This document shows, one piece after another, positions 1 to 64,000 of a stretch of DNA of 64,000 nucleotides. The stretch covers positions 62,001 through 126,000 of the forward strand of contig NZ_VJYB01000006.1 of assembly GCF_030400225.1 (NCBI RefSeq), read 5' to 3'. This DNA is from Lactobacillus sp. UCMA15818. Lineage in GTDB: Bacteria > Bacillota > Bacilli > Lactobacillales > Lactobacillaceae. How positions within the stretch are numbered: position 1 is the stretch's first letter; the number at the start of each line of letters is the position of its first letter. Position numbers and translations under genes: made by a program. The notes under the pieces were generated by a model that was not told where the DNA came from, did no database searches, and was given only the letters and a program-made list of their open reading frames with translations.

Positions 1-168
1 AAGGGTTCTCACAGAATTGCTCTTAATGAGAATAGCGGAACAAAGAATACAATTCAAAATGTTGCTGAGACACTGGCTGCCATTATCAAGTTCGACAATA
101 CCAGCAAAAAGATCATTAAAATGAGCGATGGGAAAACACCTATTGATGAAGCTTTAACACAAATATAG
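1..168 (+). CDS. C-terminal fragment of NAD(P)H-binding SDR-like oxidoreductase
   Basis: Frame 1 is open from the left edge to a TAG at 166-168, giving 55 residues. The tail (TLAAIIKFDNTSKK, then MSDGKTPIDEAL) resembles the C-termini of small atypical short-chain dehydrogenases common in lactobacilli, where a last helix is followed by a DGxTPIxEAL ending. The Rossmann motif lies outside the window, so the enzyme class is an inference from the tail only. Confidence 0.5.
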   Translation, partial: KGSHRIALNENSGTKNTIQNVAETLAAIIKFDNTSKKIIKMSDGKTPIDEALTQI

Positions 169-294
169 ATTCAGGTTGCTTGATTTTAACCGTAAGCACC
201 CAATAACCGACCGTCCATAAAGCTTAATATTCAATGATTCTATGAGTGAACTGTAGGGTTTATAAATTATCAATGACCCCTAGGATATAGCTGT

Positions 295-323
295 TTTACA
301 TATACACGCAATTGAGGTACAAT
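295..323 (+). promoter_or_regulatory. Sigma-A-type promoter for higBA
   Basis: TTTACA at 295-300 and TACAAT at 318-323 are separated by exactly 17 bases and lie 29 bases upstream of the higB start. An AAAGGA ribosome site is at 340-345. Seen in sequence; promoter function is inferred. Confidence 0.55.
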
Positions 324-351
324 ATAGTTAAATTACGTCAAAGGAAAAACT

Positions 352-639
352 ATGATAAGAAATTTTGCAGACAAGGAAACTAAGAAAATATATAATCAAA
401 AATTTTCTAAGAAGTTGCCTCAATCAATTCAGAAAGTAGCTTTACGAAAGCTAATTATGTTAGATAATGCTACGAATATCAATGATTTAAGAATTCCGCC
501 TGCTAATCATTTGGAACAATTAGTGGGAGATCGAGAAGGACAGTATAGTATAAAAATTAATGCACAATATCGACTTTGTTTTTCAGTTGAAAATCATAGT
601 GATTTTACCAACGTCGAAATTATTGATTATCACCATTAA
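352..639 (+). CDS. higB: HigB/RelE-family toxin
   Basis: This 95-residue protein matches the HigB (plasmid maintenance killer) family, which are ribosome-dependent mRNA endonucleases. It has the family layout: an N-terminal FADKETKKIY segment, a central LEQLVGDREGQYSIKIN strand pair, and the C-terminal YRLCF...VEIIDYHH core. Length is typical (about 92-100). The toxin gene comes first and the antitoxin follows 14 bases later, the usual HigBA order and the reverse of most type II modules. It is preceded by AAAGGA and a sigma-A-type promoter. It looks intact, so the cell should need the partner. Family known; activity inferred. Confidence 0.88.
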   Translation: MIRNFADKETKKIYNQKFSKKLPQSIQKVALRKLIMLDNATNINDLRIPPANHLEQLVGDREGQYSIKINAQYRLCFSVENHSDFTNVEIIDYHH

Positions 640-653
640 GGGGAGTGAATATT

Positions 654-947
654 ATGAGTAAGATCCCAACACCAAAAATTAGCGAAATTTTGAAAGAAGA
701 ATTTATGGAGCCTTTGAACTTCTCAGCCTATGCATTGGCAAAGAAGATCAATGTACCAACGTCTAGAATACAAGATATTTTACATGATCGGCGACAAATC
801 ACTGTTGATACATCTGTTAGATTAGGCAGGTTTTTTGGAGTTTCTGACCGCTATTTTTTAAACTTACAAAATGATATAGATATTCGTAATGCCGAAGAAG
901 AAAAAGGAAATGAGTATAGTCAGATTCAACAATATCAATTTGGATAG
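654..947 (+). CDS. higA: HigA-family antitoxin (XRE helix-turn-helix)
   Basis: The protein is 97 residues. It has an XRE-type helix-turn-helix of the HigA/VapI type: SAYALAKKINVPTSRIQDIL, then the conserved RRQITVDTSVRLGRFFGVS and YFLNLQ. It should bind and neutralise HigB and repress the operon. The reading frame can be extended to a GTG at 645, but GGGGAG at 640-645 is correctly spaced (8 bases) for the ATG at 654, so that start is chosen. The C-terminal 20 residues are polar and likely form the toxin-binding tail. Confidence 0.88.
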   Translation: MSKIPTPKISEILKEEFMEPLNFSAYALAKKINVPTSRIQDILHDRRQITVDTSVRLGRFFGVSDRYFLNLQNDIDIRNAEEEKGNEYSQIQQYQFG

Positions 948-1016
948 ATTTAAATGGCTCTTTGTCAACCGCTGTTGATGAGAAATTTTTATTAGGGGCT
1001 TGACTAAACGTAGGAA

Positions 1017-1157
1017 GAGGCTGGGTCAAAAGTTAAATTTTGATTCAGTTTCTCTATTTATTTCGTATAAACGTGTTTCATAAGTCAAAATTTTCCGTCT
1101 AACTTCGAATTACTCATAGCAAAGTACTCGCTATGTTCGTAATTTCGAGTTAATACT
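1017..1157 (+). repeat. Dispersed terminator-type repeat, copy A (longest)
   Basis: A hairpin (GGGTCAAAAGTTAAATTTTGATT) is followed by a T-rich stretch and a conserved tail containing TATAAACGTGTTTCATAAG. A second, imperfect long inverted repeat (arms about 1100-1120 and 1130-1153) completes it. Copies occur near 12.1, 15.1, 21.8 and 55.5 kb. Here it lies just after higA in the orientation that would end higBA transcription. The gene-free stretch 948-1219 holds essentially this element only. Confidence 0.7.
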
Positions 1158-1219
1158 CAATTTTTGTAAAGCACTTCAGCTTAGCCACATCCCAAAGTAT
1201 GACTTATATAAGCAAATAG

Positions 1220-1248
1220 TTGCGTACGTGTAAAACGTACGTTCTAAT
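1220..1248 (+). promoter_or_regulatory. yefM-yoeB promoter with inverted-repeat operator
   Basis: TTGCGT (1220-1225) and TCTAAT (1243-1248) are spaced by 17 bases. The spacer contains a perfect inverted repeat, CGTACGT-gtaaa-ACGTACG (1223-1241). This is where an autorepressing YefM/YoeB complex would block RNA polymerase. The pattern is seen; the binding protein is inferred. Confidence 0.6.
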
Positions 1249-1268
1249 TTGTCTTAGAGGTGATCAAA

Positions 1269-1532
1269 ATGAAAAACTATACACCCACAAAAGCACGTCA
1301 GCACCTTTATCAGATTTTAAAAGATATCAACCAGCAAAAAAAACCGGTTACAATTACACCTGCTAACGGAAATGAAGATCAAGCAGCCATTATTATTTCT
1401 AAAAAAGATTGGGATTCAATCACTGAGACCTTATATTTGGAAAATACTGGAACATTGGCTAAAGTCCGTGAACGTGTAGATGATGACAGTGGCTTTACTA
1501 ACGCTGATGAAATTGATTGGGATAATCTATGA
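1269..1532 (+). CDS. yefM: Phd/YefM-family antitoxin
   Basis: The product is 87 residues with the Phd/YefM N-terminal DNA-binding fold (NYTPTKARQHLYQILKDI, then PVTITPANG and AAIIISKKDWDSI) and an acidic, flexible C-terminal tail (residues about 65-87) that wraps the toxin. An upstream in-frame GTG at 1260 is possible, but AGAGGTG at 1256-1262 is placed for the ATG at 1269. It overlaps yoeB by four bases (ATGA), the standard coupled arrangement. Autoregulation is likely through the inverted repeat in its promoter. Confidence 0.88.
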   Translation: MKNYTPTKARQHLYQILKDINQQKKPVTITPANGNEDQAAIIISKKDWDSITETLYLENTGTLAKVRERVDDDSGFTNADEIDWDNL

Positions 1533-1795
1533 GTGTTTATCAAGTTGAGATAAAAAACTCTGCTAAAAGTGATTTGAAAAAGTTAAAGAAATCGAACTTA
1601 AAGGACCAATTTTTAAAAACGGTTGCTATTTTAAAAGTGAATTCATACCAGTTAACACAATCATTTGAAAAATTACAGCCAACCGGTCGTGGATTGTATT
1701 CAAGGCGACTAAATGCGCAGCACCGAGTAGTTTATCGTGTAGATGAAGAATTAAAAAAGGTTTACATTTATGCAGCATGGAGCCATTACGAATAA
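1529..1795 (+). CDS. yoeB: YoeB/Txe-family mRNA interferase toxin
   Basis: The product is 88 residues, the normal YoeB length. Family catalytic positions are visible: the Glu in SFEKLQPTGRG, the Arg in the RRLNAQHRVVYR core, and the C-terminal His-Tyr of SHYE. YoeB cleaves mRNA at the ribosomal A site. It is translationally coupled to yefM and followed directly by a strong hairpin terminator, so the pair forms a closed two-gene unit. It appears intact. Confidence 0.9.
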   Translation: MSVYQVEIKNSAKSDLKKLKKSNLKDQFLKTVAILKVNSYQLTQSFEKLQPTGRGLYSRRLNAQHRVVYRVDEELKKVYIYAAWSHYE

Positions 1796-1798
1796 CTA

Positions 1799-1850
1799 AA
1801 AAAACTAGCAAAATAGATCCTGAATTTGGGAGAAATTTTGCTAGTTTTTT
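1799..1850 (+). terminator. Rho-independent terminator after yoeB
   Basis: AAAACTAGCAAAAT and ATTTTGCTAGTTTT form a long stem around a loop of about 20 bases, and the right arm runs into six T's. Confidence 0.8.
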
Positions 1851-1914
1851 GCTTAATTTCGCTTCTTTAGAGTGTTCGGAAAATCAATAGGAAATGTTTG
1901 ACCACACTATACTG

Positions 1915-2091
1915 TTAGAAATATTCTGGAATGCTCCTATCTGTTAAAAAACAGTCGATTATGTAATCCCAAGGAGAACGTACCTCTGTATCGGAAGATA
2001 CCTTTCCATTAAAAATTGGCCGCCATCTGTGATTCTTCTTCACAACTTTATATTGCCGCTTAAACTGAGTGGTTGGAGTTATTTTACTCAT
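1915..2091 (-). pseudogene. Truncated YafQ-like toxin remnant
   Basis: A 58-residue frame begins MSKITPTTQFKRQYKVVKK, matching the N-terminus of a YafQ-type toxin. It continues with WRPIF and a SPWDYIIDCFLTDRSIPEYF segment, then stops at TAA (1915-1917). Full YafQ proteins run to about 90-110 residues and carry their catalytic His and Phe residues nearer the C-terminus, so this copy should be inactive. It overlaps the upstream antitoxin frame by eight bases, as in intact dinJ-yafQ pairs. Not recognised elsewhere in the window. Confidence 0.6.
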
Positions 2092-2353
2092 TTAACAACT
2101 GCTCCAACTCTTGCTTATTAGTCGCACTCTTTAATTCTGTAGTCCCTGCAAGGTCTTCAGCCACCTCAGTTAATGACCTAGCAACCTGATTGTTTGGAAA
2201 ACCATAATGCTGTGGTAATCCATTGTTAGCCACGGTTGTCACAACTACTCGCATGAATTCGGACATAGTTAAGCCGTGTTGAGCTAGTTGTTCCTGGGCC
2301 TTTTTCTTAATTACTGGGTCGACTCTAGTGTTAATTCTGGAACTAGTTGCTAT
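2084..2353 (-). pseudogene. DinJ/RelB-type antitoxin with mutated start codon
   Basis: The frame encodes the RelB/DinJ ribbon-helix-helix segment (TSSRINTRVDPVIKKKAQEQL, LTMSEFMRV) and an intact C-terminal part of 60 residues. The codon where the family's ATG should be (2351-2353, before GCA ACT AGT) reads ATA, and a TAG lies just upstream in frame. From ATA the protein would be 89 residues, the usual DinJ length. The first ATG (2266) would remove the DNA-binding ribbon. Either an ATA start is used weakly or the antitoxin is dead; the partner toxin is also truncated. Confidence 0.6.
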
Positions 2354-2579
2354 GTTAGCCTATCATCAGTCCTTTCTTTTATAATTGTACGCCATACTTC
2401 ACACAGAGCAAAAAAGAGTGTTATTATGTAACAAATTGCCGTACCAATAAAAGATTCTAATGTTCTTAAAGAAGTCAAAGATACCTTACTCAATAAAATT
2501 TTTTGAAAACATTTGAAAAAAATTTGTATTTAATTTCCTGCATTAAACTGAACCAACTATGTACAAAATCAAGAAAAAA

Positions 2580-2624
2580 AGAACTCGAAGCAGTATAGCT
2601 TCTAAGTTCTGTATAAAATTATTA
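2580..2624 (-). repeat. 45-bp hairpin repeat, copy 1
   Basis: This stretch, starting GAACTCGAAGCAG and ending TAAAATTATT, recurs identically at about 21521-21563. It forms a stem (GAACT-CGAAGC with GCTTCT-AAGTTC). Read leftward it ends in a run of T's, so it can act as a terminator for the decayed ClC gene. Nothing else is visible in the 2354-2635 gap. Confidence 0.65.
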
Positions 2625-2635
2625 AATCTATTCTA

Positions 2636-3909
2636 TTATTGCCCTTTTAAAACTAATTTGGAAACTATCATCGCTATTGATACTCCTAAGCCTAATGGCA
2701 AAATAGCCGAATAGCCGAATAGCTCAAATGACAAATTTCCAAAATCATCATTAATGCCATTAATGGTGCTTACTGAGATGCTGCAAGCAAACTGCATTGC
2801 CAAAGCGAAAGCCCTGGAAAAAAATTTTGGAGCATAAGTCCAAAAATTGTGCCCATTACAGCCCCAATTGAAATTGATGGTGTCAGTGTTCCGCCAGAGG
2901 CTCCACTTTTAATTGTTAAAACCGTTACGACTGCTTTTATTATCGCTCCGACAAGTAGTAACAACAAAAACTTGTGATTGATTGTATCGATTGATAATTG
3001 AGCTAAAGCACGACCATTTCCCATAATCTCTGGAAAAACAGTTGCTATAACACCCGTTAATAAACCAGTTAGCGGCAATTGCCACAAAATATTTTTATCT
3101 TTAGTCTGTTTATAGCCTGCCCATTTAAATGCTTGGCGAAAGAAGGCTCCTGCTAAACCACAAATTGGTGCTGCAAAAATTACAAATAGCAAAAATTTCA
3201 AAGAAAAATTTTGCTTTCCAACTAAATAGTAAGGGCCAATTCCCTTAAAGATTGTACCAATTAACATTGAAGTTGATGACATCACTAAACTGACAGCAAC
3301 TGTTTTTTTGCTCACATCCTTTAGTAATACCTCAACACAAAACAACATACCAGTTAACGGGGCACCATACACACCGGCGAAACCTGCTCCGGCAGCTGCT
3401 GCAATCAGCAACTTTTGATCACTCATGCTCAAAGAAAAATTTATTTTTTTCAAAAAATAATTCCAGCGTTGGGCAAGCATTGCTCCGGCCTCACGAGGTG
3501 CTAGTTCTCTACCAACTGATCCGCCAGTTGCTACATAAAATATTTGCGTCATAACATGGATGGTCGTTTGAACAGCTGGCATATTTTTGCCAGAAATTGC
3601 CTTTGCAATTGGAACTGTTTGTTTAAACTTTGTCCGCAAAATCCACCAAATAAACCCAGCGACACTTGCACCTAAAAAAACCGAGAACATTCTGTGTAGT
3701 GGAGAAATCAAAAGTGAAGCAGGATTAGCTGCACTTTCTTGAAAATTCAAAAATAATTGCTCAACTTCAGCCAGCAATAAGCTTAATAAGAGTGAACTAA
3801 TTCCGACAATAATACCTAGAACTAAAGTTGAAAGAAACAAAATTAAATTCTTTTTTTTATTAATACTAGCTGCGTATTTAAAATACTCAGCAATATCCTG
3901 ACCAACCAA
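2636..3909 (-). pseudogene. ClC-family chloride channel/antiporter, disrupted
   Basis: The first 379 codons encode a ClC membrane protein with the selectivity-filter signatures GSVGRELAPREAGAM and GASGGTLTPSISIGA and about ten membrane segments. After SLLAASQ there is a TAA where the family continues QAPL; the following codons still read APLMALMM, consistent with CAA to TAA. Further on an 8-bp tandem duplication (ATAGCCGA, 2703-2718) shifts the frame. Removing one unit restores a family-like tail ending at the TAA at 2636-2638. The start is also unclear: a TTG at 3909 without a good ribosome site, while upstream codons still read WISKNIDLVGQ. Probably a decaying gene. Confidence 0.75.
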
Positions 3910-3973
3910 ATCAATGTTTTTTGAGATCCACGAACCATAATTTTCCCAACTTATATCACACTCCCAGATACTA

Positions 3974-4027
3974 TAAAATGAACCCCAAAAAATTAGACAA
4001 AAAATCTAACTTTTGGGGTTCATTTTA
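3974..4027. terminator. Long perfect-arm hairpin with IS-end-like sequence
   Basis: TAAAATGAACCCC...AATTAGA and TCTAAC...GGGGTTCATTTTA pair over about 23 bases around a short A-rich loop. It lies downstream of the leftward SemiSWEET gene and can end its transcript. The arm (GAACCCCAAAA..TTAGAC) resembles terminal inverted repeats of IS150-group elements as I remember them; a sister hairpin lies at 55.5 kb. Confidence 0.65.
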
Positions 4028-4048
4028 TTATTAGTCAACTCTTTTTAC

Positions 4049-4363
4049 CTAGTGGATGTATATCGTAACCACTGTGAATAATCCAAAAAAAATGCCCGGA
4101 ACATTGGCGATTATTACAGGCCAATCTTTATATGTTTTGTTCCAGCCATAGCCAGTCCATAACGAAGCATTCACCATTGCTACAAACGGTTGTAGAAACC
4201 CGACTGGATGCCCTGAAAAATTACTAATAATTTGAGGAATATATGAAATATACATCGCAATGCACATAACGGTTGCCAGTTTGCTTAATAATTTGAGACG
4301 CCTAATCCTATCAGCGGATACAGCAGTTTCTCCTTCTGGGTATTTTGATGTGTCAATTCTCAT
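4049..4363 (-). CDS. SemiSWEET-family small sugar transporter
   Basis: The product is 104 residues with three predicted membrane helices (about 25-45, 55-75 and 82-103) and the PQ-loop signature YISYIPQIISN in the first. This fits the half-size bacterial SWEET proteins that dimerise to move mono- or disaccharides across the membrane. A charged N-terminal 20 residues precede helix 1. The start has GGAGAAAAAC well placed. It stands alone between two hairpin regions, so the substrate cannot be told from context, although the rhamnose locus begins next door. Confidence 0.8.
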   Translation of the reverse strand: MRIDTSKYPEGETAVSADRIRRLKLLSKLATVMCIAMYISYIPQIISNFSGHPVGFLQPFVAMVNASLWTGYGWNKTYKDWPVIIANVPGIFFGLFTVVTIYIH

Positions 4364-4484
4364 ATGTTTTTCTCCTTATTGGTTAAAGTATACATTACAG
4401 CTTAACATTGTTTTTTGGAAACGTAAAAATTAATGGGGAGAAAAGACAATTGAGTAACATCCATACATTATATCTTACTGTAAA

Positions 4485-5468
4485 TTATAATCCATTTTTT
4501 CGTTGCTCCGATGGCAATTCTTTATAAAATTCAAAGTATTTTTTGTAAAAAAAACTATAGTTTGAAATTCCGACAGCCTGCGCAATTTGGTTAATCGGGA
4601 GTGTTGTTGAGGTAATTAGGACGTTTGCCTGTGTTAACCTTTTTTTTAATACCGTTTCTGAAAATGACCTTCCAACTTCCTTCTTAAAGAGGTTGCTGAA
4701 ATAGTTTTTATTGTAATTATATTTTTCAGCTACTTGTTTTAGGTTAATATCAGTGTAGTTTTTGTCGATTTCGTCTAGTACCTCAATCATTATTTTCCTT
4801 GTTTTACTTTGCGGTTCATTTTCTAAAATACGATAATTTCTGACCAGATTTGTGATTAAAATTTGTAAACACGCCTTGATAACTGTATCTGAAAATTCCC
4901 TCTTCAAAAAATATTCTTCAATAATTTCATCCATTATCTGTGAAATCTTGTAATTTTTTGCCGTTCTAAAAATCAAAAAATCTTTTTTTTGATTTGACTT
5001 CATTGAGCTTTTCAATAAAAAATCATATAAAACGCTGCGACTTCGCCTTAGGTCTTTCAATAAATCAATGTTGATATTGCTATTTCTAAATAAAATATTA
5101 ATCAACAAGTCACTCTCACTAAGTGCCCCAATCGAATGTGTTGCTCCAACATCTAATAATAATAAATCTCCCCTATTTAACACAACTTTTTCTCCATCTA
5201 CTGCTTGAACTGATTTCCCCTCAAGCATGTAATTGATTTCTAAAAAAGAATGTGAATGGGTTGGATAAGGAGCAAATCTGTTGTGCTTACTTATATAAAT
5301 ATCCTTGTTCTTAAAAAAATAGTTATTTAGAACTTTAAAACTGTTTGTTTGCCCTGTTCGCTCAATTGTATTTGCTGGTATTTCTTCTAGATAACACTCA
5401 TCTTGCTTTTGTTTGGTTTCAATTGGGTTTAAAGTTCTTAGCATGGTCATAACTCTTCGATTTAACAT
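4485..5468 (-). CDS. AraC-family transcriptional regulator (probable rhamnose regulator)
   Basis: The protein is 327 residues. Residues about 50-150 form a cupin-like sensor (YPTHSHSFLEINYMLEG, then a GDLLLLD turn). The last 100 form the double AraC helix-turn-helix (INLKQVAEKYNYNKNYFSNLFKK, and INQIAQAVGISNYSFFYKKYF). This is the layout of RhaR/RhaS-type sugar regulators. It lies at the 3' end of the rhamnose cluster in the same direction but after its terminator and an AEC gene, so it probably has its own promoter. Control of rhamnose genes is inferred from position and from inverted repeats upstream of their promoter. Confidence 0.8.
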   Translation of the reverse strand: MLNRRVMTMLRTLNPIETKQKQDECYLEEIPANTIERTGQTNSFKVLNNYFFKNKDIYISKHNRFAPYPTHSHSFLEINYMLEGKSVQAVDGEKVVLNRGDLLLLDVGATHSIGALSESDLLINILFRNSNINIDLLKDLRRSRSVLYDFLLKSSMKSNQKKDFLIFRTAKNYKISQIMDEIIEEYFLKREFSDTVIKACLQILITNLVRNYRILENEPQSKTRKIMIEVLDEIDKNYTDINLKQVAEKYNYNKNYFSNLFKKEVGRSFSETVLKKRLTQANVLITSTTLPINQIAQAVGISNYSFFYKKYFEFYKELPSEQRKNGL

Positions 5469-5676
5469 TTTTTCATCCCCCTATAATTACTCGAAAAGCC
5501 AATATGAATATGTAACTTCAAAGGCTTTTTGAATATTACTTTTAAAGAATGAGCACTAAAAAACATATTCGTTTACAGCTTAACAAATCTCAAAAGAAAG
5601 TCAAAATCTCATTGCAATACTCTTAATTTTAAATCCTTTTTCAGGTAAAATCACTTTATCGCTTATAACACACTCT

Positions 5677-6576
5677 CTAAATCATCCAATTTAAAATCAT
5701 TGTAATTGTTACAACAGAGAAGATGGTGCTGACTAAAGTACAACTAGAAACATATTGCGGTTTTTTGTCAAACTCAATTGCATATAACGTAGTGTTTGCC
5801 GCACTAGGCATCGCTGACATTAATACAAATACAACCATCATACTGTAACTAAGCATTAGCATAGTTGCTATAAAGTAAGCTATCAGTGGAGATATTACCA
5901 ATCGAAATAAGCATGCCCACCCTGCTGTACGCCAATCTACTTTTTGAAAGTGAATCTCTGCCAATTGCATTCCTAAGACTAGCATGATGATTGGTATTGT
6001 TGTATTCCCTATTAAGTTGACACTCTTCATAAGAAAATTGGGTACCACAACATTACACTTATTTAATAAAATTGCTGGTAATATAACATAGTTCATCGGT
6101 TGCTTAAAAATATTTGTCAAGGGCTTCCTTATCCCTGAACTCTTATCAGATGCCACATATATTCCTACTGTTCCCATCAATATATTATGAAAAATCATAA
6201 TTGCCATTCCATATTGTAATTTTGCACCACCAAATGCAAACATTATTATAGGTATCCCGAAATTCCCACTATTCGGAAAACAAATTGATAACAAAAATGC
6301 ATCCCTCTCATCCTGATCTAACCCCCAAAAACGGCTAAACACTACTCCTATGATAATTAACAGTATCAATATTATACTTGTCACAATGATAATGGTTACG
6401 AATTTACTATTGATGGAGTATTTATAAAATGTTTGAAATACCAAAAAAGGAAGAAGCAAATATATAGCTATATTTGAGAGTGGCTTAATAGCCATCTGTG
6501 TTTTTATTTTGAAAATAAATCCACTAGCAAAAATTAATATCACCGGCAGCATCACATTCTCAAAAATATTCATCAT
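5677..6576 (-). CDS. AEC (auxin efflux carrier)-family transporter
   Basis: The protein is 299 residues with about ten hydrophobic helices and the AEC core segments FPNSGNFGIPI and ILLNKCNVVVP. Lactobacillus relatives move malate, lactate or similar organic acids. GGTGGGG lies just before the ATGATG start. It is separated from rhaD by a clear terminator, so it is not firmly part of the rhamnose transcript. A role in exporting an organic acid from rhamnose fermentation is possible but only inferred from position. Confidence 0.75.
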   Translation of the reverse strand: MMNIFENVMLPVILIFASGFIFKIKTQMAIKPLSNIAIYLLLPFLVFQTFYKYSINSKFVTIIIVTSIILILLIIIGVVFSRFWGLDQDERDAFLLSICFPNSGNFGIPIIMFAFGGAKLQYGMAIMIFHNILMGTVGIYVASDKSSGIRKPLTNIFKQPMNYVILPAILLNKCNVVVPNFLMKSVNLIGNTTIPIIMLVLGMQLAEIHFQKVDWRTAGWACLFRLVISPLIAYFIATMLMLSYSMMVVFVLMSAMPSAANTTLYAIEFDKKPQYVSSCTLVSTIFSVVTITMILNWMI

Positions 6577-6603
6577 TTCATCCCCACCATATAATCTACA
6601 TTA

Positions 6604-6647
6604 AAAAAATAAAGCCACTGTAACTTTTCTTAGTTACTTGACTTTAT
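6604..6647 (-). terminator. Rho-independent terminator of the rhamnose operon
   Basis: Read leftward, AATAAAGTCAAGTAAC pairs with GTTAC..GCTTTATT and is followed by a run of T's directly after the rhaD stop codon. Confidence 0.75.
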
Positions 6648-6661
6648 TCTTATTATTTTCC

Positions 6662-7477
6662 TTAAATAAATGCTGGATTTGCAACAACATTAAATGCCGC
6701 AGCTAATTCCTTCAATTGTTCATCAGAGATAGACTGTCTAATCTCTCCGCCTTGTGCCCCAATTTGTGAATAGATTGTTGCAGCTTTTTCAACCGTTTCG
6801 ATCAAGCCAAATGTCTCATCTAAGTCTGAACCTACTCCAAACAACCCATGATGTGGCCACATTACTACACGAAAATCTTGCATTTTACTTGCCGTTGCCT
6901 TGCCAATAGCTGTTGTGCCCGGTGTCATATATGGAATCAAACCTACACCTTCTGGAAAGACTACCAAAGATTCTGCTTGCATCTTCCACAAAAGTCGTGA
7001 GATATGTCCCTCGTTTAAATCTTGTGTGAATGACAATGCAATCACATTTGTTGGATGACAATGCATTACAACTCTATGAGTCTTATCGAATTTTAATCTT
7101 TCAATATGTGTCATCAAATGACTTGGAAATTCTGATGTTGGCTTACCGCCATCTTCAAAGCCCCACAATAAATCTGCCTTTTGGCCATCAGATGTAATCT
7201 GAACCAAGCCTAAGTCAAGTGTTGGTTGATTAATTACATTTCGGAAATACCGTCCTGTTCCAGTAACCAAGAAATATTCCTTTGCTAATGGAGATGCATC
7301 AAAGCCAAGCACAAAAGTTTTTTTAACTTCTCTAACATCAGCAAAATCAGCTAAATCGGTACTATCGATTCTCAATGAAACATTGCCACCATTGCGTTCG
7401 TCCCAGCCATGTACGTAGGACTCATGGGTAACTTCGCATATTTTCTTTACAAATTTTGAATTTACAAATTTAGTCAT
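6662..7477 (-). CDS. rhaD: L-rhamnulose-1-phosphate aldolase
   Basis: The protein is 271 residues, normal for RhaD, a class II zinc aldolase. It splits L-rhamnulose-1-phosphate into dihydroxyacetone phosphate and L-lactaldehyde. Visible marks are the N-terminal GWDERNGGNVSLR motif, the ligand histidines in VVMHCHPTN (about residues 137-141) with a general-base Glu upstream, and the third zinc His in VMWPHHGLFG. It is the last gene of the rhaT-B-M-A-D transcript and is followed by a terminator. Confidence 0.93.
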   Translation of the reverse strand: MTKFVNSKFVKKICEVTHESYVHGWDERNGGNVSLRIDSTDLADFADVREVKKTFVLGFDASPLAKEYFLVTGTGRYFRNVINQPTLDLGLVQITSDGQKADLLWGFEDGGKPTSEFPSHLMTHIERLKFDKTHRVVMHCHPTNVIALSFTQDLNEGHISRLLWKMQAESLVVFPEGVGLIPYMTPGTTAIGKATASKMQDFRVVMWPHHGLFGVGSDLDETFGLIETVEKAATIYSQIGAQGGEIRQSISDEQLKELAAAFNVVANPAFI

Positions 7478-7514
7478 TATACTTTTCTCCCTAGTTTATG
7501 TCTGTTGTTTGCAT

Positions 7515-8780
7515 TTAATTGCGTTTAAATAAAACATCTTTTTCATACTGATGGATATCTTCCAACCAATCAGTCCCAACTGGTGTCTCGTTTTCTAAAC
7601 AGAATTCATCCCAAACTGCACCAAATGGATACGCCTTGAGCTCTTCTGTAACAGCTAAACGTGTTGTAAAGTCATAACTTAACTCAGCTTTTTTCAGTTG
7701 ATCAATTGGTGCCAACATTGCCTGCAATAAGGCCTTTTGCGTTGCACGTGCTCCAATTACCCAAGCAGCCACGCGGTCAATCGTCGCATCAAAGAAATCA
7801 AGCCCAATATTTGTTCGTTCTAATTGGTTGTCTCGTACCAATGAACGTGCAATTCGTATCAATGCATCGTCCATAATCACAACATGATCACTATCCCACC
7901 GAACCGGTCGTGACACATGCAACATCAACCCCTTACCAAATGGTAAGAATGCTGAAAACTTATCTGAAACATCTTCTGTTGGGTGCCAGTGACCTGCATC
8001 AATCGTCCATAACTTATCACGGCTAATTGCGTAATTGTTATAGAAGAGATGTGAACCAACTGTATATGATTCAATTCCAGTCCCAAAGAGTTTCCCTTCA
8101 ACTGCCTCAATAGTATTTTTCTCTTCGTACTTTTTCGCAAAAACTTCATCGAGTGATGCAATTAAACGTTCTCTTGGGCCTTGCTTGTCGATTGGATTAT
8201 CTTTGAAACCATCTGGAATCCAAAAATTATTAACTGATTGTTGCCCTAATTCTTTACCAAAATAATTTGCAATTTCTCGCGACTTCTTACCAACTTCAAT
8301 CCAGTAATCACGAATTTGTTTTTCAGGACTAGCAAGTGTGAAATTATGCTTTACTTTTGGATGAGAGAAGAAGGTTGGGTTCATATCAAGACCAACACCT
8401 TCTTTTTTAGCCCAGTCTACCCAATACTTAAAATCCGCTGGCCCAATTTCATTGAAATCCTTCTTCTGATCAGTTACTGCATATAATGTATGCAACTGGA
8501 CTTTATGTTTACCAGGAATCAAGGTAAGTGCCTTATGCAAATCGGCTGTCAATTCATCTGGTGTCCGTGCAATTCCTGGAAAATCTCCACTGACCCCAAT
8601 TCCCCCTGTTAATTCTTGATCAGGATTTAAGAATCCATGAATATCATCGCCTTGCCAGCAATGCATTGAGAGCTTAACCTTCTTTAATTGTGCAATCACT
8701 TTATCTGTATCAACGCCAATTTCTGCATATCTTTCTTTAGCTGTTTTGTATGCCCTTTCAATATTCTCTGCTTTAACCAT
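7515..8780 (-). CDS. rhaA: L-rhamnose isomerase
   Basis: The protein is 421 residues, matching the 415-425 of RhaA, which interconverts L-rhamnose and L-rhamnulose with two divalent metals in a TIM barrel. Family segments include KLSMHCWQGDDIHGF near the N-terminus, LDMNPTFFSHPK, WIPDGFKD, the metal-ligand stretch TIDAGHWHPTEDVSDK, and SRPVRWDSDHVV near residue 300. GGAGGAG precedes the ATG. It sits between rhaM and rhaD with short gaps, consistent with one transcript. Confidence 0.96.
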   Translation of the reverse strand: MVKAENIERAYKTAKERYAEIGVDTDKVIAQLKKVKLSMHCWQGDDIHGFLNPDQELTGGIGVSGDFPGIARTPDELTADLHKALTLIPGKHKVQLHTLYAVTDQKKDFNEIGPADFKYWVDWAKKEGVGLDMNPTFFSHPKVKHNFTLASPEKQIRDYWIEVGKKSREIANYFGKELGQQSVNNFWIPDGFKDNPIDKQGPRERLIASLDEVFAKKYEEKNTIEAVEGKLFGTGIESYTVGSHLFYNNYAISRDKLWTIDAGHWHPTEDVSDKFSAFLPFGKGLMLHVSRPVRWDSDHVVIMDDALIRIARSLVRDNQLERTNIGLDFFDATIDRVAAWVIGARATQKALLQAMLAPIDQLKKAELSYDFTTRLAVTEELKAYPFGAVWDEFCLENETPVGTDWLEDIHQYEKDVLFKRN

Positions 8781-8794
8781 TTAAAACTCCTCCT

Positions 8795-9112
8795 TTAATC
8801 TAAGTGAAATACTTCGTGTAAGTCTAAAGTTACCGGACTTTTGTCTTCATTAGTATCCATGATTGGTTCCATATATGCCCACCATTTTTTACAATCATCA
8901 GACTGTGCGATAGCGTTATATTTCTCGACATCGTCAACTTCTAGATAAGCAAATAAATTTCCAGTTTCTTTATCAAGGAATATTGAATAATTATGTGCCC
9001 CAGCATCTTTCAAAGCTTCTCGCATTTTTGGAAAAAGATTATTATGTCGTTTTTCATACTCTTCATACATATCACGATAAACATGCATTAACTGTCCCAT
9101 TCTAACTGTCAA
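8795..9112 (-). CDS. rhaM: L-rhamnose mutarotase
   Basis: RhaM interconverts the alpha and beta anomers of L-rhamnose. Family signatures are YEEYEKRHNNLFPKM, DAGAHNYSIFLD and KWWAYMEPIMDTN. The frame reaches an ATG at 9139, but a strong AAAGGGGG site sits 8 bases before a TTG at 9112. That start gives 105 residues, the family norm, so it is preferred. The gene then overlaps the end of rhaB by 11 bases, suggesting translational coupling. Confidence 0.9.
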   Translation of the reverse strand: MTVRMGQLMHVYRDMYEEYEKRHNNLFPKMREALKDAGAHNYSIFLDKETGNLFAYLEVDDVEKYNAIAQSDDCKKWWAYMEPIMDTNEDKSPVTLDLHEVFHLD

Positions 9113-10586
9113 CCAAATTACCCCCTTTATATTTTTCATTCTTCAAAAACTTTTTGTAATCATCTAGGATATTAGAATATTTTTCTCTCTCAGGAACAAA
9201 CTTGTCTATCTTAAATGAATCACTAATTATTTGACGAGCAAGATAAATATTCAAAATATCACCTTTCGTAATCATTTGAACCATAATGTTTCCAATCGCT
9301 GTCGCTTCACTTGGACCTGCATATACGTCAACGCCACTCACCGTTGCTGTCAGTTGATTCATTAAATCTACATTTGAACCACCACCAACGATGTTCAAAC
9401 TATCAATGTGATAGCCCAAAATATCATCAAGAATAGATAATTCATTTGCATAATATAGTGACAGATTTGAATAGACAGCCATTGCGAGTTCTCCCGGTGA
9501 TTCAGGAACCTTCTGTTTAGTTTCACGACAATATGCTTGAAGTTCTGCTATCATATTCTCTGGATTCTGAAAACGAGCAGCATTTATATCTATGAATTGT
9601 TGGAATGGTGGCTCTCTTTTTGCTAAAGCTGCTAAAGCTGCAAAGCTGTACTGATCATTCAACTCTTTTTTTATATTTTGAATGACCCACAATCCCATAA
9701 TGTTTTTCAAAAAACGGTAAGTTCCGTACGCTCCCCATTCATTTGTATAGTTTTGTTCAAAAGCCTTTTCTCCATTTTCTGGAGTATTAAGTTCTGCACC
9801 AATCAGCGACCATGTCCCAGAACTTAAATACGCCCACCGCTGGCCCAGAGCAGGTGTACCAATAACAGCCGAAGCAGTATCATGTGTTGCTACTGTAACT
9901 ACCTCGGTTTGAGGCAAACTATACTTTTTGACTAATTGCTGACTAATATCACCTAGAATCGTTCCAGCTTCTACTAATTTTGGAAATTGAGATTGTTTTA
10001 CATTAACACTTTTCAATAAGTTATTATCAAATAGGCCTTCGCGCAGACTTAGCATCTGTGTTGTTGACGCATTTGTAACTTCAGTAACTGCTTTCCCAGT
10101 TAAAATAAAGCCAATGTAGTCTGGAATCATCATTATCTTATCTGTTTTGGCTAACAATTCTTTGTCCTCTTCAAATAATTGATAAAGTGTATTAAAGTCA
10201 AGAAACTGAATTCCTGTTTTTTGATAAATATACTTTTTTGATAATGATGTCGTTAACCTTTCTATGCTTCCATGAGTTCTATTATCACGATAAGAAATCG
10301 AATCCTGTAATTTGTTTCCCTTTTGGTCAACCAAAACATAATCAACCGCCCAAGTATCAATCCCTAGAACAACTGAATCATATCCAGCTTTTTTAATTTT
10401 TTCTAAGCCAATTAGAATTTCTTCTATTAATTTGTCAATATCCCAACAATCATGTCCTTTATTGTGAACAAAACCATTTTTAAACCGATGAATTTCTCTC
10501 AAGCTTAATTTGTTGTCGACTAGTTTTGAAAGCATTAGTCGACCACTTGAAGCCCCTATATCAACAGCAACATAAGTTTTACTCAT
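9102..10586 (-). CDS. rhaB: Rhamnulokinase
   Basis: The protein is 494 residues, a FGGY-family carbohydrate kinase that phosphorylates L-rhamnulose at O-1. The N-terminal ATPase segment VAVDIGASSGRLML, the sugar-site stretch GIDTWAVDYVL, ATHDTASAVIGTPA, the SSGTWSLIG loop and the C-terminal IVGGGSNVDLMNQLTA phosphate-binding region are all present and typical of RhaB. It lies directly after the transporter gene and overlaps rhaM. Confidence 0.95.
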   Translation of the reverse strand: MSKTYVAVDIGASSGRLMLSKLVDNKLSLREIHRFKNGFVHNKGHDCWDIDKLIEEILIGLEKIKKAGYDSVVLGIDTWAVDYVLVDQKGNKLQDSISYRDNRTHGSIERLTTSLSKKYIYQKTGIQFLDFNTLYQLFEEDKELLAKTDKIMMIPDYIGFILTGKAVTEVTNASTTQMLSLREGLFDNNLLKSVNVKQSQFPKLVEAGTILGDISQQLVKKYSLPQTEVVTVATHDTASAVIGTPALGQRWAYLSSGTWSLIGAELNTPENGEKAFEQNYTNEWGAYGTYRFLKNIMGLWVIQNIKKELNDQYSFAALAALAKREPPFQQFIDINAARFQNPENMIAELQAYCRETKQKVPESPGELAMAVYSNLSLYYANELSILDDILGYHIDSLNIVGGGSNVDLMNQLTATVSGVDVYAGPSEATAIGNIMVQMITKGDILNIYLARQIISDSFKIDKFVPEREKYSNILDDYKKFLKNEKYKGGNLVDS

Positions 10587-10621
10587 AAGTCATGTCACCC
10601 TTATCCCTTCAATTGAAAATT

Positions 10622-11884
10622 TTATTCTTGTTTGTCACCATAACGTTCTTTTGTAATTTGTGATAAAGTTTTACCACGTGTTTTAGGTGTCCATAAGATT
10701 CCAACAATTAACGATACCAGAAGCAAAATAATCATTGCAGTTCCTGCAATTTTAAAACCTAAAGAAGATAAAATAATTGGAAATACAATTGACCATATTC
10801 CTGCTGTCCCACGAACAATGAAGAACATAAATCCTTGCGAACCAGCCCGATACTTAGTAGGGAACAATTCAACAGCCCATAGTGCATACCATGCTTGAGC
10901 TCCAATTCCAGCTGAAATTCCCCAAATGATAACAAACGCCAACAATGCTAACCAACCAAAACCAATATATGTTAGAATTACCCATGAAATCACTGCCATG
11001 CTTGCACCTATGAAGAAGAATGAGCGATGATTAACTTTATCTCCTAAAAGGGCAAAGCCGAAGTATCCAGCAAGGGCTGTGAAAATCCATAATACTGCTT
11101 GTAACATATTTGCTTGCGTATTATTCAATCCACCTACTGTTTCATATACGAATGGCATGAAGAATCCCATCGCACCTGCAACTAAGTTCCAGAATACGTA
11201 AACCCCACATAAGAATAGAATACTTTTAACTGATATCATATTGGCAAAAAGATCACGGTAGGGATGATTCTCAACTGGCGATCCCAATTCTTTTTTCTTT
11301 TGATTGATCCAATCCTGTGATTCTGGTAACTTTTTTTGTAAATTCCATGCAATAAAAGCTACTACTGTCAAGAAAGCAAAAAGTAATCTACTCCCCAATA
11401 GGCCTAGTGGAGCCAATAAGGTACCTGATATAAAAATAATTACTGGTCCCATTGACCATGCAAATTGTGAGATACCGATATTATGAGCCCGATTAGTGTC
11501 ACCTGAGGTTTCCCCAATGTATGTCCACGAAGCAGGAACTCCTGCACCAACTGCGATACCTGTTACTAAAAAGCCTAGTAAAAGCATTGGAAAATTAACT
11601 GAAAAAACGACTATTAATGTTCCTAACATATAAATCAACATGTCATAGGTATAAATCATCTTTCGTCCATACTTATCTGAAAGTCTTCCACCAATAATTG
11701 CACCTAACGCTGACCCAAATGCATTTGCACTTAGAGCCCCCAACAATCCAACATCAAAATCAGATAATCCAAAAGATTTTTGCCATAGTGTTAAACCCGA
11801 TGCACCCGCTACAATTGATCCAGAATCCAGAAAATTGGTTAACGATACAGCCCAAGTTGACCCATTTGAACTTTCTTTTGCCAT
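10622..11884 (-). CDS. MFS sugar transporter, probably for rhamnose
   Basis: The protein is 420 residues with twelve predicted helices and MFS sugar-porter signatures: GGRLSDKYGRKMIY in the loop after helix 2, PESQDW after helix 6, and ELFPTKYRAGSQGF in the second half. The frame extends to 11917, but AAGGGGTGG is spaced for the ATG at 11884, which also gives an MFS-like N-terminus. It is first in the rhamnose operon, directly behind the cre-bearing promoter, so L-rhamnose uptake is the likely role. It is not the RhaT type of Escherichia coli. Confidence 0.85.
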   Translation of the reverse strand: MAKESSNGSTWAVSLTNFLDSGSIVAGASGLTLWQKSFGLSDFDVGLLGALSANAFGSALGAIIGGRLSDKYGRKMIYTYDMLIYMLGTLIVVFSVNFPMLLLGFLVTGIAVGAGVPASWTYIGETSGDTNRAHNIGISQFAWSMGPVIIFISGTLLAPLGLLGSRLLFAFLTVVAFIAWNLQKKLPESQDWINQKKKELGSPVENHPYRDLFANMISVKSILFLCGVYVFWNLVAGAMGFFMPFVYETVGGLNNTQANMLQAVLWIFTALAGYFGFALLGDKVNHRSFFFIGASMAVISWVILTYIGFGWLALLAFVIIWGISAGIGAQAWYALWAVELFPTKYRAGSQGFMFFIVRGTAGIWSIVFPIILSSLGFKIAGTAMIILLLVSLIVGILWTPKTRGKTLSQITKERYGDKQE

Positions 11885-11932
11885 GCTGCCACCCCTTGTC
11901 ATTTTTCGGATATCCATTTTGTATACAAATAG

Positions 11933-11961
11933 ATTACACCATTGAATGTATCCGTTTACAA
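11933..11961 (-). promoter_or_regulatory. Sigma-A-type promoter of the rhamnose operon
   Basis: On the minus strand TTGTAA (11956-11961) and TGTAAT (11933-11938) are 17 bases apart, about 50 bases before the transporter start. The -35 overlaps a cre-like site, and an inverted repeat lies just upstream. Confidence 0.55.
11947..11960 (-). promoter_or_regulatory. cre-like CcpA site at the rhamnose promoter
   Basis: TGTATCCGTTTACA fits the TGWAANCGNTNWCA consensus with one mismatch and overlaps the -35 element. That position favours repression by CcpA during growth on preferred sugars. Confidence 0.6.
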
Positions 11962-11965
11962 TATC

Positions 11966-11982
11966 AAAAAGACAGTCTTTTT
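11966..11982 (-). promoter_or_regulatory. Perfect inverted repeat upstream of the rhamnose -35
   Basis: AAAAAGAC-A-GTCTTTTT is a perfect 8+1+8 palindrome four bases upstream of the -35. A weaker repeat, TTATGT..ACATAA (about 11981-11999), overlaps its edge and extends upstream. This is where an AraC-type activator would be expected to bind; binding is inferred. Confidence 0.4.
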
Positions 11983-12085
11983 ATGTCATATATACATAAT
12001 TAAAAACTGGAAAAATAATCTAAGATAATCACTCTTAGCAAGGTAAATTTTCCCGTAGCTATATTCCATCAGAATTTTCCCCTCA

Positions 12086-12152
12086 AAAAAACTGGATCAA
12101 AATTTAAATTTTGATTCAGTTCCTCTATTTATTCCGTATAAATATGTTCTTA
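12086..12152 (-). repeat. Dispersed terminator-type repeat, copy B
   Basis: Read leftward, CTGAATCAAAATTTAAATTTTGATCCAG forms a near-perfect hairpin followed by seven T's. The conserved GTATAAA..TGTTC tail lies on the other side. It is placed just after the adh stop codon and should act as its terminator. Confidence 0.7.
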
Positions 12153-12195
12153 TTGTATAGGTTTTCTTAAATCATGAGTAACTTAGCCTCATTAA

Positions 12196-13314
12196 TTATT
12201 CTGGTTGATACTCCTCATCAATAACCAAAACGGGTTTAATTGTCTTTCCCATAACTGAGTCATTGTTTGCTTGATTAATATCAGTAAATTTGTAGAACTT
12301 TTCGGTCTTGTCAAAGTCAAACATCCCTAATTTATAAAATTCAATCAACCGTGGAACATCAATTTGCGGAATCGAATCACCCATATTGACACCGACAACT
12401 TTACGATCAGAAGTACACAAGTCATTCCAAGAACTCATTGTAATGTTATTTGCAGTTACTGCAATCAAAGCAGTTGTTCCACCTTGTGCTAGCGCATTAA
12501 TTGCTTGTAACATAACAGATTCAATTCCTGTTGTGTCAACAGTAAAGTCCACCCCGTAACCATTCGTTAACTTTTGAATGGCTGCGACTGGGTCTTCCTC
12601 CTTACTATTGATTGCCTGAGTTGCACCAAGTTCTTTGGCTAACTTAAGCCTTTCTGGTACAACATCTACCGCAATCACTTTTGTGCACCCAGAAATTTTT
12701 CCTGCCATCATCGCTGCCAACCCAACTGCGCCAGTGCCAAAAACGGCAATTGTTTGCCCTGGTCTTGGCTTCAAAGTATTAAAAACAGTACCACTACCAG
12801 TTACATAACCACAACCTAAAGGTCCAAGTTTACGCAAATCAAGCTTTTTATCAACCTTAACTGCATTGCGTTGATTCACAACCGTATGTGTTGTAAAAGA
12901 TGACTGGTTAAACATATCACTAATATGCTTGCCATCTTTAAGGAAGTGATCAGTCCCATTTGCGCGTACTCCACTCAAATTATACTTGGCATAGCTGCGA
13001 CATTGCGTGGGTATTCCTTTCAAACAATTGTCACATGTGCCATCAGAATAAAATGATAACACTACATGGTCACCAATTGTAAAATCTTGTACTTGTGAAC
13101 CAATCTTTTCAACAATTCCGGCACCTTCATGCCCTAAAATTACAGGATAGCCTAAGGAAGCATCCCCCTTACGTATTGCCTCATCTGAATGACAAATTCC
13201 ACTTGCTATCACCTTGATTTGTAAATCTGTCGGCCCCATATCTGCTAGTTCAATATTATTCTTGATTACAAACGGGTCACCAACCTTATTAACTACTGCT
13301 GCACTGATTTTCAT
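12196..13314 (-). CDS. Zinc-dependent NAD(P)+ alcohol dehydrogenase
   Basis: The protein is 372 residues, of the medium-chain dehydrogenase family (aryl/primary alcohol type). Visible marks are the catalytic zinc Cys in ASGICHSDEA, GHEGAG, VFGTGAVGLAAMMAG as the dinucleotide loop and an Asp for NAD preference in VIAVDVV. The structural-zinc lobe reads DGTCDNCLKGIPTQC, with Asp where the first of four cysteines usually stands. It lies upstream of the rhamnose operon on the same strand but has its own promoter and terminator. Reduction of lactaldehyde is conceivable but unproven. Confidence 0.88.
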   Translation of the reverse strand: MKISAAVVNKVGDPFVIKNNIELADMGPTDLQIKVIASGICHSDEAIRKGDASLGYPVILGHEGAGIVEKIGSQVQDFTIGDHVVLSFYSDGTCDNCLKGIPTQCRSYAKYNLSGVRANGTDHFLKDGKHISDMFNQSSFTTHTVVNQRNAVKVDKKLDLRKLGPLGCGYVTGSGTVFNTLKPRPGQTIAVFGTGAVGLAAMMAGKISGCTKVIAVDVVPERLKLAKELGATQAINSKEEDPVAAIQKLTNGYGVDFTVDTTGIESVMLQAINALAQGGTTALIAVTANNITMSSWNDLCTSDRKVVGVNMGDSIPQIDVPRLIEFYKLGMFDFDKTEKFYKFTDINQANNDSVMGKTIKPVLVIDEEYQPE

Positions 13315-13362
13315 GATACTTATCCCTCCTTGAATTAGTGAATTATTTAACTATCCAGCTTT

Positions 13363-13390
13363 ATTATATCCATAGAACAAGCGCTTTCAA
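13363..13390 (-). promoter_or_regulatory. adh promoter with cre half-site
   Basis: TTGAAA (13385-13390) and TATAAT (13363-13368) are 16 bases apart on the minus strand. The -35 merges into TGAAAGCGCTT, a perfect left half of a cre site with a poor right half. Confidence 0.55.
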
Positions 13391-13544
13391 TGACAAATCT
13401 ACATCTGTTAAATAACAAATTTACATATTGTAAATCACTAAACTTCAAATTAATGCTGAAAATACAATGCATAATCTAGCTACTAACTTAATATAAATAA
13501 TTATTAAAAATTAGTTATTTGTATCACAAAGAATCTAACACACT

Positions 13545-13757
13545 TTATCTTTTTCTCTTAACAAATATCAAGATAACTAACTGTATTATTGCTACAACTA
13601 TAAAAAAGACTGCTAAAACAATCAAAGAAACTACTCTTGTCTTTGGCGTTTGAACTGCGCCCGAACCATCAATCCTTCTCGTCATCAAAATAAAACTCAG
13701 CACGCCAAAAATTAGTAACCAAATTAAGTTACTCAACCACCACATTTTTAATTTCAT
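13545..13757 (-). CDS. DUF3923-family small membrane protein
   Basis: The protein is 70 residues with two hydrophobic helices (about 5-25 and 42-63), a WWLSNLIWLLIFG start, a conserved R.IDGSGAVQTP loop and a basic C-terminus (KRKR). This matches the DUF3923 family of Firmicutes, whose function is unknown. It begins four bases after the stop of the XRE-type regulator, so the two are co-transcribed and probably work together. Confidence 0.75.
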   Translation of the reverse strand: MKLKMWWLSNLIWLLIFGVLSFILMTRRIDGSGAVQTPKTRVVSLIVLAVFFIVVAIIQLVILIFVKRKR

Positions 13758-13761
13758 ATCG

Positions 13762-14313
13762 CTAACTACTCCTTTTTTGGTAGTAGTATGTACTAAACAA
13801 TTGCCATAATAGAATTAGGCTGTTTATAAAAGTTGTAGTTTGAAAACTAAAATTATTTAAAATATCATTAATAAATGTACAACTTAAAAATACGGTTAGA
13901 CTAAATATCCGCATTAAAATTTGTATTTTACTATCTGCGAACTTAGTTAAAAAAACTAGCATGATGCTTAACAAGATCAATCCGTCCATTATTAACAATG
14001 CCCGTGAATTTGAAGCTATAGTCAATCTGCTGGTGATTAATGTTACTAACAACAGCAACGGATAAAGCAAAGTTGCAGTAGAATTACTTTTTTCAACCTT
14101 TTCTTTATCTCCTCCACTAATTAGTTCATCCGTTGTAATTCCGTAAATATTCGCCAATTTTTTTATCAGTATAACATCTGGTAAGTGTCTCCCAGTTTCC
14201 CAATTAGAGACTGCTTGACGTGAAACATGCAATTTTTTGGCAACAGCAGCTTGAGTGAGTCCATTTTCTTGTCGCTTATACTTTAAGAGTTCTGATATCT
14301 TGGCTACAACCAT
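13762..14313 (-). CDS. Membrane-anchored XRE-family regulator
   Basis: The protein is 183 residues. Residues about 5-62 are a classic Cro/CI helix-turn-helix (LTQAAVAKKLHVSRQAVSNWETGRHLPD) and residues about 80-180 hold three to four hydrophobic helices. This is a common layout for Lactobacillus regulators that sense the membrane or a partner membrane protein. GAGGAGG precedes the ATG. The partner is likely the DUF3923 protein encoded next in the same unit. Targets are not visible. Confidence 0.82.
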   Translation of the reverse strand: MVVAKISELLKYKRQENGLTQAAVAKKLHVSRQAVSNWETGRHLPDVILIKKLANIYGITTDELISGGDKEKVEKSNSTATLLYPLLLLVTLITSRLTIASNSRALLIMDGLILLSIMLVFLTKFADSKIQILMRIFSLTVFLSCTFINDILNNFSFQTTTFINSLILLWQLFSTYYYQKRSS

Positions 14314-14387
14314 ACATACTCCTCCTCAAAATTAACGTGTCTCTATTCTAATAGCAAGACAGACATCCTGTCATCGCTGTTATACTC

Positions 14388-14963
14388 TTATTTCTTGTCT
14401 ATAATTAAAACTTCCTTTTTATCAACAATCTTACTACTCTCATCGAAGCTTATTTTCAACACATACGGAGTAAAATACTGTAGTCTGATAAAATCTGAAT
14501 ATCCAAATCCATTATCAAAATGATTAAGCATAGCACTTAAGGCAGCTCCATGAGTTGAAAATAATATAGTTTCTCCTTGATGCTGTTCAAGAATCTTACT
14601 AAGTACCTTCATATTTCTTTGCTGTAAACTATTCATTGATTCGCCGTTTTTTTCATGGAAATCAAAGTTTTCCCATCTTTTTTTAAGTAGCATATCCCCA
14701 TTTTCGCCAATATCACCGCGAACCCTTTCTTTTAAGCATTCGTCTGTGTGTACTTTAAGCTTTTTTTCAGAAACTAGTGGTTCAATTGTCTGTAAAGTTC
14801 TCTTGTAGGGGCTTGAGATACAAAAGTCAAAAGAGATATTCTTAAGCGAATCAAGTACCGCTAAAGAATCATCTCTTCCTACTTGAGTTAATGACATCGT
14901 TGCATCATCTGCCCAAGAATAATCTGGCAATGCATGACGAACAAAATATATATTTGTTAGCAT
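14388..14963 (-). CDS. Histidine phosphatase-family protein (phosphoglycerate mutase-like)
   Basis: The protein is 191 residues. The phosphohistidine motif reads FVRHALPD (His about residue 10; the usual RHG is RHA, as in several subfamilies), followed by SSPYKRTLQT with the second arginine, a Glu-containing middle (ERVRGDIGE) and the second catalytic His in FSTHGAALS. This supports a 2H phosphatase acting on a small phosphate ester. The substrate cannot be told. GGAGAAT precedes the start. It stands as a single gene. Confidence 0.82.
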   Translation of the reverse strand: MLTNIYFVRHALPDYSWADDATMSLTQVGRDDSLAVLDSLKNISFDFCISSPYKRTLQTIEPLVSEKKLKVHTDECLKERVRGDIGENGDMLLKKRWENFDFHEKNGESMNSLQQRNMKVLSKILEQHQGETILFSTHGAALSAMLNHFDNGFGYSDFIRLQYFTPYVLKISFDESSKIVDKKEVLIIDKK

Positions 14964-15056
14964 ATAATTCTCCTTTGTAAAAACTAATATTTAAAAAATT
15001 ATATTCTGAATACCAGATATACGCAACAATCAACAAGAAAATGTACCATAAGTAGA

Positions 15057-15129
15057 TAAATTTTGACTTATAGAACACGTTTATCTGGAATAAAAAAACC
15101 AGATCAAAATTTAACTTTTGATCCAGCTC
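15057..15129 (-). repeat. Dispersed terminator-type repeat, copy C
   Basis: Read leftward, CTGGATCAAAAGTTAAATTTTGATCTGG folds into a hairpin followed by seven T's, then ATTCCAGATAAACGTG and the conserved TTCTATAAGTC tail. It lies directly after the ROK kinase gene and should end the PTS operon transcript. Confidence 0.75.
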
Positions 15130-15162
15130 TATAATTTACTATCCAGGATATCTAATCTCAAA

Positions 15163-16026
15163 TTATCTTGCAAATCTTGTTCTACCAAACGCCAGACAGC
15201 CTTTAATTCCTGCATCATTACCGAGTTTTGCCGGAATTATATATTTGTCTACATCTATAATATCGACATAATTATTCATGTCTCTTAAAAAATATTTCCT
15301 AACTTTAGGATACAGTTGTTGCTGACTAGAGACACTTCCACCAAAAATCAAAATATCGGGTGATAATGTTAACGTATAGTTCACACAGGCTTTAGCAATA
15401 TATCTTGCTAATAAATCCCAAACTGGATTATCCTTCTTAATTTCAAAGCCTTCCTTACCAAGGCGTGCTTCAATTGATGGCCCTGAAGCAAGCCCTTCAA
15501 AGCAGCCATCATGATATGGACAAACACCCTTAAAATCAAGATCCTCGCTTTCTTTAGGCAAAAGGATATGCCCTGATTCTAAGTGCGAATCTCCTGAAAA
15601 AATATTTCCATTCTGAATGAACCCTCCGCCGATCCCAGTTCCAATTGTGGAATAGAAAATATTTTTATACCCTTTACCATTACCAAACACATATTCTCCG
15701 TAGGCCGCAATGTTAACATCCGTTGTCAAAATGATTTCAACCTTCAGATATTTTTTGATATACAATACAAGATTGAAATTCTTCCATAATAATTTAGGAG
15801 TGTCTTTAATGCAACCATAGTCATTCTTAAATTTATTAATGACTACTGGTCCAAAAGAACCGATTACTAATCCATCAATTTCTTTATTTTTGAAGAAGTC
15901 TATTACATCATTGAGTGTCTCTTGGGGTCCTCTAGTTGAAAATTTGACACTCTCACGAATTTCTCCTACCGTGTTACCTACAGCGCAAACAAATTTTGTT
16001 CCCCCTGCCTCAATTGCTCCTATCAT
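15163..16026 (-). CDS. ROK-family kinase, fructokinase type
   Basis: The protein is 287 residues. It has the N-terminal phosphate loop EAGGTKFVCAVG, the catalytic-region segment YSTIGTGIGGGF, and the zinc module ESGHILLP...VCPYHDGCFEGLASGPSIE (one His, Cys, His, Cys) typical of fructokinases such as GmuE/ScrK. It likely phosphorylates free fructose or a related ketose. It is the last gene of the PTS operon, 46 bases after the second aldolase, and is followed by a terminator-type repeat. Confidence 0.87.
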   Translation of the reverse strand: MIGAIEAGGTKFVCAVGNTVGEIRESVKFSTRGPQETLNDVIDFFKNKEIDGLVIGSFGPVVINKFKNDYGCIKDTPKLLWKNFNLVLYIKKYLKVEIILTTDVNIAAYGEYVFGNGKGYKNIFYSTIGTGIGGGFIQNGNIFSGDSHLESGHILLPKESEDLDFKGVCPYHDGCFEGLASGPSIEARLGKEGFEIKKDNPVWDLLARYIAKACVNYTLTLSPDILIFGGSVSSQQQLYPKVRKYFLRDMNNYVDIIDVDKYIIPAKLGNDAGIKGCLAFGRTRFAR

Positions 16027-16072
16027 AATTTTCCTTTCTCTAGATAGAATTTATCTAAGTTGGTCACACAGA

Positions 16073-16966
16073 CTATAGATACTCTGCTCGCCACGGATCG
16101 AGGTCTTTATATAGTTCTGCTTTCCCAATTGCATTAAACAACGCATTTTTATGGTGAACAACCTTTTTAGCTTCAACAATACATACTGGGAATAAATTAT
16201 TTGGATCCCAGCCTTCATCACTACTCAATACTTCACGTGCCTTCTTAAAGAATGCATATTTATAATCCGAAGAAATATTGACTTTAGAAATACCAGTCTT
16301 AACAGCTTCAGCAATTTGCTCATCTGGATTTGACGAACCACCATGCAATACTAACGGATTATTAACAACTGCCATTATATCTTTTAAGATATCAATCCGA
16401 ATTTTCGGAGTCACATCTGAAGGATAAATTCCATGCGCTGTCCCAATTCCAATTGCTAATGTATCCACACCTGTTTCTTCAACAAATTTTTTAGCATCTT
16501 CAGGTTGCGTATAAATACCATTTTGTAAATGCTTTTCTATATGATTACCTGTTTGGCCAATCGTTCCTAACTCTCCTTCAACTGATACTCCAACCAAATG
16601 ACACATATCAACCGTTTTTCTAGTAATAGCTACATTTTCTTCCCAAGTGGCTAGTGAACCGTCAATCATTACTGAACTAAAGCCATTATGAATCGCACGA
16701 GCAACATTATTGATAGTATCACCATGGTCTAGGTGTAAAACAAACGGAACCTTGCTGTTCTTGATTCGTTGTAATACATAAGCGAAAAAGTCATCCTTTG
16801 CATATGCCATTTCAGTGGGGTGAACGGCAATAATTGCAGGAGCATTATCAGCTTCACATTGTTCAACTGCTGATTTTAATAATTCAGCGTTTGAGACATT
16901 ATAAGCACCGACTGCAAAGTGATTTTTTTTAGCAACAGCGAGCATCTGATTCATATTTAATAGCAT
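16073..16966 (-). CDS. Class II ketose-bisphosphate aldolase (second copy)
   Basis: The protein is 297 residues. Zinc ligands and phosphate loops of the FBA/GatY/KbaY family are visible: LHLDHGDT (about residue 80), VEGELGTIGQTG, IGTAHGIYP (His about 181) and VLHGGSS (His about 209), then VNISSDYKYAF. It should split a ketohexose-1,6-bisphosphate-like sugar phosphate. It differs clearly from the aldolase encoded just upstream (its C-terminal stretch WDPNNLFP is absent there), so the pair is not a recent duplication. AAGGAGAT precedes the ATG. Confidence 0.88.
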   Translation of the reverse strand: MLLNMNQMLAVAKKNHFAVGAYNVSNAELLKSAVEQCEADNAPAIIAVHPTEMAYAKDDFFAYVLQRIKNSKVPFVLHLDHGDTINNVARAIHNGFSSVMIDGSLATWEENVAITRKTVDMCHLVGVSVEGELGTIGQTGNHIEKHLQNGIYTQPEDAKKFVEETGVDTLAIGIGTAHGIYPSDVTPKIRIDILKDIMAVVNNPLVLHGGSSNPDEQIAEAVKTGISKVNISSDYKYAFFKKAREVLSSDEGWDPNNLFPVCIVEAKKVVHHKNALFNAIGKAELYKDLDPWRAEYL

Positions 16967-16996
16967 AGTTTATATCTCCTTAGTTTTTATAGTTTA

Positions 16997-17857
16997 TTAT
17001 CTTATTGCGGCTTGGTTAGTTGATCCAGAAATTTCGATATAGCTTTGCACCATCTCCTTAGCTGCAAAAATTGTATTTGTCATTAAATCAACATATTCGC
17101 GGTTGCGTTCATTTTCTTGTTGTTCAAAAATCGAATCAGCTTGGGCTTTCATGACATCAGAACCAACATTCACTTTATTGATGCCAAGCGAGATCGCCTT
17201 TTTGATATTTTTAGTGCCACAACCTGATCCTCCATGTAGCACTAAAGGAATATGGGTTGCTTTCTTTATTTTTTCAATAATACTGAAATCAAATTTTGGA
17301 ACAAAATTTTCAGGCATAATTCCATGGCTTGATCCAAACGAGATAGCTAAAGCGGTTACATTTGTTTCTTGAATAAACTTGATAGCTTTTTCAGGATCTG
17401 TATACATATTAGCTTGTGTAAGCTTTTCCCCAGATACCGTCCCCATATTGCCCATTTCTGCTTCTACACTCACCTTGCACATACTTGCAGCTTTCACTAT
17501 TTCTTTAGTTATTTGTACATTTTTACTATAGCCATATTCTGCAGCATCAATCATTACACTTGAAAAGCCTGCAGCGATACTCTTTAGTACATATTCCTTA
17601 GACTTGCCATGGTCCAAATTTATGGCAACATCAACTTTGGCTGTTTCGGCCATTTTAATGACACTTGGTAAAACATATTCTGCCCTAATATGTTTTTGTA
17701 GATGCTCCATTAACAAATCAATTATAATCGGGGCATTTTTTTCTTCCGCAGCAAGAATCGTTGCATACGCACTTTCTAAGTTAAAGCAATTAATTGCCAG
17801 CACCGCATAATCATTCCTATTAGCCTTATCTAACATGCTCTTCATTGATACATACAT
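16997..17857 (-). CDS. Class II ketose-bisphosphate aldolase (first copy)
   Basis: The protein is 286 residues, same family as its neighbour and nearer the tagatose/fructose-bisphosphate aldolases that accompany PTS operons. Visible are INLDHGKSKEYV, VEAEMGNMGTVSGEK, ISFGSSHGIMP, LVLHGGSGCGTKNI and INKVNVGSDV. The second zinc His is in the SSHG motif. It follows EIIC by 17 bases and precedes the second aldolase by 30, so all three are likely made together. The substrate is the phosphorylated product of the PTS, identity unknown. Confidence 0.88.
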   Translation of the reverse strand: MYVSMKSMLDKANRNDYAVLAINCFNLESAYATILAAEEKNAPIIIDLLMEHLQKHIRAEYVLPSVIKMAETAKVDVAINLDHGKSKEYVLKSIAAGFSSVMIDAAEYGYSKNVQITKEIVKAASMCKVSVEAEMGNMGTVSGEKLTQANMYTDPEKAIKFIQETNVTALAISFGSSHGIMPENFVPKFDFSIIEKIKKATHIPLVLHGGSGCGTKNIKKAISLGINKVNVGSDVMKAQADSIFEQQENERNREYVDLMTNTIFAAKEMVQSYIEISGSTNQAAIR

Positions 17858-17874
17858 TTTCAGGCTCCCTTCCG

Positions 17875-18966
17875 TTAACTAATTTTGATATCATCTAAAT
17901 TAATTTCCTCCTCTTCGTCACTTCTCACAGTACCCCCTTGCTCCTCTGGAACCCTTCTTTTCCAAAGAAATAAAATGACTCCCGTAGCTAAAGAACCAAT
18001 TAGTAGTGCTACCAAGAACAGCACTGGTTTATTCATTGCAGGTACAATGAATAGACCACCCGAAGGTACTGGGCTTTCAACTCCCCAGGACATTGACAAG
18101 CCGCCACCAATTGCAGCACCTATTGAACATGAGGCCACCATGCGAATCAAATCAACTGCTGCCAATGGGATAACACCCTCAGTAATCATGACAATTCCCA
18201 TTGGAAATGCAATCTTTATATTGTCTTCTTCTTCTAAGGTATAAATTTTACGCTTGAAGACCCTAGAAAATACCCAAGAAAGTGAAACCCCAAAAGGAGG
18301 AACCATTGAAGCCAAAATTTTGACTGCTTCAGGTTGTTTAACCCCCTGCAATAACAACCCATCTGCAAATAGAGATGCAACTTTATTAACTGGTCCTCCA
18401 AAGTCAAATGCTGCCATCCCTCCTAAAATAGCACCAAATGCGAAACGTGCTGAACCTTGCATACTATTCAAAAACGAAGTTAATGCGTTAGTTGCCCAGA
18501 CTATCGGTTGCCCCACAATGAAGAACATTACTATCCCCATAACTATTGATGCAAGTAATGGAATAATCATCATTGGAACCAAGCCCTCAGCCCATTTTGG
18601 AACTTTTATATACTTAACTAGAAGTAAAACTACCCAACCTGTTAAGAACCCTCCTAACATTCCACCCAGAAACCCAGCACCAATGTTATAAGAAATAATA
18701 CCGCTTAATAAACCTGGTGCAATCCCCGGTCGATCTGCAATGGAATATGCAATGGCCGCTGAAATGACAGGTGCTAACAGTCCCATTCCCCAAACACCTA
18801 AAGTCGTAAATGTTGAAGCAACAGAATAATTGCCTGTAAATTTCGTAATCACTGAACCACCCATTAAGTTACCAATAGCAATCAATAACCCGGAAGCAAC
18901 CACCAGTGGTAACATATACGAGATAGCCGTCATAGCGTGTTTCCTAAGTTGCATTTTTTTTAACAT
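17875..18966 (-). CDS. PTS system EIIC component, fructose family
   Basis: The protein is 363 residues with about nine membrane helices. Family features include the N-terminal RKHAMTAISYMLPLVVASGLL, the glycine-rich NIGAGFLGGMLGGFLTGW, DFGGPVNKVAS and the VPSGGLF segment near residue 310. It forms the sugar channel through the membrane and works with the separate EIIB and EIIA encoded upstream. AGGAGG is 8 bases before the ATG. The C-terminal tail is acidic and cytoplasmic. Confidence 0.92.
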   Translation of the reverse strand: MLKKMQLRKHAMTAISYMLPLVVASGLLIAIGNLMGGSVITKFTGNYSVASTFTTLGVWGMGLLAPVISAAIAYSIADRPGIAPGLLSGIISYNIGAGFLGGMLGGFLTGWVVLLLVKYIKVPKWAEGLVPMMIIPLLASIVMGIVMFFIVGQPIVWATNALTSFLNSMQGSARFAFGAILGGMAAFDFGGPVNKVASLFADGLLLQGVKQPEAVKILASMVPPFGVSLSWVFSRVFKRKIYTLEEEDNIKIAFPMGIVMITEGVIPLAAVDLIRMVASCSIGAAIGGGLSMSWGVESPVPSGGLFIVPAMNKPVLFLVALLIGSLATGVILFLWKRRVPEEQGGTVRSDEEEEINLDDIKIS

Positions 18967-18992
18967 TTTTACCCGCCTCCTATTTGCAATAT

Positions 18993-19298
18993 TTACAACT
19001 TGTCTATAATAGTTTGGAGCAATTTTTTAGGTGCCTTAATTGCAGTGTTCGTCGGCACTTCTACGACTCTTTTACCGGCAAAACGTTCACTCCCTCCAAT
19101 TTTTATATCAATCACCAAGAGAACAAAATCAGCTTCTTTGATTTGTTCCGCTGTCAATTTGTTTTCTGTACCAATCGTACCTTGAGTCTCCATATGAATT
19201 TCATAGCCTAATTCTTGTGCTGCTTTCATAATTTTTTCGCGCGCAATATACGTATGTGCAATCCCAGATGTGCATGCTGCAATCCCAACAATTTTCAT
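18993..19298 (-). CDS. PTS system EIIB component, fructose family
   Basis: The protein is 101 residues. The phosphocysteine loop IAACTSGIAHTYIARE places the active Cys at residue 9, followed by HMETQGTIGTENKLT, both typical of fructose-type EIIB. It accepts phosphate from the EIIA protein and passes it to the sugar bound in EIIC. It sits four bases after the EIIA gene and has a perfect GGAGGT site. Confidence 0.94.
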   Translation of the reverse strand: MKIVGIAACTSGIAHTYIAREKIMKAAQELGYEIHMETQGTIGTENKLTAEQIKEADFVLLVIDIKIGGSERFAGKRVVEVPTNTAIKAPKKLLQTIIDKL

Positions 19299-19301
19299 AA
19301 C

Positions 19302-19787
19302 TTATACCTCCTTGGTTTTTCTATTTAGTAACTTAATTAATTCTTCCTTATCTTTAATTTCATGAAGTTTTGTAATAAAATTATCATCTGCTAATAAAAT
19401 TGCTACTTTTTGTAATAAGCGGATATGCAGTGTATTAGCATCAGTATCTTTCACCGCAAATAAAATAATTACACTTACCAGTTCATCATCCAAAGACTCC
19501 CACTCTATACCATGCTGGCTAATGCCGATTGCTAAAGAAGTGTTCTTAACAGCTTGGGATTTCCCATGCGGAATTGCAATTCCTTGCCCCAAACCAGTAA
19601 TACCTTCTGACTCCCGAAGCACCACATCATCAATAAAGGCTTGACGATCCGTAACATCTCCTTTAATAACTAATAATTCAGTTAATTCTTCAATGGCCTC
19701 TTTCTTTGTATCCGCTCTCAGATCAACTGAAATTAATTCTGTTGTAATAACATCAGAGATATTAAAATCCACATTTTCATTTTTCAT
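19302..19787 (-). CDS. PTS system EIIA component, fructose/mannitol family
   Basis: The protein is 161 residues with an EIIA type-2 domain over nearly its whole length. The active His is in IAIPHGKSQAV (about residue 74), preceded by RESEGITGLGQG. It takes phosphate from HPr and passes it to EIIB. Its ATG overlaps the regulator's stop (ATGA), so the two are translationally coupled. Confidence 0.93.
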   Translation of the reverse strand: MKNENVDFNISDVITTELISVDLRADTKKEAIEELTELLVIKGDVTDRQAFIDDVVLRESEGITGLGQGIAIPHGKSQAVKNTSLAIGISQHGIEWESLDDELVSVIILFAVKDTDANTLHIRLLQKVAILLADDNFITKLHEIKDKEELIKLLNRKTKEV

Positions 19788-21265
19788 TTATTTTTCAGCT
19801 CCCTAATTAATCTCTCTACATTTTTTTGATCATTTTTATTAAACATAGCACTTACCAATATTGACGGCTTACCAACAACTTCGTTAAGAACAATGGAAGA
19901 AATTATTAAGTCAATTTGCTTATCATAATTTTCGGAGTTTTTCCGATATTGTCTCAATGAAACCACATCTTCTATTTTTAAATTTGGAAAAGCACGATGA
20001 ACTTTTACCTTTAAAAGTTCTGAAGTTCCCACTCCACTTGCACACATGATTAAAACACATAATGATTTAATCTCTTGTTCAACAGCTTTAGCAAAGTAAA
20101 GAGTAATAAATCCAATCTCATCGTCAGATAAAGTTTCTCCAAAATATTGAATGAAAATCTTATTGACAGCGATTTTAACAATCTCAAAAATTTCAGAATA
20201 TTCATTTTTGATATCCGGCAATAATCTATTACTAACAAAAATTTTATTTTTTATACGATTTAACAATGGCTTTATATGATTAATTAATTCTATTTTTAAC
20301 TTAGTAGTGCTGATACTGCCCTTATAATTATCCAAAACTGTCTCAATAATTTGATGAGTTATCTTTTCGACCTCATCCGAATAATTAGGTTCATTCTCGG
20401 AGTTGGAAAAAAGGCGGGATGAAATTAAATACTGCAGTAAATAATATTTTTCTTGATTTGGTAATTCATGGCCTAAATAACTTGAAAAATTATTTATTAA
20501 TTTACTAGAAATTTGGTACAAATAACCATTCGCTTCAATCGTATTTTTTTGACCATTGATATCAAAATCACTATCATCAGAAGAAACCTCAATTCCACTG
20601 CGATATCGATTTATTAAAATACATAAGTGGGAAAAAATATTAATATTGTACGGATAGGGAATTATAGAATTTAACTGTTCTTCAATTGAATGGAATTGTT
20701 CAACCACAAATCTCATGTCATATTTGTTTAATAGTGAAAAATCTTTGTTCAGCAACTCCTCATCAATATCATTTATTCGAGGCACATATCGTAAGAGTGC
20801 TCTCCGAATTGCCAATTCATTACCCATTACTCCCACAAAACGATTTTGTCGAATTATGCTGATTTTATATTTACTCAACTGTGACTTAATAAAAGTTAAA
20901 TCACCATTCATAACCGCTTCACTCACATAAAATTTTTCAAAAAGATAATCCACACTTATTTTTCTTGGTGATTTCATTAACAGCTTCAACAAAATTTCAT
21001 TGCGTCGTTCAACTGGAGAAAAATCACTAATTTGTTTCGTATTAGATTTTTCTTCAAGATACTTATCATAATCTAGACGATATCCCTTTCCTTTTTCGGA
21101 AATAATCAATTTGTTATTATCACAATCTCTGTTAATTTTATCTACATACCGTATTATGGTTCTTTTAGAAATTTTAAGCTTTTTAGCAATGGTTCCAGAA
21201 GACAAGTAATTATCTTGTTGACTTAGAAATTCAAGCAGGGATTGTTTCCTTTCCTCAAAAGTCAT
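19784..21265 (-). CDS. PRD-containing PTS operon regulator (BglG/MtlR-like activator)
   Basis: The protein is 493 residues. The N-terminus has an HTH_11 domain (LSSGTIAKKLKISKRTIIRYVDKI), then a second winged-helix/Mga-like part and two PRD regions with histidines around FSHLCILINRYR and LINHIKPLLNRI. The C-terminus is an EIIB-Bgl-like domain with the cysteine loop IMCASGVGTSE. There is no EIIA domain, unlike full MtlR. It is first in the PTS operon behind a cre site, so it is probably an autoregulated activator controlled by phosphorylation through the PTS. Confidence 0.88.
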   Translation of the reverse strand: MTFEERKQSLLEFLSQQDNYLSSGTIAKKLKISKRTIIRYVDKINRDCDNNKLIISEKGKGYRLDYDKYLEEKSNTKQISDFSPVERRNEILLKLLMKSPRKISVDYLFEKFYVSEAVMNGDLTFIKSQLSKYKISIIRQNRFVGVMGNELAIRRALLRYVPRINDIDEELLNKDFSLLNKYDMRFVVEQFHSIEEQLNSIIPYPYNINIFSHLCILINRYRSGIEVSSDDSDFDINGQKNTIEANGYLYQISSKLINNFSSYLGHELPNQEKYYLLQYLISSRLFSNSENEPNYSDEVEKITHQIIETVLDNYKGSISTTKLKIELINHIKPLLNRIKNKIFVSNRLLPDIKNEYSEIFEIVKIAVNKIFIQYFGETLSDDEIGFITLYFAKAVEQEIKSLCVLIMCASGVGTSELLKVKVHRAFPNLKIEDVVSLRQYRKNSENYDKQIDLIISSIVLNEVVGKPSILVSAMFNKNDQKNVERLIRELKNK

Positions 21266-21309
21266 ATATTCACCTACTTCCTTACAATTATTAGTTTATC
21301 TCATTCCGA

Positions 21310-21323
21310 TGTAAGCGTTATCA
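21310..21323 (-). promoter_or_regulatory. Consensus cre (CcpA site) upstream of the PTS operon
   Basis: TGTAAGCGTTATCA matches TGWAANCGNTNWCA at every fixed position. It is about 45 bases upstream of the regulator's start codon and overlaps a possible -35 (TTACAT, 17 bases before ATAATT on the minus strand), favouring glucose repression. Confidence 0.75.
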
Positions 21324-21519
21324 TAACAATGTCACTAGTACCTGTCACTTTTTACTAATAGCGTTTTTATTGCTCACTAAGATTGCCACAGTAAAACTAT
21401 AGCATGCCCTTTACTATGCGCAATTCTAAACTTATGAAACACATTTATTCGCAATTTATAATTAAGACTAGCTCAAGATTTAACTCGACCCAACCTAATT
21501 TTTATAAGAGTAAAAAAAT

Positions 21520-21564
21520 AGAACTCGAAGCAGTATAGCTTCTAAGTTCTGTATAAAATTATTT
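21520..21564 (-). repeat. 45-bp hairpin repeat, copy 2
   Basis: Identical over about 43 bases to the copy at 2580-2624 and again in the orientation where T's follow the hairpin when read leftward, here beyond the end of the fla/che locus. Confidence 0.65.
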
Positions 21565-21749
21565 ATCCAGCAACAAAAAATTGGCAAATAATCAAAGATT
21601 AATGTACTAAAGTTATTACTCACTAATCCAGAAAACCAAGTATATCTTTAACTGCTGTCCTTGCTTGAAACACTTAACTTGGGTCAATTCCATAGTGTTT
21701 TATTCCAATAATCACACATAAGAAGTGTGCTATAGATCAGAAAAATTTG

Positions 21750-21862
21750 AATACTTTGCTATGAGTAATTCAAAGTTAGATGATGAACTTTAACTTATAG
21801 AACACGTTTACCTGGGATAAAAAAGAAACCAGATCAAAATTTAACTTTTGACCCAATCCCCG
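21750..21862 (-). repeat. Dispersed terminator-type repeat, copy D
   Basis: Read leftward it starts with GGGTCAAAAGTTAAATTTTG and a T-rich stretch, then GGTAAACGTGTTCTATAAG, and ends with TAACTTTGAATTACTCATAG, the first arm of the distal inverted repeat found in copy A. It lies 50 bases after flgL and is the likely end of the fla/che transcript. Confidence 0.75.
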
Positions 21863-21912
21863 TTTCACTATAAATATGACAAATACGATTATTATTTTTA
21901 ACCATCAAAAAA

Positions 21913-22836
21913 CTACTTCATATAGTCCATAACAGATGTCTGCATTACTTTTGTACCCATTGCCAAAGTCGCTTGGTATGTTGCCATTTGGCTAGTATAC
22001 TCAACATATTTCGAAGCAACATCTACATCTTGCTTGTCTGATAAGCTATCTGTCAAATTAGTATTTTCTGTCTCATTACGTGATTGTACAGAGGTTAGCC
22101 GGTTTTCAAGTGCTCCTAACTTAGATCTGACGTTAACAAAATTTTGGCGATAATCTTCGAATTTAGTCATTATGCCATTTGACAAAGAGGTAGTATCACC
22201 ATTATTTAATGCTGTGACTAGATCATTGAAAAATGTTCCCAAATTCTTTGGCTCCGCCGTTGTTCCTGATTCATCTAAAAACTGACTCCCATCAGTTACC
22301 AAGCTAACAGTTGTTCCTTTAGACACCTCACGACTCAAATTATCCGTTGTTCCACTATACTTGATTCCCGTAATATCACCATTGTCATCTTTTTCAACTG
22401 AAAATGGTTGGGTCGTTGTATTTTGCCCTGCAAAAATATATTTACCACCATAATTTGTATTCAGTGAATCAACAATACTTTCAATATTTTGCTGAATTTC
22501 ATCTTTATTTGCTTTAAATTCATCACTATCAGCTGTGCTATTGGCGGAGGACTGAATCAATGTTTTAATTCGCAACATCGCTGTATTAACATCACCTAAG
22601 GCCGAGTCTTGCGTTTTAGTCCATGTCAGTGAATCCGAAATAGTCGATGAATCACTCTCGTTTTGTGAAATCAAGTCCTTCAAATTCATTATTTGCGAAG
22701 CAGCAAGCGGATCATCCGAAGACTTGTTAACCAATTTAGAACTTGATAATTGGCTCATTGTGTTCTGCACCTTATTAGAATTAATAGAAAGATTGGATAA
22801 AAAATCGCTATAGACCATACTGCTAGAAATTCTCAT
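21913..22836 (-). CDS. flgL: Hook-filament junction protein FlgL (HAP3)
   Basis: The protein is 307 residues, joining hook and filament. The N-terminal flagellin-like helix (MRISSSMVYSDFLSNLSINSNKV) and the C-terminal helix (VASKYVEYTSQMATYQATL) are the D0/D1 pieces shared with flagellin. A GTG at 22845 overlaps the flgK stop, but GGAG is better spaced for the ATG at 22836, which gives the standard MRIS start. It is the last gene of the flgM-flgN-flgK-flgL group. Confidence 0.93.
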   Translation of the reverse strand: MRISSSMVYSDFLSNLSINSNKVQNTMSQLSSSKLVNKSSDDPLAASQIMNLKDLISQNESDSSTISDSLTWTKTQDSALGDVNTAMLRIKTLIQSSANSTADSDEFKANKDEIQQNIESIVDSLNTNYGGKYIFAGQNTTTQPFSVEKDDNGDITGIKYSGTTDNLSREVSKGTTVSLVTDGSQFLDESGTTAEPKNLGTFFNDLVTALNNGDTTSLSNGIMTKFEDYRQNFVNVRSKLGALENRLTSVQSRNETENTNLTDSLSDKQDVDVASKYVEYTSQMATYQATLAMGTKVMQTSVMDYMK

Positions 22837-22841
22837 ATTGC

Positions 22842-24353
22842 TCACGCTCCAGTATTATTAATTAAAGTATCCAACATTTCCGAGACAACTGATAACAAAC
22901 GTGCATTTGCCTGAAAACCTTGTTGGTACTTAATAATATTCGACATTTCTTCATTTAATGATACCCCCGAGACAGATGCGTCCTTTTCTTCAAGCTGTGT
23001 TAAGACACTCTGTTGTGCAGTTGCAGTGTTATCGGCTGATTGTTTAGAAATACCATTCTTAGTGACAGTATTATTGAACTCATTTGCAAAAGTCGACCCT
23101 GTTTGACTGCTGGTAAAGCTCATCGAAGTGCTGTCATATGTTGCAAGTTCTGTGTCAGAAACAGGGAAATCGAGTTTTGTGCCTGCTAATGCTGCAATTG
23201 CAGCAGCCTTAGTTCCATCCCCTGATGCAGTCGTCTTACCAGCACTGATACCTGTAACATTATTACTAACATCCGAGCTGAGTGTGATATTTGCTGCATA
23301 GTTATCTCCTGTTCCAAGATTAAAGAACCCTGTAGTACTTGAGGATCCGTTCGTATATACCATATTTGTTGTCTTAGCAATCGTTTCTGCAAAATCATTC
23401 AAATCTTGTAAACGATCCTGAGTTTCCCCGATTGCTGCTTGCAGACCGCCAATGGTTCCTGAAGAAACATTTAGTTTCTGATAATCTGTAGATTCGGCGG
23501 AGTTAGATAGTACGACCGTTCCCACTGCGTATTGGGTATCCGTCGTACCTACATCACTACTATCGCCCCCAACTGCTAACGTTGACCCGCTTGCAGTACT
23601 TGTAGTAACCACACTCAATGTTGACATATTTGTACTGGTCAATACATCTTGCCCATCAAGCTGAACAAACGCACGCCCATAATTATCAGTCGTAGTGGTT
23701 ATATTGGCTAAGCCAGACAAATCCTTTAAGACCGAATCTCTTGTATCCAATAAATCATTAGGAGATTCACCTCTGCTAGACATATTGTAAATTTGCTCGT
23801 TCAAATTCTGCAGCTGTTCGACCTTATTATTGAAATCAAGCACATTCTTATTCACACTTTGGACTGTACTGCTGTTAAGACTACTAATATCATTTGCCAT
23901 ACTATTCAATGTATCTGCAAAAGTGCTAGCATTTTCCGCGACTAACGTTTTAGCAGTATCAGATTCTGGGTTATTGGAAAGCCCTGTCCAGCTGCTTGTC
24001 AGTGTTGATAATTGCGTCAGCAATCCATTATCAGAAGGCTCGTTGAAGACATTCTCCAAATCACCTAAGACATCTGACTTTTCTGTTGCAAATTGGTAAT
24101 TAGAGTTGGCATTGCGAATCTGTCCACGAACAAAATCATCGACAATTCTTTCAACACCTGCTGATTTCACACCTGTACCAAGCGTTCCAACACCTGGAAC
24201 CGTATATGCACTGTTTGTCTCTAGGTCGACTCGTTGACGAGAATATCCATCAGTACTGGTATTCGCGATATTGTGACTGCTCGTCTGCAGTGCAACCTGA
24301 TTTGCACTTAATCCGCTCGTTGCATTATTTAATGTTCCAAACAACCCTGCCAT
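22842..24353 (-). CDS. flgK: Hook-associated protein FlgK (HAP1)
   Basis: The protein is 503 residues. The N-terminus (LFGTLNNATSGLSANQVALQTSSHNIANTSTDGYSRQRV) has the rod/hook motif ANTxTxGYSRQ, and the C-terminus (SGVSLNEEMSNIIKYQQGFQANARLL) is typical. The middle is Ser/Thr/Gly-rich, as in surface-exposed HAP1 domains. It lies between flgN, which encodes its likely export chaperone, and flgL. Confidence 0.94.
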   Translation of the reverse strand: MAGLFGTLNNATSGLSANQVALQTSSHNIANTSTDGYSRQRVDLETNSAYTVPGVGTLGTGVKSAGVERIVDDFVRGQIRNANSNYQFATEKSDVLGDLENVFNEPSDNGLLTQLSTLTSSWTGLSNNPESDTAKTLVAENASTFADTLNSMANDISSLNSSTVQSVNKNVLDFNNKVEQLQNLNEQIYNMSSRGESPNDLLDTRDSVLKDLSGLANITTTTDNYGRAFVQLDGQDVLTSTNMSTLSVVTTSTASGSTLAVGGDSSDVGTTDTQYAVGTVVLSNSAESTDYQKLNVSSGTIGGLQAAIGETQDRLQDLNDFAETIAKTTNMVYTNGSSSTTGFFNLGTGDNYAANITLSSDVSNNVTGISAGKTTASGDGTKAAAIAALAGTKLDFPVSDTELATYDSTSMSFTSSQTGSTFANEFNNTVTKNGISKQSADNTATAQQSVLTQLEEKDASVSGVSLNEEMSNIIKYQQGFQANARLLSVVSEMLDTLINNTGA

Positions 24354-24365
24354 TTTTATTACCTC

Positions 24366-24725
24366 TCAAATTTCTTCATCAACAAAGTTAGTACGCGGCT
24401 GTGCATATACTTGCGCGCCTTTCGAATACGTACCAGCCGGACTGCTAAGATTTTTTTTAACGGCCGTCATCAGCATCTCTTGATAACCAATTGCCTGTCT
24501 TGTAAGCAGCATGTTCTCCTCCTGCTGCGTCTTAATTACAGTAATCAATTCGCGTACCTTTTCAGAAATATTTCCTTGATAACCTTCTAAGACCTTCACA
24601 AAGACTTCTTTTTCTGGCAGCAGATTTGTGAGACTCTCTCCGTCATCTTTAATTAGATAGTCCTTTTCTTTTTTTAACAGCTTAACAAAGTTTCCTAAAT
24701 GCCGCTCAAATTCTTTTGTTTGCAT
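24366..24725 (-). CDS. flgN: FlgN-like flagellar export chaperone
   Basis: The protein is 119 residues, almost wholly helical, of FlgN/YvyG size and in the conserved place between flgM and flgK. Short marks are KEKDYLIKDDGESLTNLLPEKE and IKTQQEENMLLTRQAIGYQEML. FlgN keeps FlgK and FlgL soluble before export. Sequence conservation in this family is low, so position carries much of the call. Confidence 0.8.
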   Translation of the reverse strand: MQTKEFERHLGNFVKLLKKEKDYLIKDDGESLTNLLPEKEVFVKVLEGYQGNISEKVRELITVIKTQQEENMLLTRQAIGYQEMLMTAVKKNLSSPAGTYSKGAQVYAQPRTNFVDEEI

Positions 24726-24726
24726 A

Positions 24727-25029
24727 CTAATCTTCCTTTTGCATGTCCACTTGCGCCATCATCCGTTTAGCAATATCATCTGCCGAAATCTTGTAATTCC
24801 CACTATTGATTGCACTCTTGAGACTTGCAACTTTCTTCAAGTCAATCTCAGGTTCAACCTGACCTTGCATTATCTGCTGTGCCCGCTCTGATAATTCAAC
24901 ACTTGTTGATTCTTCAGTTGAGTTCTTATTAGTTTGATTTTTACTTGCGGCTAACTGTGTATTTTTCGTGAACTTAGCAGCTTGATCGCCATATATATTA
25001 TTGGTTCCTTGATAGCCTTCTATCTTCAA
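24727..25029 (-). CDS. flgM: Anti-sigma-D factor FlgM
   Basis: The product is 100 residues. The N-terminus MKIEGYQGTNNIYG matches the Gram-positive FlgM start, and the C-terminal half holds the sigma-binding helices (VELSERAQQIMQG, DLKKVASLKSAINSGNY). The frame opens at a TTG at 25038, but AAGGAG abuts that codon. The next TTG (25029) has 8-base spacing and yields the family N-terminus. It is first behind an internal terminator and a sigma-D-type promoter, so FlgM is made under the factor it inhibits. Confidence 0.88.
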   Translation of the reverse strand: MKIEGYQGTNNIYGDQAAKFTKNTQLAASKNQTNKNSTEESTSVELSERAQQIMQGQVEPEIDLKKVASLKSAINSGNYKISADDIAKRMMAQVDMQKED

Positions 25030-25068
25030 AATACCCAACTCCTTCCATAAAAAAGTATCATATATTTA

Positions 25069-25095
25069 ATATCGGCACAACAAAAAAAAGTTAAA
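25069..25095 (-). promoter_or_regulatory. Sigma-D-type promoter for flgM-flgN-flgK-flgL
   Basis: GCCGATAT (25069-25076, minus strand) equals the sigma-D -10 consensus. TTAA lies 14 bases upstream of it (or TTTA with 15), a weaker match to the TAAA -35. About 40 bases separate it from the flgM start. Confidence 0.7.
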
Positions 25096-25117
25096 CCACT
25101 TTCGTTTAACTTTTTTC
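25083..25117 (-). terminator. Internal terminator after fliY
   Basis: AAAAGTTAAAC pairs with GTTTAACTTTT and runs into eight T's just after the fliY stop. It overlaps the -35 of the flgM promoter and would separate early and late transcripts. Confidence 0.75.
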
Positions 25118-25120
25118 AAT

Positions 25121-26215
25121 CTATTTAAGACGATTTATTCTTTGCGTAGGTGATAAAATATTCGTAATTCTAATACCGAAGTTCTCATTGATTACGACAA
25201 CCTCACCAGTTGCAATCGGCTTCCCATTAAGTAATATCTCAAGTGGCTCATCGGTTAAGCGGTCTAATTCAATAACAGATCCTGTCCCAAAAGATAATAT
25301 ATCACGCACTTTCTTCTCACTTCTGCCCAACACAACACTCAGGTTTAACGGCACATCCAATAATAAATCCAGGTTGTCACCTTCGGCCTTTCGTTCATCA
25401 TTTAGTACCTGAAATTCTGGTTTGCTTACCTCAACAGTTTTCCCTACGGCAGGTTCTTCTTGCTGCGGAACTGCCTTTGTTGCTGATTTCTTGCTCACTT
25501 CAGCAACCGGCTCAACAGCAGTTTGCTCATCATTCCTAACTGTCGTTGCCTTATCGGAAAGCATTGCCTTTGAGATATCTTCCACCATATCCGCAGTGAA
25601 AATCTGCATAATTTCACTTTCAATTAAACCCTCAACGGATAATGAAAATGAAATGCGATATACATCAGCATTACTATCAAGATTATCATAGTGAACGGCT
25701 TCTGGATCTTCCCATAACTTGACATTTGGTGGTAAAATATCAACCTTACGGTTTATCATGGTTGCCATAGATGTCGATGCCGAACCAATCATTTGGTTCA
25801 TTGCTTCCGCGACTGCGCTTAATTCCAAATCAGTAAACTGTTTATTTTCAGGCTTTCCGTCTCCTCCCATCATTAAATCTGCAATTACAATTGCATCTTT
25901 AACCTCAAGAAGTAACAGATTTGAACCGACTAATCCTTCCTTAAAACCTACGACAGTTGAAACCTTGGGTGTACTTATAGCATCTAAAATAGCACCAAAC
26001 TTTGTCGATTCTACTCTTGGAGTAGTTATGCTCACACGTTTATTTAAAATAGATGACAGGGTCGTTGCTGCCTGAGACATTGATATATTGCCTACTTCTC
26101 CAATAACATCTTGTTTTGTTTTCTCATCAATATCGCTTTTCACTTCAGTAGTATCATTTGTCGCTGCTCCTGCCATCATTGCATCAATTTCTTCTTGTGA
26201 TAGACTGTCACTCAT
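25121..26215 (-). CDS. fliY: Flagellar motor switch phosphatase FliY
   Basis: The protein is 364 residues with three parts: a CheY-P binding N-terminal peptide (LSQEEIDAMMAG), a CheC-like middle with two E-x2-N phosphatase motifs (EVGN about residue 40 and EAMN about 138), and a C-terminal FliN domain (LDLLLDVPLNLSVVLG...GSVIELDRL). An acidic linker (residues about 225-270) joins them. FliY sits in the C-ring and removes phosphate from CheY-P. Its ATG overlaps the fliM stop. Confidence 0.94.
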   Translation of the reverse strand: MSDSLSQEEIDAMMAGAATNDTTEVKSDIDEKTKQDVIGEVGNISMSQAATTLSSILNKRVSITTPRVESTKFGAILDAISTPKVSTVVGFKEGLVGSNLLLLEVKDAIVIADLMMGGDGKPENKQFTDLELSAVAEAMNQMIGSASTSMATMINRKVDILPPNVKLWEDPEAVHYDNLDSNADVYRISFSLSVEGLIESEIMQIFTADMVEDISKAMLSDKATTVRNDEQTAVEPVAEVSKKSATKAVPQQEEPAVGKTVEVSKPEFQVLNDERKAEGDNLDLLLDVPLNLSVVLGRSEKKVRDILSFGTGSVIELDRLTDEPLEILLNGKPIATGEVVVINENFGIRITNILSPTQRINRLK

Positions 26216-27210
26216 TGAGTCTCCCCCTCTAACTTGTCGATTAATTCTACAGCAATCTGATTATTTTTCTTACCTAATTTGACACTATAATACGGACTGC
26301 CTTCAACATATGAATCAAGCGGCTCGTTAATCTTACTACCTAGCTTCAAAATATCTCCTGGCTCTAAGTGCAGAAAGTTGGATAATTCCAGCTCCGACTC
26401 TCCAAGAACTACTTGTAAATCAAGACCAATATTGTTCATGCTCTCTTTTAACTTGCGCTCATCATTTGCACTATATTCCTGATTTGAGTCAAACCAATTG
26501 TGAAAACTTAATTTATCTGTGAGTCCTTCAAAGAATACATATGGGACACAAATATTAATAAAGCTGTCAACCTCACCTATTCTAACAGTAAATGTTATCA
26601 TCACAACTGGCTCATTTGGCGACATATTTTGAAGCAACTGTGGGTTACTATCCAACTCATCAAATTCAGTCTGTAATTCAATAATATCTTTCCAAACATT
26701 TTCATAAATTTTTGTCATCTCAACAACAATTTCCTTTAGAAGTGTCAATTCAATATCTGTAAAAGTATCCTTACCCTTTACAAAAACATTCTCTTGCTTG
26801 CCAATATCCACTCCTCCACAAAGCAGTTCCACTATCATCATACATAACTGTGGATTCATCTCTAGAATCTGAATTCCCTTTAACGGTTCAGAATGGAATA
26901 GACCTAACAAAGTAAATCGTGGAACCGAATGAATAAATTCATCATAACTGACCTGCTCAATAGATGCCAAATTAAGATTAATATTTGCCCGCAAGAGTGT
27001 TGAGAGAACATTACTACTGACCTTAGAAAAGTCTTCGAAAATCATGTGCAACGTATTGACATACTCTTTAGACAGCTTTGTCGGTCTTCTGAAATCATAG
27101 CTCTTTACTTTGAGTTCTTCTTCTTTTTCAATTTTTTCTTCTACGATTTCACCGTTGTTCATTGCGTTCAACAGAGAATCAATTTCTTGTTGTGTCAATA
27201 CTTGATCCAC
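26212..27210 (-). CDS. fliM: Flagellar motor switch protein FliM
   Basis: The protein is 332 residues, initiated by GTG with GAGGG well placed. The N-terminal VLTQQEIDSLLNAM is the CheY-P binding peptide. The middle CheC-like domain lacks the phosphatase residues, and the C-terminal SpoA domain reads LDLQVVLGESELELSNFLHLEPGDILKLG. It links CheY-P to motor direction. Confidence 0.94.
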   Translation of the reverse strand: MDQVLTQQEIDSLLNAMNNGEIVEEKIEKEEELKVKSYDFRRPTKLSKEYVNTLHMIFEDFSKVSSNVLSTLLRANINLNLASIEQVSYDEFIHSVPRFTLLGLFHSEPLKGIQILEMNPQLCMMIVELLCGGVDIGKQENVFVKGKDTFTDIELTLLKEIVVEMTKIYENVWKDIIELQTEFDELDSNPQLLQNMSPNEPVVMITFTVRIGEVDSFINICVPYVFFEGLTDKLSFHNWFDSNQEYSANDERKLKESMNNIGLDLQVVLGESELELSNFLHLEPGDILKLGSKINEPLDSYVEGSPYYSVKLGKKNNQIAVELIDKLEGETQ

Positions 27211-27226
27211 TTTGATCCCTCACTTA

Positions 27227-27619
27227 TCAAAAAATCAGTTGATTTATCTCTATAACACTTGCTACATTTTCCTCAACAGTTGTCGCACCAATATAATATT
27301 TCTTATCCGAAGTGCTTTCAAGTTGAATTTGTCCCTGTTCAATATCAATGACCTTCAACACTTCATCTATCAATAATCCTTTACGATTATCCTCGTTCTT
27401 CATTATCAAGATATTCATTTTCTTCTTAATTGGCGGTAAATCAATCAGTTCTGCCAACCCTATCACTGTCAAGACGCTGCCTCTCAAGTTTATCAATCCC
27501 TGTACCCACTTGGGTGCTAATGGTATTCCTGTTATCTCCACAGTATCTATTACTTCTTCAACGGACTCCGCTGAAACCATAAAATTCTGCTGGTTCATTT
27601 TGAAGAGAATCATTTGCAC
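27227..27619 (-). CDS. cheW: Chemotaxis coupling protein CheW (first)
   Basis: The protein is 130 residues and links receptors to CheA. Family segments: MILFKMNQQNFMVSAESVEEV, the WVQGLINLRGSVLTVIGLAELI core and NRKGLLIDEVLKVIDIE. It starts at GTG with AGGAGATG upstream; the V-Q-M start matches the family better than the ATG two codons on. It follows cheY by 20 bases. A second cheW lies upstream near 33 kb. Confidence 0.92.
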   Translation of the reverse strand: MQMILFKMNQQNFMVSAESVEEVIDTVEITGIPLAPKWVQGLINLRGSVLTVIGLAELIDLPPIKKKMNILIMKNEDNRKGLLIDEVLKVIDIEQGQIQLESTSDKKYYIGATTVEENVASVIEINQLIF

Positions 27620-27639
27620 AGCCCAACATCTCCTAACGT

Positions 27640-28002
27640 TTAAGATAGTGCCTTGTCTAAAGCCTTGATAACTCGATCTGTATCAAAAGGCTTAACAATA
27701 AAGTCAACTGCTCCTGCTCGAATTGCTTCCATAACCATTCCCTGTTGCCCCATTGCACTGCACATTACAACTTTTGCATTACCATCAAAATTCTTAATTA
27801 ATTTTAGAGATTCAATTCCATCAACTTCGGGCATAGTAATATCCATTGTAACTAAATCTGGTTTTGCAGCTTGATACTTGTCAAACGCATCTTGTCCATT
27901 TTCAGCTTCTTCTGCAACTTCATAACCATTTTTTTCTAGGATATCCCTCAATTTCATTCTCATAAAAACCGCATCATCAACGATTAAGACTCTTTTTGCC
28001 AT
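27640..28002 (-). CDS. cheY: Chemotaxis response regulator CheY
   Basis: The protein is a single 120-residue receiver domain. The acidic pair is D9/D10, the phosphoacceptor D54 (TMDITMP), the switch residue S82 and the conserved Lys K104 (IVKPF). When phosphorylated by CheA it binds FliM and FliY. GAAAGGAGC precedes the ATG. Confidence 0.95.
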   Translation of the reverse strand: MAKRVLIVDDAVFMRMKLRDILEKNGYEVAEEAENGQDAFDKYQAAKPDLVTMDITMPEVDGIESLKLIKNFDGNAKVVMCSAMGQQGMVMEAIRAGAVDFIVKPFDTDRVIKALDKALS

Positions 28003-28015
28003 TTTATTGCTCCTT

Positions 28016-28603
28016 TCAAACTCGTAAAGACTCTACCATTTTATTCAAAACACCCTGCTCTGGAATTAAAAATAACGATGAATCAATTTTTTCATCTGCA
28101 TATATAAATTCGTTTCTCATAATCATTATTTGATCATCATAGTGTTCCAATGCTAAGTAAGAACTACTGATAATAGCACCAAAATAATCTTCCTGTGTTC
28201 GTGGCACTGATGATTGTATTTCTGCATTCAATAATCCTTCAATCGCACTTAGAAAGGAGTTGGTTACTATGTTGGTTAATTCACTAATCGCTGATATTTC
28301 CAATTCATTTGATGTCGAGTTTCCACCCAACAATAACTTAACCAATTTTTTAATCGATTTATCCGGGATTATTAGAAGAAAGACCCCTTTGTAATCGCCC
28401 TTAAAATTACTAATAGTAGCATGGACCTCTTCATCTTCAGCATACATTTCTTTGTATAGTTCATGATAACTTAAAAAACTGATTTCGGGAACATGCATAT
28501 TGATTTTTTGGTTAATAAGTTTTGAAATACTTGTTGCTGCATTGCCGCCACCAATATTTATGATTTCTCTTATTGCATCTAATTCAATGTCAGTATATTC
28601 CAT
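28016..28603 (-). CDS. cheC: CheY-P phosphatase CheC
   Basis: The protein is 195 residues with two E-x2-N phosphatase sites: EIINIGGGNAATSISKLI at the N-terminus and ELTNIVTNSFLSAIEGLL near residue 115. CheC dephosphorylates CheY-P and is stimulated by CheD, which is also encoded here. It is coupled to cheA (TAATG overlap). Confidence 0.93.
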   Translation of the reverse strand: MEYTDIELDAIREIINIGGGNAATSISKLINQKINMHVPEISFLSYHELYKEMYAEDEEVHATISNFKGDYKGVFLLIIPDKSIKKLVKLLLGGNSTSNELEISAISELTNIVTNSFLSAIEGLLNAEIQSSVPRTQEDYFGAIISSSYLALEHYDDQIMIMRNEFIYADEKIDSSLFLIPEQGVLNKMVESLRV

Positions 28604-30657
28604 TAGCTTTCAACCGGCTTGCCTTGGCAAATAGCATTGACATCCAGAATAAGAGCAATTGAACCATTTCCAAAGATTGTTGCACCCTGAAACTTATTAA
28701 GTTTTTGAATAATGATATCGATTTTCTTAATTACAATTTCTTGTTGCCCAATCAATTCATTCACCAATACTGCAAAATATTGCTTATCGCTTTTAACAAC
28801 AATCGCAAATTGCTTGGCATTTTCTTCATTAGTCAAACCTAAGACTTGGTCTACTCTAATGACCGGAATCAACCCCTCTTGGTACTCTACTACTTCCTTA
28901 TCCATACTAGTAATTATTTCTTTTTCTTGGATTACAACAACTCGTTCAACAACGTCCAACGGAATTGCAAAACTTTCGTTAGCAACTCTTACCATCAATG
29001 CTTGAATAATTGACAACGTTAACGGCAACTTGATTAAGAATCTGGTACCAACATGGAGTTCGGTCTTCATCTCCAACGATCCACCCAAATCACTGATCTT
29101 GGCCATTACCGCATCTAAGCCTACACCGCGCCCAGAAATATTAGTAATTTTCTTAGCAGTTGAAAAACCTGGGTGAAAAATCAAATTAATTAATTCATCA
29201 TCTGTCATCCCTGTTGTATCAATTCCCTTGCTCTCTGCACTTTCCTTCATGACCTGTGGATCAAGTCCCTTACCATCATCCTCGAGTGTAATATTGACCT
29301 GATTTCCCTCTTGATATGCAGATAGTTTGATTATGCCCTTTACTGGTTTACCATATTTCTGCCGAACTTCTGCACTCTCGATCCCATGGTCTGCCGAATT
29401 ACGCAATAGATGAATTAGAGGTTCACTCAATTCTGAAACCACAGTCTTATCTAGCTCGGTTTCTTCACCCTCAACTACCAGTTCCATATCCTTATCAAGC
29501 TCTCTCGCTAAATCCCTAACCATGCGGGGAAAGCGGCTGAAAACAACACTGACTTGCTGCATCCTAATTTTTAAGACCAAATCCTGCAATTCAGAAGTCA
29601 AACGTGAGACTTGTTCTAATGAATCTTTGACCTCAGTTGCATCATTTCTTTTGTTTGCATCATCCAGTTGGTTACGGTAAACAACCAATTCGGAGACTAA
29701 ATTCAAGAATAGATCCAAACGTGATAAATCAACCCTGATTGACTGATTTCTTGCAGCACTTGGATGTTTGTTTGGTGTACTATTTTTCTTTTCTTTTGCT
29801 TTCATAGGTTTCTTTGGTGTATTTTCAGCTGGTTTAGCGATTGGCGATTCTTCCGTAGTTTGTACCTGTTCTTTACCGTTCAAAACCTTTGTACTATCAA
29901 ATTCTTCTACGATAAAGGTATCAATTTCGCTATTGCTATCAATATTTGCTTCAACCTGTTCCTTTGTACTCTTCGTCAAATAAATCAACTTGAAGTCAGT
30001 ATCAAATTCACCATTTTCAAGTAAGTCAGCAGTAGGTTCCGTATAGATCACGTCGCCTTCTTGCTCCAGATGTTCGATTATCAAGAATGCACGTGGGCCT
30101 TTAAGCATTGATTCTTTATCTATTCGAATTGCCACCGCAAATGCATTATATCCTTGTGACCTTGCTTTTTTTACAACATCAATATCTGCATCTTCACTGT
30201 TATTTAATCCTGTAGTGAGTTCTTCAGACTTGCTGGTCGTATTGTGTACTTCCTCAGTCGTTGTGCCATTAACACTCTTTTCAACATCAATTAATTTCTT
30301 TAGTAACTCGCTAATCTGGTCTTCTGATAACTCCTGATCATTGCGCAAATCCTCTACCAATTGTGACAATTTATCCAAGCATTCAAATATCAACGATATG
30401 TATTCGCTTGTGACTTTTAATTTGCCAGATTTGAAAAAGTCAAAAAGGTTTTCCATCTTATGAGTTAACTTGGTCATTACATCGTAGCCCATTGTTGCAG
30501 ACATTCCCTTTAAAGTGTGTGCTGCTCTAAAAATCTCATTGACTAAATCTATATTTTGGGGCTCGCTTTCCAATTCCAGAACATCATCATTTAATTTTTG
30601 AAGATTATCATCGCTTTCTTCAAAAAATAGATTACGGTATACACTATTGTCGTCCAT
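28603..30657 (-). CDS. cheA: Chemotaxis histidine kinase CheA
   Basis: The protein is 684 residues. The P1 domain holds His47 in RAAHTLKGMSA, followed by a CheY-binding P2 region, a low-complexity linker (about 265-300), the dimerisation P3, the P4 kinase with N box LLRNSADHGIE, and G boxes EDDGKGLD and GRGVGLDAV. The C-terminal P5 is CheW-like (PLTLSIIQALMVRV). All catalytic boxes are intact. Confidence 0.96.
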   Translation of the reverse strand: MDDNSVYRNLFFEESDDNLQKLNDDVLELESEPQNIDLVNEIFRAAHTLKGMSATMGYDVMTKLTHKMENLFDFFKSGKLKVTSEYISLIFECLDKLSQLVEDLRNDQELSEDQISELLKKLIDVEKSVNGTTTEEVHNTTSKSEELTTGLNNSEDADIDVVKKARSQGYNAFAVAIRIDKESMLKGPRAFLIIEHLEQEGDVIYTEPTADLLENGEFDTDFKLIYLTKSTKEQVEANIDSNSEIDTFIVEEFDSTKVLNGKEQVQTTEESPIAKPAENTPKKPMKAKEKKNSTPNKHPSAARNQSIRVDLSRLDLFLNLVSELVVYRNQLDDANKRNDATEVKDSLEQVSRLTSELQDLVLKIRMQQVSVVFSRFPRMVRDLARELDKDMELVVEGEETELDKTVVSELSEPLIHLLRNSADHGIESAEVRQKYGKPVKGIIKLSAYQEGNQVNITLEDDGKGLDPQVMKESAESKGIDTTGMTDDELINLIFHPGFSTAKKITNISGRGVGLDAVMAKISDLGGSLEMKTELHVGTRFLIKLPLTLSIIQALMVRVANESFAIPLDVVERVVVIQEKEIITSMDKEVVEYQEGLIPVIRVDQVLGLTNEENAKQFAIVVKSDKQYFAVLVNELIGQQEIVIKKIDIIIQKLNKFQGATIFGNGSIALILDVNAICQGKPVES

Positions 30658-30677
30658 TAATCAAATCTCCTTCCGCA

Positions 30678-31451
30678 TTAGACTTTTCTATATATAAAAG
30701 TATCAACTTTTTCAAGATTGAACTTACTGGGCTCATTTATTGTTTCGGTTGCTCCTGTGAACAACAGTCCGCCTTTACTAAGTGCTTCGCTAAACTTTCG
30801 ATAAACTTCGTCACGTGCCTCTAGCTTAAAATAAATAGTGACATTGCGACAAACTATTACTTGAACATTTTTAGGATATTTTGTTCCCAATAAATCCTGC
30901 TTTTCAAAAGAAACATATTTCTTAATCTCTTTGTTTACAGCATATCTATCGGGTCCAATTTCACTAAAGTACTTCAGCAAGTCACCGGGTTCGACCTTCG
31001 TTAACTCCGCTTTTGCATACTCACCCTGTCTCGCCCTTGCTAGAATATTATCATCAATATCAGTTGCAAGGATGCTAGTGTTTCTGACTTTGTTCTTATT
31101 CAAAATCATTGCTAACGAGTATGGCTCTGCACCCGTTGAACAAGCAGCACTCCAAAGCTTTATATGCTCGAATCGTGGAACCACTTCTTGCATAAAACAA
31201 CGTTCGAATGTCTCAAATATCTCTTTATTTCTAAAAAAATCTGTGACATTGATTGTTATATGCTTTACGAATGCATTATATGCATCTCGGTCTTTCTCAA
31301 GAATGCGTGCATAGTCCTCAATCGTTTTTGCACCCGTAGAATTCATAATATTTGTTATTCTGCGTTGCATTTGTCTTTCTTTATAATTATCTAAATCAAT
31401 TCCTACATTTTCTTGTACCCATTTGTTGAAGAAAATAAAATTCTGTGTCAT
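30678..31451 (-). CDS. cheR: Chemotaxis protein methyltransferase CheR
   Basis: The protein is 257 residues, methylating receptor glutamates with S-adenosylmethionine. It has an N-terminal helical domain and the Rossmann part with LWSAACSTGAEPYSLAMIL, TSILATDIDDNILARAR and VIVCRNVTIYF. A TTG at 31463 overlaps cheB, but the ATG at 31451 just after GGGTGAG is the likelier start, leaving four bases between the genes. Confidence 0.94.
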   Translation of the reverse strand: MTQNFIFFNKWVQENVGIDLDNYKERQMQRRITNIMNSTGAKTIEDYARILEKDRDAYNAFVKHITINVTDFFRNKEIFETFERCFMQEVVPRFEHIKLWSAACSTGAEPYSLAMILNKNKVRNTSILATDIDDNILARARQGEYAKAELTKVEPGDLLKYFSEIGPDRYAVNKEIKKYVSFEKQDLLGTKYPKNVQVIVCRNVTIYFKLEARDEVYRKFSEALSKGGLLFTGATETINEPSKFNLEKVDTFIYRKV

Positions 31452-31455
31452 CTTC

Positions 31456-32460
31456 TCACCCAATCATCTGTTGCAGTCTCTGACATACTCCCTCTAAGCT
31501 TAAAACCTCATCGACAACCCCTGCCTCAATCGCACTACGTGGCATTCCAAAAATGACACTGCTCTGCTCATCTTGCGCAATTGTATGGCCTCCAAAATCT
31601 TTTATTCTGCTCATACCAATCGTTCCGTCTTTTCCCATTCCAGTTAAAACAATTCCTGCAAGCCGCTCTTTATAGGTATCTGCAGCTGAAATAAATAAAT
31701 TATCAACAGCTGGTCTTGTCCCATTTTGTTTGGGTCCTTGATTCAAAGATATCTTGCCATTTCTGACTATCATATGAAAATCCCCTGGTGCAACATATAT
31801 CTTAGGCTCAATCTTAAGTCCATCTTTTGCTTCAACAACTTCACTTTTACTTTCCTGATTCAGTCTTTCAGCAAATGATGTGGTAAAACCCTTAGGCATA
31901 TGCTGGACTATTAATACCGGTATCTTTGTAGCAATATTTAGTGAACGGATTATTTTAAGCAGTGTCTTGGGTCCGCCAGTTGATGCACCAATTACCACAG
32001 CTCTGAGAGTACTAAAATCATTTTCAATTGTTTTTGCACCTACAAAAAGATTCACTTTACTAACAAAATCACTTCTTGTTTCACTATCAATTCCCCTAAC
32101 CTTTGTTAAAAATTCCTCCAACCATTCATTTTCTAGACTCATTAAGTTGTTTGGCTTCTCAATAAAATCAGTGGCTCCTGTAGCTAAAGCTTCAATCGTA
32201 TTCTCTTTTTTACTCAATGCACTCAAGATAATTACTGGAACATCATTAGTACGCCGAATGATTTTAAGTGCTTCTAATCCATTCATTGTTGGCATCTCAA
32301 TGTCCATTAGCACCAAGTCATAATTATTCTGCTCAATCAATTCAATCGCTTGCTTACCGTTTCTTGCAGTATCCGTCACACGCAAGTCATTTTGCTTTTC
32401 GACAATGTCCGTAATTACTTTTCGCATGAATGCTGAATCATCAACAACTAAAATATTCAT
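31456..32460 (-). CDS. cheB: Protein-glutamate methylesterase CheB
   Basis: The protein is 334 residues: a receiver domain with D53 (LMDIEMP), a linker, and the C-terminal methylesterase with Ser in GASTGGPKTL, His in VQHMPKGFT and Asp in GMGKDG. It removes receptor methyl groups during adaptation. The start is the ATG at 32460, 13 bases after cheD, giving the usual MNILVVDDSAFMR. Confidence 0.95.
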   Translation of the reverse strand: MNILVVDDSAFMRKVITDIVEKQNDLRVTDTARNGKQAIELIEQNNYDLVLMDIEMPTMNGLEALKIIRRTNDVPVIILSALSKKENTIEALATGATDFIEKPNNLMSLENEWLEEFLTKVRGIDSETRSDFVSKVNLFVGAKTIENDFSTLRAVVIGASTGGPKTLLKIIRSLNIATKIPVLIVQHMPKGFTTSFAERLNQESKSEVVEAKDGLKIEPKIYVAPGDFHMIVRNGKISLNQGPKQNGTRPAVDNLFISAADTYKERLAGIVLTGMGKDGTIGMSRIKDFGGHTIAQDEQSSVIFGMPRSAIEAGVVDEVLSLEGVCQRLQQMIG

Positions 32461-32473
32461 AAAATCCGTCTTT

Positions 32474-32968
32474 CTATATATACACGATTTCGTGGTTAAC
32501 AATTCTCACCATTGTATTAAAATCCTTCAAGTCGACTATCATTGTTCTTCCACTATTTCCGCCAACATGTTCTGCAATAATTGGGATTTTTAAACTAGCT
32601 AAAGAACTCTTGACAGCTAACACATTGCGTTGCCCAATGCTCAAACCAGAACCATTATTGAAATTAAACATGTTAGCTCCACCAACAATTTTGGCAGTCA
32701 AATCTGCATTAGGTGATTTTTTCTTAATTTGTGAAACCATTTCTGGAATTGCTAAATTTGCAAATTTTGCATTATTAAGTATGCCTTTATTTTCAAATGG
32801 CACACTATCTGGAAGCATTATATGACTTAATCCACCGATTTTTGTCTTTTTATCATAGATAAGTGTCCCCACACAAGAACCCAAACCGACAGTTATCAAT
32901 TTTTCTGTTTCCGTTCCTAACTTATATTCCGCAATCCCAACTTTTATTTCATTCCCTAGTACTGTCAT
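32474..32968 (-). CDS. cheD: Receptor deamidase CheD
   Basis: The protein is 164 residues with the catalytic Cys in VGLGSCVG (about residue 32) and the His in GLSHIMLP (about 49). CheD deamidates receptor glutamines and also activates CheC. The frame extends to 33004, but AGAAGG is placed for the ATG at 32968, which gives a normal N-terminus. It overlaps the upstream cheW by 20 bases. Confidence 0.93.
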   Translation of the reverse strand: MTVLGNEIKVGIAEYKLGTETEKLITVGLGSCVGTLIYDKKTKIGGLSHIMLPDSVPFENKGILNNAKFANLAIPEMVSQIKKKSPNADLTAKIVGGANMFNFNNGSGLSIGQRNVLAVKSSLASLKIPIIAEHVGGNSGRTMIVDLKDFNTMVRIVNHEIVYI

Positions 32969-33440
32969 CAAAAGTACCTTCTGACGCAGTCTCTTCAAGT
33001 GCATCCATTATTTGATCTTCTTGCCTGTTATTGAAAAGATATGCTAAATTAATTGAAATCACAATATCATCCTTGAGCTTCAAAAACTTGTCCACATAAC
33101 CTCTTTTTAAATTTGCCTTTTCAATCTCGGTCTCATACTCTGTCTCAGTCAGTTCTGTAATCCCAACTATTTCCTCAATCAATAATCCTAGCGAATTATC
33201 TTGCCAATTGCACAAAATAACCTTAGAGCTTGGGCTGTCCTCAACTTTTTCACCAAAAAGCTTATTTTTAAAATCAATAATTGGCGCCATCGTATCATTA
33301 TATTCGACTGCACCTAGCACATAGTCGGGTACCTCCGGAAGCACAATAAACTTTGGAGATTCTACTACTCTTTTCACTATGCTTACTGGCAATGCGAACA
33401 TCTGCTCATGACTTTTAAATACAATATACTGATCCACCAT
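32949..33440 (-). CDS. Chemotaxis coupling protein CheW (second)
   Basis: The protein is 163 residues, longer than the other CheW by a 30-residue acidic tail. Family marks: QYIVFKSHEQMFALPVSIVKRV, PDYVLGAVEYNDTMAPIIDFK and NSLGLLIEEIVGIT. The usual NLRG motif is replaced by AVEYNDT, so receptor or CheA contacts may differ from those of the first CheW. It stands between an MCP gene and cheD. Confidence 0.87.
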   Translation of the reverse strand: MVDQYIVFKSHEQMFALPVSIVKRVVESPKFIVLPEVPDYVLGAVEYNDTMAPIIDFKNKLFGEKVEDSPSSKVILCNWQDNSLGLLIEEIVGITELTETEYETEIEKANLKRGYVDKFLKLKDDIVISINLAYLFNNRQEDQIMDALEETASEGTFDDSTRE

Positions 33441-33469
33441 CTAAAGCCATCTCCCTTAAATTAACCTTT

Positions 33470-34780
33470 TTAAAGTTTAAAACTATCCACTTGGAATTTC
33501 AGAACATCTGCAATATCTTCAATCTCTCTGACATTCTTTTCAAATTCCTTAACATTCAACTGAAGCTCCTCAATATTTGCAGTTACTTCTTGTGTTCCTG
33601 CCGATGTATCAGAAATGGCTGAAGAAATATTCTCCACTGAATGACCAACCATGTTTTTCTCTTCAATTACTGCTGATACATTTTTTTCGATTTTCTGAAT
33701 ACTATCAACAAATTTCTTGACTATGACTGAGATCTGTTCAGTTGAATTAATTGCTTGACCAATATAATTTGTTTGCTGTTCTCCACTCTCATATGAAATA
33801 TTTAAAGAAGAGGCCATATGCTCTGATTTATTTCTGATCAGTGTGATTATCTCTCTAATATTCTTTGTTGACTCGCTACTTTGTTCTGCAAGACTTCTGA
33901 CCTCTTCAGCTACAATCGCAAAGCCCCGTCCTGCTTCCCCTGCTCTTGCTGCTTCAATTGAGGCATTGAGTGCTAGGAGGTTTGTCTGTTCAGAAATATC
34001 CGTGATCAATGCAACAATATTGCCAATACTCTGAATATCCTTATTCATTTCATCCATTTCTGTAACTAATTGTGCTTGTGCCTTGCGCTCTTCTTCCCAG
34101 TTACTTGATACTTGAACCATCATGGTTGAGTTGCTCGAATTCGTCTCCTTTGATTCTTCAACATACCCATTCATTAATTCAATCTCACTGTATATTTTCT
34201 CTATTTTGTTAGAGAGTTCTTGCATGTCATTCGATGTCTGTTCGGCTTCTGCAGCCTGTGAACCTGAAGCTTCCGAAATGTTTCCCATTGTTGTTTTGAC
34301 ACCATCAACCGAACTATTTGCATCCTCAAGAACCTTAACAAGATTTTGTGCCATTCCACTCATTTTTGTACTTTCACTTTTCATTCCAATGATTACGGCC
34401 ATAAAAGTGTTCGCAAAGCTGTGCACATCATCTTTTATTTTAGAAATCGCTGGATCGTCTTTTTTTGATGGTGTCAGATCATCTAGGCTGGAGAAATCTC
34501 CTGAAACAACCTGATTGATTTTCTGATGGACATATTCAAGCTCTCTCTTATAAGGGTTTGCTGCAATATAATTCAAGGCAACACACAGAATCAGGTGCAA
34601 CACCAATACAACTACTGCAAAAATAAAAAATTTAGTTCTGATCGCAGTATCGGTGCTCCCACTAACCAGCATTAAATAGGCAATAATTAATACAAGCAAG
34701 GTGAAAATAATTGGCTTAAATGCACCTATTTTCAACTTTACGGTTCTCTTAGGGACTTTCTTTAAACTTTTCTTGGTCAT
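33470..34780 (-). CDS. Methyl-accepting chemotaxis protein without a large sensor domain
   Basis: The protein is 436 residues. Two membrane helices (about 20-40 and 50-72) are joined by a loop of only about ten residues, so there is no extracytoplasmic ligand domain. A short HAMP-like linker leads to a full signalling domain with the hairpin tip ([29 protein letters not shown]). Such receptors sense internal or membrane cues. A sigma-D-type promoter lies directly upstream, inside the operon. Confidence 0.9.
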
Positions 34781-34864
34781 TACTTAATACCCCTTCCGAC
34801 ATGAACAACATATATTTAGATTCGAGCAAGATTAGTTAAAAACTTACGCAACTCTATACTTTTC

Positions 34865-34890
34865 ATATCGGAAATTTATTGAAATTATTA
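34865..34890 (-). promoter_or_regulatory. Sigma-D-type promoter for the internal MCP gene
   Basis: TCCGATAT (34865-34872, minus strand) differs by one base from GCCGATAT, with TTAA 14 bases upstream. This is the same -35 variant and spacing as at flgM. It lies in the 118-bp gap between the FtsE-like gene and the MCP gene. Confidence 0.55.
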
Positions 34891-34898
34891 AGACTTCA

Positions 34899-35612
34899 TT
34901 ACCAGATATACACGTCTTTATTATCAGGATATCTAGTGTATCCACCGCCTTGTTCGTCTCTAATCAATTCCCCACTGCTTAATTCGAGTACCCTTTCGCG
35001 CACCGTATTTACCATAGTACTATCATGCGTTGCCATAATGACTGTTGTCCCCATACTATTGATCTTAAAAAAAAGCTTCATTATTTCTAATGCAGCTTTT
35101 GAATCCAAGTTTGCTGTTGGTTCATCAGCCAGAACAATCGCTGGGTAATTGACAATTGCTCTAGCGATTGCTACTCTCTTTTGCTGACCAATTGATAATT
35201 CGTTAATTTTTCTATCACTCTTGTTGAGCATACCCACAACATCCAGGACATCATTTGTTCTCACCATTACCTCATTGTCATTAGCATCGCTCACAGCTGC
35301 AACACACACTGCAACATTCTCAAAGACTGTGCGTTTGGATAAGAACAAGTCATTTTGCATTACAATCCCCAGCTGTCTTCTTAAATGATAGAGCTGCTTA
35401 TGATTGATTCGGTTAACAAAAGTATTTCCTATCTTAATACTTCCAGAAGTTTGCTCTTCTTCACGATACAAAAGCTTCAGCAAGGTTGATTTCCCTGCTC
35501 CACTAGCACCAATTACATAGACAAATTCACCCTGCTTAATTGAAAAGTTAATATTTTGTAAAGCATGAATCTTCCCCTTATATATCTTTGAAACTTTTCT
35601 CGCTTCTATCAA
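34899..35612 (-). CDS. FtsE-like ABC ATPase inside the flagellar operon
   Basis: The protein is 237 residues. It has FtsE hallmarks rather than those of a nutrient ABC protein: VIGASGAGKSTLLKLLYREE (Walker A and the FtsE-typical tail), HLRRQLGIVMQND, RTVFENVAVC, ADEPTANLDS and TTVIMATHDSTMVN, then GELIRDEQGGGY. The signature motif is LSIGQ instead of LSGGQ. No FtsX-like permease is encoded in the window. A GTG at 35624 is too close to AGAGGTG, while the TTG at 35612 has 8-base spacing and yields the FtsE start MIEARKVSKIY. It follows flgG directly. Probably a second, specialised FtsE; its role is unknown. Confidence 0.85.
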   Translation of the reverse strand: MIEARKVSKIYKGKIHALQNINFSIKQGEFVYVIGASGAGKSTLLKLLYREEEQTSGSIKIGNTFVNRINHKQLYHLRRQLGIVMQNDLFLSKRTVFENVAVCVAAVSDANDNEVMVRTNDVLDVVGMLNKSDRKINELSIGQQKRVAIARAIVNYPAIVLADEPTANLDSKAALEIMKLFFKINSMGTTVIMATHDSTMVNTVRERVLELSSGELIRDEQGGGYTRYPDNKDVYIW

Positions 35613-35635
35613 TTGATGTCTCACCTCTTACAATA

Positions 35636-36403
35636 TTAATCGGCTAAGCGGTTAATTACCTCAAACATATCATCCGTTGACTGAAGTGCTTTGGCATTCA
35701 TCTGATATGCTCTTTGGGTTGCAATCATGTCCGTCATCGAGCTTGCTAAATCAACAGTTGAAGTTTCCAAATACCCTTGCTTGACACTTGCATTTGTCAT
35801 CACCTGCAATTGATTCTCATTCGTAACAGTATAATTATTATTGCCAACACTCACTAAATCTTCATTATTTTGCGGTAAATACATTCTTAGTTTTCCCACC
35901 GAAGTGCTGTTTCCATTGTTCACAATACTTATACTGCCATCGCTAGCAACACTCAAATCACCCTTGGGCCAATTCGTTTCAGGCACAGTTGCATCAACAG
36001 CCACTTTATTCCCACTTGCGTTCACCAACTGTCCAGTGCTATCGCGTTTAAAGCTACCATCACGTGTCAGCAATAATTCACCATTTTGCCCGTATACCCC
36101 AAAGAAACCTTGCCCTTGTATCGCAAAATCAGTTGCACTCCCAGTCTGTTGCAAGCTCCCTTGCGTGAAGTTAACTGATTCACCATTGACTGCTACTCCA
36201 GTATTTAAACCAAGATTTGTTCCAGATATTAGATTTGCTTCTTGCGTTGTTGTCTGATTATTGACTAACTCTTGAAAAGTCGTGTCCCTATTCTTATAGC
36301 CAACTGTATCTGAATTTGCAATATTATTTGCAATGTTGTCCATATTATTTTGTAAGCCATTCATCCCAGACTTATTAATCGATAAAATACCCGAAATATT
36401 CAT
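35636..36403 (-). CDS. flgG: Flagellar distal rod/hook-basal body protein FlgG
   Basis: The protein is 255 residues. The N-terminal SGMNGLQNNMDNIANNIANSDTVGYKNRDTTFQE contains the rod motif ANxxTxGYK, and the C-terminus (VDLASSMTDMIATQRAYQMNAKAL) is the matching D0 helix. It corresponds to FlhP/FlgG of Bacillus, forming the rod through the cell wall. It lies between flgF and the FtsE-like gene. Confidence 0.9.
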   Translation of the reverse strand: MNISGILSINKSGMNGLQNNMDNIANNIANSDTVGYKNRDTTFQELVNNQTTTQEANLISGTNLGLNTGVAVNGESVNFTQGSLQQTGSATDFAIQGQGFFGVYGQNGELLLTRDGSFKRDSTGQLVNASGNKVAVDATVPETNWPKGDLSVASDGSISIVNNGNSTSVGKLRMYLPQNNEDLVSVGNNNYTVTNENQLQVMTNASVKQGYLETSTVDLASSMTDMIATQRAYQMNAKALQSTDDMFEVINRLAD

Positions 36404-36415
36404 CTAAATCAACCT

Positions 36416-37120
36416 CTATGCCTTCCCTAAACTATTGACTGCCTTATCTAGCGTTTCATTGGTTGAACTCAAAACCTTTTGATTAGCTTCAAACTCTCTA
36501 CCTGTTTGCATTAACGTTACCATTTCATCTGACATCGAAACATTCGACTGCTCCAAGTAACCTTGCATCACATTAGGATTCGTATCAACTTGCACATTTT
36601 GATTAGTCGTATAATAGCCGTTCCCTGCGTCCGTTAACTGCTGTTCATTAGCAATGCTTGCTATCCTAAAAGACGGATCATCACTTGCACTAACCGCCTG
36701 TCCATTCGCTCCCACAACTTGATAGCCTTCTTGCGTTGTATATTGATTTTGATTATTAAGCTTGAAATTTCCATTCCTTGTATATGCAAGTGAACCATCA
36801 TTCATTCTAACTGTAAAATATCCATTGCTATTAATCGCAAAGTCGGTCGTTCTCCCAGTCTCTTTCATTGTGCCTTTGCTACTATCAATATAAGAACCAT
36901 CAATAGCATTACCAAATGTAAATCCACCAATGTTTTGTCTTTCAGAAACTGTTGCGCCTCCTTGGTGATTTTCAAATTGCACCTCTTTTAATGTTGATTG
37001 GAATAGCTGCTTTGCCTGATACCCTGTTGTATTGACATTAGCGATATTTCCACTAGTATTTTCTTGCCTTTTGAGTAAAACATCTAGACTTTGCTCTATC
37101 GTATCTAACCCTCGTATCAT
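36416..37120 (-). CDS. flgF: Flagellar rod protein FlgF/FlhO-like
   Basis: The protein is 234 residues. It begins MIRGLDTIEQSLDVLLKRQE, then the rod motif ANVNTTGYQAK, and ends with SDEMVTLMQTGREFEANQKVL. Paired with flgG as flhO-flhP are in Bacillus. Its ATG overlaps the sigma-factor stop codon (ATGA), so it is translated in step with it. The F/G assignment within the pair is by order and length. Confidence 0.87.
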   Translation of the reverse strand: MIRGLDTIEQSLDVLLKRQENTSGNIANVNTTGYQAKQLFQSTLKEVQFENHQGGATVSERQNIGGFTFGNAIDGSYIDSSKGTMKETGRTTDFAINSNGYFTVRMNDGSLAYTRNGNFKLNNQNQYTTQEGYQVVGANGQAVSASDDPSFRIASIANEQQLTDAGNGYYTTNQNVQVDTNPNVMQGYLEQSNVSMSDEMVTLMQTGREFEANQKVLSSTNETLDKAVNSLGKA

Positions 37121-37830
37121 GACAATTCATCCTCCATCGATAATTTTAGCTTTGCAATTACTTTCCCATGAATCTGCGAAACGCGCGCAATTGAAATATC
37201 TAAAATTGCAGCAATCTCCTTTAAAGTTGCTTCCTCCTTGTAGTACAAGCTCAAGATTAGTTGCTCACGCTCATTTAGCTTTCTTATACATCTTGTAAGA
37301 GCCATTTCACGTTCTTCTCCAATTAACTTTTGTTCAGCATTAGTTCCACTTTTGTCAGGTATAATATCTCCTAGCGAGATTCCACCTTCTCCTTCTGTAG
37401 GGAAGATCGTTCCTTCAAGAGAAATACTAGCCAAATAATGAATGTTTTCATATATCTCATTCAATTGTGTAATGGATATTCCCATTTTTTCACAGATTTC
37501 ACTGTCAGAGACTTCCCTTTTGTGATCCTGTTCGAGAACCTGTTTTGCCTTGTAAAAATCATTAATCGCAACCATCTTATATCTTGAGATTCTTGAATGT
37601 TTCCGAACTTCGTCAATAATTGCGCCCCTGATTCTGATTGCCGCATAGCTCTCAAAAGGAACTTTCTTCGTAGAATCAAACTTGTGTAAAGCATCGATCA
37701 AACCGATCACACCAATATTATAATAATCGCTATATTCATACTCAGTACTTTTAATCGGAACTCTTTTAGCAACTCTTTCAACTAAAGGAAGATATTTCAA
37801 GACTTCATCTTCAGTGCTAGTTTCATACAT
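37117..37830 (-). CDS. Flagellar RNA polymerase sigma factor (SigD/FliA)
   Basis: The protein is 237 residues, a sigma-70 group 3 factor with region 2 (YSDYYNIGVIGLIDALHKFD, FESYAAIRIRGAIIDEVRK), region 3 and region 4 (LNEREQLILSLYYKEEATLKEIAAILDISIARVSQIH). The reading frame extends to a TTG at 37854, but AGGGAGGA lies inside that extension and points to the ATG at 37830. It should drive the GCCGATAT promoters found at motA, flgM and the MCP genes, and is held back by FlgM. Confidence 0.94.
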   Translation of the reverse strand: MYETSTEDEVLKYLPLVERVAKRVPIKSTEYEYSDYYNIGVIGLIDALHKFDSTKKVPFESYAAIRIRGAIIDEVRKHSRISRYKMVAINDFYKAKQVLEQDHKREVSDSEICEKMGISITQLNEIYENIHYLASISLEGTIFPTEGEGGISLGDIIPDKSGTNAEQKLIGEEREMALTRCIRKLNEREQLILSLYYKEEATLKEIAAILDISIARVSQIHGKVIAKLKLSMEDELS

Positions 37831-37860
37831 ATTATCTCTATCCTCCCTCATCAAAAATTT

Positions 37861-39936
37861 TTAAACATTAATTGTTCCTACAGTTTCAATCGAAATTTCA
37901 TTAGGGACTTCATTTAAAGACAAAATCGACATATTGGGAAAATTAAAGGAAACTAACTTTCGAAAGGCCAGTCTGATTTTGGGAGAAGTTAATACTACAA
38001 ACTCAATATTCTTAAGTGTCAGTTCCTGCTGAATCTTGTTAATAGCTTCTAGAATTTGATTGACTGAATCTGGCTTCAACACCGGATATGAGCCAGTAGC
38101 CGTTTTTTGAATACTTTGCGTAATTAATTCCTCCACCTTCGGATGAATTGTTACTACTTTAATATTCTTTTGCTCATCAGCGTACTTAGCAGCAATTGTT
38201 CTTCTTAGCGCTTGTCTTACATATTCAGTTAATACCTCTGTATCTTTTGTAACTGATCCATAATCCGCCAAGGTTTCCAGAATTGTTGCCAAGTCATTAA
38301 TTGGAATTTTTTCTTCCAATAAGTTTTGTAAAACTTTTTCAACCTCTCCCAAGCGTAAAATATCCGGTATCAATTCATCTATTACAACATTATTCTGATC
38401 TTTTATTCCTTCTAATAACTTCTGAACCTCTTGTCTACCAAGAAGTTCTGGTGCATTACCAAAAATTATTTCTTTCAAATGTGTGGCAATTACTGTCAAA
38501 GGTTCAATGATTGTAAATCCCTGAACTTCAGCAGCTTCTTTGTCTTTTTGATCAATCCACATTGCATCAATACTAAATGCTGGTTCCTTTGTCGGAATAC
38601 CCTTGAATGGGAACGGTTCATCATCGGGACTGATAATCATCAACTTATCTGCGTAAATCTGACCTGCTCCAACTTCGTTTCCTCTAATTTTAATAGAATA
38701 GTCATTCGACTCAAGATACAAGTTGTCTCGTATCCTGACTGGATGTACCAAGATTCCAAGTTCTCTGGCTGTTTGTTTGCGAATAGCAACTATTCTACTC
38801 ATTAAGCTGTTATCAATCGTACTGTCCACCAACGAAATCAATCCATAGCCAATTTCAATTGCGATGGGTTCAACCTGAAAAGAGGAGACCGACTCATCTT
38901 CTTCTTGTTCCTTTTTCTTGCGTTTCAACGCCAATTTCTGTTCTTCTTCTTTTTTTCTAATTGCTGTTTTTTGTTCTGTTTGTTTAATAACCATACTTGC
39001 AACAAACATTCCAATCCCAATAAATAAGAAAGGTAGGAAAGGAAAACCTGGCACTATTGCCAGTATCAACAAAATTACACCGACGATTCTAAATAAGATA
39101 GGATATCTTACGACATCAGACGAAATATCCAAACCAAAAGAACTATTGTTATCTGAACGAGTAACTATAATCCCGGATGCGATTGAAATCAGAAGTGAAG
39201 GAATCGCACTGACTAAGCCATCACCGATTGACAGTTTTCCAAATTGAGCTAATGCATCAGTTATTGATAAATCACCTTTCATGGTAAAAATAATGGTCCC
39301 TGCTATCAGATTGATCAAGGTGATCATAATGCTTGCAATTGCATCACCTTTAACAAACTTGCTGGCTCCATCCATCGAACCATAAAAATCGGCTTCTCGT
39401 TGTAAATCCTTTCTGCGATTTCTAGCTTGTTCTTCATTTATTAACCCAGAATTCAAATCAGAATCAATCGCCATCTGTTTTCCTGGCATCGCATCAAGCG
39501 TAAATCTTGCAGAAACCTCAGAAACACGTCCTGCACCATTAGTCACAACCACTAGTTGTACAACCATAATAATAATGAATAAAATAATTCCAACGATATA
39601 ATTACTGCCTGCCACAACATTGGCAAAGGCAGCAATTACATTTCCACCATTACCCTCAGTCAGTATTAAACGAGTTGAAGACATATTCAAACCAAGCTTG
39701 AACATTGTTGTAATTAATAACAATGTTGGGAAAGTCGTAAATTCTAGAACACTCTTAGTGAATAGTGTAATAAGTAAAATATTGATTGCAACTGCTAGGT
39801 TAATAACAATTAGTATATCCAATGCCATTGCGGGCAGCGGTATTATTATTAATCCGATAATACTGATTACTAAGAACGAAACAATCACATCAGCATAGTT
39901 TAATGTTCTTTTCTTCTTAAGCCTCTTTTTACCCAT
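37861..39936 (-). CDS. flhA: Flagellar export gate protein FlhA
   Basis: The protein is 691 residues: eight N-terminal membrane helices, the conserved FHIPEP-type loop (RFTLDAMPGKQMAIDSDLNSG), a charged linker (about 325-355) and the large cytoplasmic docking domain. In Bacillus flhF and flhG follow flhA; here the sigma factor gene follows after six bases, so those two are missing from this place. Confidence 0.96.
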   Translation of the reverse strand: MGKKRLKKKRTLNYADVIVSFLVISIIGLIIIPLPAMALDILIVINLAVAINILLITLFTKSVLEFTTFPTLLLITTMFKLGLNMSSTRLILTEGNGGNVIAAFANVVAGSNYIVGIILFIIIMVVQLVVVTNGAGRVSEVSARFTLDAMPGKQMAIDSDLNSGLINEEQARNRRKDLQREADFYGSMDGASKFVKGDAIASIMITLINLIAGTIIFTMKGDLSITDALAQFGKLSIGDGLVSAIPSLLISIASGIIVTRSDNNSSFGLDISSDVVRYPILFRIVGVILLILAIVPGFPFLPFLFIGIGMFVASMVIKQTEQKTAIRKKEEEQKLALKRKKKEQEEDESVSSFQVEPIAIEIGYGLISLVDSTIDNSLMSRIVAIRKQTARELGILVHPVRIRDNLYLESNDYSIKIRGNEVGAGQIYADKLMIISPDDEPFPFKGIPTKEPAFSIDAMWIDQKDKEAAEVQGFTIIEPLTVIATHLKEIIFGNAPELLGRQEVQKLLEGIKDQNNVVIDELIPDILRLGEVEKVLQNLLEEKIPINDLATILETLADYGSVTKDTEVLTEYVRQALRRTIAAKYADEQKNIKVVTIHPKVEELITQSIQKTATGSYPVLKPDSVNQILEAINKIQQELTLKNIEFVVLTSPKIRLAFRKLVSFNFPNMSILSLNEVPNEISIETVGTINV

Positions 39937-39963
39937 TTATCTACTAATCCCCCAAAACTCAAT

Positions 39964-41031
39964 CTAAATCTTATTTTTTTCTTTCTCTTCCAACTGGTAA
40001 ACTAGTGCTACAATTGTTGCAACTGATTCATACATCTCTGCTGGTATAAATTCACCAGGTTCGACCTTAGCAAAGATGGCTCTGGCAACAGGCCTGTTCT
40101 CAATCATTGGTACATGCATTTTCTTGGCCTCTGCTTTCATTCGCTGTGCTAATTCATCCGCACCTTTTGCCAAAAGCAGTGGAATCCCTTCCTTTTGCGG
40201 ATCATACTTGATTGCAATTGCATAATGCGTCGGATTTGTAACCATCACAGTTGCTTCCTTGACCTTTGAAATTGCATTGCGCGACATCGCCTGATACCTA
40301 GCTTTTCGCTGTGCCTTGACCTTTGGATCTCCTTCTTGTTGTTTGAATTCATCTTTAATTTCTTGCTTAGTCATTCGCAAGCTCTTATAGTGCGTATATC
40401 TTTGATACCCATAATCAAAAATTGCAACAACTACGAGAAAGAAAGATATTTTTTCAATTAATGACCTAGTAAAATCTAAGACAAAATAAAGTATTTTTTG
40501 AACTCCTACATCATTCAAATTAATTATTGTTGGAATTTCCGACATGAATTGCTGATAGCAGAGATAAATGATAATCCCTAACTTCGCAAGTGTTTTTGCC
40601 ACATTAACCAATGATCTCAGACCTAGCATTTGTTTAAACCCATTAATCGGATTTAATTTTTTAAAATCGGGTTTTAGTGGCTTCCATGTAAACAACAATC
40701 CGACTTGCAGGATATTAACAAATGATCCGAGAAAAATACTGATCAGCATAAATGGGCTTGCTAGTAAAATTATCATTAGCACAGCTTGAACTGCTACTCG
40801 CGGCAGATCATTCATCTCGACCTTAAAATCTGCAATTTGTTCAAGCATTTGTGTCAAATAGGGTAAGAATTCCTTGAGAATAAATTCCCACAGAGGAAGA
40901 ATGACAAATGCAAAAATTAATAAGGAGATCGCAATATTCAACTCCGGTGTTTTGGGAACTTCTCCTTTTTTCTTTGCATCCTTTAATCTTTTAGGAGTTG
41001 GTTTTTCTGTTTTCCCATCTTTGTCAGCCAT
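39964..41031 (-). CDS. flhB: Flagellar export protein FlhB
   Basis: The protein is 355 residues with four membrane helices and the self-cleaving NPTH site in VMVTNPTHYAIAI (about residue 265), the switch from hook to filament export. The N-terminus (KTEKPTPKRLKDAKKKGEVPKT) is typical. AGGAGATT precedes the ATG. Confidence 0.96.
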   Translation of the reverse strand: MADKDGKTEKPTPKRLKDAKKKGEVPKTPELNIAISLLIFAFVILPLWEFILKEFLPYLTQMLEQIADFKVEMNDLPRVAVQAVLMIILLASPFMLISIFLGSFVNILQVGLLFTWKPLKPDFKKLNPINGFKQMLGLRSLVNVAKTLAKLGIIIYLCYQQFMSEIPTIINLNDVGVQKILYFVLDFTRSLIEKISFFLVVVAIFDYGYQRYTHYKSLRMTKQEIKDEFKQQEGDPKVKAQRKARYQAMSRNAISKVKEATVMVTNPTHYAIAIKYDPQKEGIPLLLAKGADELAQRMKAEAKKMHVPMIENRPVARAIFAKVEPGEFIPAEMYESVATIVALVYQLEEKEKNKI

Positions 41032-41040
41032 CTTAATCTC

Positions 41041-41793
41041 CTATTTTACAGATTTTATGAACTCAAGCATGTCCCCTATTCCCTCAGAAAGGTTATTCCC
41101 CAAAAAGCTTGCCAAACTTGATAAAGCAAGTAAAAAAATTACAATACTAACAATTGTTTTTACAGAAAGACTCATCATTAGGATATTAATCTGTGGAATT
41201 GATCTTGAGATAACTCCCAACAAAATATCAATCACAAGTACGGCTACTACCATAGGTGCTGCCAGACTAACCGACATCTCGACCGTCTTCTCAAATAACT
41301 GAACAACCCCATCTACTGATGCTCCATTTATATTCTCAGTGCCTAGCGGAACAATCTTGAAAGAATTAATAACCCCATAAATCATTAGATTTTGCAAATC
41401 GAGCATAAAGAAGACGGAAACTGTCAACCAGTAATAAAGCTTACTGAACTGGGCAGATTGAACATCTGTCATAGTGTCATATGCTTGTGCCATAGAAAAT
41501 CCCACTTGAAAATCAATCATCTGGCCTGCCATCATAACTCCGCTAAAAACAAGCTGGCTTAGATAACCCATTGCTAATCCAAAGAGGACTTCTTTGATAG
41601 CCACTTCTCCCAAAAGTACCATGTTAGTAATTTCTTTATATTCTGTAATTGCAGGGTAGGCTGAAATCGCTAAGCTTCCTCCTACGACAAGTTTTGCAAA
41701 ATTAGGAAAACCCTTCTGTGAAAAGATTGGACAAATCACGATAAATGACATCACCCTGCACAATAGAAGCGCTCCTACCTGAACCACGACCAT
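41041..41793 (-). CDS. fliR: Flagellar export gate protein FliR
   Basis: The protein is 250 residues with about six membrane helices, containing GFPNFAKLVVG, EVLFGLAMGYLSQLVFSGV and GQMIDFQVGFSMA, all FliR family segments. It is encoded between fliQ and flhB, the conserved order. Confidence 0.94.
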   Translation of the reverse strand: MVVVQVGALLLCRVMSFIVICPIFSQKGFPNFAKLVVGGSLAISAYPAITEYKEITNMVLLGEVAIKEVLFGLAMGYLSQLVFSGVMMAGQMIDFQVGFSMAQAYDTMTDVQSAQFSKLYYWLTVSVFFMLDLQNLMIYGVINSFKIVPLGTENINGASVDGVVQLFEKTVEMSVSLAAPMVVAVLVIDILLGVISRSIPQINILMMSLSVKTIVSIVIFLLALSSLASFLGNNLSEGIGDMLEFIKSVK

Positions 41794-41802
41794 TTGACCA
41801 CC

Positions 41803-42066
41803 TCACAACTTTGAAATCATCTTGAATACATTCTTCGTAAATTCAAGAAGAATTGTTATCATGAAGTTGCCTGCCAAAATCAGAGTAATTAAAATCGCAA
41901 CCAGCTTCGGTACAAAACTCAGGGTCTGCTCTTGAATCTGAGTAGTAGCCTGAAGGATACTAATTATTAGCCCAACTAACATTCCAATTCCAACTGCTGG
42001 ACCTGAAATTAAAATAATCCTAATAAAAGCATCCCTAATAACCTGTAAAACTACTTCGATTGTCAT
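41803..42066 (-). CDS. fliQ: Flagellar export gate protein FliQ
   Basis: The protein is 87 residues with two membrane helices and the family segment GMLVGLIISILQATTQIQEQTLSFVPK. Part of the FliP-FliQ-FliR gate. Confidence 0.95.
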   Translation of the reverse strand: MTIEVVLQVIRDAFIRIILISGPAVGIGMLVGLIISILQATTQIQEQTLSFVPKLVAILITLILAGNFMITILLEFTKNVFKMISKL

Positions 42067-42083
42067 AAAATCTACCTAACTCC

Positions 42084-42851
42084 CTAATAAAAACTCTTGA
42101 TTAGTGACTCTACTAGTAAGTACCAGCCATCTACAAGTACAAACAACAGAATTTTAAACGGTAACGAAATCATGACTGGTGATAACATCACCATTCCCAT
42201 TGACATCAAAATACTTGAGACTACCATATCGATAATCAAGAATGGGATAAACAACAGAAATCCTATACTAAAAGCTGTGCGCAGCTCACTAATCACAAAA
42301 GCTGGGGTAATTATCGTCAACGGTATATTTTTGTACTTTTTAGTATTAACTTTCTCTTTAGACACATCAACAAAAAGCTGGATATCCTTTTGTCTTGTCT
42401 GACCATACATGAATTCCTTTATTCGGTCCTCTGAGCGGTCAAATACCTGCTGCTGCGTTATCTCACTTTGGTTATACGGCTTGATTGCATCCTGGTAAAT
42501 ATCTGTATAAACCGGGCGCATTGTAAAAAATGTTAGGAATAAAGCTAGTCCAAGCAACACCTGGTTGGGTGGATTTTGCTGTGTTCCAAGTGCACTTCTT
42601 GCAAATGAAAGTACCATTATAATCCTCGTAAAAGACGTCATCATTACTAACAAGATCGGAGTAATCGATAACAAAGTCAACAAGATAAAGGTATTAACGG
42701 TAGTAGTAGAGCTTGAATTATTATTCAGTAAATTATTAACAGTCGACGTAATATCTTTGGTACTAATAGCAGAAACCGTAGTAGGAAATAGGAACAGTTT
42801 CCAAAAACAGATATTAATTACGGCTAACCCCATGGCAATTTTCTTCTTCAT
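42084..42851 (-). CDS. fliP: Flagellar export gate protein FliP
   Basis: The protein is 255 residues with an N-terminal signal-like helix followed by FILLTLLSITPILLVMMTSFTRII, a PPNQVLLGLALFLTFF stretch, the loop TPAFVISELRTAFSIGF and a C-terminal VDGWYLLVESL. It is coupled to fliO by TAATG. Confidence 0.96.
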   Translation of the reverse strand: MKKKIAMGLAVINICFWKLFLFPTTVSAISTKDITSTVNNLLNNNSSSTTTVNTFILLTLLSITPILLVMMTSFTRIIMVLSFARSALGTQQNPPNQVLLGLALFLTFFTMRPVYTDIYQDAIKPYNQSEITQQQVFDRSEDRIKEFMYGQTRQKDIQLFVDVSKEKVNTKKYKNIPLTIITPAFVISELRTAFSIGFLLFIPFLIIDMVVSSILMSMGMVMLSPVMISLPFKILLFVLVDGWYLLVESLIKSFY

Positions 42852-43219
42852 TATCTTTTCCTCTTCTTAAGCGCTTGAATCTTATCACTCATATCTTGAA
42901 GAATTTGTTTGAAATCCTTACTATTGTGCTCGCTGCTTTTAGCCTTTTCCAACGAGTCCAACAATTGGGCCACTTCATAGTCATTCAATTCTTTCAAAAT
43001 CTCATTATGGTTTTCTGAGAAACTCATCACATAGTAAGTATCGATAACTTGTACTATTCCAATAGAGGAGGTCTTACTCACTGCAATCTTTTGAATGATT
43101 CTAAAATTTTTTTTACTCTGATTAGTATATTTCCCCAGGGTTTTTAAACAAATATTAATCATGAAAATGATAATTATTAAAAAGACAATTGTTTTGAAAA
43201 CCGTAATATATATATCCAT
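42851..43219 (-). CDS. fliO: FliO/FliZ-like flagellar biosynthesis protein
   Basis: The protein is 122 residues with one N-terminal membrane helix (about 5-27) and a short cytoplasmic part containing RIIQKIAVSKTSSIGIVQVI, the FliO core, plus a charged C-terminal helix. FliO helps FliP assemble. It sits in the conserved place before fliP. Confidence 0.85.
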   Translation of the reverse strand: MDIYITVFKTIVFLIIIIFMINICLKTLGKYTNQSKKNFRIIQKIAVSKTSSIGIVQVIDTYYVMSFSENHNEILKELNDYEVAQLLDSLEKAKSSEHNSKDFKQILQDMSDKIQALKKRKR

Positions 43220-43231
43220 CTTTTCCCTTTT

Positions 43232-43723
43232 CTATTGAATAACCAAATTTGTAATAAATACATCTTCTACTATTTTTGTTCCATACGCTTTATTAATAGT
43301 GTCCCGTAGTTGACTTTTTAATCCCGCAAGGCTATCTGAAGATCCTAGAATATCACTTGCCTTTTTTTGCCTAATAACATTTATAACACTGTCTCTGACA
43401 ACTGCGACATCCTTCTTAACTTTGGTTTTCTGCTCTGAATTTGCGACTAAAAATGATAAGGTGATTTGGGCATATTGTGCATTATCCGATCCATCTTCAT
43501 TAGTCAAATTAATCACAAATTTTTTAACGGGCACTAACTGCTGCTTCCCCGAAACAACTGTCTTAGCATGGTGCTTAACTGTCTCTTTTTTCGAACCTAA
43601 TGCACTCATTATCTTTGGTGTAACGACTGTCCCAACTACTCCACCGCTTGTTGCCACCACAAGTAATATCAACATCCACAAAATCCATTTTTTCCCTTTT
43701 TTTTCACTTTTTTCTTTTGCCAT
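43232..43723 (-). CDS. fliL: Flagellar basal body-associated protein FliL
   Basis: The protein is 163 residues with one N-terminal helix (about 13-34) after a lysine-rich stretch. The extracytoplasmic domain has FVINLTNEDGSDNAQYAQITLSF and ends with DVFITNLVIQ, the usual FliL close. It supports stator function. Confidence 0.92.
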   Translation of the reverse strand: MAKEKSEKKGKKWILWMLILLVVATSGGVVGTVVTPKIMSALGSKKETVKHHAKTVVSGKQQLVPVKKFVINLTNEDGSDNAQYAQITLSFLVANSEQKTKVKKDVAVVRDSVINVIRQKKASDILGSSDSLAGLKSQLRDTINKAYGTKIVEDVFITNLVIQ

Positions 43724-43733
43724 GAGTGACTAT

Positions 43734-43952
43734 CTACATCTCCTTATTAATGGCGTTTAAGTTCTGTGACTCCACAAGAATTTCTTTCCGATATTCGATT
43801 ATTAATTTTTTTATTTCAATTGCTTTATTCTTTACAATTATATTTCTATCATCCGTAAGCGTAATTATTGTATCCGGAGTTTCTTCGATTTTAAAAATTA
43901 AATCTGCATTCAGGAAAAATGTTTTTCCATTTAGACCTACTAATTCAATCAA
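43734..43952 (-). CDS. FlbD/SwrD-like small flagellar protein
   Basis: The protein is 72 residues (MIELVGLNGKTFFLNADLIFKIEETPDTIITL). This is the FlbD family found between flgE and fliL in Gram-positive fla/che operons; the Bacillus relative SwrD raises motor torque. The start is TTG at 43952 with AAGGAGGAC 8 bases before it. Confidence 0.88.
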   Translation of the reverse strand: MIELVGLNGKTFFLNADLIFKIEETPDTIITLTDDRNIIVKNKAIEIKKLIIEYRKEILVESQNLNAINKEM

Positions 43953-43988
43953 CCCTTGTCCTCCTTATTATTAATCAAGCATTCGTTA

Positions 43989-44879
43989 TTATGATTGCTT
44001 CAAGTTAATTAATGTTTGTAACATTTCATCTGATGTAGTAATCGTTTTTGCATTTGCTTGGTATGCCCTATTCGCAACAATCATTTCCGTGAATTCACTA
44101 GATAAATCGACATTAGACATCTCTAGTTCACCTGACACCAAAGTTCCTGTGCCTGTATCCCCAGGATTTGATATGATAGCCGCCCCCGAGTTCGATGAAA
44201 CTGCAAAGTTGTTACCCCCAACATTTTCAAGCCCTGCGGCATTATTAAAGGTTGCCAAGGAAACCTTGCCCAACACGAAATTCTGACTACCATATTTACC
44301 AATAACAAGACCACTCTGATCAACCGACACAGAATCATAATTAAGCGTCTGACCATTAACTGTAATGGTGCTTGGAATTGTTAATGCGGATAGGCTTCCA
44401 GAAGCCGCAAGTGCATTATCTGTATTAGTTCCGTCTGTATATTCTGTTAGTGGGGTCGTCGCTGCTCGGCCCATAACTTTAAATCCATCACTCGTTGTTA
44501 AATTCCCCTGATTATCCCTGGAAAATGCGCCGTCTCTTGTATACAGGTTCTCGCCCTTCTCGTTTTGAGCGATGAAATATCCACCACCATTTATATAAAA
44601 GTCAAGTGTTCGTCCCGTTGATTGGGGTGAACCTGTCGAAGTATCTTTATCTATCGAACCAGCTTGAACCCCAAGTCCGATTTGCTTCGCATTTGTACCA
44701 CCTAAATTATTAGATGCAGATGATGCAGTGGACATATTTTGACTCATTAAGTCTTCAAAAATAACACGACTTGATTTAAAACCCATTGTATTTACATTAG
44801 CAATATTATCCGAGATTACATCCATCTTTGTTTGAAAACCTTTCATACCACTAACACCAGAATAAAGCGATTTTAACAT
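43989..44879 (-). CDS. flgE: Flagellar hook protein FlgE
   Basis: The protein is 296 residues, near the size of short Gram-positive hooks. The N-terminus (YSGVSGMKGFQTKMDVISDNIANVNTMGFKSSRVIFEDL) and C-terminus (VDLSSEFTEMIVANRAYQANAKTI) carry the rod/hook motifs. The 77-bp gap before it has a small inverted repeat (TTAATCTCTC with GAGAGTTAA) of unknown effect. Confidence 0.93.
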   Translation of the reverse strand: MLKSLYSGVSGMKGFQTKMDVISDNIANVNTMGFKSSRVIFEDLMSQNMSTASSASNNLGGTNAKQIGLGVQAGSIDKDTSTGSPQSTGRTLDFYINGGGYFIAQNEKGENLYTRDGAFSRDNQGNLTTSDGFKVMGRAATTPLTEYTDGTNTDNALAASGSLSALTIPSTITVNGQTLNYDSVSVDQSGLVIGKYGSQNFVLGKVSLATFNNAAGLENVGGNNFAVSSNSGAAIISNPGDTGTGTLVSGELEMSNVDLSSEFTEMIVANRAYQANAKTITTSDEMLQTLINLKQS

Positions 44880-44956
44880 TTAAAATTCCTCCTATAGGTT
44901 AATCTCTCCTCAATCAGTCAGAGAGTTAATTAGGCTTCCTTATAAGGTCCAGCCTA

Positions 44957-45325
44957 TTATTTTACAAATTTTGTACTGTCTATGTTTGTAACTGTATTTA
45001 TCTCATTGACATTCATTGCAGTAATAATCGTTCTATTTTGAACATTTGCTATTAACCCCATATCTTTATATAACAGCAACGAGTCCTTGCTGCCTTTTTC
45101 ATCCAGTTCGTTCATAGCCTGCCCAATATGGGAAAGATCACTATTTTGCAGATCCAAATTACGTGCACTCAACCTTTGACGTGCATGCTTTGAAATCTTC
45201 ACTTGTTCCTGTTTATCTGCAAGTATTTTTGAAAAGTCTTCATTATTTTTACTGGAATTATTTACGTGAACTTCGTTATTTATCCCCTTGGAACTATTAC
45301 TAATTCCATTAATTTGTTGTATCAT
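44957..45325 (-). CDS. TIGR02530-type flagellar operon protein
   Basis: The protein is 122 residues with the family core FSKILADKQEQVKISKHARQRLSARN, DLSHIGQAMNELDEKGSKDSL and the closing LIANVQNRTIITAMN. Found just before flgE in Gram-positive operons; proposed to be a hook-related chaperone or regulator but not settled. It overlaps the flgD end by 17 bases. Confidence 0.85.
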   Translation of the reverse strand: MIQQINGISNSSKGINNEVHVNNSSKNNEDFSKILADKQEQVKISKHARQRLSARNLDLQNSDLSHIGQAMNELDEKGSKDSLLLYKDMGLIANVQNRTIITAMNVNEINTVTNIDSTKFVK

Positions 45326-45746
45326 TATCCACTTCCGTTAATGCACCCATCTCGTATTCATCTCCATTTACCACAAGAGTTGCATAACCATTTGAAAATT
45401 TAACTTTATCCACTTTTCCGCTCACCGTTGTGCCCCCATCGGTTAACTTTACATTTTTTCCTAATAACGAAAATGCTTCGTTTTGCTGCATTCCCATAAC
45501 CGTAGTAGTTAAGCTTTTCCCAATATTATTTAACTGATCTAATGATGCAAACTGTGCCATTTGTGAGACGTAATCTGTCCCGCTACTGCTACCACTCGAT
45601 GAATCACTATCAATTGATGGATTCTGCATTGCAGCAGACATGATTTTCAAGAAATCATCCATTGATAAGCTCGTCTTACTTGTTGAACCGCTATATTCCG
45701 TTGATATTCCTACTGACGGAATGGCTTGTGTATAGTCATAACTCAT
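45309..45746 (-). CDS. flgD: Hook assembly scaffold protein FlgD
   Basis: The protein is 145 residues with the N-terminal FlgD motif (LSMDDFLKIMSAAMQNP...DYVSQMAQFASLDQLNNI). It forms a temporary cap on the growing hook. AAAGGAGAA is spaced for the ATG at 45746 rather than 45752. The protein is shorter than enterobacterial FlgD because the large C-terminal domain is absent, as in Bacillus. Confidence 0.9.
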   Translation of the reverse strand: MSYDYTQAIPSVGISTEYSGSTSKTSLSMDDFLKIMSAAMQNPSIDSDSSSGSSSGTDYVSQMAQFASLDQLNNIGKSLTTTVMGMQQNEAFSLLGKNVKLTDGGTTVSGKVDKVKFSNGYATLVVNGDEYEMGALTEVDNDTTN

Positions 45747-45759
45747 GAACATTTCTCCT

Positions 45760-47250
45760 TTATGCTAAAATACTGATTATATTTTTTTCATTTTGCTGCT
45801 TTTTGTCCTGCTTTTTATTGCTGGCTTCATCTTGCCCGATTTTATTATTCCGATATTGTTCAGCAAATCTCGTTTTAGAAGAATTTTGATTCGCCTGTTG
45901 TCCAAATTGATGCTGTCCAAATGAAAACTGTGCACCGTCTAAAATACTTGCTGTTGTTTGATATGCTGAAATTCTATTGCTGGTTGTCTTATCTGCTGCA
46001 ATCTGGTCATTCAATACCTGTTCTAACTGTGTTGAAATACTGCTGATAAGCAATTTTGCATGATTCGATGATAACTTAAAATTAAGACTGACTTCATTTG
46101 ACGTTGATTGCAAAGAAATTTCAATTTTTCCCAGACTTCCCGGTTCCAACTGAACTGTAACTTGCTTGCTTGCTCCACTCAACAACGTCTTCACAATACT
46201 TGTGGCCGTCTTACTTTGCAAAATAGTCGCAGAGTCGCTAATTTTTGCTGTAAAATCCGTCTTATGCTCCTGTGTAACACTATTTTCCATCATCAAATTA
46301 GCGACCTGGCTTCGTGTCATATCTTCAATTACCTTGGAATCTACAGTTGTACTAGCATTCTCTTTTTGTTTATCCAGTGGTACCACAGTCGAATTTTCTT
46401 TAGTGTCTGTTGTTTCATCAATGACTGCTGTTTCATTTTCTTCTATGCCTGTCACAGCATTACTGATTTTTGGTATCGTTTCTGGTTTGCGCTCTTGTGT
46501 AATCTTATTCTCTGTCACCAAGTTTGTGGTTTGACTACCTATCTGGTCTGTAAGTGCCAAATTTACTACGTTATCATTTTTACCTTGTATTTCTGGAACA
46601 ATTTGCTGCACGTTATCTGTGCCAGTCAACTCCAGTGAGTTATTATTTTCAACCTCACTTTTGATATCGTTTCGGCCAGCATTAAGGCCTTGAAGATTGT
46701 TTACTACAGGATTCGTGTTTGACTCTTGCAGATTTCCAGTAAATAATTGGGAATCTATTTCTAATAAATCCTTATCCTTATTAATTGCTTTCTTAATTCC
46801 TTTATTGCTGGCATCATCTTCTACACCTATTACATTTGAAGATGGATTTTTGTCACTTGTAGAGCTAGCATTATCTATTTGTTCAGTATCTTTGGAATCT
46901 GCTTTACTTAAAATTGGTGCTACCGAGACAGCTTTTTCTTCTTGTATCGCAGGATCTACATGCGCTAGGTCGCTTAAATCATCACTTTTATCCTTTTCCT
47001 TATCTTCTCCAACTTGCTTATCCTTGGCTGAATCTTCACTATCTTGGAATTTTTTTGCATCAACTGAACTTTCAACACTTGCACTAGACTCACTGGAACC
47101 TTCTATTAAAGTCTTACTGTTTAACTTTTGCTGCAATAGATTGGTGAATTGCGCTGAAGTTCCTATTAAATCACTTGCAATACTGGTATTCCCGGCACCT
47201 ACAGTATCTGTCATTGCTGCTTGTCGACTAGTTATTAGAGTACTATCCAT
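45760..47250 (-). CDS. fliK: Hook-length control protein FliK
   Basis: The protein is 496 residues. The long, Ser/Asp/Lys-rich N-terminal two-thirds is the disordered ruler, and the C-terminal domain has the FliK core VQLEPGSLGKIEISLQS. Two ruler segments (about residues 240-270 and 315-345) share a repeated pattern with NLV/M-EN-(I/V)TQE. The ATG at 47250 is chosen over a GTG at 47259 because AAAGGAGG fits it. Confidence 0.86.
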   Translation of the reverse strand: MDSTLITSRQAAMTDTVGAGNTSIASDLIGTSAQFTNLLQQKLNSKTLIEGSSESSASVESSVDAKKFQDSEDSAKDKQVGEDKEKDKSDDLSDLAHVDPAIQEEKAVSVAPILSKADSKDTEQIDNASSTSDKNPSSNVIGVEDDASNKGIKKAINKDKDLLEIDSQLFTGNLQESNTNPVVNNLQGLNAGRNDIKSEVENNNSLELTGTDNVQQIVPEIQGKNDNVVNLALTDQIGSQTTNLVTENKITQERKPETIPKISNAVTGIEENETAVIDETTDTKENSTVVPLDKQKENASTTVDSKVIEDMTRSQVANLMMENSVTQEHKTDFTAKISDSATILQSKTATSIVKTLLSGASKQVTVQLEPGSLGKIEISLQSTSNEVSLNFKLSSNHAKLLISSISTQLEQVLNDQIAADKTTSNRISAYQTTASILDGAQFSFGQHQFGQQANQNSSKTRFAEQYRNNKIGQDEASNKKQDKKQQNEKNIISILA

Positions 47251-47680
47251 AATTTTCACCTCCTTTCAACGATTTACGATTTGCAAACTCATCTAATTCT
47301 TTCTGCTCTTCGTGTGCTAATCTTATTTCAAATTCATCCTTCTGTTTTACTTCAAGTTTCTCTAAAACTCTGCGTTCCTGCTGCGCTCCAATCAATCGTT
47401 CCAATAACTCAGCAAGGCTTTTTTTCAGCTCTACTGCTTCTAGTCTCAGTCTGTTTACTTGCTGATTAATTTCATCTAAATAATTTCTTTGAATCTGCAT
47501 TCTTCCAACTGTTGGTTCAATCAAGTACATCAAGCTCGTCTTCTCTGATAATAATTCGTCAATTCTTTTTTCTTTTAAAGATAATTTGGAGCCTAAGGTT
47601 GTATATTCTTGCTTTAAACTGTCTTCTTTTTCTCTTCTAAAATCGAGCAATTTTTCAAGTGTAAAGTTAAATTTTCCCAT
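47243..47680 (-). CDS. fliJ: Flagellar export chaperone FliJ
   Basis: The protein is 145 residues, a long coiled coil (MGKFNFTLEKLLDFRREKEDSLKQEY is the typical start). Placed between fliI and fliK as usual. It links the FliI ATPase to FlhA and escorts export chaperones. Its end overlaps the fliK start. Confidence 0.88.
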   Translation of the reverse strand: MGKFNFTLEKLLDFRREKEDSLKQEYTTLGSKLSLKEKRIDELLSEKTSLMYLIEPTVGRMQIQRNYLDEINQQVNRLRLEAVELKKSLAELLERLIGAQQERRVLEKLEVKQKDEFEIRLAHEEQKELDEFANRKSLKGGENYG

Positions 47681-47695
47681 TTTCTTCCCGGCTCT

Positions 47696-49027
47696 CTAGA
47701 GATTATATTGATCAAATAATTGATGTAGTTTCCCTTCCATTTTATCAAAAGCTTCATACTCATCTACAGACTGGCAGAGGAAGTCTTCAATTGGGTGGTG
47801 TAAGGAAACCGCATAATCAATAACCGGATTTGCTCCATTCTTATATGCCCCAATATCAATCAAATCTTTTGCATCTGCATACACGGTTATATTTTCCCGC
47901 AACTCTTTTGCATCATTTTCATGTTCTTTTGTAATCAAGGATTTCATCAGCCTACTCAAACTATCTTGAATTGAGATTGCTGGATAGTGATTCTTACTTG
48001 CAATCTTTCTAGATAAAACAATATGTCCATCAAGGATTCCACGAACTGAGTCCGCAATCGGTTCATTCATATCGTCACCTTCAACAAGTACCGTATAAAA
48101 TGCAGTAATTGAACCATTTTCCGACATCCCACTTCTTTCCAAAAGCTTCGGCAGCGTCGCAAAAACTGAAGGTGTGTAGCCTTTCGTTGTTGGAGGTTCA
48201 CCTATTGACAATCCAATTTCCCTTTGCGCCATTGCAAAACGTGTGACTGAATCCATCATCAATACAACTTTCTTTCCCTGATCTCTAAAATATTCCGCAA
48301 TTGCAGTCGCTACATACGCACCTTTTAATCTAACTAGCGGTGGCATATCCGAAGTAGCACAGACAACGACTGATTTCGCATAACCTTCATCGCCCAAGTC
48401 TTTTTCGATAAATTCTTTGACCTCTCTGCCTCGTTCACCGATAAGGCCAATTACAATTACATCTGCCTGACAATATTTAGCAATCATTCCAAGTAATGTA
48501 CTCTTGCCGACACCACTTCCTGCAAAGACACCCATCCGCTGACCCTCGCCAACAGTCAACATTCCATCAATCGCTCTGACACCCGTACTCAAAATTGTAT
48601 CAATATTCTTACGCTTAAACGGGTCTGGAGATTCTCTCATTACTGGGTATTCAAAGAGCTGTTCATCACTGCCTTTTTCGTCTCCCATGACTCTTCCCAG
48701 TCCGTCTAATGTATGTCCGAGTAAAGAGTCACCTACTTTGATTGTCAAACTTTTACCTGTTGCCTTTACTAGCGAGCCTGGGCCGATTCCTCCAAGCTCA
48801 TCTAACGGCATCAATAAAACCGTCTTCTTTATAAAGCCAACAACCTCAGTGAGCGTTACCTTATCATTATTTTTGTTCTTAATTTTGCAGATTTCTCCAA
48901 TAAAAACATCTATTCCCGTGACGCGAATGGTTAACCCAACGACCTCGCTTACCTTGCCAAAGCTCGAAAAAAATTTATTTTTTTTGGCTTGATCCAAATA
49001 GTGCTCGAAAGATACTTCAAAGCTCAT
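47696..49027 (-). CDS. fliI: Flagellar export ATPase FliI
   Basis: The protein is 443 residues, homologous to F1 beta. Walker A is GVFAGSGVGKSTLLG, Walker B VVLMMDSVTRFA, and the hexamer arginine region GEPPTTKGYTPSVFATLPKLLERSG. GGAG is 8 bases before the ATG at 49027, which overlaps the fliH end by 11 bases; the longer frame from 49045 is not supported by a ribosome site. Confidence 0.96.
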   Translation of the reverse strand: MSFEVSFEHYLDQAKKNKFFSSFGKVSEVVGLTIRVTGIDVFIGEICKIKNKNNDKVTLTEVVGFIKKTVLLMPLDELGGIGPGSLVKATGKSLTIKVGDSLLGHTLDGLGRVMGDEKGSDEQLFEYPVMRESPDPFKRKNIDTILSTGVRAIDGMLTVGEGQRMGVFAGSGVGKSTLLGMIAKYCQADVIVIGLIGERGREVKEFIEKDLGDEGYAKSVVVCATSDMPPLVRLKGAYVATAIAEYFRDQGKKVVLMMDSVTRFAMAQREIGLSIGEPPTTKGYTPSVFATLPKLLERSGMSENGSITAFYTVLVEGDDMNEPIADSVRGILDGHIVLSRKIASKNHYPAISIQDSLSRLMKSLITKEHENDAKELRENITVYADAKDLIDIGAYKNGANPVIDYAVSLHHPIEDFLCQSVDEYEAFDKMEGKLHQLFDQYNL

Positions 49028-49727
49028 TTGCAGGCTCCTTAACACTAGTCATATATTTTGCCAACTCACTTTTTAAATCAAATGTTTCCAGTGAATCACC
49101 AGACTCGATATTAATTTCATACAATCCCATTTTTGAATCATTAATGATTGTATATCTCAACCTGCTCACTTCACTTCTTTTTTCTTCCATCTTTTTCACA
49201 ATTAAATCATGATAGCGCTCGTTAGCAGATATTATGAAAATCTGATCCGGTTCTTCTAACTTAAAAAAGATTGGTTCTACTAACGCCAATAGCTCACCAG
49301 CATCTTCATCTATCCTATGCCGTAAAATTATTTCAGCCATCTCTACTGCAAATTTGAAGATTTCATCATGTTTATCCTGTTCGTAAAGCCTAATATCAGC
49401 TGCCACATCTTGATAAGATTTCTGCGCCTTTTCTATTAAACTAGCTGCTATTTTTTGACCTTCATTCTTTCCATCTTGATACCCCTTTTCAAATCCTTCT
49501 TTTTCTCCAACTGTATAAGCCGTATCTCTAATTTTATTAGCTTCTGCTTTTGCACTTTCGATAATTGTTTCCTTTAAAACTTCTAGACTCTCACGTTGCT
49601 GGCTCCCTACTTGATTCAAGTTGGGGTCAATTTTTCGTGGCTCAGGCATCTTCGTAACAATTTTCTTTTTTTCTTCGGTACTTGAGGTTATATTGCTTTT
49701 AACAAGATTTTTATTCAATAACCGCAT
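49017..49727 (-). CDS. fliH: Flagellar export regulator FliH
   Basis: The protein is 236 residues with a long central helix containing GFEKGYQDGKNEGQKI (the GxxxG-like repeat of FliH) and the C-terminal V-ATPase E-subunit-like domain. It inhibits and anchors FliI. It overlaps fliG at its start and fliI at its end. Confidence 0.9.
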   Translation of the reverse strand: MRLLNKNLVKSNITSSTEEKKKIVTKMPEPRKIDPNLNQVGSQQRESLEVLKETIIESAKAEANKIRDTAYTVGEKEGFEKGYQDGKNEGQKIAASLIEKAQKSYQDVAADIRLYEQDKHDEIFKFAVEMAEIILRHRIDEDAGELLALVEPIFFKLEEPDQIFIISANERYHDLIVKKMEEKRSEVSRLRYTIINDSKMGLYEINIESGDSLETFDLKSELAKYMTSVKEPANEL

Positions 49728-50715
49728 CTTGTTCGCCTCTTTCTATATAAATCTCACCCGTTTCATCCAACCTACGAATAACTCCAACGATCTTTTGCTG
49801 TGCTTCTTCCACAGCAGAAAGACGTGTTGGTCCCATAAATTCGATTTCTTCCTTCAGATTTTCAACAGCTCGACTAGAAAGGTTCGCAAAAATAAAGTCT
49901 CGAATTGAATCTGCAGCACCCTTGAGTGCCAATGACAAATCAGAATTTTCAACATCGCGCAAGACTTTCTGAACATCTTTGCTACCCAAGCTGATAATAT
50001 CATCAAATGTAAAGAGACTAGCTTTAACTTCTTGTGAAAGTTCAGGTTGCCTTTTCTCCAGATCAGAAAGAATATTCTTTTCTGTTCCTCGACTGACCGA
50101 ATTAAGGATTTCGACCAATGAGTGGACACCGCCAATATTCTCTGTGTCATTGTCCACCGTTGTTGAAAATTTATTTTCCATTATATGCTCAACTTTTTTG
50201 ATAATTCTAGGTGACACACTACCTAATGTTCCGATTTTTTCTGCAACTTCGACCTGTAATTCATCAGAAAAATGTGCTAACATTTCTGCTGCCTTATCAG
50301 GTTGTATGTAACACATTATCATTGCAATTATTTGTGGATTTTCTTCTTGCAATAGTCTAGTTAGTTGTGCTGTATCAGCTTTTCTGGCAATTTCAAAAGG
50401 TCTTTCTTTTAATTGAATTTGATTTAGTATATCAATTATCTCTTTTGCTTTTTGAGGACCCAGAGCCTGCTTCAAGAGATCCCTTGCATAATCTATTCCT
50501 CCATCAATAACATATTGCCGTGCATCAGCAGTTGCAATAAATTCTTTAAGCACACCAGATCGTTCTTCAGGACTAACAAAATCTGTGTTAGCAATCTCAT
50601 AACTAACTTTCTGGATAAAACTATCAGGGAGCAGCTTCATTATTTTTGCAGATGTCTCAGAGCCAAGCGAGATTAACAAAATTGCTGCCTTTTTAATACC
50701 ATCCATTGAATCCAT
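49711..50715 (-). CDS. fliG: Flagellar motor switch protein FliG
   Basis: The protein is 334 residues. The N-terminal domain (GIKKAAILLISLGSETSAKIMKLL) binds FliF, the middle has the EHPQ-like ENPQIIAMIMCYIQPDKAAEML, and the C-terminal torque helix region reads LALKGAADSIRDFIFANLSSRAVENLKEEIEFMGP with charged residues facing MotA. GGGGGAG is placed for the ATG at 50715. Confidence 0.95.
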   Translation of the reverse strand: MDSMDGIKKAAILLISLGSETSAKIMKLLPDSFIQKVSYEIANTDFVSPEERSGVLKEFIATADARQYVIDGGIDYARDLLKQALGPQKAKEIIDILNQIQLKERPFEIARKADTAQLTRLLQEENPQIIAMIMCYIQPDKAAEMLAHFSDELQVEVAEKIGTLGSVSPRIIKKVEHIMENKFSTTVDNDTENIGGVHSLVEILNSVSRGTEKNILSDLEKRQPELSQEVKASLFTFDDIISLGSKDVQKVLRDVENSDLSLALKGAADSIRDFIFANLSSRAVENLKEEIEFMGPTRLSAVEEAQQKIVGVIRRLDETGEIYIERGEQDAVIE

Positions 50716-50731
50716 AGTCACTCTCCCCCTG

Positions 50732-52282
50732 CTATTTTTCTTTCATCCATGCTTTTAGCAACTCTGCAACAACTTCTGGGTGCTCACCAGCAAATTCCTT
50801 TGCATTCTCATCTTCGGCTACCTTGCCTTTTCTCTTTTCTAAATCAATTGTGGGTTTAGTATCCTCTGCAACTGCCTCAGTAGTATTATTATCTGGCTTT
50901 ACCTCATCTGCTTCCGCAGTAACATCGTAATCGTCATAGTATTCATTATTTCGATTTCTTCTAATCCGCATAACTGTAAATACAATAGTACCAACAACCA
51001 CTAATATTCCGACTGCACCAATTAAATACACCCAGATGAAATTATTCTTGGCAGTCTTTTTCTTTGTTTTAGAACTACTTGCCTTGTTTCTCTTCGCAAA
51101 ATCAATTCCTTGAATATTAATTGTGTCGCCTCTTCCCTGATCGTAACCAACAGCTGATTGGATAACACTTTGAATCTTCTGCTGATCAGTCTGTGAAAGA
51201 CTGCCATCAACGATAACAGAAGTCGTCATTCTTTTGATTGCTCCAGGTGCACTGATAGTCTTAGTAACCTGTGTGTTTAATTCATTATTTACTGTGCGAC
51301 TATAAGAACCCGCATCTGAACTGCTTGATGATGCAGTTGCATTTGTTGCACTGTTAGCCGATTCACCGCTTGCTGTAGCAGCACCGCTTCCTGTGGACTG
51401 CTCTTCTTCACTCCTAATGCTAGGATTACTATAGGTAGTTGCTTTATTTTCTATAGAATCGAAATTCAAGCTTAAATCAATCGAAACACGAATTTTATTT
51501 GTTCCGTATATGGGTGTAAGAAGTTTTTTTACTTTTGCTTCCATCGTTTTCTCATAAGCCTTTTCAATTCGCATATACTTGGTATTGTATCCACTTGAGG
51601 AATTGCTTCCACCCGAACTTGTCAGAAGATTACCATTGTTATCAACAATTTTGACATTGTCTTGCGTAAGTCCCTCCACTGCCCCAGTTGTTAATGAGCG
51701 AATTCCTTGCACAGCTTCCCCAGAGATACCACTACTTTTTAGTGTCAATACAATTGATGCTTTAGCTTTTTTAGCATTACCACTATCACTAAATACACTT
51801 TGGCTAGGCATTACTAACATTACCTTGGCTTTTTGAACCTCGTTAAGTGACTCAATTGCGCGCTCCAATTCACCTGTAACCGCACGTTGATACATAACTT
51901 TGCGGTCTTCGTCAGTCGTCATAACGCTTGTATTATCAAACAATTCGAACCCAGTAGAACTATCTGGAAGCTTATTGTCTACCGCTAAGTCAATTCGTGT
52001 TTGATCTACTTTATTTTGAGGTATCAAAATAGTTTTTCCACTATCTCCCAATTTATATGGAATGTCCTCACTCTTTAAAGTTTCCACAACACTGCCGGCA
52101 TCTGCATCACTCAAATCTGTAAATAAAACTCCATATTGTACTTTTGTAGTTAAATATGTAACAACACCGATAACAACTAATAAGCTGACCAATGAAGATA
52201 TCCATGCTACTTTTTTTACTCGGCTTTGGTCTTGCCATATTTCCCCACACCTTGCTAAAAATGCTTTAATTCTCTCCAACAC
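50732..52282 (-). CDS. fliF: MS-ring protein FliF
   Basis: The protein is 516 residues with an N-terminal helix (about 25-47), the ring-building motifs (VQYGVLFTDLSDADAGSVVETLKSEDIPYKL, RALEGELERAI-type segment TGELERAIESLNEVQKAKVML), a low-complexity Ser/Ala loop (about 290-330), a second membrane helix (about 425-445) and the C-terminal FliG-binding tail. It starts with GTG after GGAGGG. Confidence 0.95.
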   Translation of the reverse strand: MLERIKAFLARCGEIWQDQSRVKKVAWISSLVSLLVVIGVVTYLTTKVQYGVLFTDLSDADAGSVVETLKSEDIPYKLGDSGKTILIPQNKVDQTRIDLAVDNKLPDSSTGFELFDNTSVMTTDEDRKVMYQRAVTGELERAIESLNEVQKAKVMLVMPSQSVFSDSGNAKKAKASIVLTLKSSGISGEAVQGIRSLTTGAVEGLTQDNVKIVDNNGNLLTSSGGSNSSSGYNTKYMRIEKAYEKTMEAKVKKLLTPIYGTNKIRVSIDLSLNFDSIENKATTYSNPSIRSEEEQSTGSGAATASGESANSATNATASSSSSDAGSYSRTVNNELNTQVTKTISAPGAIKRMTTSVIVDGSLSQTDQQKIQSVIQSAVGYDQGRGDTINIQGIDFAKRNKASSSKTKKKTAKNNFIWVYLIGAVGILVVVGTIVFTVMRIRRNRNNEYYDDYDVTAEADEVKPDNNTTEAVAEDTKPTIDLEKRKGKVAEDENAKEFAGEHPEVVAELLKAWMKEK

Positions 52283-52316
52283 TTAGTTTTCCCTCCGCAT
52301 AATGCTGTCCCCAAAA

Positions 52317-52646
52317 TTAGAATTGCATGTTTTTTATGTCATTGTAAGCATCAATACACTTATTACGAACCTGAACAGCCGTTTCTAGAGAAAGTTGTGC
52401 CTCGGTCATTTTTATCATTACATCCCCTAAATTACTGTTGTTTCCAGAAATCATACTTGCTGAACTCTGATCCATGTTGGACATATTTTGGCTAACAGAC
52501 GATAACGCCGACGTCAAATAATCACTAAATGATTTTCCATTTTGTGAATCATCATCAAGCTTACTTGTCTGACTAGTCAATCCAGTCATTTTTTGGACAG
52601 AGTTACTATAGTTGTTTAAGTCACTTACTCCGCTAATTCCTACCAT
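52317..52646 (-). CDS. fliE: Flagellar hook-basal body protein FliE
   Basis: The protein is 109 residues with FSDYLTSALSSVSQNM and the C-terminal FliE core SNLGDVMIKMTEAQLSLETAVQVRNKCIDAYNDI. It joins the MS ring to the rod. Gene order flgB-flgC-fliE-fliF is the conserved one. Confidence 0.94.
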   Translation of the reverse strand: MVGISGVSDLNNYSNSVQKMTGLTSQTSKLDDDSQNGKSFSDYLTSALSSVSQNMSNMDQSSASMISGNNSNLGDVMIKMTEAQLSLETAVQVRNKCIDAYNDIKNMQF

Positions 52647-52656
52647 TTTATTCCCC

Positions 52657-53097
52657 CTAACTCTTTGATATCTCTAGTGCCTTCTTCAAGATGTCTTTAT
52701 TAGACTCCGCTGCAGAGGTGTTTGCCTCATACGTTCTCATAGTTTGAATCATATTAACCATTTGATCCGATAAATTCACATTGGACATATGTACATACCC
52801 ATTTTGATCTGCATCAGCATTTGTAGGATCATATTCCACCTTGTCTGTATTATCCTGAGACAATCCCGTGACCTTCACCCCATAACTCATTTGTGAACCT
52901 ACTCCTGTGTTGGATTCCCCAGCTGCTTGCGCATTCTTCAAGCTCTCACTAAACTGCACAGTTTTACTCTTATATGCTCCACCTTCTGCAGTATGTGTCG
53001 TATTTACATTCGCAATATTAGTTGATATAGTGTCAAGCTTTAATCGCTCCAATGCTAATCCGCTGGCATTTATTTCTAATCCGTTAAATACACTCAT
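52657..53097 (-). CDS. flgC: Flagellar proximal rod protein FlgC
   Basis: The protein is 146 residues, with N-terminal LEINASGLALERLKLDTISTNIANVNTT (rod motif) and C-terminal NVNLSDQMVNMIQTMRTYEANTSAAESNKDILKKAL. A normal FlgC. Confidence 0.95.
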   Translation of the reverse strand: MSVFNGLEINASGLALERLKLDTISTNIANVNTTHTAEGGAYKSKTVQFSESLKNAQAAGESNTGVGSQMSYGVKVTGLSQDNTDKVEYDPTNADADQNGYVHMSNVNLSDQMVNMIQTMRTYEANTSAAESNKDILKKALEISKS

Positions 53098-53120
53098 CTA
53101 CTTCATCCCCTGAATTTGAA

Positions 53121-53480
53121 TTAATTATTAAGTACATAATTAAGCATTTGATAGCGCCCGTTTAGTTGGGATACTACTGAACTATAATAGAGTTCGTTAG
53201 TTGATTGATTAACCATTTCCACATCGAGATCTACATTATTACCATTCTCATTAACAGCAGTTGTATCATCAGTTTTCACTTGAGCTTGACTTGCCGAATT
53301 TGCGCCTATATGGTTTTCCTTTGTTGTAACCAGATTTAAAGCTGAAGCCAGTTGATTCTCAAATTCAACTCGCTTTGCTTTGTAATTGCTTGTATTCACA
53401 TTTGCAATATTAGACGAAATAGTTTCAGATCTAAGAGCAGATGCATCCAGTGAATTTTTTAACAAATTTGAAATATCCAT
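53121..53480 (-). CDS. flgB: Flagellar proximal rod protein FlgB
   Basis: The protein is 119 residues, with SLDASALRSETISSNIANVNTSNYKAKRVEFE and the closing VNQSTNELYYSSVVSQLNGRYQMLNYVL. It is the first gene of the long fla/che transcript, about 65 bases downstream of the predicted start point at the sigma-A-type promoter. Confidence 0.95.
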   Translation of the reverse strand: MDISNLLKNSLDASALRSETISSNIANVNTSNYKAKRVEFENQLASALNLVTTKENHIGANSASQAQVKTDDTTAVNENGNNVDLDVEMVNQSTNELYYSSVVSQLNGRYQMLNYVLNN

Positions 53481-53550
53481 TAGATATCACTTCCATTTTC
53501 TTAATGTTTTCTAAGTATCTTTTTAATTTTTTTGATTATTTAATACCAAA

Positions 53551-53579
53551 ATTATACATTTTATATTACCAGTTAGCAA
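53551..53579 (-). promoter_or_regulatory. Sigma-A-type promoter of the fla/che operon
   Basis: On the minus strand TTGCTA (53574-53579) and a perfect TATAAT (53551-53556) are 17 bases apart. The predicted transcript starts near 53544 and leads into flgB. Confidence 0.65.
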
Positions 53580-53813
53580 TATTTTATCAGCTTTTTTAGA
53601 CTCTCAATTATTGTTATTTTAACGATAGTTAGTGTTTTCTTTTCGTATATTTTTTATAAAAATGAATAATATAATATATTTATATAATAAAAAAATTATG
53701 GTATCATTAATATTAAAATTAGTAATATTATATTACTCTCTTATGACTTATTTTTAAAAAAACTCAAAATAAATATATTATTTGAGTATTTTATTCACTC
53801 ATTATTGTTGCGT

Positions 53814-53840
53814 TAAATCTTTTGCTTTTTTAGCCGATAT
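53814..53840 (+). promoter_or_regulatory. Consensus sigma-D promoter of motAB
   Basis: TAAA (53814-53817), 15 bases, then GCCGATAT (53833-53840): a full match to the Bacillus sigma-D consensus. The motA ATG is 47 bases beyond the -10, with AGGAGG at 53871-53876. Confidence 0.85.
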
Positions 53841-53886
53841 AGACAGTGAACTCGATTCTATTATTTAATCAGGAGGCATACTCTCA

Positions 53887-54681
53887 ATGGATTTTTTTCT
53901 ACTAATCGGTATTATACTTGGCTTTATTGCAATAACAGTGGGTATGGTTTTAAAAGGTGCAAGCATCGCTGTACTACTGAATCCAGAAGCTATGATTGTT
54001 ATTTTTGCAGGTATTACAGCTGCTGTTATAAACAGTTATCCATCTAGTGAATTAAAAAAAGTTCCCAAAATGTTGCTTATTTTAATCAAGACGAAAAAAT
54101 TCGACAATCAAAAACTTATCTCAGAAATAGTTGACCTCTCCAACGTTGCCCGTCGAGATGGTTTACTTGCTTTGGAATCACAAAGAGAAGGATTAAATAA
54201 CCCTTTTCTCGAGCAAGGACTAGAGATGGTAATAGATGGTTTGGGGGAAAAACAAATCAGAGAGATAATGGAAAATGAGATTGAAGGTATGGATGAACGT
54301 CACAGGAAAAGTGCAGGTATCTTCAAAACTGCAGGAACTACATCACCAACCCTTGGAGTTCTAGGTGCTGTAATTGGACTAATTGGCGCATTAGGCAACC
54401 TTAACAATGTAAATGCCCTAGGTACATCTATTTCCTCGGCATTTGTTGCGACCTTATATGGTATTTTCTTCGGATATGTAATTCTAATTCCTTTCAATTC
54501 AAGATTACTCGTCAAGTCCGAAAAGGAAATTGAAAACCTCAACTTAATTCTTGAAGGAGTTATCGCAATTCAGTCTGGTGCCTCGGCCAGCAGTATCGAG
54601 AAAAAGTTGTATAGTCTTACTAACGAAAAGAAATCAGACAATAAAAAGGATTCTGCTAATGAAAAAACGAAAGAAGAATGA
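53887..54681 (+). CDS. motA: Flagellar motor stator protein MotA
   Basis: The protein is 264 residues with four membrane helices (about 4-22, 32-50, 150-172, 182-202) and the large cytoplasmic loop with charged residues between helices 2 and 3. LGVLGAVIGLIGALGNLNN precedes the third-fourth helix region. Together with MotB it forms the ion channel that drives rotation. The C-terminal tail is Lys/Glu-rich. It has its own sigma-D promoter and is transcribed away from the fla/che operon. Confidence 0.95.
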   Translation: MDFFLLIGIILGFIAITVGMVLKGASIAVLLNPEAMIVIFAGITAAVINSYPSSELKKVPKMLLILIKTKKFDNQKLISEIVDLSNVARRDGLLALESQREGLNNPFLEQGLEMVIDGLGEKQIREIMENEIEGMDERHRKSAGIFKTAGTTSPTLGVLGAVIGLIGALGNLNNVNALGTSISSAFVATLYGIFFGYVILIPFNSRLLVKSEKEIENLNLILEGVIAIQSGASASSIEKKLYSLTNEKKSDNKKDSANEKTKEE

Positions 54682-55417
54682 AGAACAAATCGACGAGGGT
54701 TGGCTATTGCCATATTCTGATATGCTGACACTTTTGTTAGCACTATTCATTGTTTTGTTTGCAATGGCCAAAGTTGATACTGCCAAATTTCAAGAATTCA
54801 AATCAGAATTTGGAACATTGCTATCAACACATCAATCATCAAATTCTATCGTAAATATCGGAAAAAAAAGCAAAACTCAAGGTTCCACTTTAAGTTCTGC
54901 CTTAAGTTCTGCTTCTTCACAAGAAAGTTCTTCAATTAACACCCAAGCAGCAGACAATCAATTAGAGATTATCAGACAACAATTAGCTGCAAATCTTCAG
55001 AGTTCTGGCTTAACAAACAACGTATCAGTTTACATAAAAAGCAATGATTTGCATATCGTTATAAACAGTAATATTTTGTTTGACTCTGGCAGTGCAACTC
55101 TATCAGAGAACACACAGAATTTGTTGACTTCGCTGTTTAGTCCTCTTAAAGCAGTTAGTACAAATCCAATTATTATCGCTGGTTACACTGACAACCAGCC
55201 GCTGAAATCAACTTCTGCTTACAAATCAAATTGGGAACTTAGCTCTGCACGCGCAATATCAGTAATGAATTTTTTCGTGAGTAATAACGTTTTTTATGAA
55301 GATAATATATCAATTCAGGCCTATGGTGAGAATAAGCCCAAAGAAACAAATACAACTGCATCTGGCCGGTCCAATAACCGTCGTGTAGAGATAATAGTTG
55401 AAAAGAAATCAGCATGA
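54659..55417 (+). CDS. motB: Flagellar motor stator protein MotB
   Basis: The protein is 252 residues. A basic N-terminus (KKRKKNEEQ) precedes one membrane helix with the ion-binding Asp in LLPYSDMLTLLLALFIVLF; Asp with this context suggests proton rather than sodium coupling. A Ser-rich linker leads to an OmpA-like peptidoglycan-binding domain (GYTDNQPLKST...LSSARAISV, GRSNNRRVEI). AAAGGA fits the ATG at 54659, overlapping the motA end by 23 bases. Confidence 0.93.
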   Translation: MKKRKKNEEQIDEGWLLPYSDMLTLLLALFIVLFAMAKVDTAKFQEFKSEFGTLLSTHQSSNSIVNIGKKSKTQGSTLSSALSSASSQESSSINTQAADNQLEIIRQQLAANLQSSGLTNNVSVYIKSNDLHIVINSNILFDSGSATLSENTQNLLTSLFSPLKAVSTNPIIIAGYTDNQPLKSTSAYKSNWELSSARAISVMNFFVSNNVFYEDNISIQAYGENKPKETNTTASGRSNNRRVEIIVEKKSA

Positions 55418-55450
55418 TCTTAGATAAACAGCTACTTTTGCTGTAAAATA

Positions 55451-55494
55451 TGGAAGTTTAACTTATGAGACATGTTTATTTTTAACAAATAGAG
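55451..55494 (-). repeat. Dispersed repeat tail, copy E
   Basis: Read leftward it contains CTCTATTTGTTAAAAAT, then AAACATGTCTCATAAGTTAA, matching the conserved tail of copies A, C and D. Here the usual hairpin is replaced by the unrelated long hairpin at 55509-55562. Confidence 0.5.
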
Positions 55495-55508
55495 CAACTA
55501 GTTCAAAG

Positions 55509-55562
55509 TGAAGTGCCCCATAATAATTAGACAAAAAAATCTAATTATTATGGGGCACTTCA
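55509..55562. terminator. Long hairpin terminator between motB and MCP genes
   Basis: TGAAGTGCCCCATAATAATTAGA and its exact complement pair over 23 bases around a 7-8 base A-rich loop, with T's beyond on the right and A's on the left. It can stop both the rightward motAB and the leftward MCP transcripts. It shares its TTAGACAAAAAA core with the hairpin at 3974-4027. Confidence 0.8.
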
Positions 55563-55648
55563 TTTTTTCTTTTATTTAAAGTTACTGTATTCTTATAATC
55601 CTCTAACTTGTTGAGAAATCCTTGTTTCTTGATACATCATTTTAGATC

Positions 55649-57673
55649 TCACTTCACAGTTTTAAATCTCTCTGTTCCACGTTCCAATACTTCAGAAACT
55701 TCTTTCAAATCAGTAATATTCCTTGTAAATTCTGTCATTGTAGCCAAAACCTCTTCTGAATTTGCAGAAACTTCTTCTGTCCCAGCCGCATTTTCTTCTG
55801 TAGAAGATGCAACTCCTTCTAATTTTTCTAGCACATCTTTTTGAACTTCTTTGATTTTTTTACTGTATTGCTCAACTTCAACGATCTTTTCTAACAGCTT
55901 GCTGCTTTTTTTAAATACCTCTTGAGAAGAATCAATTGCGTTTTCGATTAACGCAGTTTGTTTTTGTCCACCAGCAACAGAAATAGCGGTTTGATTTACC
56001 ATATCAGCCGATTGTTTTGTTATTTCTTGAATTATTTCTTCAATTTCCTTAGTCGAGTTTTTTGTTTTTTCTGAAAGCTTGCGGATTTCCGTGGCAACTA
56101 CCGCAAAGCCCTTCCCTTCTTCACCTACACTGGCCGCCTCTATTGAAGCATTTAGTGCCAACAAATTGGTTTGATGTGAAACTCCATTAATAACATTAAT
56201 TATCTTGTTAATATTCTGAATATTCCTATCAAGTCCTCCGACAGTTTGGTTCAAGTTCTCCATTTTTTCTAGTTCATCTTTCCAATTTTGCTCAACATTT
56301 GTTGTAATTCTAATATTATCTTTATTCAGTTTCGCAGCTTCTTTGGATGCACTAGTCATCTGTTCGACATTTCCACTCAATCCATTGGTAATATGCGACA
56401 GTTTTTGCAGTTTTGTAACACTATTTTCTGTGTCTTGGGCTTGAACCCCTGTGACCTCTGCTATTCCTGTTATTGTTTGTACAACTTCCTCAGTTGCCTT
56501 ATTAGTTTGATCACCCAGTTCCATGAGCAAATTTGATTTTTCAGCAACTATCCTTGTTTCTTCTTTAACCTGGTTAATAAGTTTACTGATAGAAATAATC
56601 ATTTTATTGTATAGCGCAGTAATTCTACCGATTTCATTACCTTTTTCATCCGGTCTTAATATTCTATGGGCAATTTTATCCAACCATTTAGCAGTTTTAT
56701 TAGGCTTATCTTCTATTACTGTGAGTTCTCCATGACCAGCTTTAATGAAATAACCACTAAACTGTTTAACCAACAATGACATCATTTTACTTGCAAGCAG
56801 TGAGAACATAACTACGATAATCAGTGTAATAGTGATAACCCAAATAGCTGTCGTTATCAGGGAATGTAGTTCCTTATTTAAATCGGTTTTGCCAACCTTA
56901 GAAAAAGCCCATGTAGAGCTGTCAAAAGTTGTTTTGTCAAAATAAACTTCATCGATTTTATTTGATCCTTTAACAGCAATAGTTCCGCGGAGCTTTTTTG
57001 ACTCTTTTATCCTCTTATAAAGCTCGGTTTTATCAATATTTTGTCCAAGTTGTAGGCCGTCATTTTTGCTTATATCATTGGTTGCTACCACACGACCAGA
57101 GTTAGATATTAAAGTTGCACTGCCCGTTCGTCCAACCTTAATTCCCATCGCCGTGTTTTGGATACCTGTATATGAAGTATCCATTGCCAAAACCCCAACT
57201 TGCCCTTCATTATTATGTATTGCAATTGAAGCTGTTGCAATGTAATCACCTGCGCTATCTTTATATGGTGACGTCCAGTAAATACTACCACTATTTGTTA
57301 ATCCGCCTTTGTACCATTCCTTATTTAAAACATTCTTATTGCTCTTTGAGCTTGCAAAAGTAATTTTTTTAATATCACCATTTCCACCCTTGATTGCCTT
57401 CAAAGTATGATTGATATTTCCGCTATTGAACTTTGATTTAAAAATTTGCAGATATGCTAAATTTTTCAATTCCTGCTCAACCTTTGCTTGAAGAGTTTGT
57501 TTAGACGTTATTAAAATATTTGTTGCACTTTTTTTACTAATGTCGTTCCTAGAGATCAATAGATTTTTTGTCTGGATATAAGAACTTGTAGTAGTTAAAA
57601 CCGTGGGTATCATAACTGCAATTACCAAAATTACTGCCATAATAGTTCCTATACTTGCCTTGTTTTTTTTCAT
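55649..57673 (-). CDS. Methyl-accepting chemotaxis protein with dCache-type sensor
   Basis: The protein is 674 residues. Helices at about 8-30 and 275-300 flank a roughly 240-residue extracellular domain of dCache type (WYKGGL...[21 protein letters not shown]...VLAMDTSY). A HAMP-like part and a long coiled-coil signalling domain with hairpin tip [29 protein letters not shown] follow. It likely senses a small extracellular molecule; the arginine of the amino-acid-binding motif is Lys here, so the ligand is not clear. Its own sigma-D promoter lies 55 bases upstream. Confidence 0.92.
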
Positions 57674-57727
57674 AGAAAACCTCCGTCAACTCTTTTATTA
57701 TGCCAAAAAACATTTACACATATTATT

Positions 57728-57753
57728 ACATCGGCTTTCCAGCTTTTTTTTTA
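57728..57753 (-). promoter_or_regulatory. Sigma-D-type promoter of the dCache MCP gene
   Basis: On the minus strand TAAA (57750-57753), 14 bases, then GCCGATGT (57728-57735): one mismatch in the -10 and a perfect -35. Confidence 0.7.
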
Positions 57754-57830
57754 ATCCTCTAATTTAAAATTAGTTATAAAATTAGCTCATAAAATAAAAG
57801 TTATCCTCCAGGTTATTATTGCACACAAAA

Positions 57831-57865
57831 ACAGTGGCCTATTTCCTAAAAAAGGACAGCCACTG
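57831..57865 (-). terminator. Terminator after the Rrf2-type gene
   Basis: CAGTGGC and GCCACTG form the base of a hairpin (with CCT..AGG inside) and, read leftward, TTTTTG follows. Confidence 0.7.
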
Positions 57866-57896
57866 CATTTTACAGAATGCTTAGTTTATCTGTACA

Positions 57897-58322
57897 CTAA
57901 TTGGTGCGTTCTACCAAAATTCCATCTATAATTTTCTTTAGCGAAATTTTCTTCATTTCCGCTTCTGCTGCAATCTGGACTTTGGCATACTCAACTTCTA
58001 AAACCCTTTGAATGTTTCCGCCAACAATACAATTTGGATTGGTCTTATCATCCACATGAAGTAAATTATGTTCATCTATTATTGCACTATAGATATCAAA
58101 TAAAGAAATCTTGGCACTATCTTTAGCCAAAGTTGGCTGCGCGATTCCTTTTTGTGTTATCAAAAGTCCACTACGAGTCAAGTACATCATCAATCTTCTT
58201 ACAAGGCTAGGATTAGAATTAATACTTTTAGCAATTTCGCCGCTTGATAAAGTTTGTCCCCTACAAATTTCAATATATGCCATGATATGCACGGCATCAC
58301 TCAACTTATGAGAATACTTCAT
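57897..58322 (-). CDS. Rrf2-family transcriptional regulator
   Basis: The protein is 141 residues with the Rrf2 winged helix (YSHKLSDAVHIMAYIEI, LSSGEIAKSINSNPSLVRRLMMYLTRSGLL). It has a single cysteine in the wing/hinge region (NPNCIVGGNIQ) rather than the three of iron-sulfur members, resembling the YwnA-type regulators that sense oxidants or electrophiles. It follows the NmrA-like oxidoreductase gene by 26 bases, so it probably controls that operon. Confidence 0.87.
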   Translation of the reverse strand: MKYSHKLSDAVHIMAYIEICRGQTLSSGEIAKSINSNPSLVRRLMMYLTRSGLLITQKGIAQPTLAKDSAKISLFDIYSAIIDEHNLLHVDDKTNPNCIVGGNIQRVLEVEYAKVQIAAEAEMKKISLKKIIDGILVERTN

Positions 58323-58348
58323 ATTATCCCTTCTCTCGTGCTAGGATA

Positions 58349-59194
58349 TTATATCTCTAATAAAGCATCCTTCAAAGATGTGGGCTCTCTGCCTAGAACA
58401 TCCGCCAAATCTCGATCATTTTCTGTAAGCTCACCATCTTTAATTAAGTTTTGAATCATTAAAAGGATATCGGCCGCATCCCTTAATCCCGCCTTGTTTA
58501 ACTCACCACGATATTCATCATCAGACAAAGATTCGATTTTAAACTGTCTTTTAGAAACAGCGGCAATCGTTTTAGCAAGGTCAGCAAATGAAAGCGAATT
58601 GCCAGCAAATTCATAGACTGTCTTTGGAATTTCTGTCACTAAAACCTTTGCTGCAGCTTCTGCATACTCCCTTTCAAGTGCCCATCCAACACGTCCTTCA
58701 CCCGCTGAATATTGAAATGGATGACCTGCAAAGGCTCCCTTTATAAGATCAATCTGATTCTCCAGATACCAGTTATTTCTCAAAAATGCATGTCTTAGTC
58801 CACTATCAGTCAATGCTTTTTCAGTAATTTTATGATCTGCTGCCAAAGGGCTCTTGGCCTGATCTGCATGTGGAAAACTAGTATAAGCAACAAAGTTTAC
58901 TCCTGCATTTTGTGCTGCCTGCACAACATTCAGATGCTGCTTATCACGTGGGTAGCTTCCACCTGGAATTGATGAAATGAAGAGCAAGCGCCCAATTCCA
59001 GTAAATGCTTTCTCAAGCCCTTTTTCATCAGTATAGTCTGCCTGCCGAATTTCAATTCCTGCAGGCAAAGATTTTTCAGCTTTCTTTACGTTACGAGCAA
59101 ATGCTACAATATCCTCCTTATCAACCAATTCAGTCAGATATTCGACCGCTTTTTTGCCAAACTTGCCTGTTGCTGCTGTAACTCCGTATTTCAT
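58349..59194 (-). CDS. NmrA/QorB-like NAD(P)H-binding oxidoreductase
   Basis: The protein is 281 residues, an atypical SDR with the N-terminal dinucleotide motif VTAATGKFGKKAV, IRQADYTDEKGLEKAF, a LLFISSIPGG segment and FLRNNWYLENQ, all typical of the quinone oxidoreductase-2 (QorB/YtfG) group. It likely reduces quinones or related electrophiles. AGGGGGC precedes the ATG. It is co-transcribed with a downstream Rrf2 regulator. Confidence 0.87.
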   Translation of the reverse strand: MKYGVTAATGKFGKKAVEYLTELVDKEDIVAFARNVKKAEKSLPAGIEIRQADYTDEKGLEKAFTGIGRLLFISSIPGGSYPRDKQHLNVVQAAQNAGVNFVAYTSFPHADQAKSPLAADHKITEKALTDSGLRHAFLRNNWYLENQIDLIKGAFAGHPFQYSAGEGRVGWALEREYAEAAAKVLVTEIPKTVYEFAGNSLSFADLAKTIAAVSKRQFKIESLSDDEYRGELNKAGLRDAADILLMIQNLIKDGELTENDRDLADVLGREPTSLKDALLEI

Positions 59195-59311
59195 ATTAGA
59201 TTGCCCCCTGTATTTTTTAAAATCACAACTTACTAGTTATAAATTAACACAGAAGAAAAATATCAGCAACTATCTAGCCTGCATATTTAGCCAAACAAAA
59301 TTTTTCCCAAT

Positions 59312-59356
59312 AAAAAAGTGTCACAAATTTTGTTCAAATCACAAAAAATGTAACAC
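59312..59356 (-). terminator. Terminator after the GPH transporter gene
   Basis: Two 16-base arms (GTGTCACAAATTTTGT and ACAAAAAATGTAACAC) pair at 13 of 16 positions and, read leftward, a T-rich run follows. Confidence 0.6.
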
Positions 59357-59373
59357 CTTCGCTTTAAATATCC

Positions 59374-60699
59374 CTAATCATCAGAGTTAATTGCTTTCTG
59401 TAATTTACTCTCATTATAAAAATGCAGGATGATAATCATCAATACATAGATAATAAGAGGTATCCAAACATAGTTCATATTGATCATCTTCAAGGTTGTT
59501 AAATTTTGCTTAGCATTTGGCACATATCCTGCAAAATCAAATAACCCAGCAGTAATTAAGCCACTCAAACCTAGCCCTAGGTTAACACCTAGTATATTCG
59601 TAGAAGAAAGTATCCCTTCTGCTTGTATTCCCAACACTGTGCCATAACGAATTGTATCGGCAATCATAATTGAGACCAATCCAACGATAATTCCGTTACC
59701 GACAGAATTAATAAAGATACCACCAAAAATAATGATCAAATTGCTGAAATATACACCGCCAGCTAAAATAAATTGCCCAATTAATGCAGTAATCATTCCC
59801 AAGGTCATTACTTTTTTCTTATCATGTTTAACTGTCAATCTGATGATCAACATTACACCAATCAAGGATGAAAAAGTAAAGCTACTTGCCCATGGAACTA
59901 AGTCAGCATTGTTCCATACATATTTGAAATAATAAATTGTCGTTTGATTTTTAATACCTGTAACTAACCAAAACAGCAAGATAACTACGGACAAGACGAG
60001 CCAGGGAGTATTCTTCTTTAACATCCCAAATACTTTTGATAATGGCTGATGCGCAATCTCCCTGACTGTGAAACGTTCACGAATTTGAAAAAAGGTATTC
60101 AAAATCAGAATCAATGAGATGATTCCAAATAAAATAATTGTCCATAAAAACCCTACTCGTTCATTGCCACTCCCAAAAAGTGCCACTAGAGGTATTGTGA
60201 ACACAGAAACAATAATCTGTCCTGCACTCCCCCCAAATTGACGAACAACTCCTAACAAAGTTATTTCACGCGAATTTTGTGTCATTGCCGGCAGTACAGA
60301 TGTGATTGGCGAATTGACTGTTGTGTAGAAAAAGCCTAATCCAAGATAGGTTACATATGCCCAAATCAATTTACCTTGCTCAGAAAAATTGGGCGTTGCA
60401 AAGGTCAAAATTGCAAATGCAACATATGGTACCGCATACCACAAAAAGAAAGGTCTGCTTTTTCCAAATTTTGAATGTGTATTGTCAATCATAATACCCA
60501 CAACGACACTTCCGATTACATCAGCAATGCGCGCAACCACAAATAAAATTGCTACTGCTCCTGAATTCAGCCCATAGACATCTGTATAAAAATAAAGAAG
60601 ATATGTTGTCATTACCTGAAAAACAAGATTATCAGCGGCGTCACTCAGGCCATAACTAATTCTTTCAGGCCATTTTGTTTGCCATTTATTTTTTTCCAC
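59374..60699 (-). CDS. GPH-family sugar:cation symporter
   Basis: The protein is 441 residues with twelve helices. The N-terminal ERISYGLSDAADNLVFQVMTTYLLYFYTDVYG and ARIADVIGSVVVGIMIDNTHSKFGKSRPFFLW are the glycoside-pentoside-hexuronide signature (Asp in the MelB cation site). There is no EIIA tail as in LacS. It starts with GTG after GAGGGGG. No sugar-cleaving gene lies beside it, so the substrate is unknown. Confidence 0.88.
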   Translation of the reverse strand: MEKNKWQTKWPERISYGLSDAADNLVFQVMTTYLLYFYTDVYGLNSGAVAILFVVARIADVIGSVVVGIMIDNTHSKFGKSRPFFLWYAVPYVAFAILTFATPNFSEQGKLIWAYVTYLGLGFFYTTVNSPITSVLPAMTQNSREITLLGVVRQFGGSAGQIIVSVFTIPLVALFGSGNERVGFLWTIILFGIISLILILNTFFQIRERFTVREIAHQPLSKVFGMLKKNTPWLVLSVVILLFWLVTGIKNQTTIYYFKYVWNNADLVPWASSFTFSSLIGVMLIIRLTVKHDKKKVMTLGMITALIGQFILAGGVYFSNLIIIFGGIFINSVGNGIIVGLVSIMIADTIRYGTVLGIQAEGILSSTNILGVNLGLGLSGLITAGLFDFAGYVPNAKQNLTTLKMINMNYVWIPLIIYVLMIIILHFYNESKLQKAINSDD

Positions 60700-60793
60700 T
60701 ACTAGAATTCCCCCTCTTTATAGAACTATCAAATAGAACTGCAAACAATAATTGTTCTGCTCTATGCTCTAACCCTAGGTGAATGCCCCACTC

Positions 60794-61291
60794 TTATTTT
60801 TGTTCCTGATTACTTAATTCTTCAATTACTACATGATTAACCCACATCCATGCCATATGACCCAATAGTTCAGACACATGTTCCTCTATCGGCTGATCTT
60901 TTGCTGCAGGAACTGTCCCCATAGCTGGCATTAGCCCAACATGAGTTGCTGCCCAAACACCTACACCAAACAAGGTCCCCTGGCCTGCCTTAATTACTGG
61001 CACATAATGACCCGCAACACTGTAGATCATTCCAAACGTTGCTGAAAAGCCAAAATGAATGATGAAGCTTGCCCATGGCAACTCATGCTCTGAGTAAGTA
61101 TATGTAGCATGTGTGAGCGACTCGGGGATTCCCAATTGCTGCATAAAAGTCTGAGGTGGATTTGTTGCATCTCTTTCTGGTGTTCTGGGAGGCAACAAAT
61201 TCTCCCAGCCTAACTTAACAAATCCTGAAACAATTCCTGCTACCCCGCCAATTACAAGCGCATCTTTTAAGTCAAAATTTTTCTTTTCCAT
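60794..61291 (-). CDS. YagU/DUF1440-family membrane protein
   Basis: The protein is 165 residues with three to four hydrophobic segments and the family pattern GGVAGIVSGFVKLGWENLLPPRTPERDATNPP, ending in EHVSELLGHMAWMWV. YagU proteins are inner-membrane proteins linked to acid survival in enterobacteria; the role in lactobacilli is unknown. GAAAGGAG precedes the ATG. It is a single gene divergent from the nucleoside hydrolase. Confidence 0.84.
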   Translation of the reverse strand: MEKKNFDLKDALVIGGVAGIVSGFVKLGWENLLPPRTPERDATNPPQTFMQQLGIPESLTHATYTYSEHELPWASFIIHFGFSATFGMIYSVAGHYVPVIKAGQGTLFGVGVWAATHVGLMPAMGTVPAAKDQPIEEHVSELLGHMAWMWVNHVVIEELSNQEQK

Positions 61292-61461
61292 TTGAGTTAG
61301 TCTCCTTTCAAATCTTTAGATAAGTTTAGCCTATTTATTAGAATTGCGCTAACATTTAGTTTTTATATAATCTTTAATTGCACTCGCTGTTAAGCTATCA
61401 TAGAAATCAGTACCACTTTACTTTTTAGTAATTTTAAAAAAAGGTGTTATTTCAAGAGATA

Positions 61462-61473
61462 ATTGTATACAAT
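61462..61473 (+). promoter_or_regulatory. Palindromic operator candidate upstream of the nucleoside hydrolase
   Basis: ATTGTATACAAT is a perfect 12-base palindrome, 36 bases before the start codon. It resembles TnGTnnnACnA-type sites of GntR-family repressors. The regulator is not in the window. Confidence 0.4.
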
Positions 61474-61509
61474 ACACCTTACATAGTTGTTTTGGAGGAG
61501 GAATTTTTA

Positions 61510-62439
61510 ATGAAGAAGATTATAATCGATTGTGATCCAGGACACGACGATGCTTTGGCACTTGTTATGGCAGTCGCGGCCCCTGACCTAGATATTTTAG
61601 CGGTAACAACATCAGCCGGAAACCAAACTCCTGATAAAACACTTAATAATGCAATGCGCATGTTAACTTTATTAAAGCAAAGAAATATCCCAGTTGCTGG
61701 AGGTAATAAAAAACCGCTGATGCAAGACTTGATAGTTGCAGAAAATGTCCATGGTGAGACTGGACTTGATGGTGCAGTGCTGCCAGATCCTGATTTTATG
61801 CCTGCAAAGATCCCTGCCGTCCAATTAATTGCAGAAACACTTAGTTCCGCTGCAGAACCAGTTACCCTAGTTGTAACTGGCCCAATGACTAATATTGCAC
61901 TCTTTTTACAAATTTATCCCCAATTAAAAACAAAAATTGCTCAGATTGTGTTTATGGGGGGAGCAATGGATACAGGAAATTATACTCCCAGCTCAGAATT
62001 CAATATTGCGGTCGATCCTGAATCTGCAAAAATCGTTATAAATTCAGGACTGCCGTTGATTATGGCAGGGCTGAATCTAACTCATCAAGCACAAATCTAC
62101 CAAGAAGAAATTGAAAACATTCGCAAAATTGATAATGAAGTTGCACACAGTACAGCAGGTCAATTGGACTTTTATGGTATTTATTACGGACAAGACAAGT
62201 GGGGGTTCAAAGGAATTCCTCTACATGATCCTTGTACAATTGCTTGGCTCCAGCATCCCGAATACTTTGAGGGAGCTGATTATCATGTTGATGTTGAAGT
62301 GGCTGGCACATTGACACGCGGTGAAACTGTTGTTGATCGTTTTAATCTATTAAATCTCCCCAAGAATGTCCATGTATTAACCACTGTTCAACGCCAGAAA
62401 TTCATTCAATTACTTACAGATGCAATTGCTTCATTCTAA
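61510..62439 (+). CDS. Ribonucleoside hydrolase (inosine-uridine type)
   Basis: The protein is 309 residues. The N-terminal calcium-binding motif IIDCDPGHDDALAL is intact. NPD-like loops follow (VHGETGLDGAVLP, FMGGAMDTGNYTPSSEFNIAVDPESA, and HDPCTIAWL near residue 240), all of the RihA/RihB/RihC family, which releases base and ribose from nucleosides. The frame extends to 61444, but GGAGGAGG at about 61494-61501 fixes the ATG at 61510. Confidence 0.93.
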   Translation: MKKIIIDCDPGHDDALALVMAVAAPDLDILAVTTSAGNQTPDKTLNNAMRMLTLLKQRNIPVAGGNKKPLMQDLIVAENVHGETGLDGAVLPDPDFMPAKIPAVQLIAETLSSAAEPVTLVVTGPMTNIALFLQIYPQLKTKIAQIVFMGGAMDTGNYTPSSEFNIAVDPESAKIVINSGLPLIMAGLNLTHQAQIYQEEIENIRKIDNEVAHSTAGQLDFYGIYYGQDKWGFKGIPLHDPCTIAWLQHPEYFEGADYHVDVEVAGTLTRGETVVDRFNLLNLPKNVHVLTTVQRQKFIQLLTDAIASF

Positions 62440-62455
62440 AAAAGGAAGTGAGAAC

Positions 62456-62983
62456 TTGGCATTAACTTATATTCGTTTAGCAACCCAAAATGATATCCCC
62501 AAAATGCTTATCATTGTGAAAGAGGCACAACAGCTGCTTGCTTTTGAAGGTATACCACAGTGGCAAAACGGTTATCCAAGCAAAGAAACATTACTAGCTG
62601 ATATTGCTAAAAAAATAAGCTATGTACTGGTAGTAGGACAAGAAGTCGCTGGCTTTGCTGCCCTCTTGCAAGAGCCTGATGACAATTATCAAAAAATTAC
62701 TGATGGTGAGTGGATTAGACCAGAAGATACACACTATGCCACTATCCATCGGATCGCTGTTTCTTCACATTTTCATGGGAAGCATCTGGCAGAAACATTC
62801 ATGAATCACTTATTCTCAATCTCATATTCACTTGGTTTTAAACAGATTAGAATTGACACTCACGAAAAAAATACGCGAATGCAATACCTAATCAAAAAAA
62901 TGGGATTTACTTATTCTGGTATTGTTTATATGAGCAACAACTCAGATGATTGTCGTAACGCCTATCAACTTTTTGTGAACTAA
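62456..62983 (+). CDS. GNAT-family N-acetyltransferase
   Basis: The protein is 175 residues with the GNAT fold: RLATQNDIPKMLIIVKEA, a central HRIAVSSHFHGKHLAETFMNHLF acetyl-CoA loop, and IRIDTHEKNTRMQYLIKKMGFTYSG. The substrate is unknown. A TTG at 62456, with AAGGAAGTGAG just before it, gives the normal N-terminus; the frame from 62420 would overlap the nucleoside hydrolase. Likely co-transcribed with it. Confidence 0.85.
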   Translation: MALTYIRLATQNDIPKMLIIVKEAQQLLAFEGIPQWQNGYPSKETLLADIAKKISYVLVVGQEVAGFAALLQEPDDNYQKITDGEWIRPEDTHYATIHRIAVSSHFHGKHLAETFMNHLFSISYSLGFKQIRIDTHEKNTRMQYLIKKMGFTYSGIVYMSNNSDDCRNAYQLFVN

Positions 62984-63001
62984 TTACTTTTTGAACTACA
63001 A

Positions 63002-63040
63002 AAAAAGCTGGGACTAATTTTTCTAGTCTCAACTTTTTTA
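63002..63040 (+). terminator. Terminator after the GNAT gene
   Basis: AAAAGCTGGGACTA pairs with TAGTCTCAACTTTT and runs into T's. Confidence 0.75.
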
Positions 63041-63103
63041 TTGACTTAAGTTATTAAACGCATTCGTTTTCACTCTATTATTCTCTTTTCAGTTTTAAAT
63101 ATT

Positions 63104-64000
63104 TTATACTAGTTCCCTCTTTGTTTCTGCAATTACAGGTATCCAACGATCTGCTACTGCCTTTGGTGCAAAGTGTTTAATCCGCTCAAGCGATCGCTCA
63201 GAATAGTAGCGTCTCAAGAAGCGGCTGGTTGTCATCTTATCTAAGACACGAACCATATCAGCCACATCTTGCGGCTTGGTCATAATACCATAACGATTCT
63301 CACGCAGATATTCTGCTGAACCTGTATTCTCCATTGCCACAATTGGTAACCCAAATCCCATTGCTTCACCCATCACCAATGGCATTCCTTCCCATCTCGA
63401 GGTCGAAACAAAGATTGAAGCCTCTTCATAATGTTTTTGCAGTTCATGATCTTTAAGCGCGCCGCGATAAATGATTTTATCAGCAACATCAAATTTTTCA
63501 ACCAATTCCGCAAAGATTACCATGTCTTCAGGCGTTCCTTTACCTGCAATTGCAATCTTCCAGTCATCTTGGAGCGACTTTGCAGTTTCCAACAATAAAT
63601 CAATTCCCTTATGCTGAATTGCGATTCTTCCTGTGAATGCAATGATATGACTATTCAAATCAGCCTTCTTATCTGGAATTAAAGTTAGTGGATTATAAAT
63701 TTTAACGGTTTGCTGATTAAACTGGCAATAATTCTCATAATCTGAGTCGGTCAGCACAACCACTGTATCTGCCGCCTCTAATCCTTGTTTGAATTCATTC
63801 AACATCCCTGCATAATATTGTGTCACATAGGTATTGAAATTATTATGCATCCATGCAATTACATTCACATTCGGGACGTTTTCTTTAATGAAAGGTGCAA
63901 AACTTGTCAGCAACCCTGCAGGTAAAATTACACATCCGTAATTTTCTTCATCCAGATACTCACATAAATCAGCAATCTGTTCAGCATATTCATCATATGG
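63104..64000 (-). CDS. GT4-family glycosyltransferase, N-terminal part outside the window
   Basis: The frame is open to the right edge, giving 299 C-terminal residues. Visible GT4 marks are IIAFTGRIAIQHKGIDLLLE, IAIAGKGTPE, IYRGALKDHE and the donor-site E-x7-E region VSTSRWEGMPLVMGEAMGFGLPIVAMEN. The N-terminal part includes VIAWMHNNFNTYVTQYY. It should use a nucleotide sugar to build a surface polysaccharide, teichoic acid glycosylation or a glycoprotein. The exact product cannot be told without the neighbours. Confidence 0.85.
   Translation of the reverse strand, partial: PYDEYAEQIADLCEYLDEENYGCVILPAGLLTSFAPFIKENVPNVNVIAWMHNNFNTYVTQYYAGMLNEFKQGLEAADTVVVLTDSDYENYCQFNQQTVKIYNPLTLIPDKKADLNSHIIAFTGRIAIQHKGIDLLLETAKSLQDDWKIAIAGKGTPEDMVIFAELVEKFDVADKIIYRGALKDHELQKHYEEASIFVSTSRWEGMPLVMGEAMGFGLPIVAMENTGSAEYLRENRYGIMTKPQDVADMVRVLDKMTTSRFLRRYYSERSLERIKHFAPKAVADRWIPVIAETKRELV

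Follow-up and report, generated by a model that had tools for sequence, protein, structure and literature searches.

An FtsE-like ATPase gene kept behind flgG in the Lactobacillales

The flagellar operon of Lactobacillus sp. UCMA15818 almost certainly contains a fixed paralogue of the division ATPase FtsE, encoded directly behind the distal rod gene flgG (hereafter EXT). The gene lies in a stretch of 64,000 nucleotides that was analysed as a whole (the window), the minus strand of which carries a flagellar and chemotaxis cluster, and the positions of EXT, its motifs and its neighbours are collected in Table 1. In phylogenetic trees EXT groups with FtsE, in genome surveys it keeps its place behind flgG in most of the flagellated Lactobacillales examined, and in the branch of the window the surface corresponding to the FtsX-docking groove of FtsE has been rebuilt.

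Table 1. Features of the EXT locus, in window coordinates
Feature	Position	Strand	Basis or remark
FtsE-paralogue ATPase gene (EXT)	34899..35612	-	TTG start, 237 aa; homology, tree, model
Probable ribosome-binding site of EXT, AGAGGTGA, serving the TTG start	35621..35628	-	8 nt spacing; read from sequence
Walker A GASGAGKST of EXT	35484..35510	-	sequence, alignment
LSIGQ signature of EXT, replacing LSGGE/Q	35184..35198	-	alignment
C-terminal tail of EXT TRYPDNKDVYIW	34902..34937	-	absent from FtsE; predicted flexible
flgG-type distal rod protein, constant upstream neighbour of EXT	35636..36403	-	Pfam; locus survey
flgF-type rod protein	36416..37120	-	Pfam
Chemoreceptor (MCP) with short transmembrane hairpin, next gene downstream of EXT	33470..34780	-	Pfam; not tied to EXT

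The EXT gene and its surroundings

The top NCBIfam match of EXT is FtsE (TIGR02673), with a score of 239.2 bits that lies under the curated cut-off of 264.85, a cut-off passed by several EXT relatives of families f2, f5 and f7 (for example, those of genomes G473 and G543). The Pfam domain of EXT is ABC_tran, the PDB sequences matching it at E ≤ 1e-40 are FtsE in 12 of 12 cases, and the structure closest to the EXT model is pneumococcal FtsE (6z4w, TM 0.92). The single-chain model has a mean pLDDT of 91, falling to 60 and 56 in the final two blocks (residues 221–237). The earlier note, made from the letters of the window alone, had described FtsE marks together with an altered signature, and the translation indeed contains KLLYREE, LSIGQ and GELIRDEQGGGY. 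Specifically, Walker A, the Q-loop, Walker B and the H-loop are intact, and the third signature residue alone is non-canonical.

A mechanical list of open reading frames placed the EXT frame at 34899–35624, with a GTG start. The TTG at 35612, which the earlier note had used, appears from the sequence to be the better start, since AGAGGTGA is positioned 8 nt upstream of it and homologues start there, whereas the GTG at 35624 overlaps AGAGGTGA. With this start, EXT begins 23 bases behind the end of flgG at 35636, the distance given earlier.

The statement that no FtsX is encoded nearby also holds: the sole FtsX_ECD match of the genome is on a different contig, adjoining the true ftsE, so that the genome does have a separate ftsEX pair. 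This true ftsE is 45% identical to EXT and stands beside ftsX, behind a gene that we take to be prfB. A Pfam scan of 70 proteins of the window likewise gave no match to a peptidoglycan hydrolase family, in agreement with the earlier description. Wall hydrolases do exist in the genus, because L. hordei, according to a part of the text of PMC7555045, releases two FlgJ-annotated and two NlpC/P60 proteins, whose locus tags do not fall within its motility operon. EXT shares 83–88% identity with loci that carry the names L. mali and L. cacaonum, and the genome is Liquorilactobacillus-like. A promoter and terminator scan of 34600–37200 found promoters at chance level and no terminator. Carriage of EXT on plasmids was considered and set aside, the search at E ≤ 1e-55 returning merely two distant FtsE matches.

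Several other features of the window were recorded. Rhamnose genes (isomerase, mutarotase, kinase, aldolase and transporter) at 6662–11917 adjoin the flagellar genes, and rhamnose genes are likewise beside flagellar genes in L. mali, as described in an excerpt of PMC3393694. A PTS and aldolase set is located at 15163–21265, and a 122-residue protein with no Pfam match is encoded at 44957–45325, between the flgE-type and flgD-type genes. Pfam also identifies a HigB-like toxin paired with an HTH protein at 352–947 and a Phd/YefM-type antitoxin gene at 1260–1532.

Distribution and descent of EXT

We surveyed drawn genomes of the family and the order with the window FlgG protein as query (E ≤ 1e-20), and EXT was additionally sought across the genus. 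EXT lies just behind flgG, on the same strand, in 68 of the 75 flgG-bearing Lactobacillales genomes (one copy being broken), so that the gene is indeed present in other relatives with flagellar genes; its absence from all motile relatives would have refuted the earlier note. The gap between flgG and EXT in the 68 loci ranges from 6 to 299 nt, with a median of 21.5 (starts chosen by script), and the position is kept across six family codes. In the genus, EXT adjoins flgG in 14 of 14 genomes. In the family, flgG was found in 24 of 397 genomes, comprising the 14 of the genus, six of g23 and four of g20, and EXT is present in all six g23 genomes and in none of the four g20 genomes. In the order, flgG was found in 54 of 395 genomes, 51 of them new, and EXT in 48 of these 51, the exceptions being G397 (g41) and G493 and G514 (both g75).

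The genus g20 is probably Periweissella, because a part of the text of PMC10745875 reports motility genes in four Periweissella type strains, of which one is motile and three are not. EXT is not strictly needed, since g20 has flagellar genes without it and G397, G493 and G514 carry FtsX and flgG without it; should g20 indeed be Periweissella, cells devoid of EXT, and of FtsX and PcsB as well, are able to form a flagellum.

Outside the Lactobacillales, EXT was behind flgG in none of the 28 best-scoring loci of other Bacilli (44 non-Lactobacillales genomes with matches; about nine of the 28 loci are hook rather than rod genes) and in none of the 29 best-scoring loci of the wider phylum (173 non-Lactobacillales genomes with matches). 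At least 1.4 kb was available behind flgG in 55 of these 57 outside loci, the other two offering 153 bases (L255) and 481 bases (L211), and one locus, L268, has a weak match of 22% on the opposite strand. Each of the 18 flagellated non-Lactobacillales Bacilli tested has a single FtsE at E ≤ 1e-72.

Downstream of EXT the arrangement varies. The ten loci that were read, eight of them with EXT, hold no second FtsX-like permease behind EXT; that place is taken by ordinary chemoreceptor genes or by unrelated ones, and in L105 (4527–5486, between EXT and the chemoreceptor gene) by an insertion-sequence transposase that is IS30-like by appearance. A link between EXT and the chemoreceptor was examined and rejected: the two g20 loci read, which have no EXT, carry the same hairpin-type chemoreceptor in the same place, and in some f5 and f7 genomes (L125, L123 and L140) unrelated genes lie behind EXT while EXT still follows flgG. 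Two individual copies depart from the rest, with a frameshift breaking EXT in L081 (about 2278–2990) and an altered C-terminus in L125 (3077–3820).

To place EXT relative to true FtsE, two trees were built. The more careful one, built from 77 proteins (32 of the 68 EXT, 23 of the 43 FtsE rows of Lactobacillales, 18 FtsE of other Bacilli and four ATPases of the window's own genome), recovers EXT as a single clade (100/96) within the FtsE of Bacilli, with the bootstrap not fully settled, and puts it beside the FtsE of families f3 and f9 (98/91), while the four related own-genome ATPases fall outside the group of FtsE and EXT (100/100). The position next to f3 and f9 FtsE is odd, given that EXT also occurs in f2, f5 and f7. 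The other, made quickly from 118 rows, one of them mislabelled, and rooted on other ATPases, gathers all FtsE in one clade (98) with EXT outside it and leaves four EXT groups unjoined, again setting EXT with FtsE against the other ATPases. The two trees thus conflict on where EXT stands relative to FtsE, but the grouping of EXT with FtsE is common to both. Because both trees place EXT with FtsE, and not among nutrient ABC ATPases, a placement that would have refuted the earlier note, we infer that EXT is a duplicate of FtsE, probably an old one, kept in the flagellar operon.

The rates of change agree with a retained gene. Of 17 pairs tried for dN/dS, three gave no value; nine pairs of intact EXT gave 0.045–0.081 and three FtsE pairs 0.033–0.047. 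Judged by these ratios, EXT is under purifying selection and is evolving faster than FtsE.

Docking groove, catalytic motifs and tail

In pneumococcal FtsE, regions 71–79, 86–96 and 101–115 hold the FtsX coupling helix (regions R2–R4 in the accessible part of PMC7468199). A peptide of this helix bound pneumococcal FtsE in that study with a Kd of about 82 nM, measured by microscale thermophoresis. We defined 95 FtsE-invariant sites (at least 95% in 60 FtsE rows), 12 of which are in these groove regions, and compared their retention in EXT. In EXT of f2, f5 and f7 (27 rows), groove sites are kept at 0.85 and sites elsewhere at 0.83. In the window's branch, by contrast, the groove has diverged, with 0.31 in the groove versus 0.74 elsewhere for f1 and f3 (27 rows; permutation p 0.0000, 20,000 permutations) and 0.47 versus 0.78 for f9 (nine rows; p 0.0065), p-values that are indicative only, because the rows are related. 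Three EXT rows of g56 show no groove-specific loss (0.58 versus 0.57). The EXT of the window itself retains four of the 12 invariant groove residues, whereas the FtsE of the same genome retains all 12.

The replacements in the groove are themselves conserved among the 27 rows of f1 and f3, where P77Y occurs in 27, K91L in 22, L92F in 24 and V108A in 24. Furthermore, E144Q, Q146K and N198D are found in 27 of 27 and G168A in 26 of 27, at sites that in ABC proteins lie around the ATP sandwich. On the side of FtsX, the docking helix EIxIMRLVGA retains its key residues, as known from pneumococcus, in the loci that the search pattern matched, which belong to f1, f3, f5 and f9; the pattern did not catch the f2 and f7 loci. 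The four flagellated g20 genomes without FtsX and PcsB also have no EXT, and in the window's lineage the groove of EXT is rebuilt whereas the docking helix of FtsX is kept; FtsX is therefore probably the ancestral partner, and the EXT of the window probably serves a different membrane partner, one of the flagellum. The rebuilt groove may still bind FtsX.

The ATPase motifs distinguish EXT from FtsE as well. GPSGAGKST, LSGGEQQ and MATHN are present in all 43 FtsE rows (41 genomes, two of them represented twice), and EXT is variable at each. The Walker A lysine, the Q-loop glutamine, the signature S and G, the Walker B DE and the H-loop histidine are invariant in 63 of the 68 EXT rows, the alignment of these 63 omitting five odd rows. 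In three g56 rows, L088, L099 and L109, the tail is kept but the signature and the histidine of the H-loop are gone. Of two pairs involving these rows, one gave a dN/dS of 0.115 and the other 0.079, the dS of the latter being high at 3.1; these three copies look like a pseudo-ATPase form under purifying selection. Since they have lost the motifs and yet remain constrained, ATPase activity is evidently not always needed.

The typical EXT has a C-terminal extension that closes with an acidic residue and with others that are for the most part hydrophobic or aromatic. A strict pattern for this tail is matched by 50 of 68 EXT rows and by none of the 43 FtsE rows; of the 18 EXT rows outside the pattern, 15 are close variants, and L081, L123 and L125 are not.

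Membrane partner and possible function

We determined the co-occurrence of EXT with FtsX in 60 genomes with the curated cut-off, covering 52 of the 68 EXT-bearing genomes. FtsX is present once over the cut-off in all 52, and three further genomes, of g41 and g75, have FtsX and no EXT. None of the four flagellated g20 genomes (G032, G068, G098 and G147), all without EXT, has FtsX over the cut-off, and FtsE over the cut-off is absent from both g20 genomes tested. Among the genomes tested for the PcsB coiled-coil, it was found in 25 of 25 with FtsX and in 0 of 5 without. The last of the 60 genomes, G066, belongs to the family but has no flgG match, and it has neither FtsX nor a match to the PcsB coiled-coil. 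This pattern fits a requirement of EXT for the FtsEX-PcsB system, with the joint absence of EXT and FtsX counting as one event, because g20 is one genus.

EXT shares with the FtsE of FtsEX (structures 6z4w, 6z63, 8idb and others) the fold, Walker A and B, the Q-loop, the H-loop and the length of the ATPase core, and differs in its place in the flagellar operon, the absence of an adjacent FtsX, the LSIGQ signature, the rebuilt groove, the extra tail and a score below the TIGR02673 cut-off. MacB, LolD and BceA, type VII ABC ATPases that drive membrane partners by mechanotransmission, are of the same ATPase class as EXT. EXT may be, though we favour this only tentatively, a flagellum-dedicated FtsE paralogue with an FtsE-type, ATP-driven docking role, whose partner was ancestrally FtsX and in the window's branch is another flagellar membrane protein. 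An EXT dimer of FtsE type would close on ATP and move its membrane partner, while the tail would tether EXT to some part of the flagellum. Ancestrally, this membrane partner would probably have been the single FtsX of the cell with a PcsB-type hydrolase, a partnership by which wall opening could be summoned to rods as they grow. Across f1, f3 and f9, the branch of the window, the groove has changed, and in f1 and f3 so have the surroundings of the ATP sandwich, which suggests that EXT there is probably kept apart from FtsE and FtsX and acts on a different membrane protein, most likely one of the flagellum. More speculative, and rather doubtful as a whole, is a scheme in which tail-tethered EXT homodimers power a membrane partner at the basal body and so time the passage of the rod through the thick wall, first with FtsX-PcsB and then, in Lactobacillaceae and allies, with a different flagellar membrane protein.

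The proposal of the earlier note, an ATPase that couples rod or stator assembly to local wall opening, in the manner of an FtsX-type system, is plausible and partly supported in that the g20 genomes without FtsX and PcsB are also without EXT; as an account of the window's own lineage it is weakened by the rebuilt groove opposite a conserved FtsX helix. Its strongest version, in which EXT shares the single FtsX in all lineages, including that of the window, and powers the opening of the wall around the rod by a PcsB-type hydrolase, we regard as unlikely. The one FtsX in each EXT-bearing genome tested, its absence from g20, the parallel pattern of PcsB and the FtsE-like groove of f2, f5 and f7 EXT speak for it, but a groove with so few FtsE residues in the window, facing a docking helix with its key residues, is hard to reconcile with it, as are replacements as conserved as P77Y and V108A. 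That EXT acts instead as a decoy of FtsE, pairing with FtsE or FtsX without driving and thereby restraining septal hydrolysis during flagellum making, is very unlikely. The constrained g56 form with lost ATPase motifs would suit a decoy, as would the fact that no EXT was seen in those genomes where the test for FtsX came out negative; the catalytic residues are nevertheless kept in nearly all EXT rows, and the f1 and f3 switches around the ATP sandwich look like insulation from FtsE.

Two further explanations dispense with FtsX. FlhF and FlhG are P-loop NTPases, of the SRP-GTPase and MinD type, that set flagellar number and place in other Bacillota. FlhF is over the cut-off in none of the 42 Lactobacillales and in 9 of 9 other flagellated Bacilli tested, and none is over the cut-off (TIGR03499) in the window's genome; EXT might therefore stand in for FlhF, perhaps for FlhG, and regulate flagellar number or place independently of FtsX. 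We consider this replacement quite unlikely: both kinds of protein are nucleotide-driven and tied to the flagellum, but EXT is an ABC ATPase (ABC_tran) of another class, the g20, g41 and g75 genomes without EXT are likewise without FlhF over the cut-off, and a loss and a gain in one lineage may coincide. Finally, an ordinary ABC gene or a redundant FtsE gene standing there by chance is highly improbable. ABC ATPases are certainly plentiful, with 79 matches to EXT in the genome, but a position so widely kept, a separate clade, purifying selection and a true ftsEX pair elsewhere argue against chance.

No published description of an flgG-adjacent FtsE copy surfaced in our literature searches. The parts considered of PMC3393694, PMC10745875, PMC12688256, PMC6004923, PMC7555045, PMC7468199 and PMC10694151 do not mention the gene, and a term search of a portion of PMC4802830 gave no match for it.

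Taken together, the preferred reading of EXT as a flagellum-dedicated FtsE paralogue points to an ATP-driven step, so far unstudied, in the assembly or the working of the flagellum. To our knowledge, how the rod passes through the thick Gram-positive wall is poorly understood. If the reading is correct, a dedicated ATPase for this passage or for a neighbouring step would have been kept across much of the order, and a division protein would have been recruited into motility, with a switch of partner still visible in its sequence.
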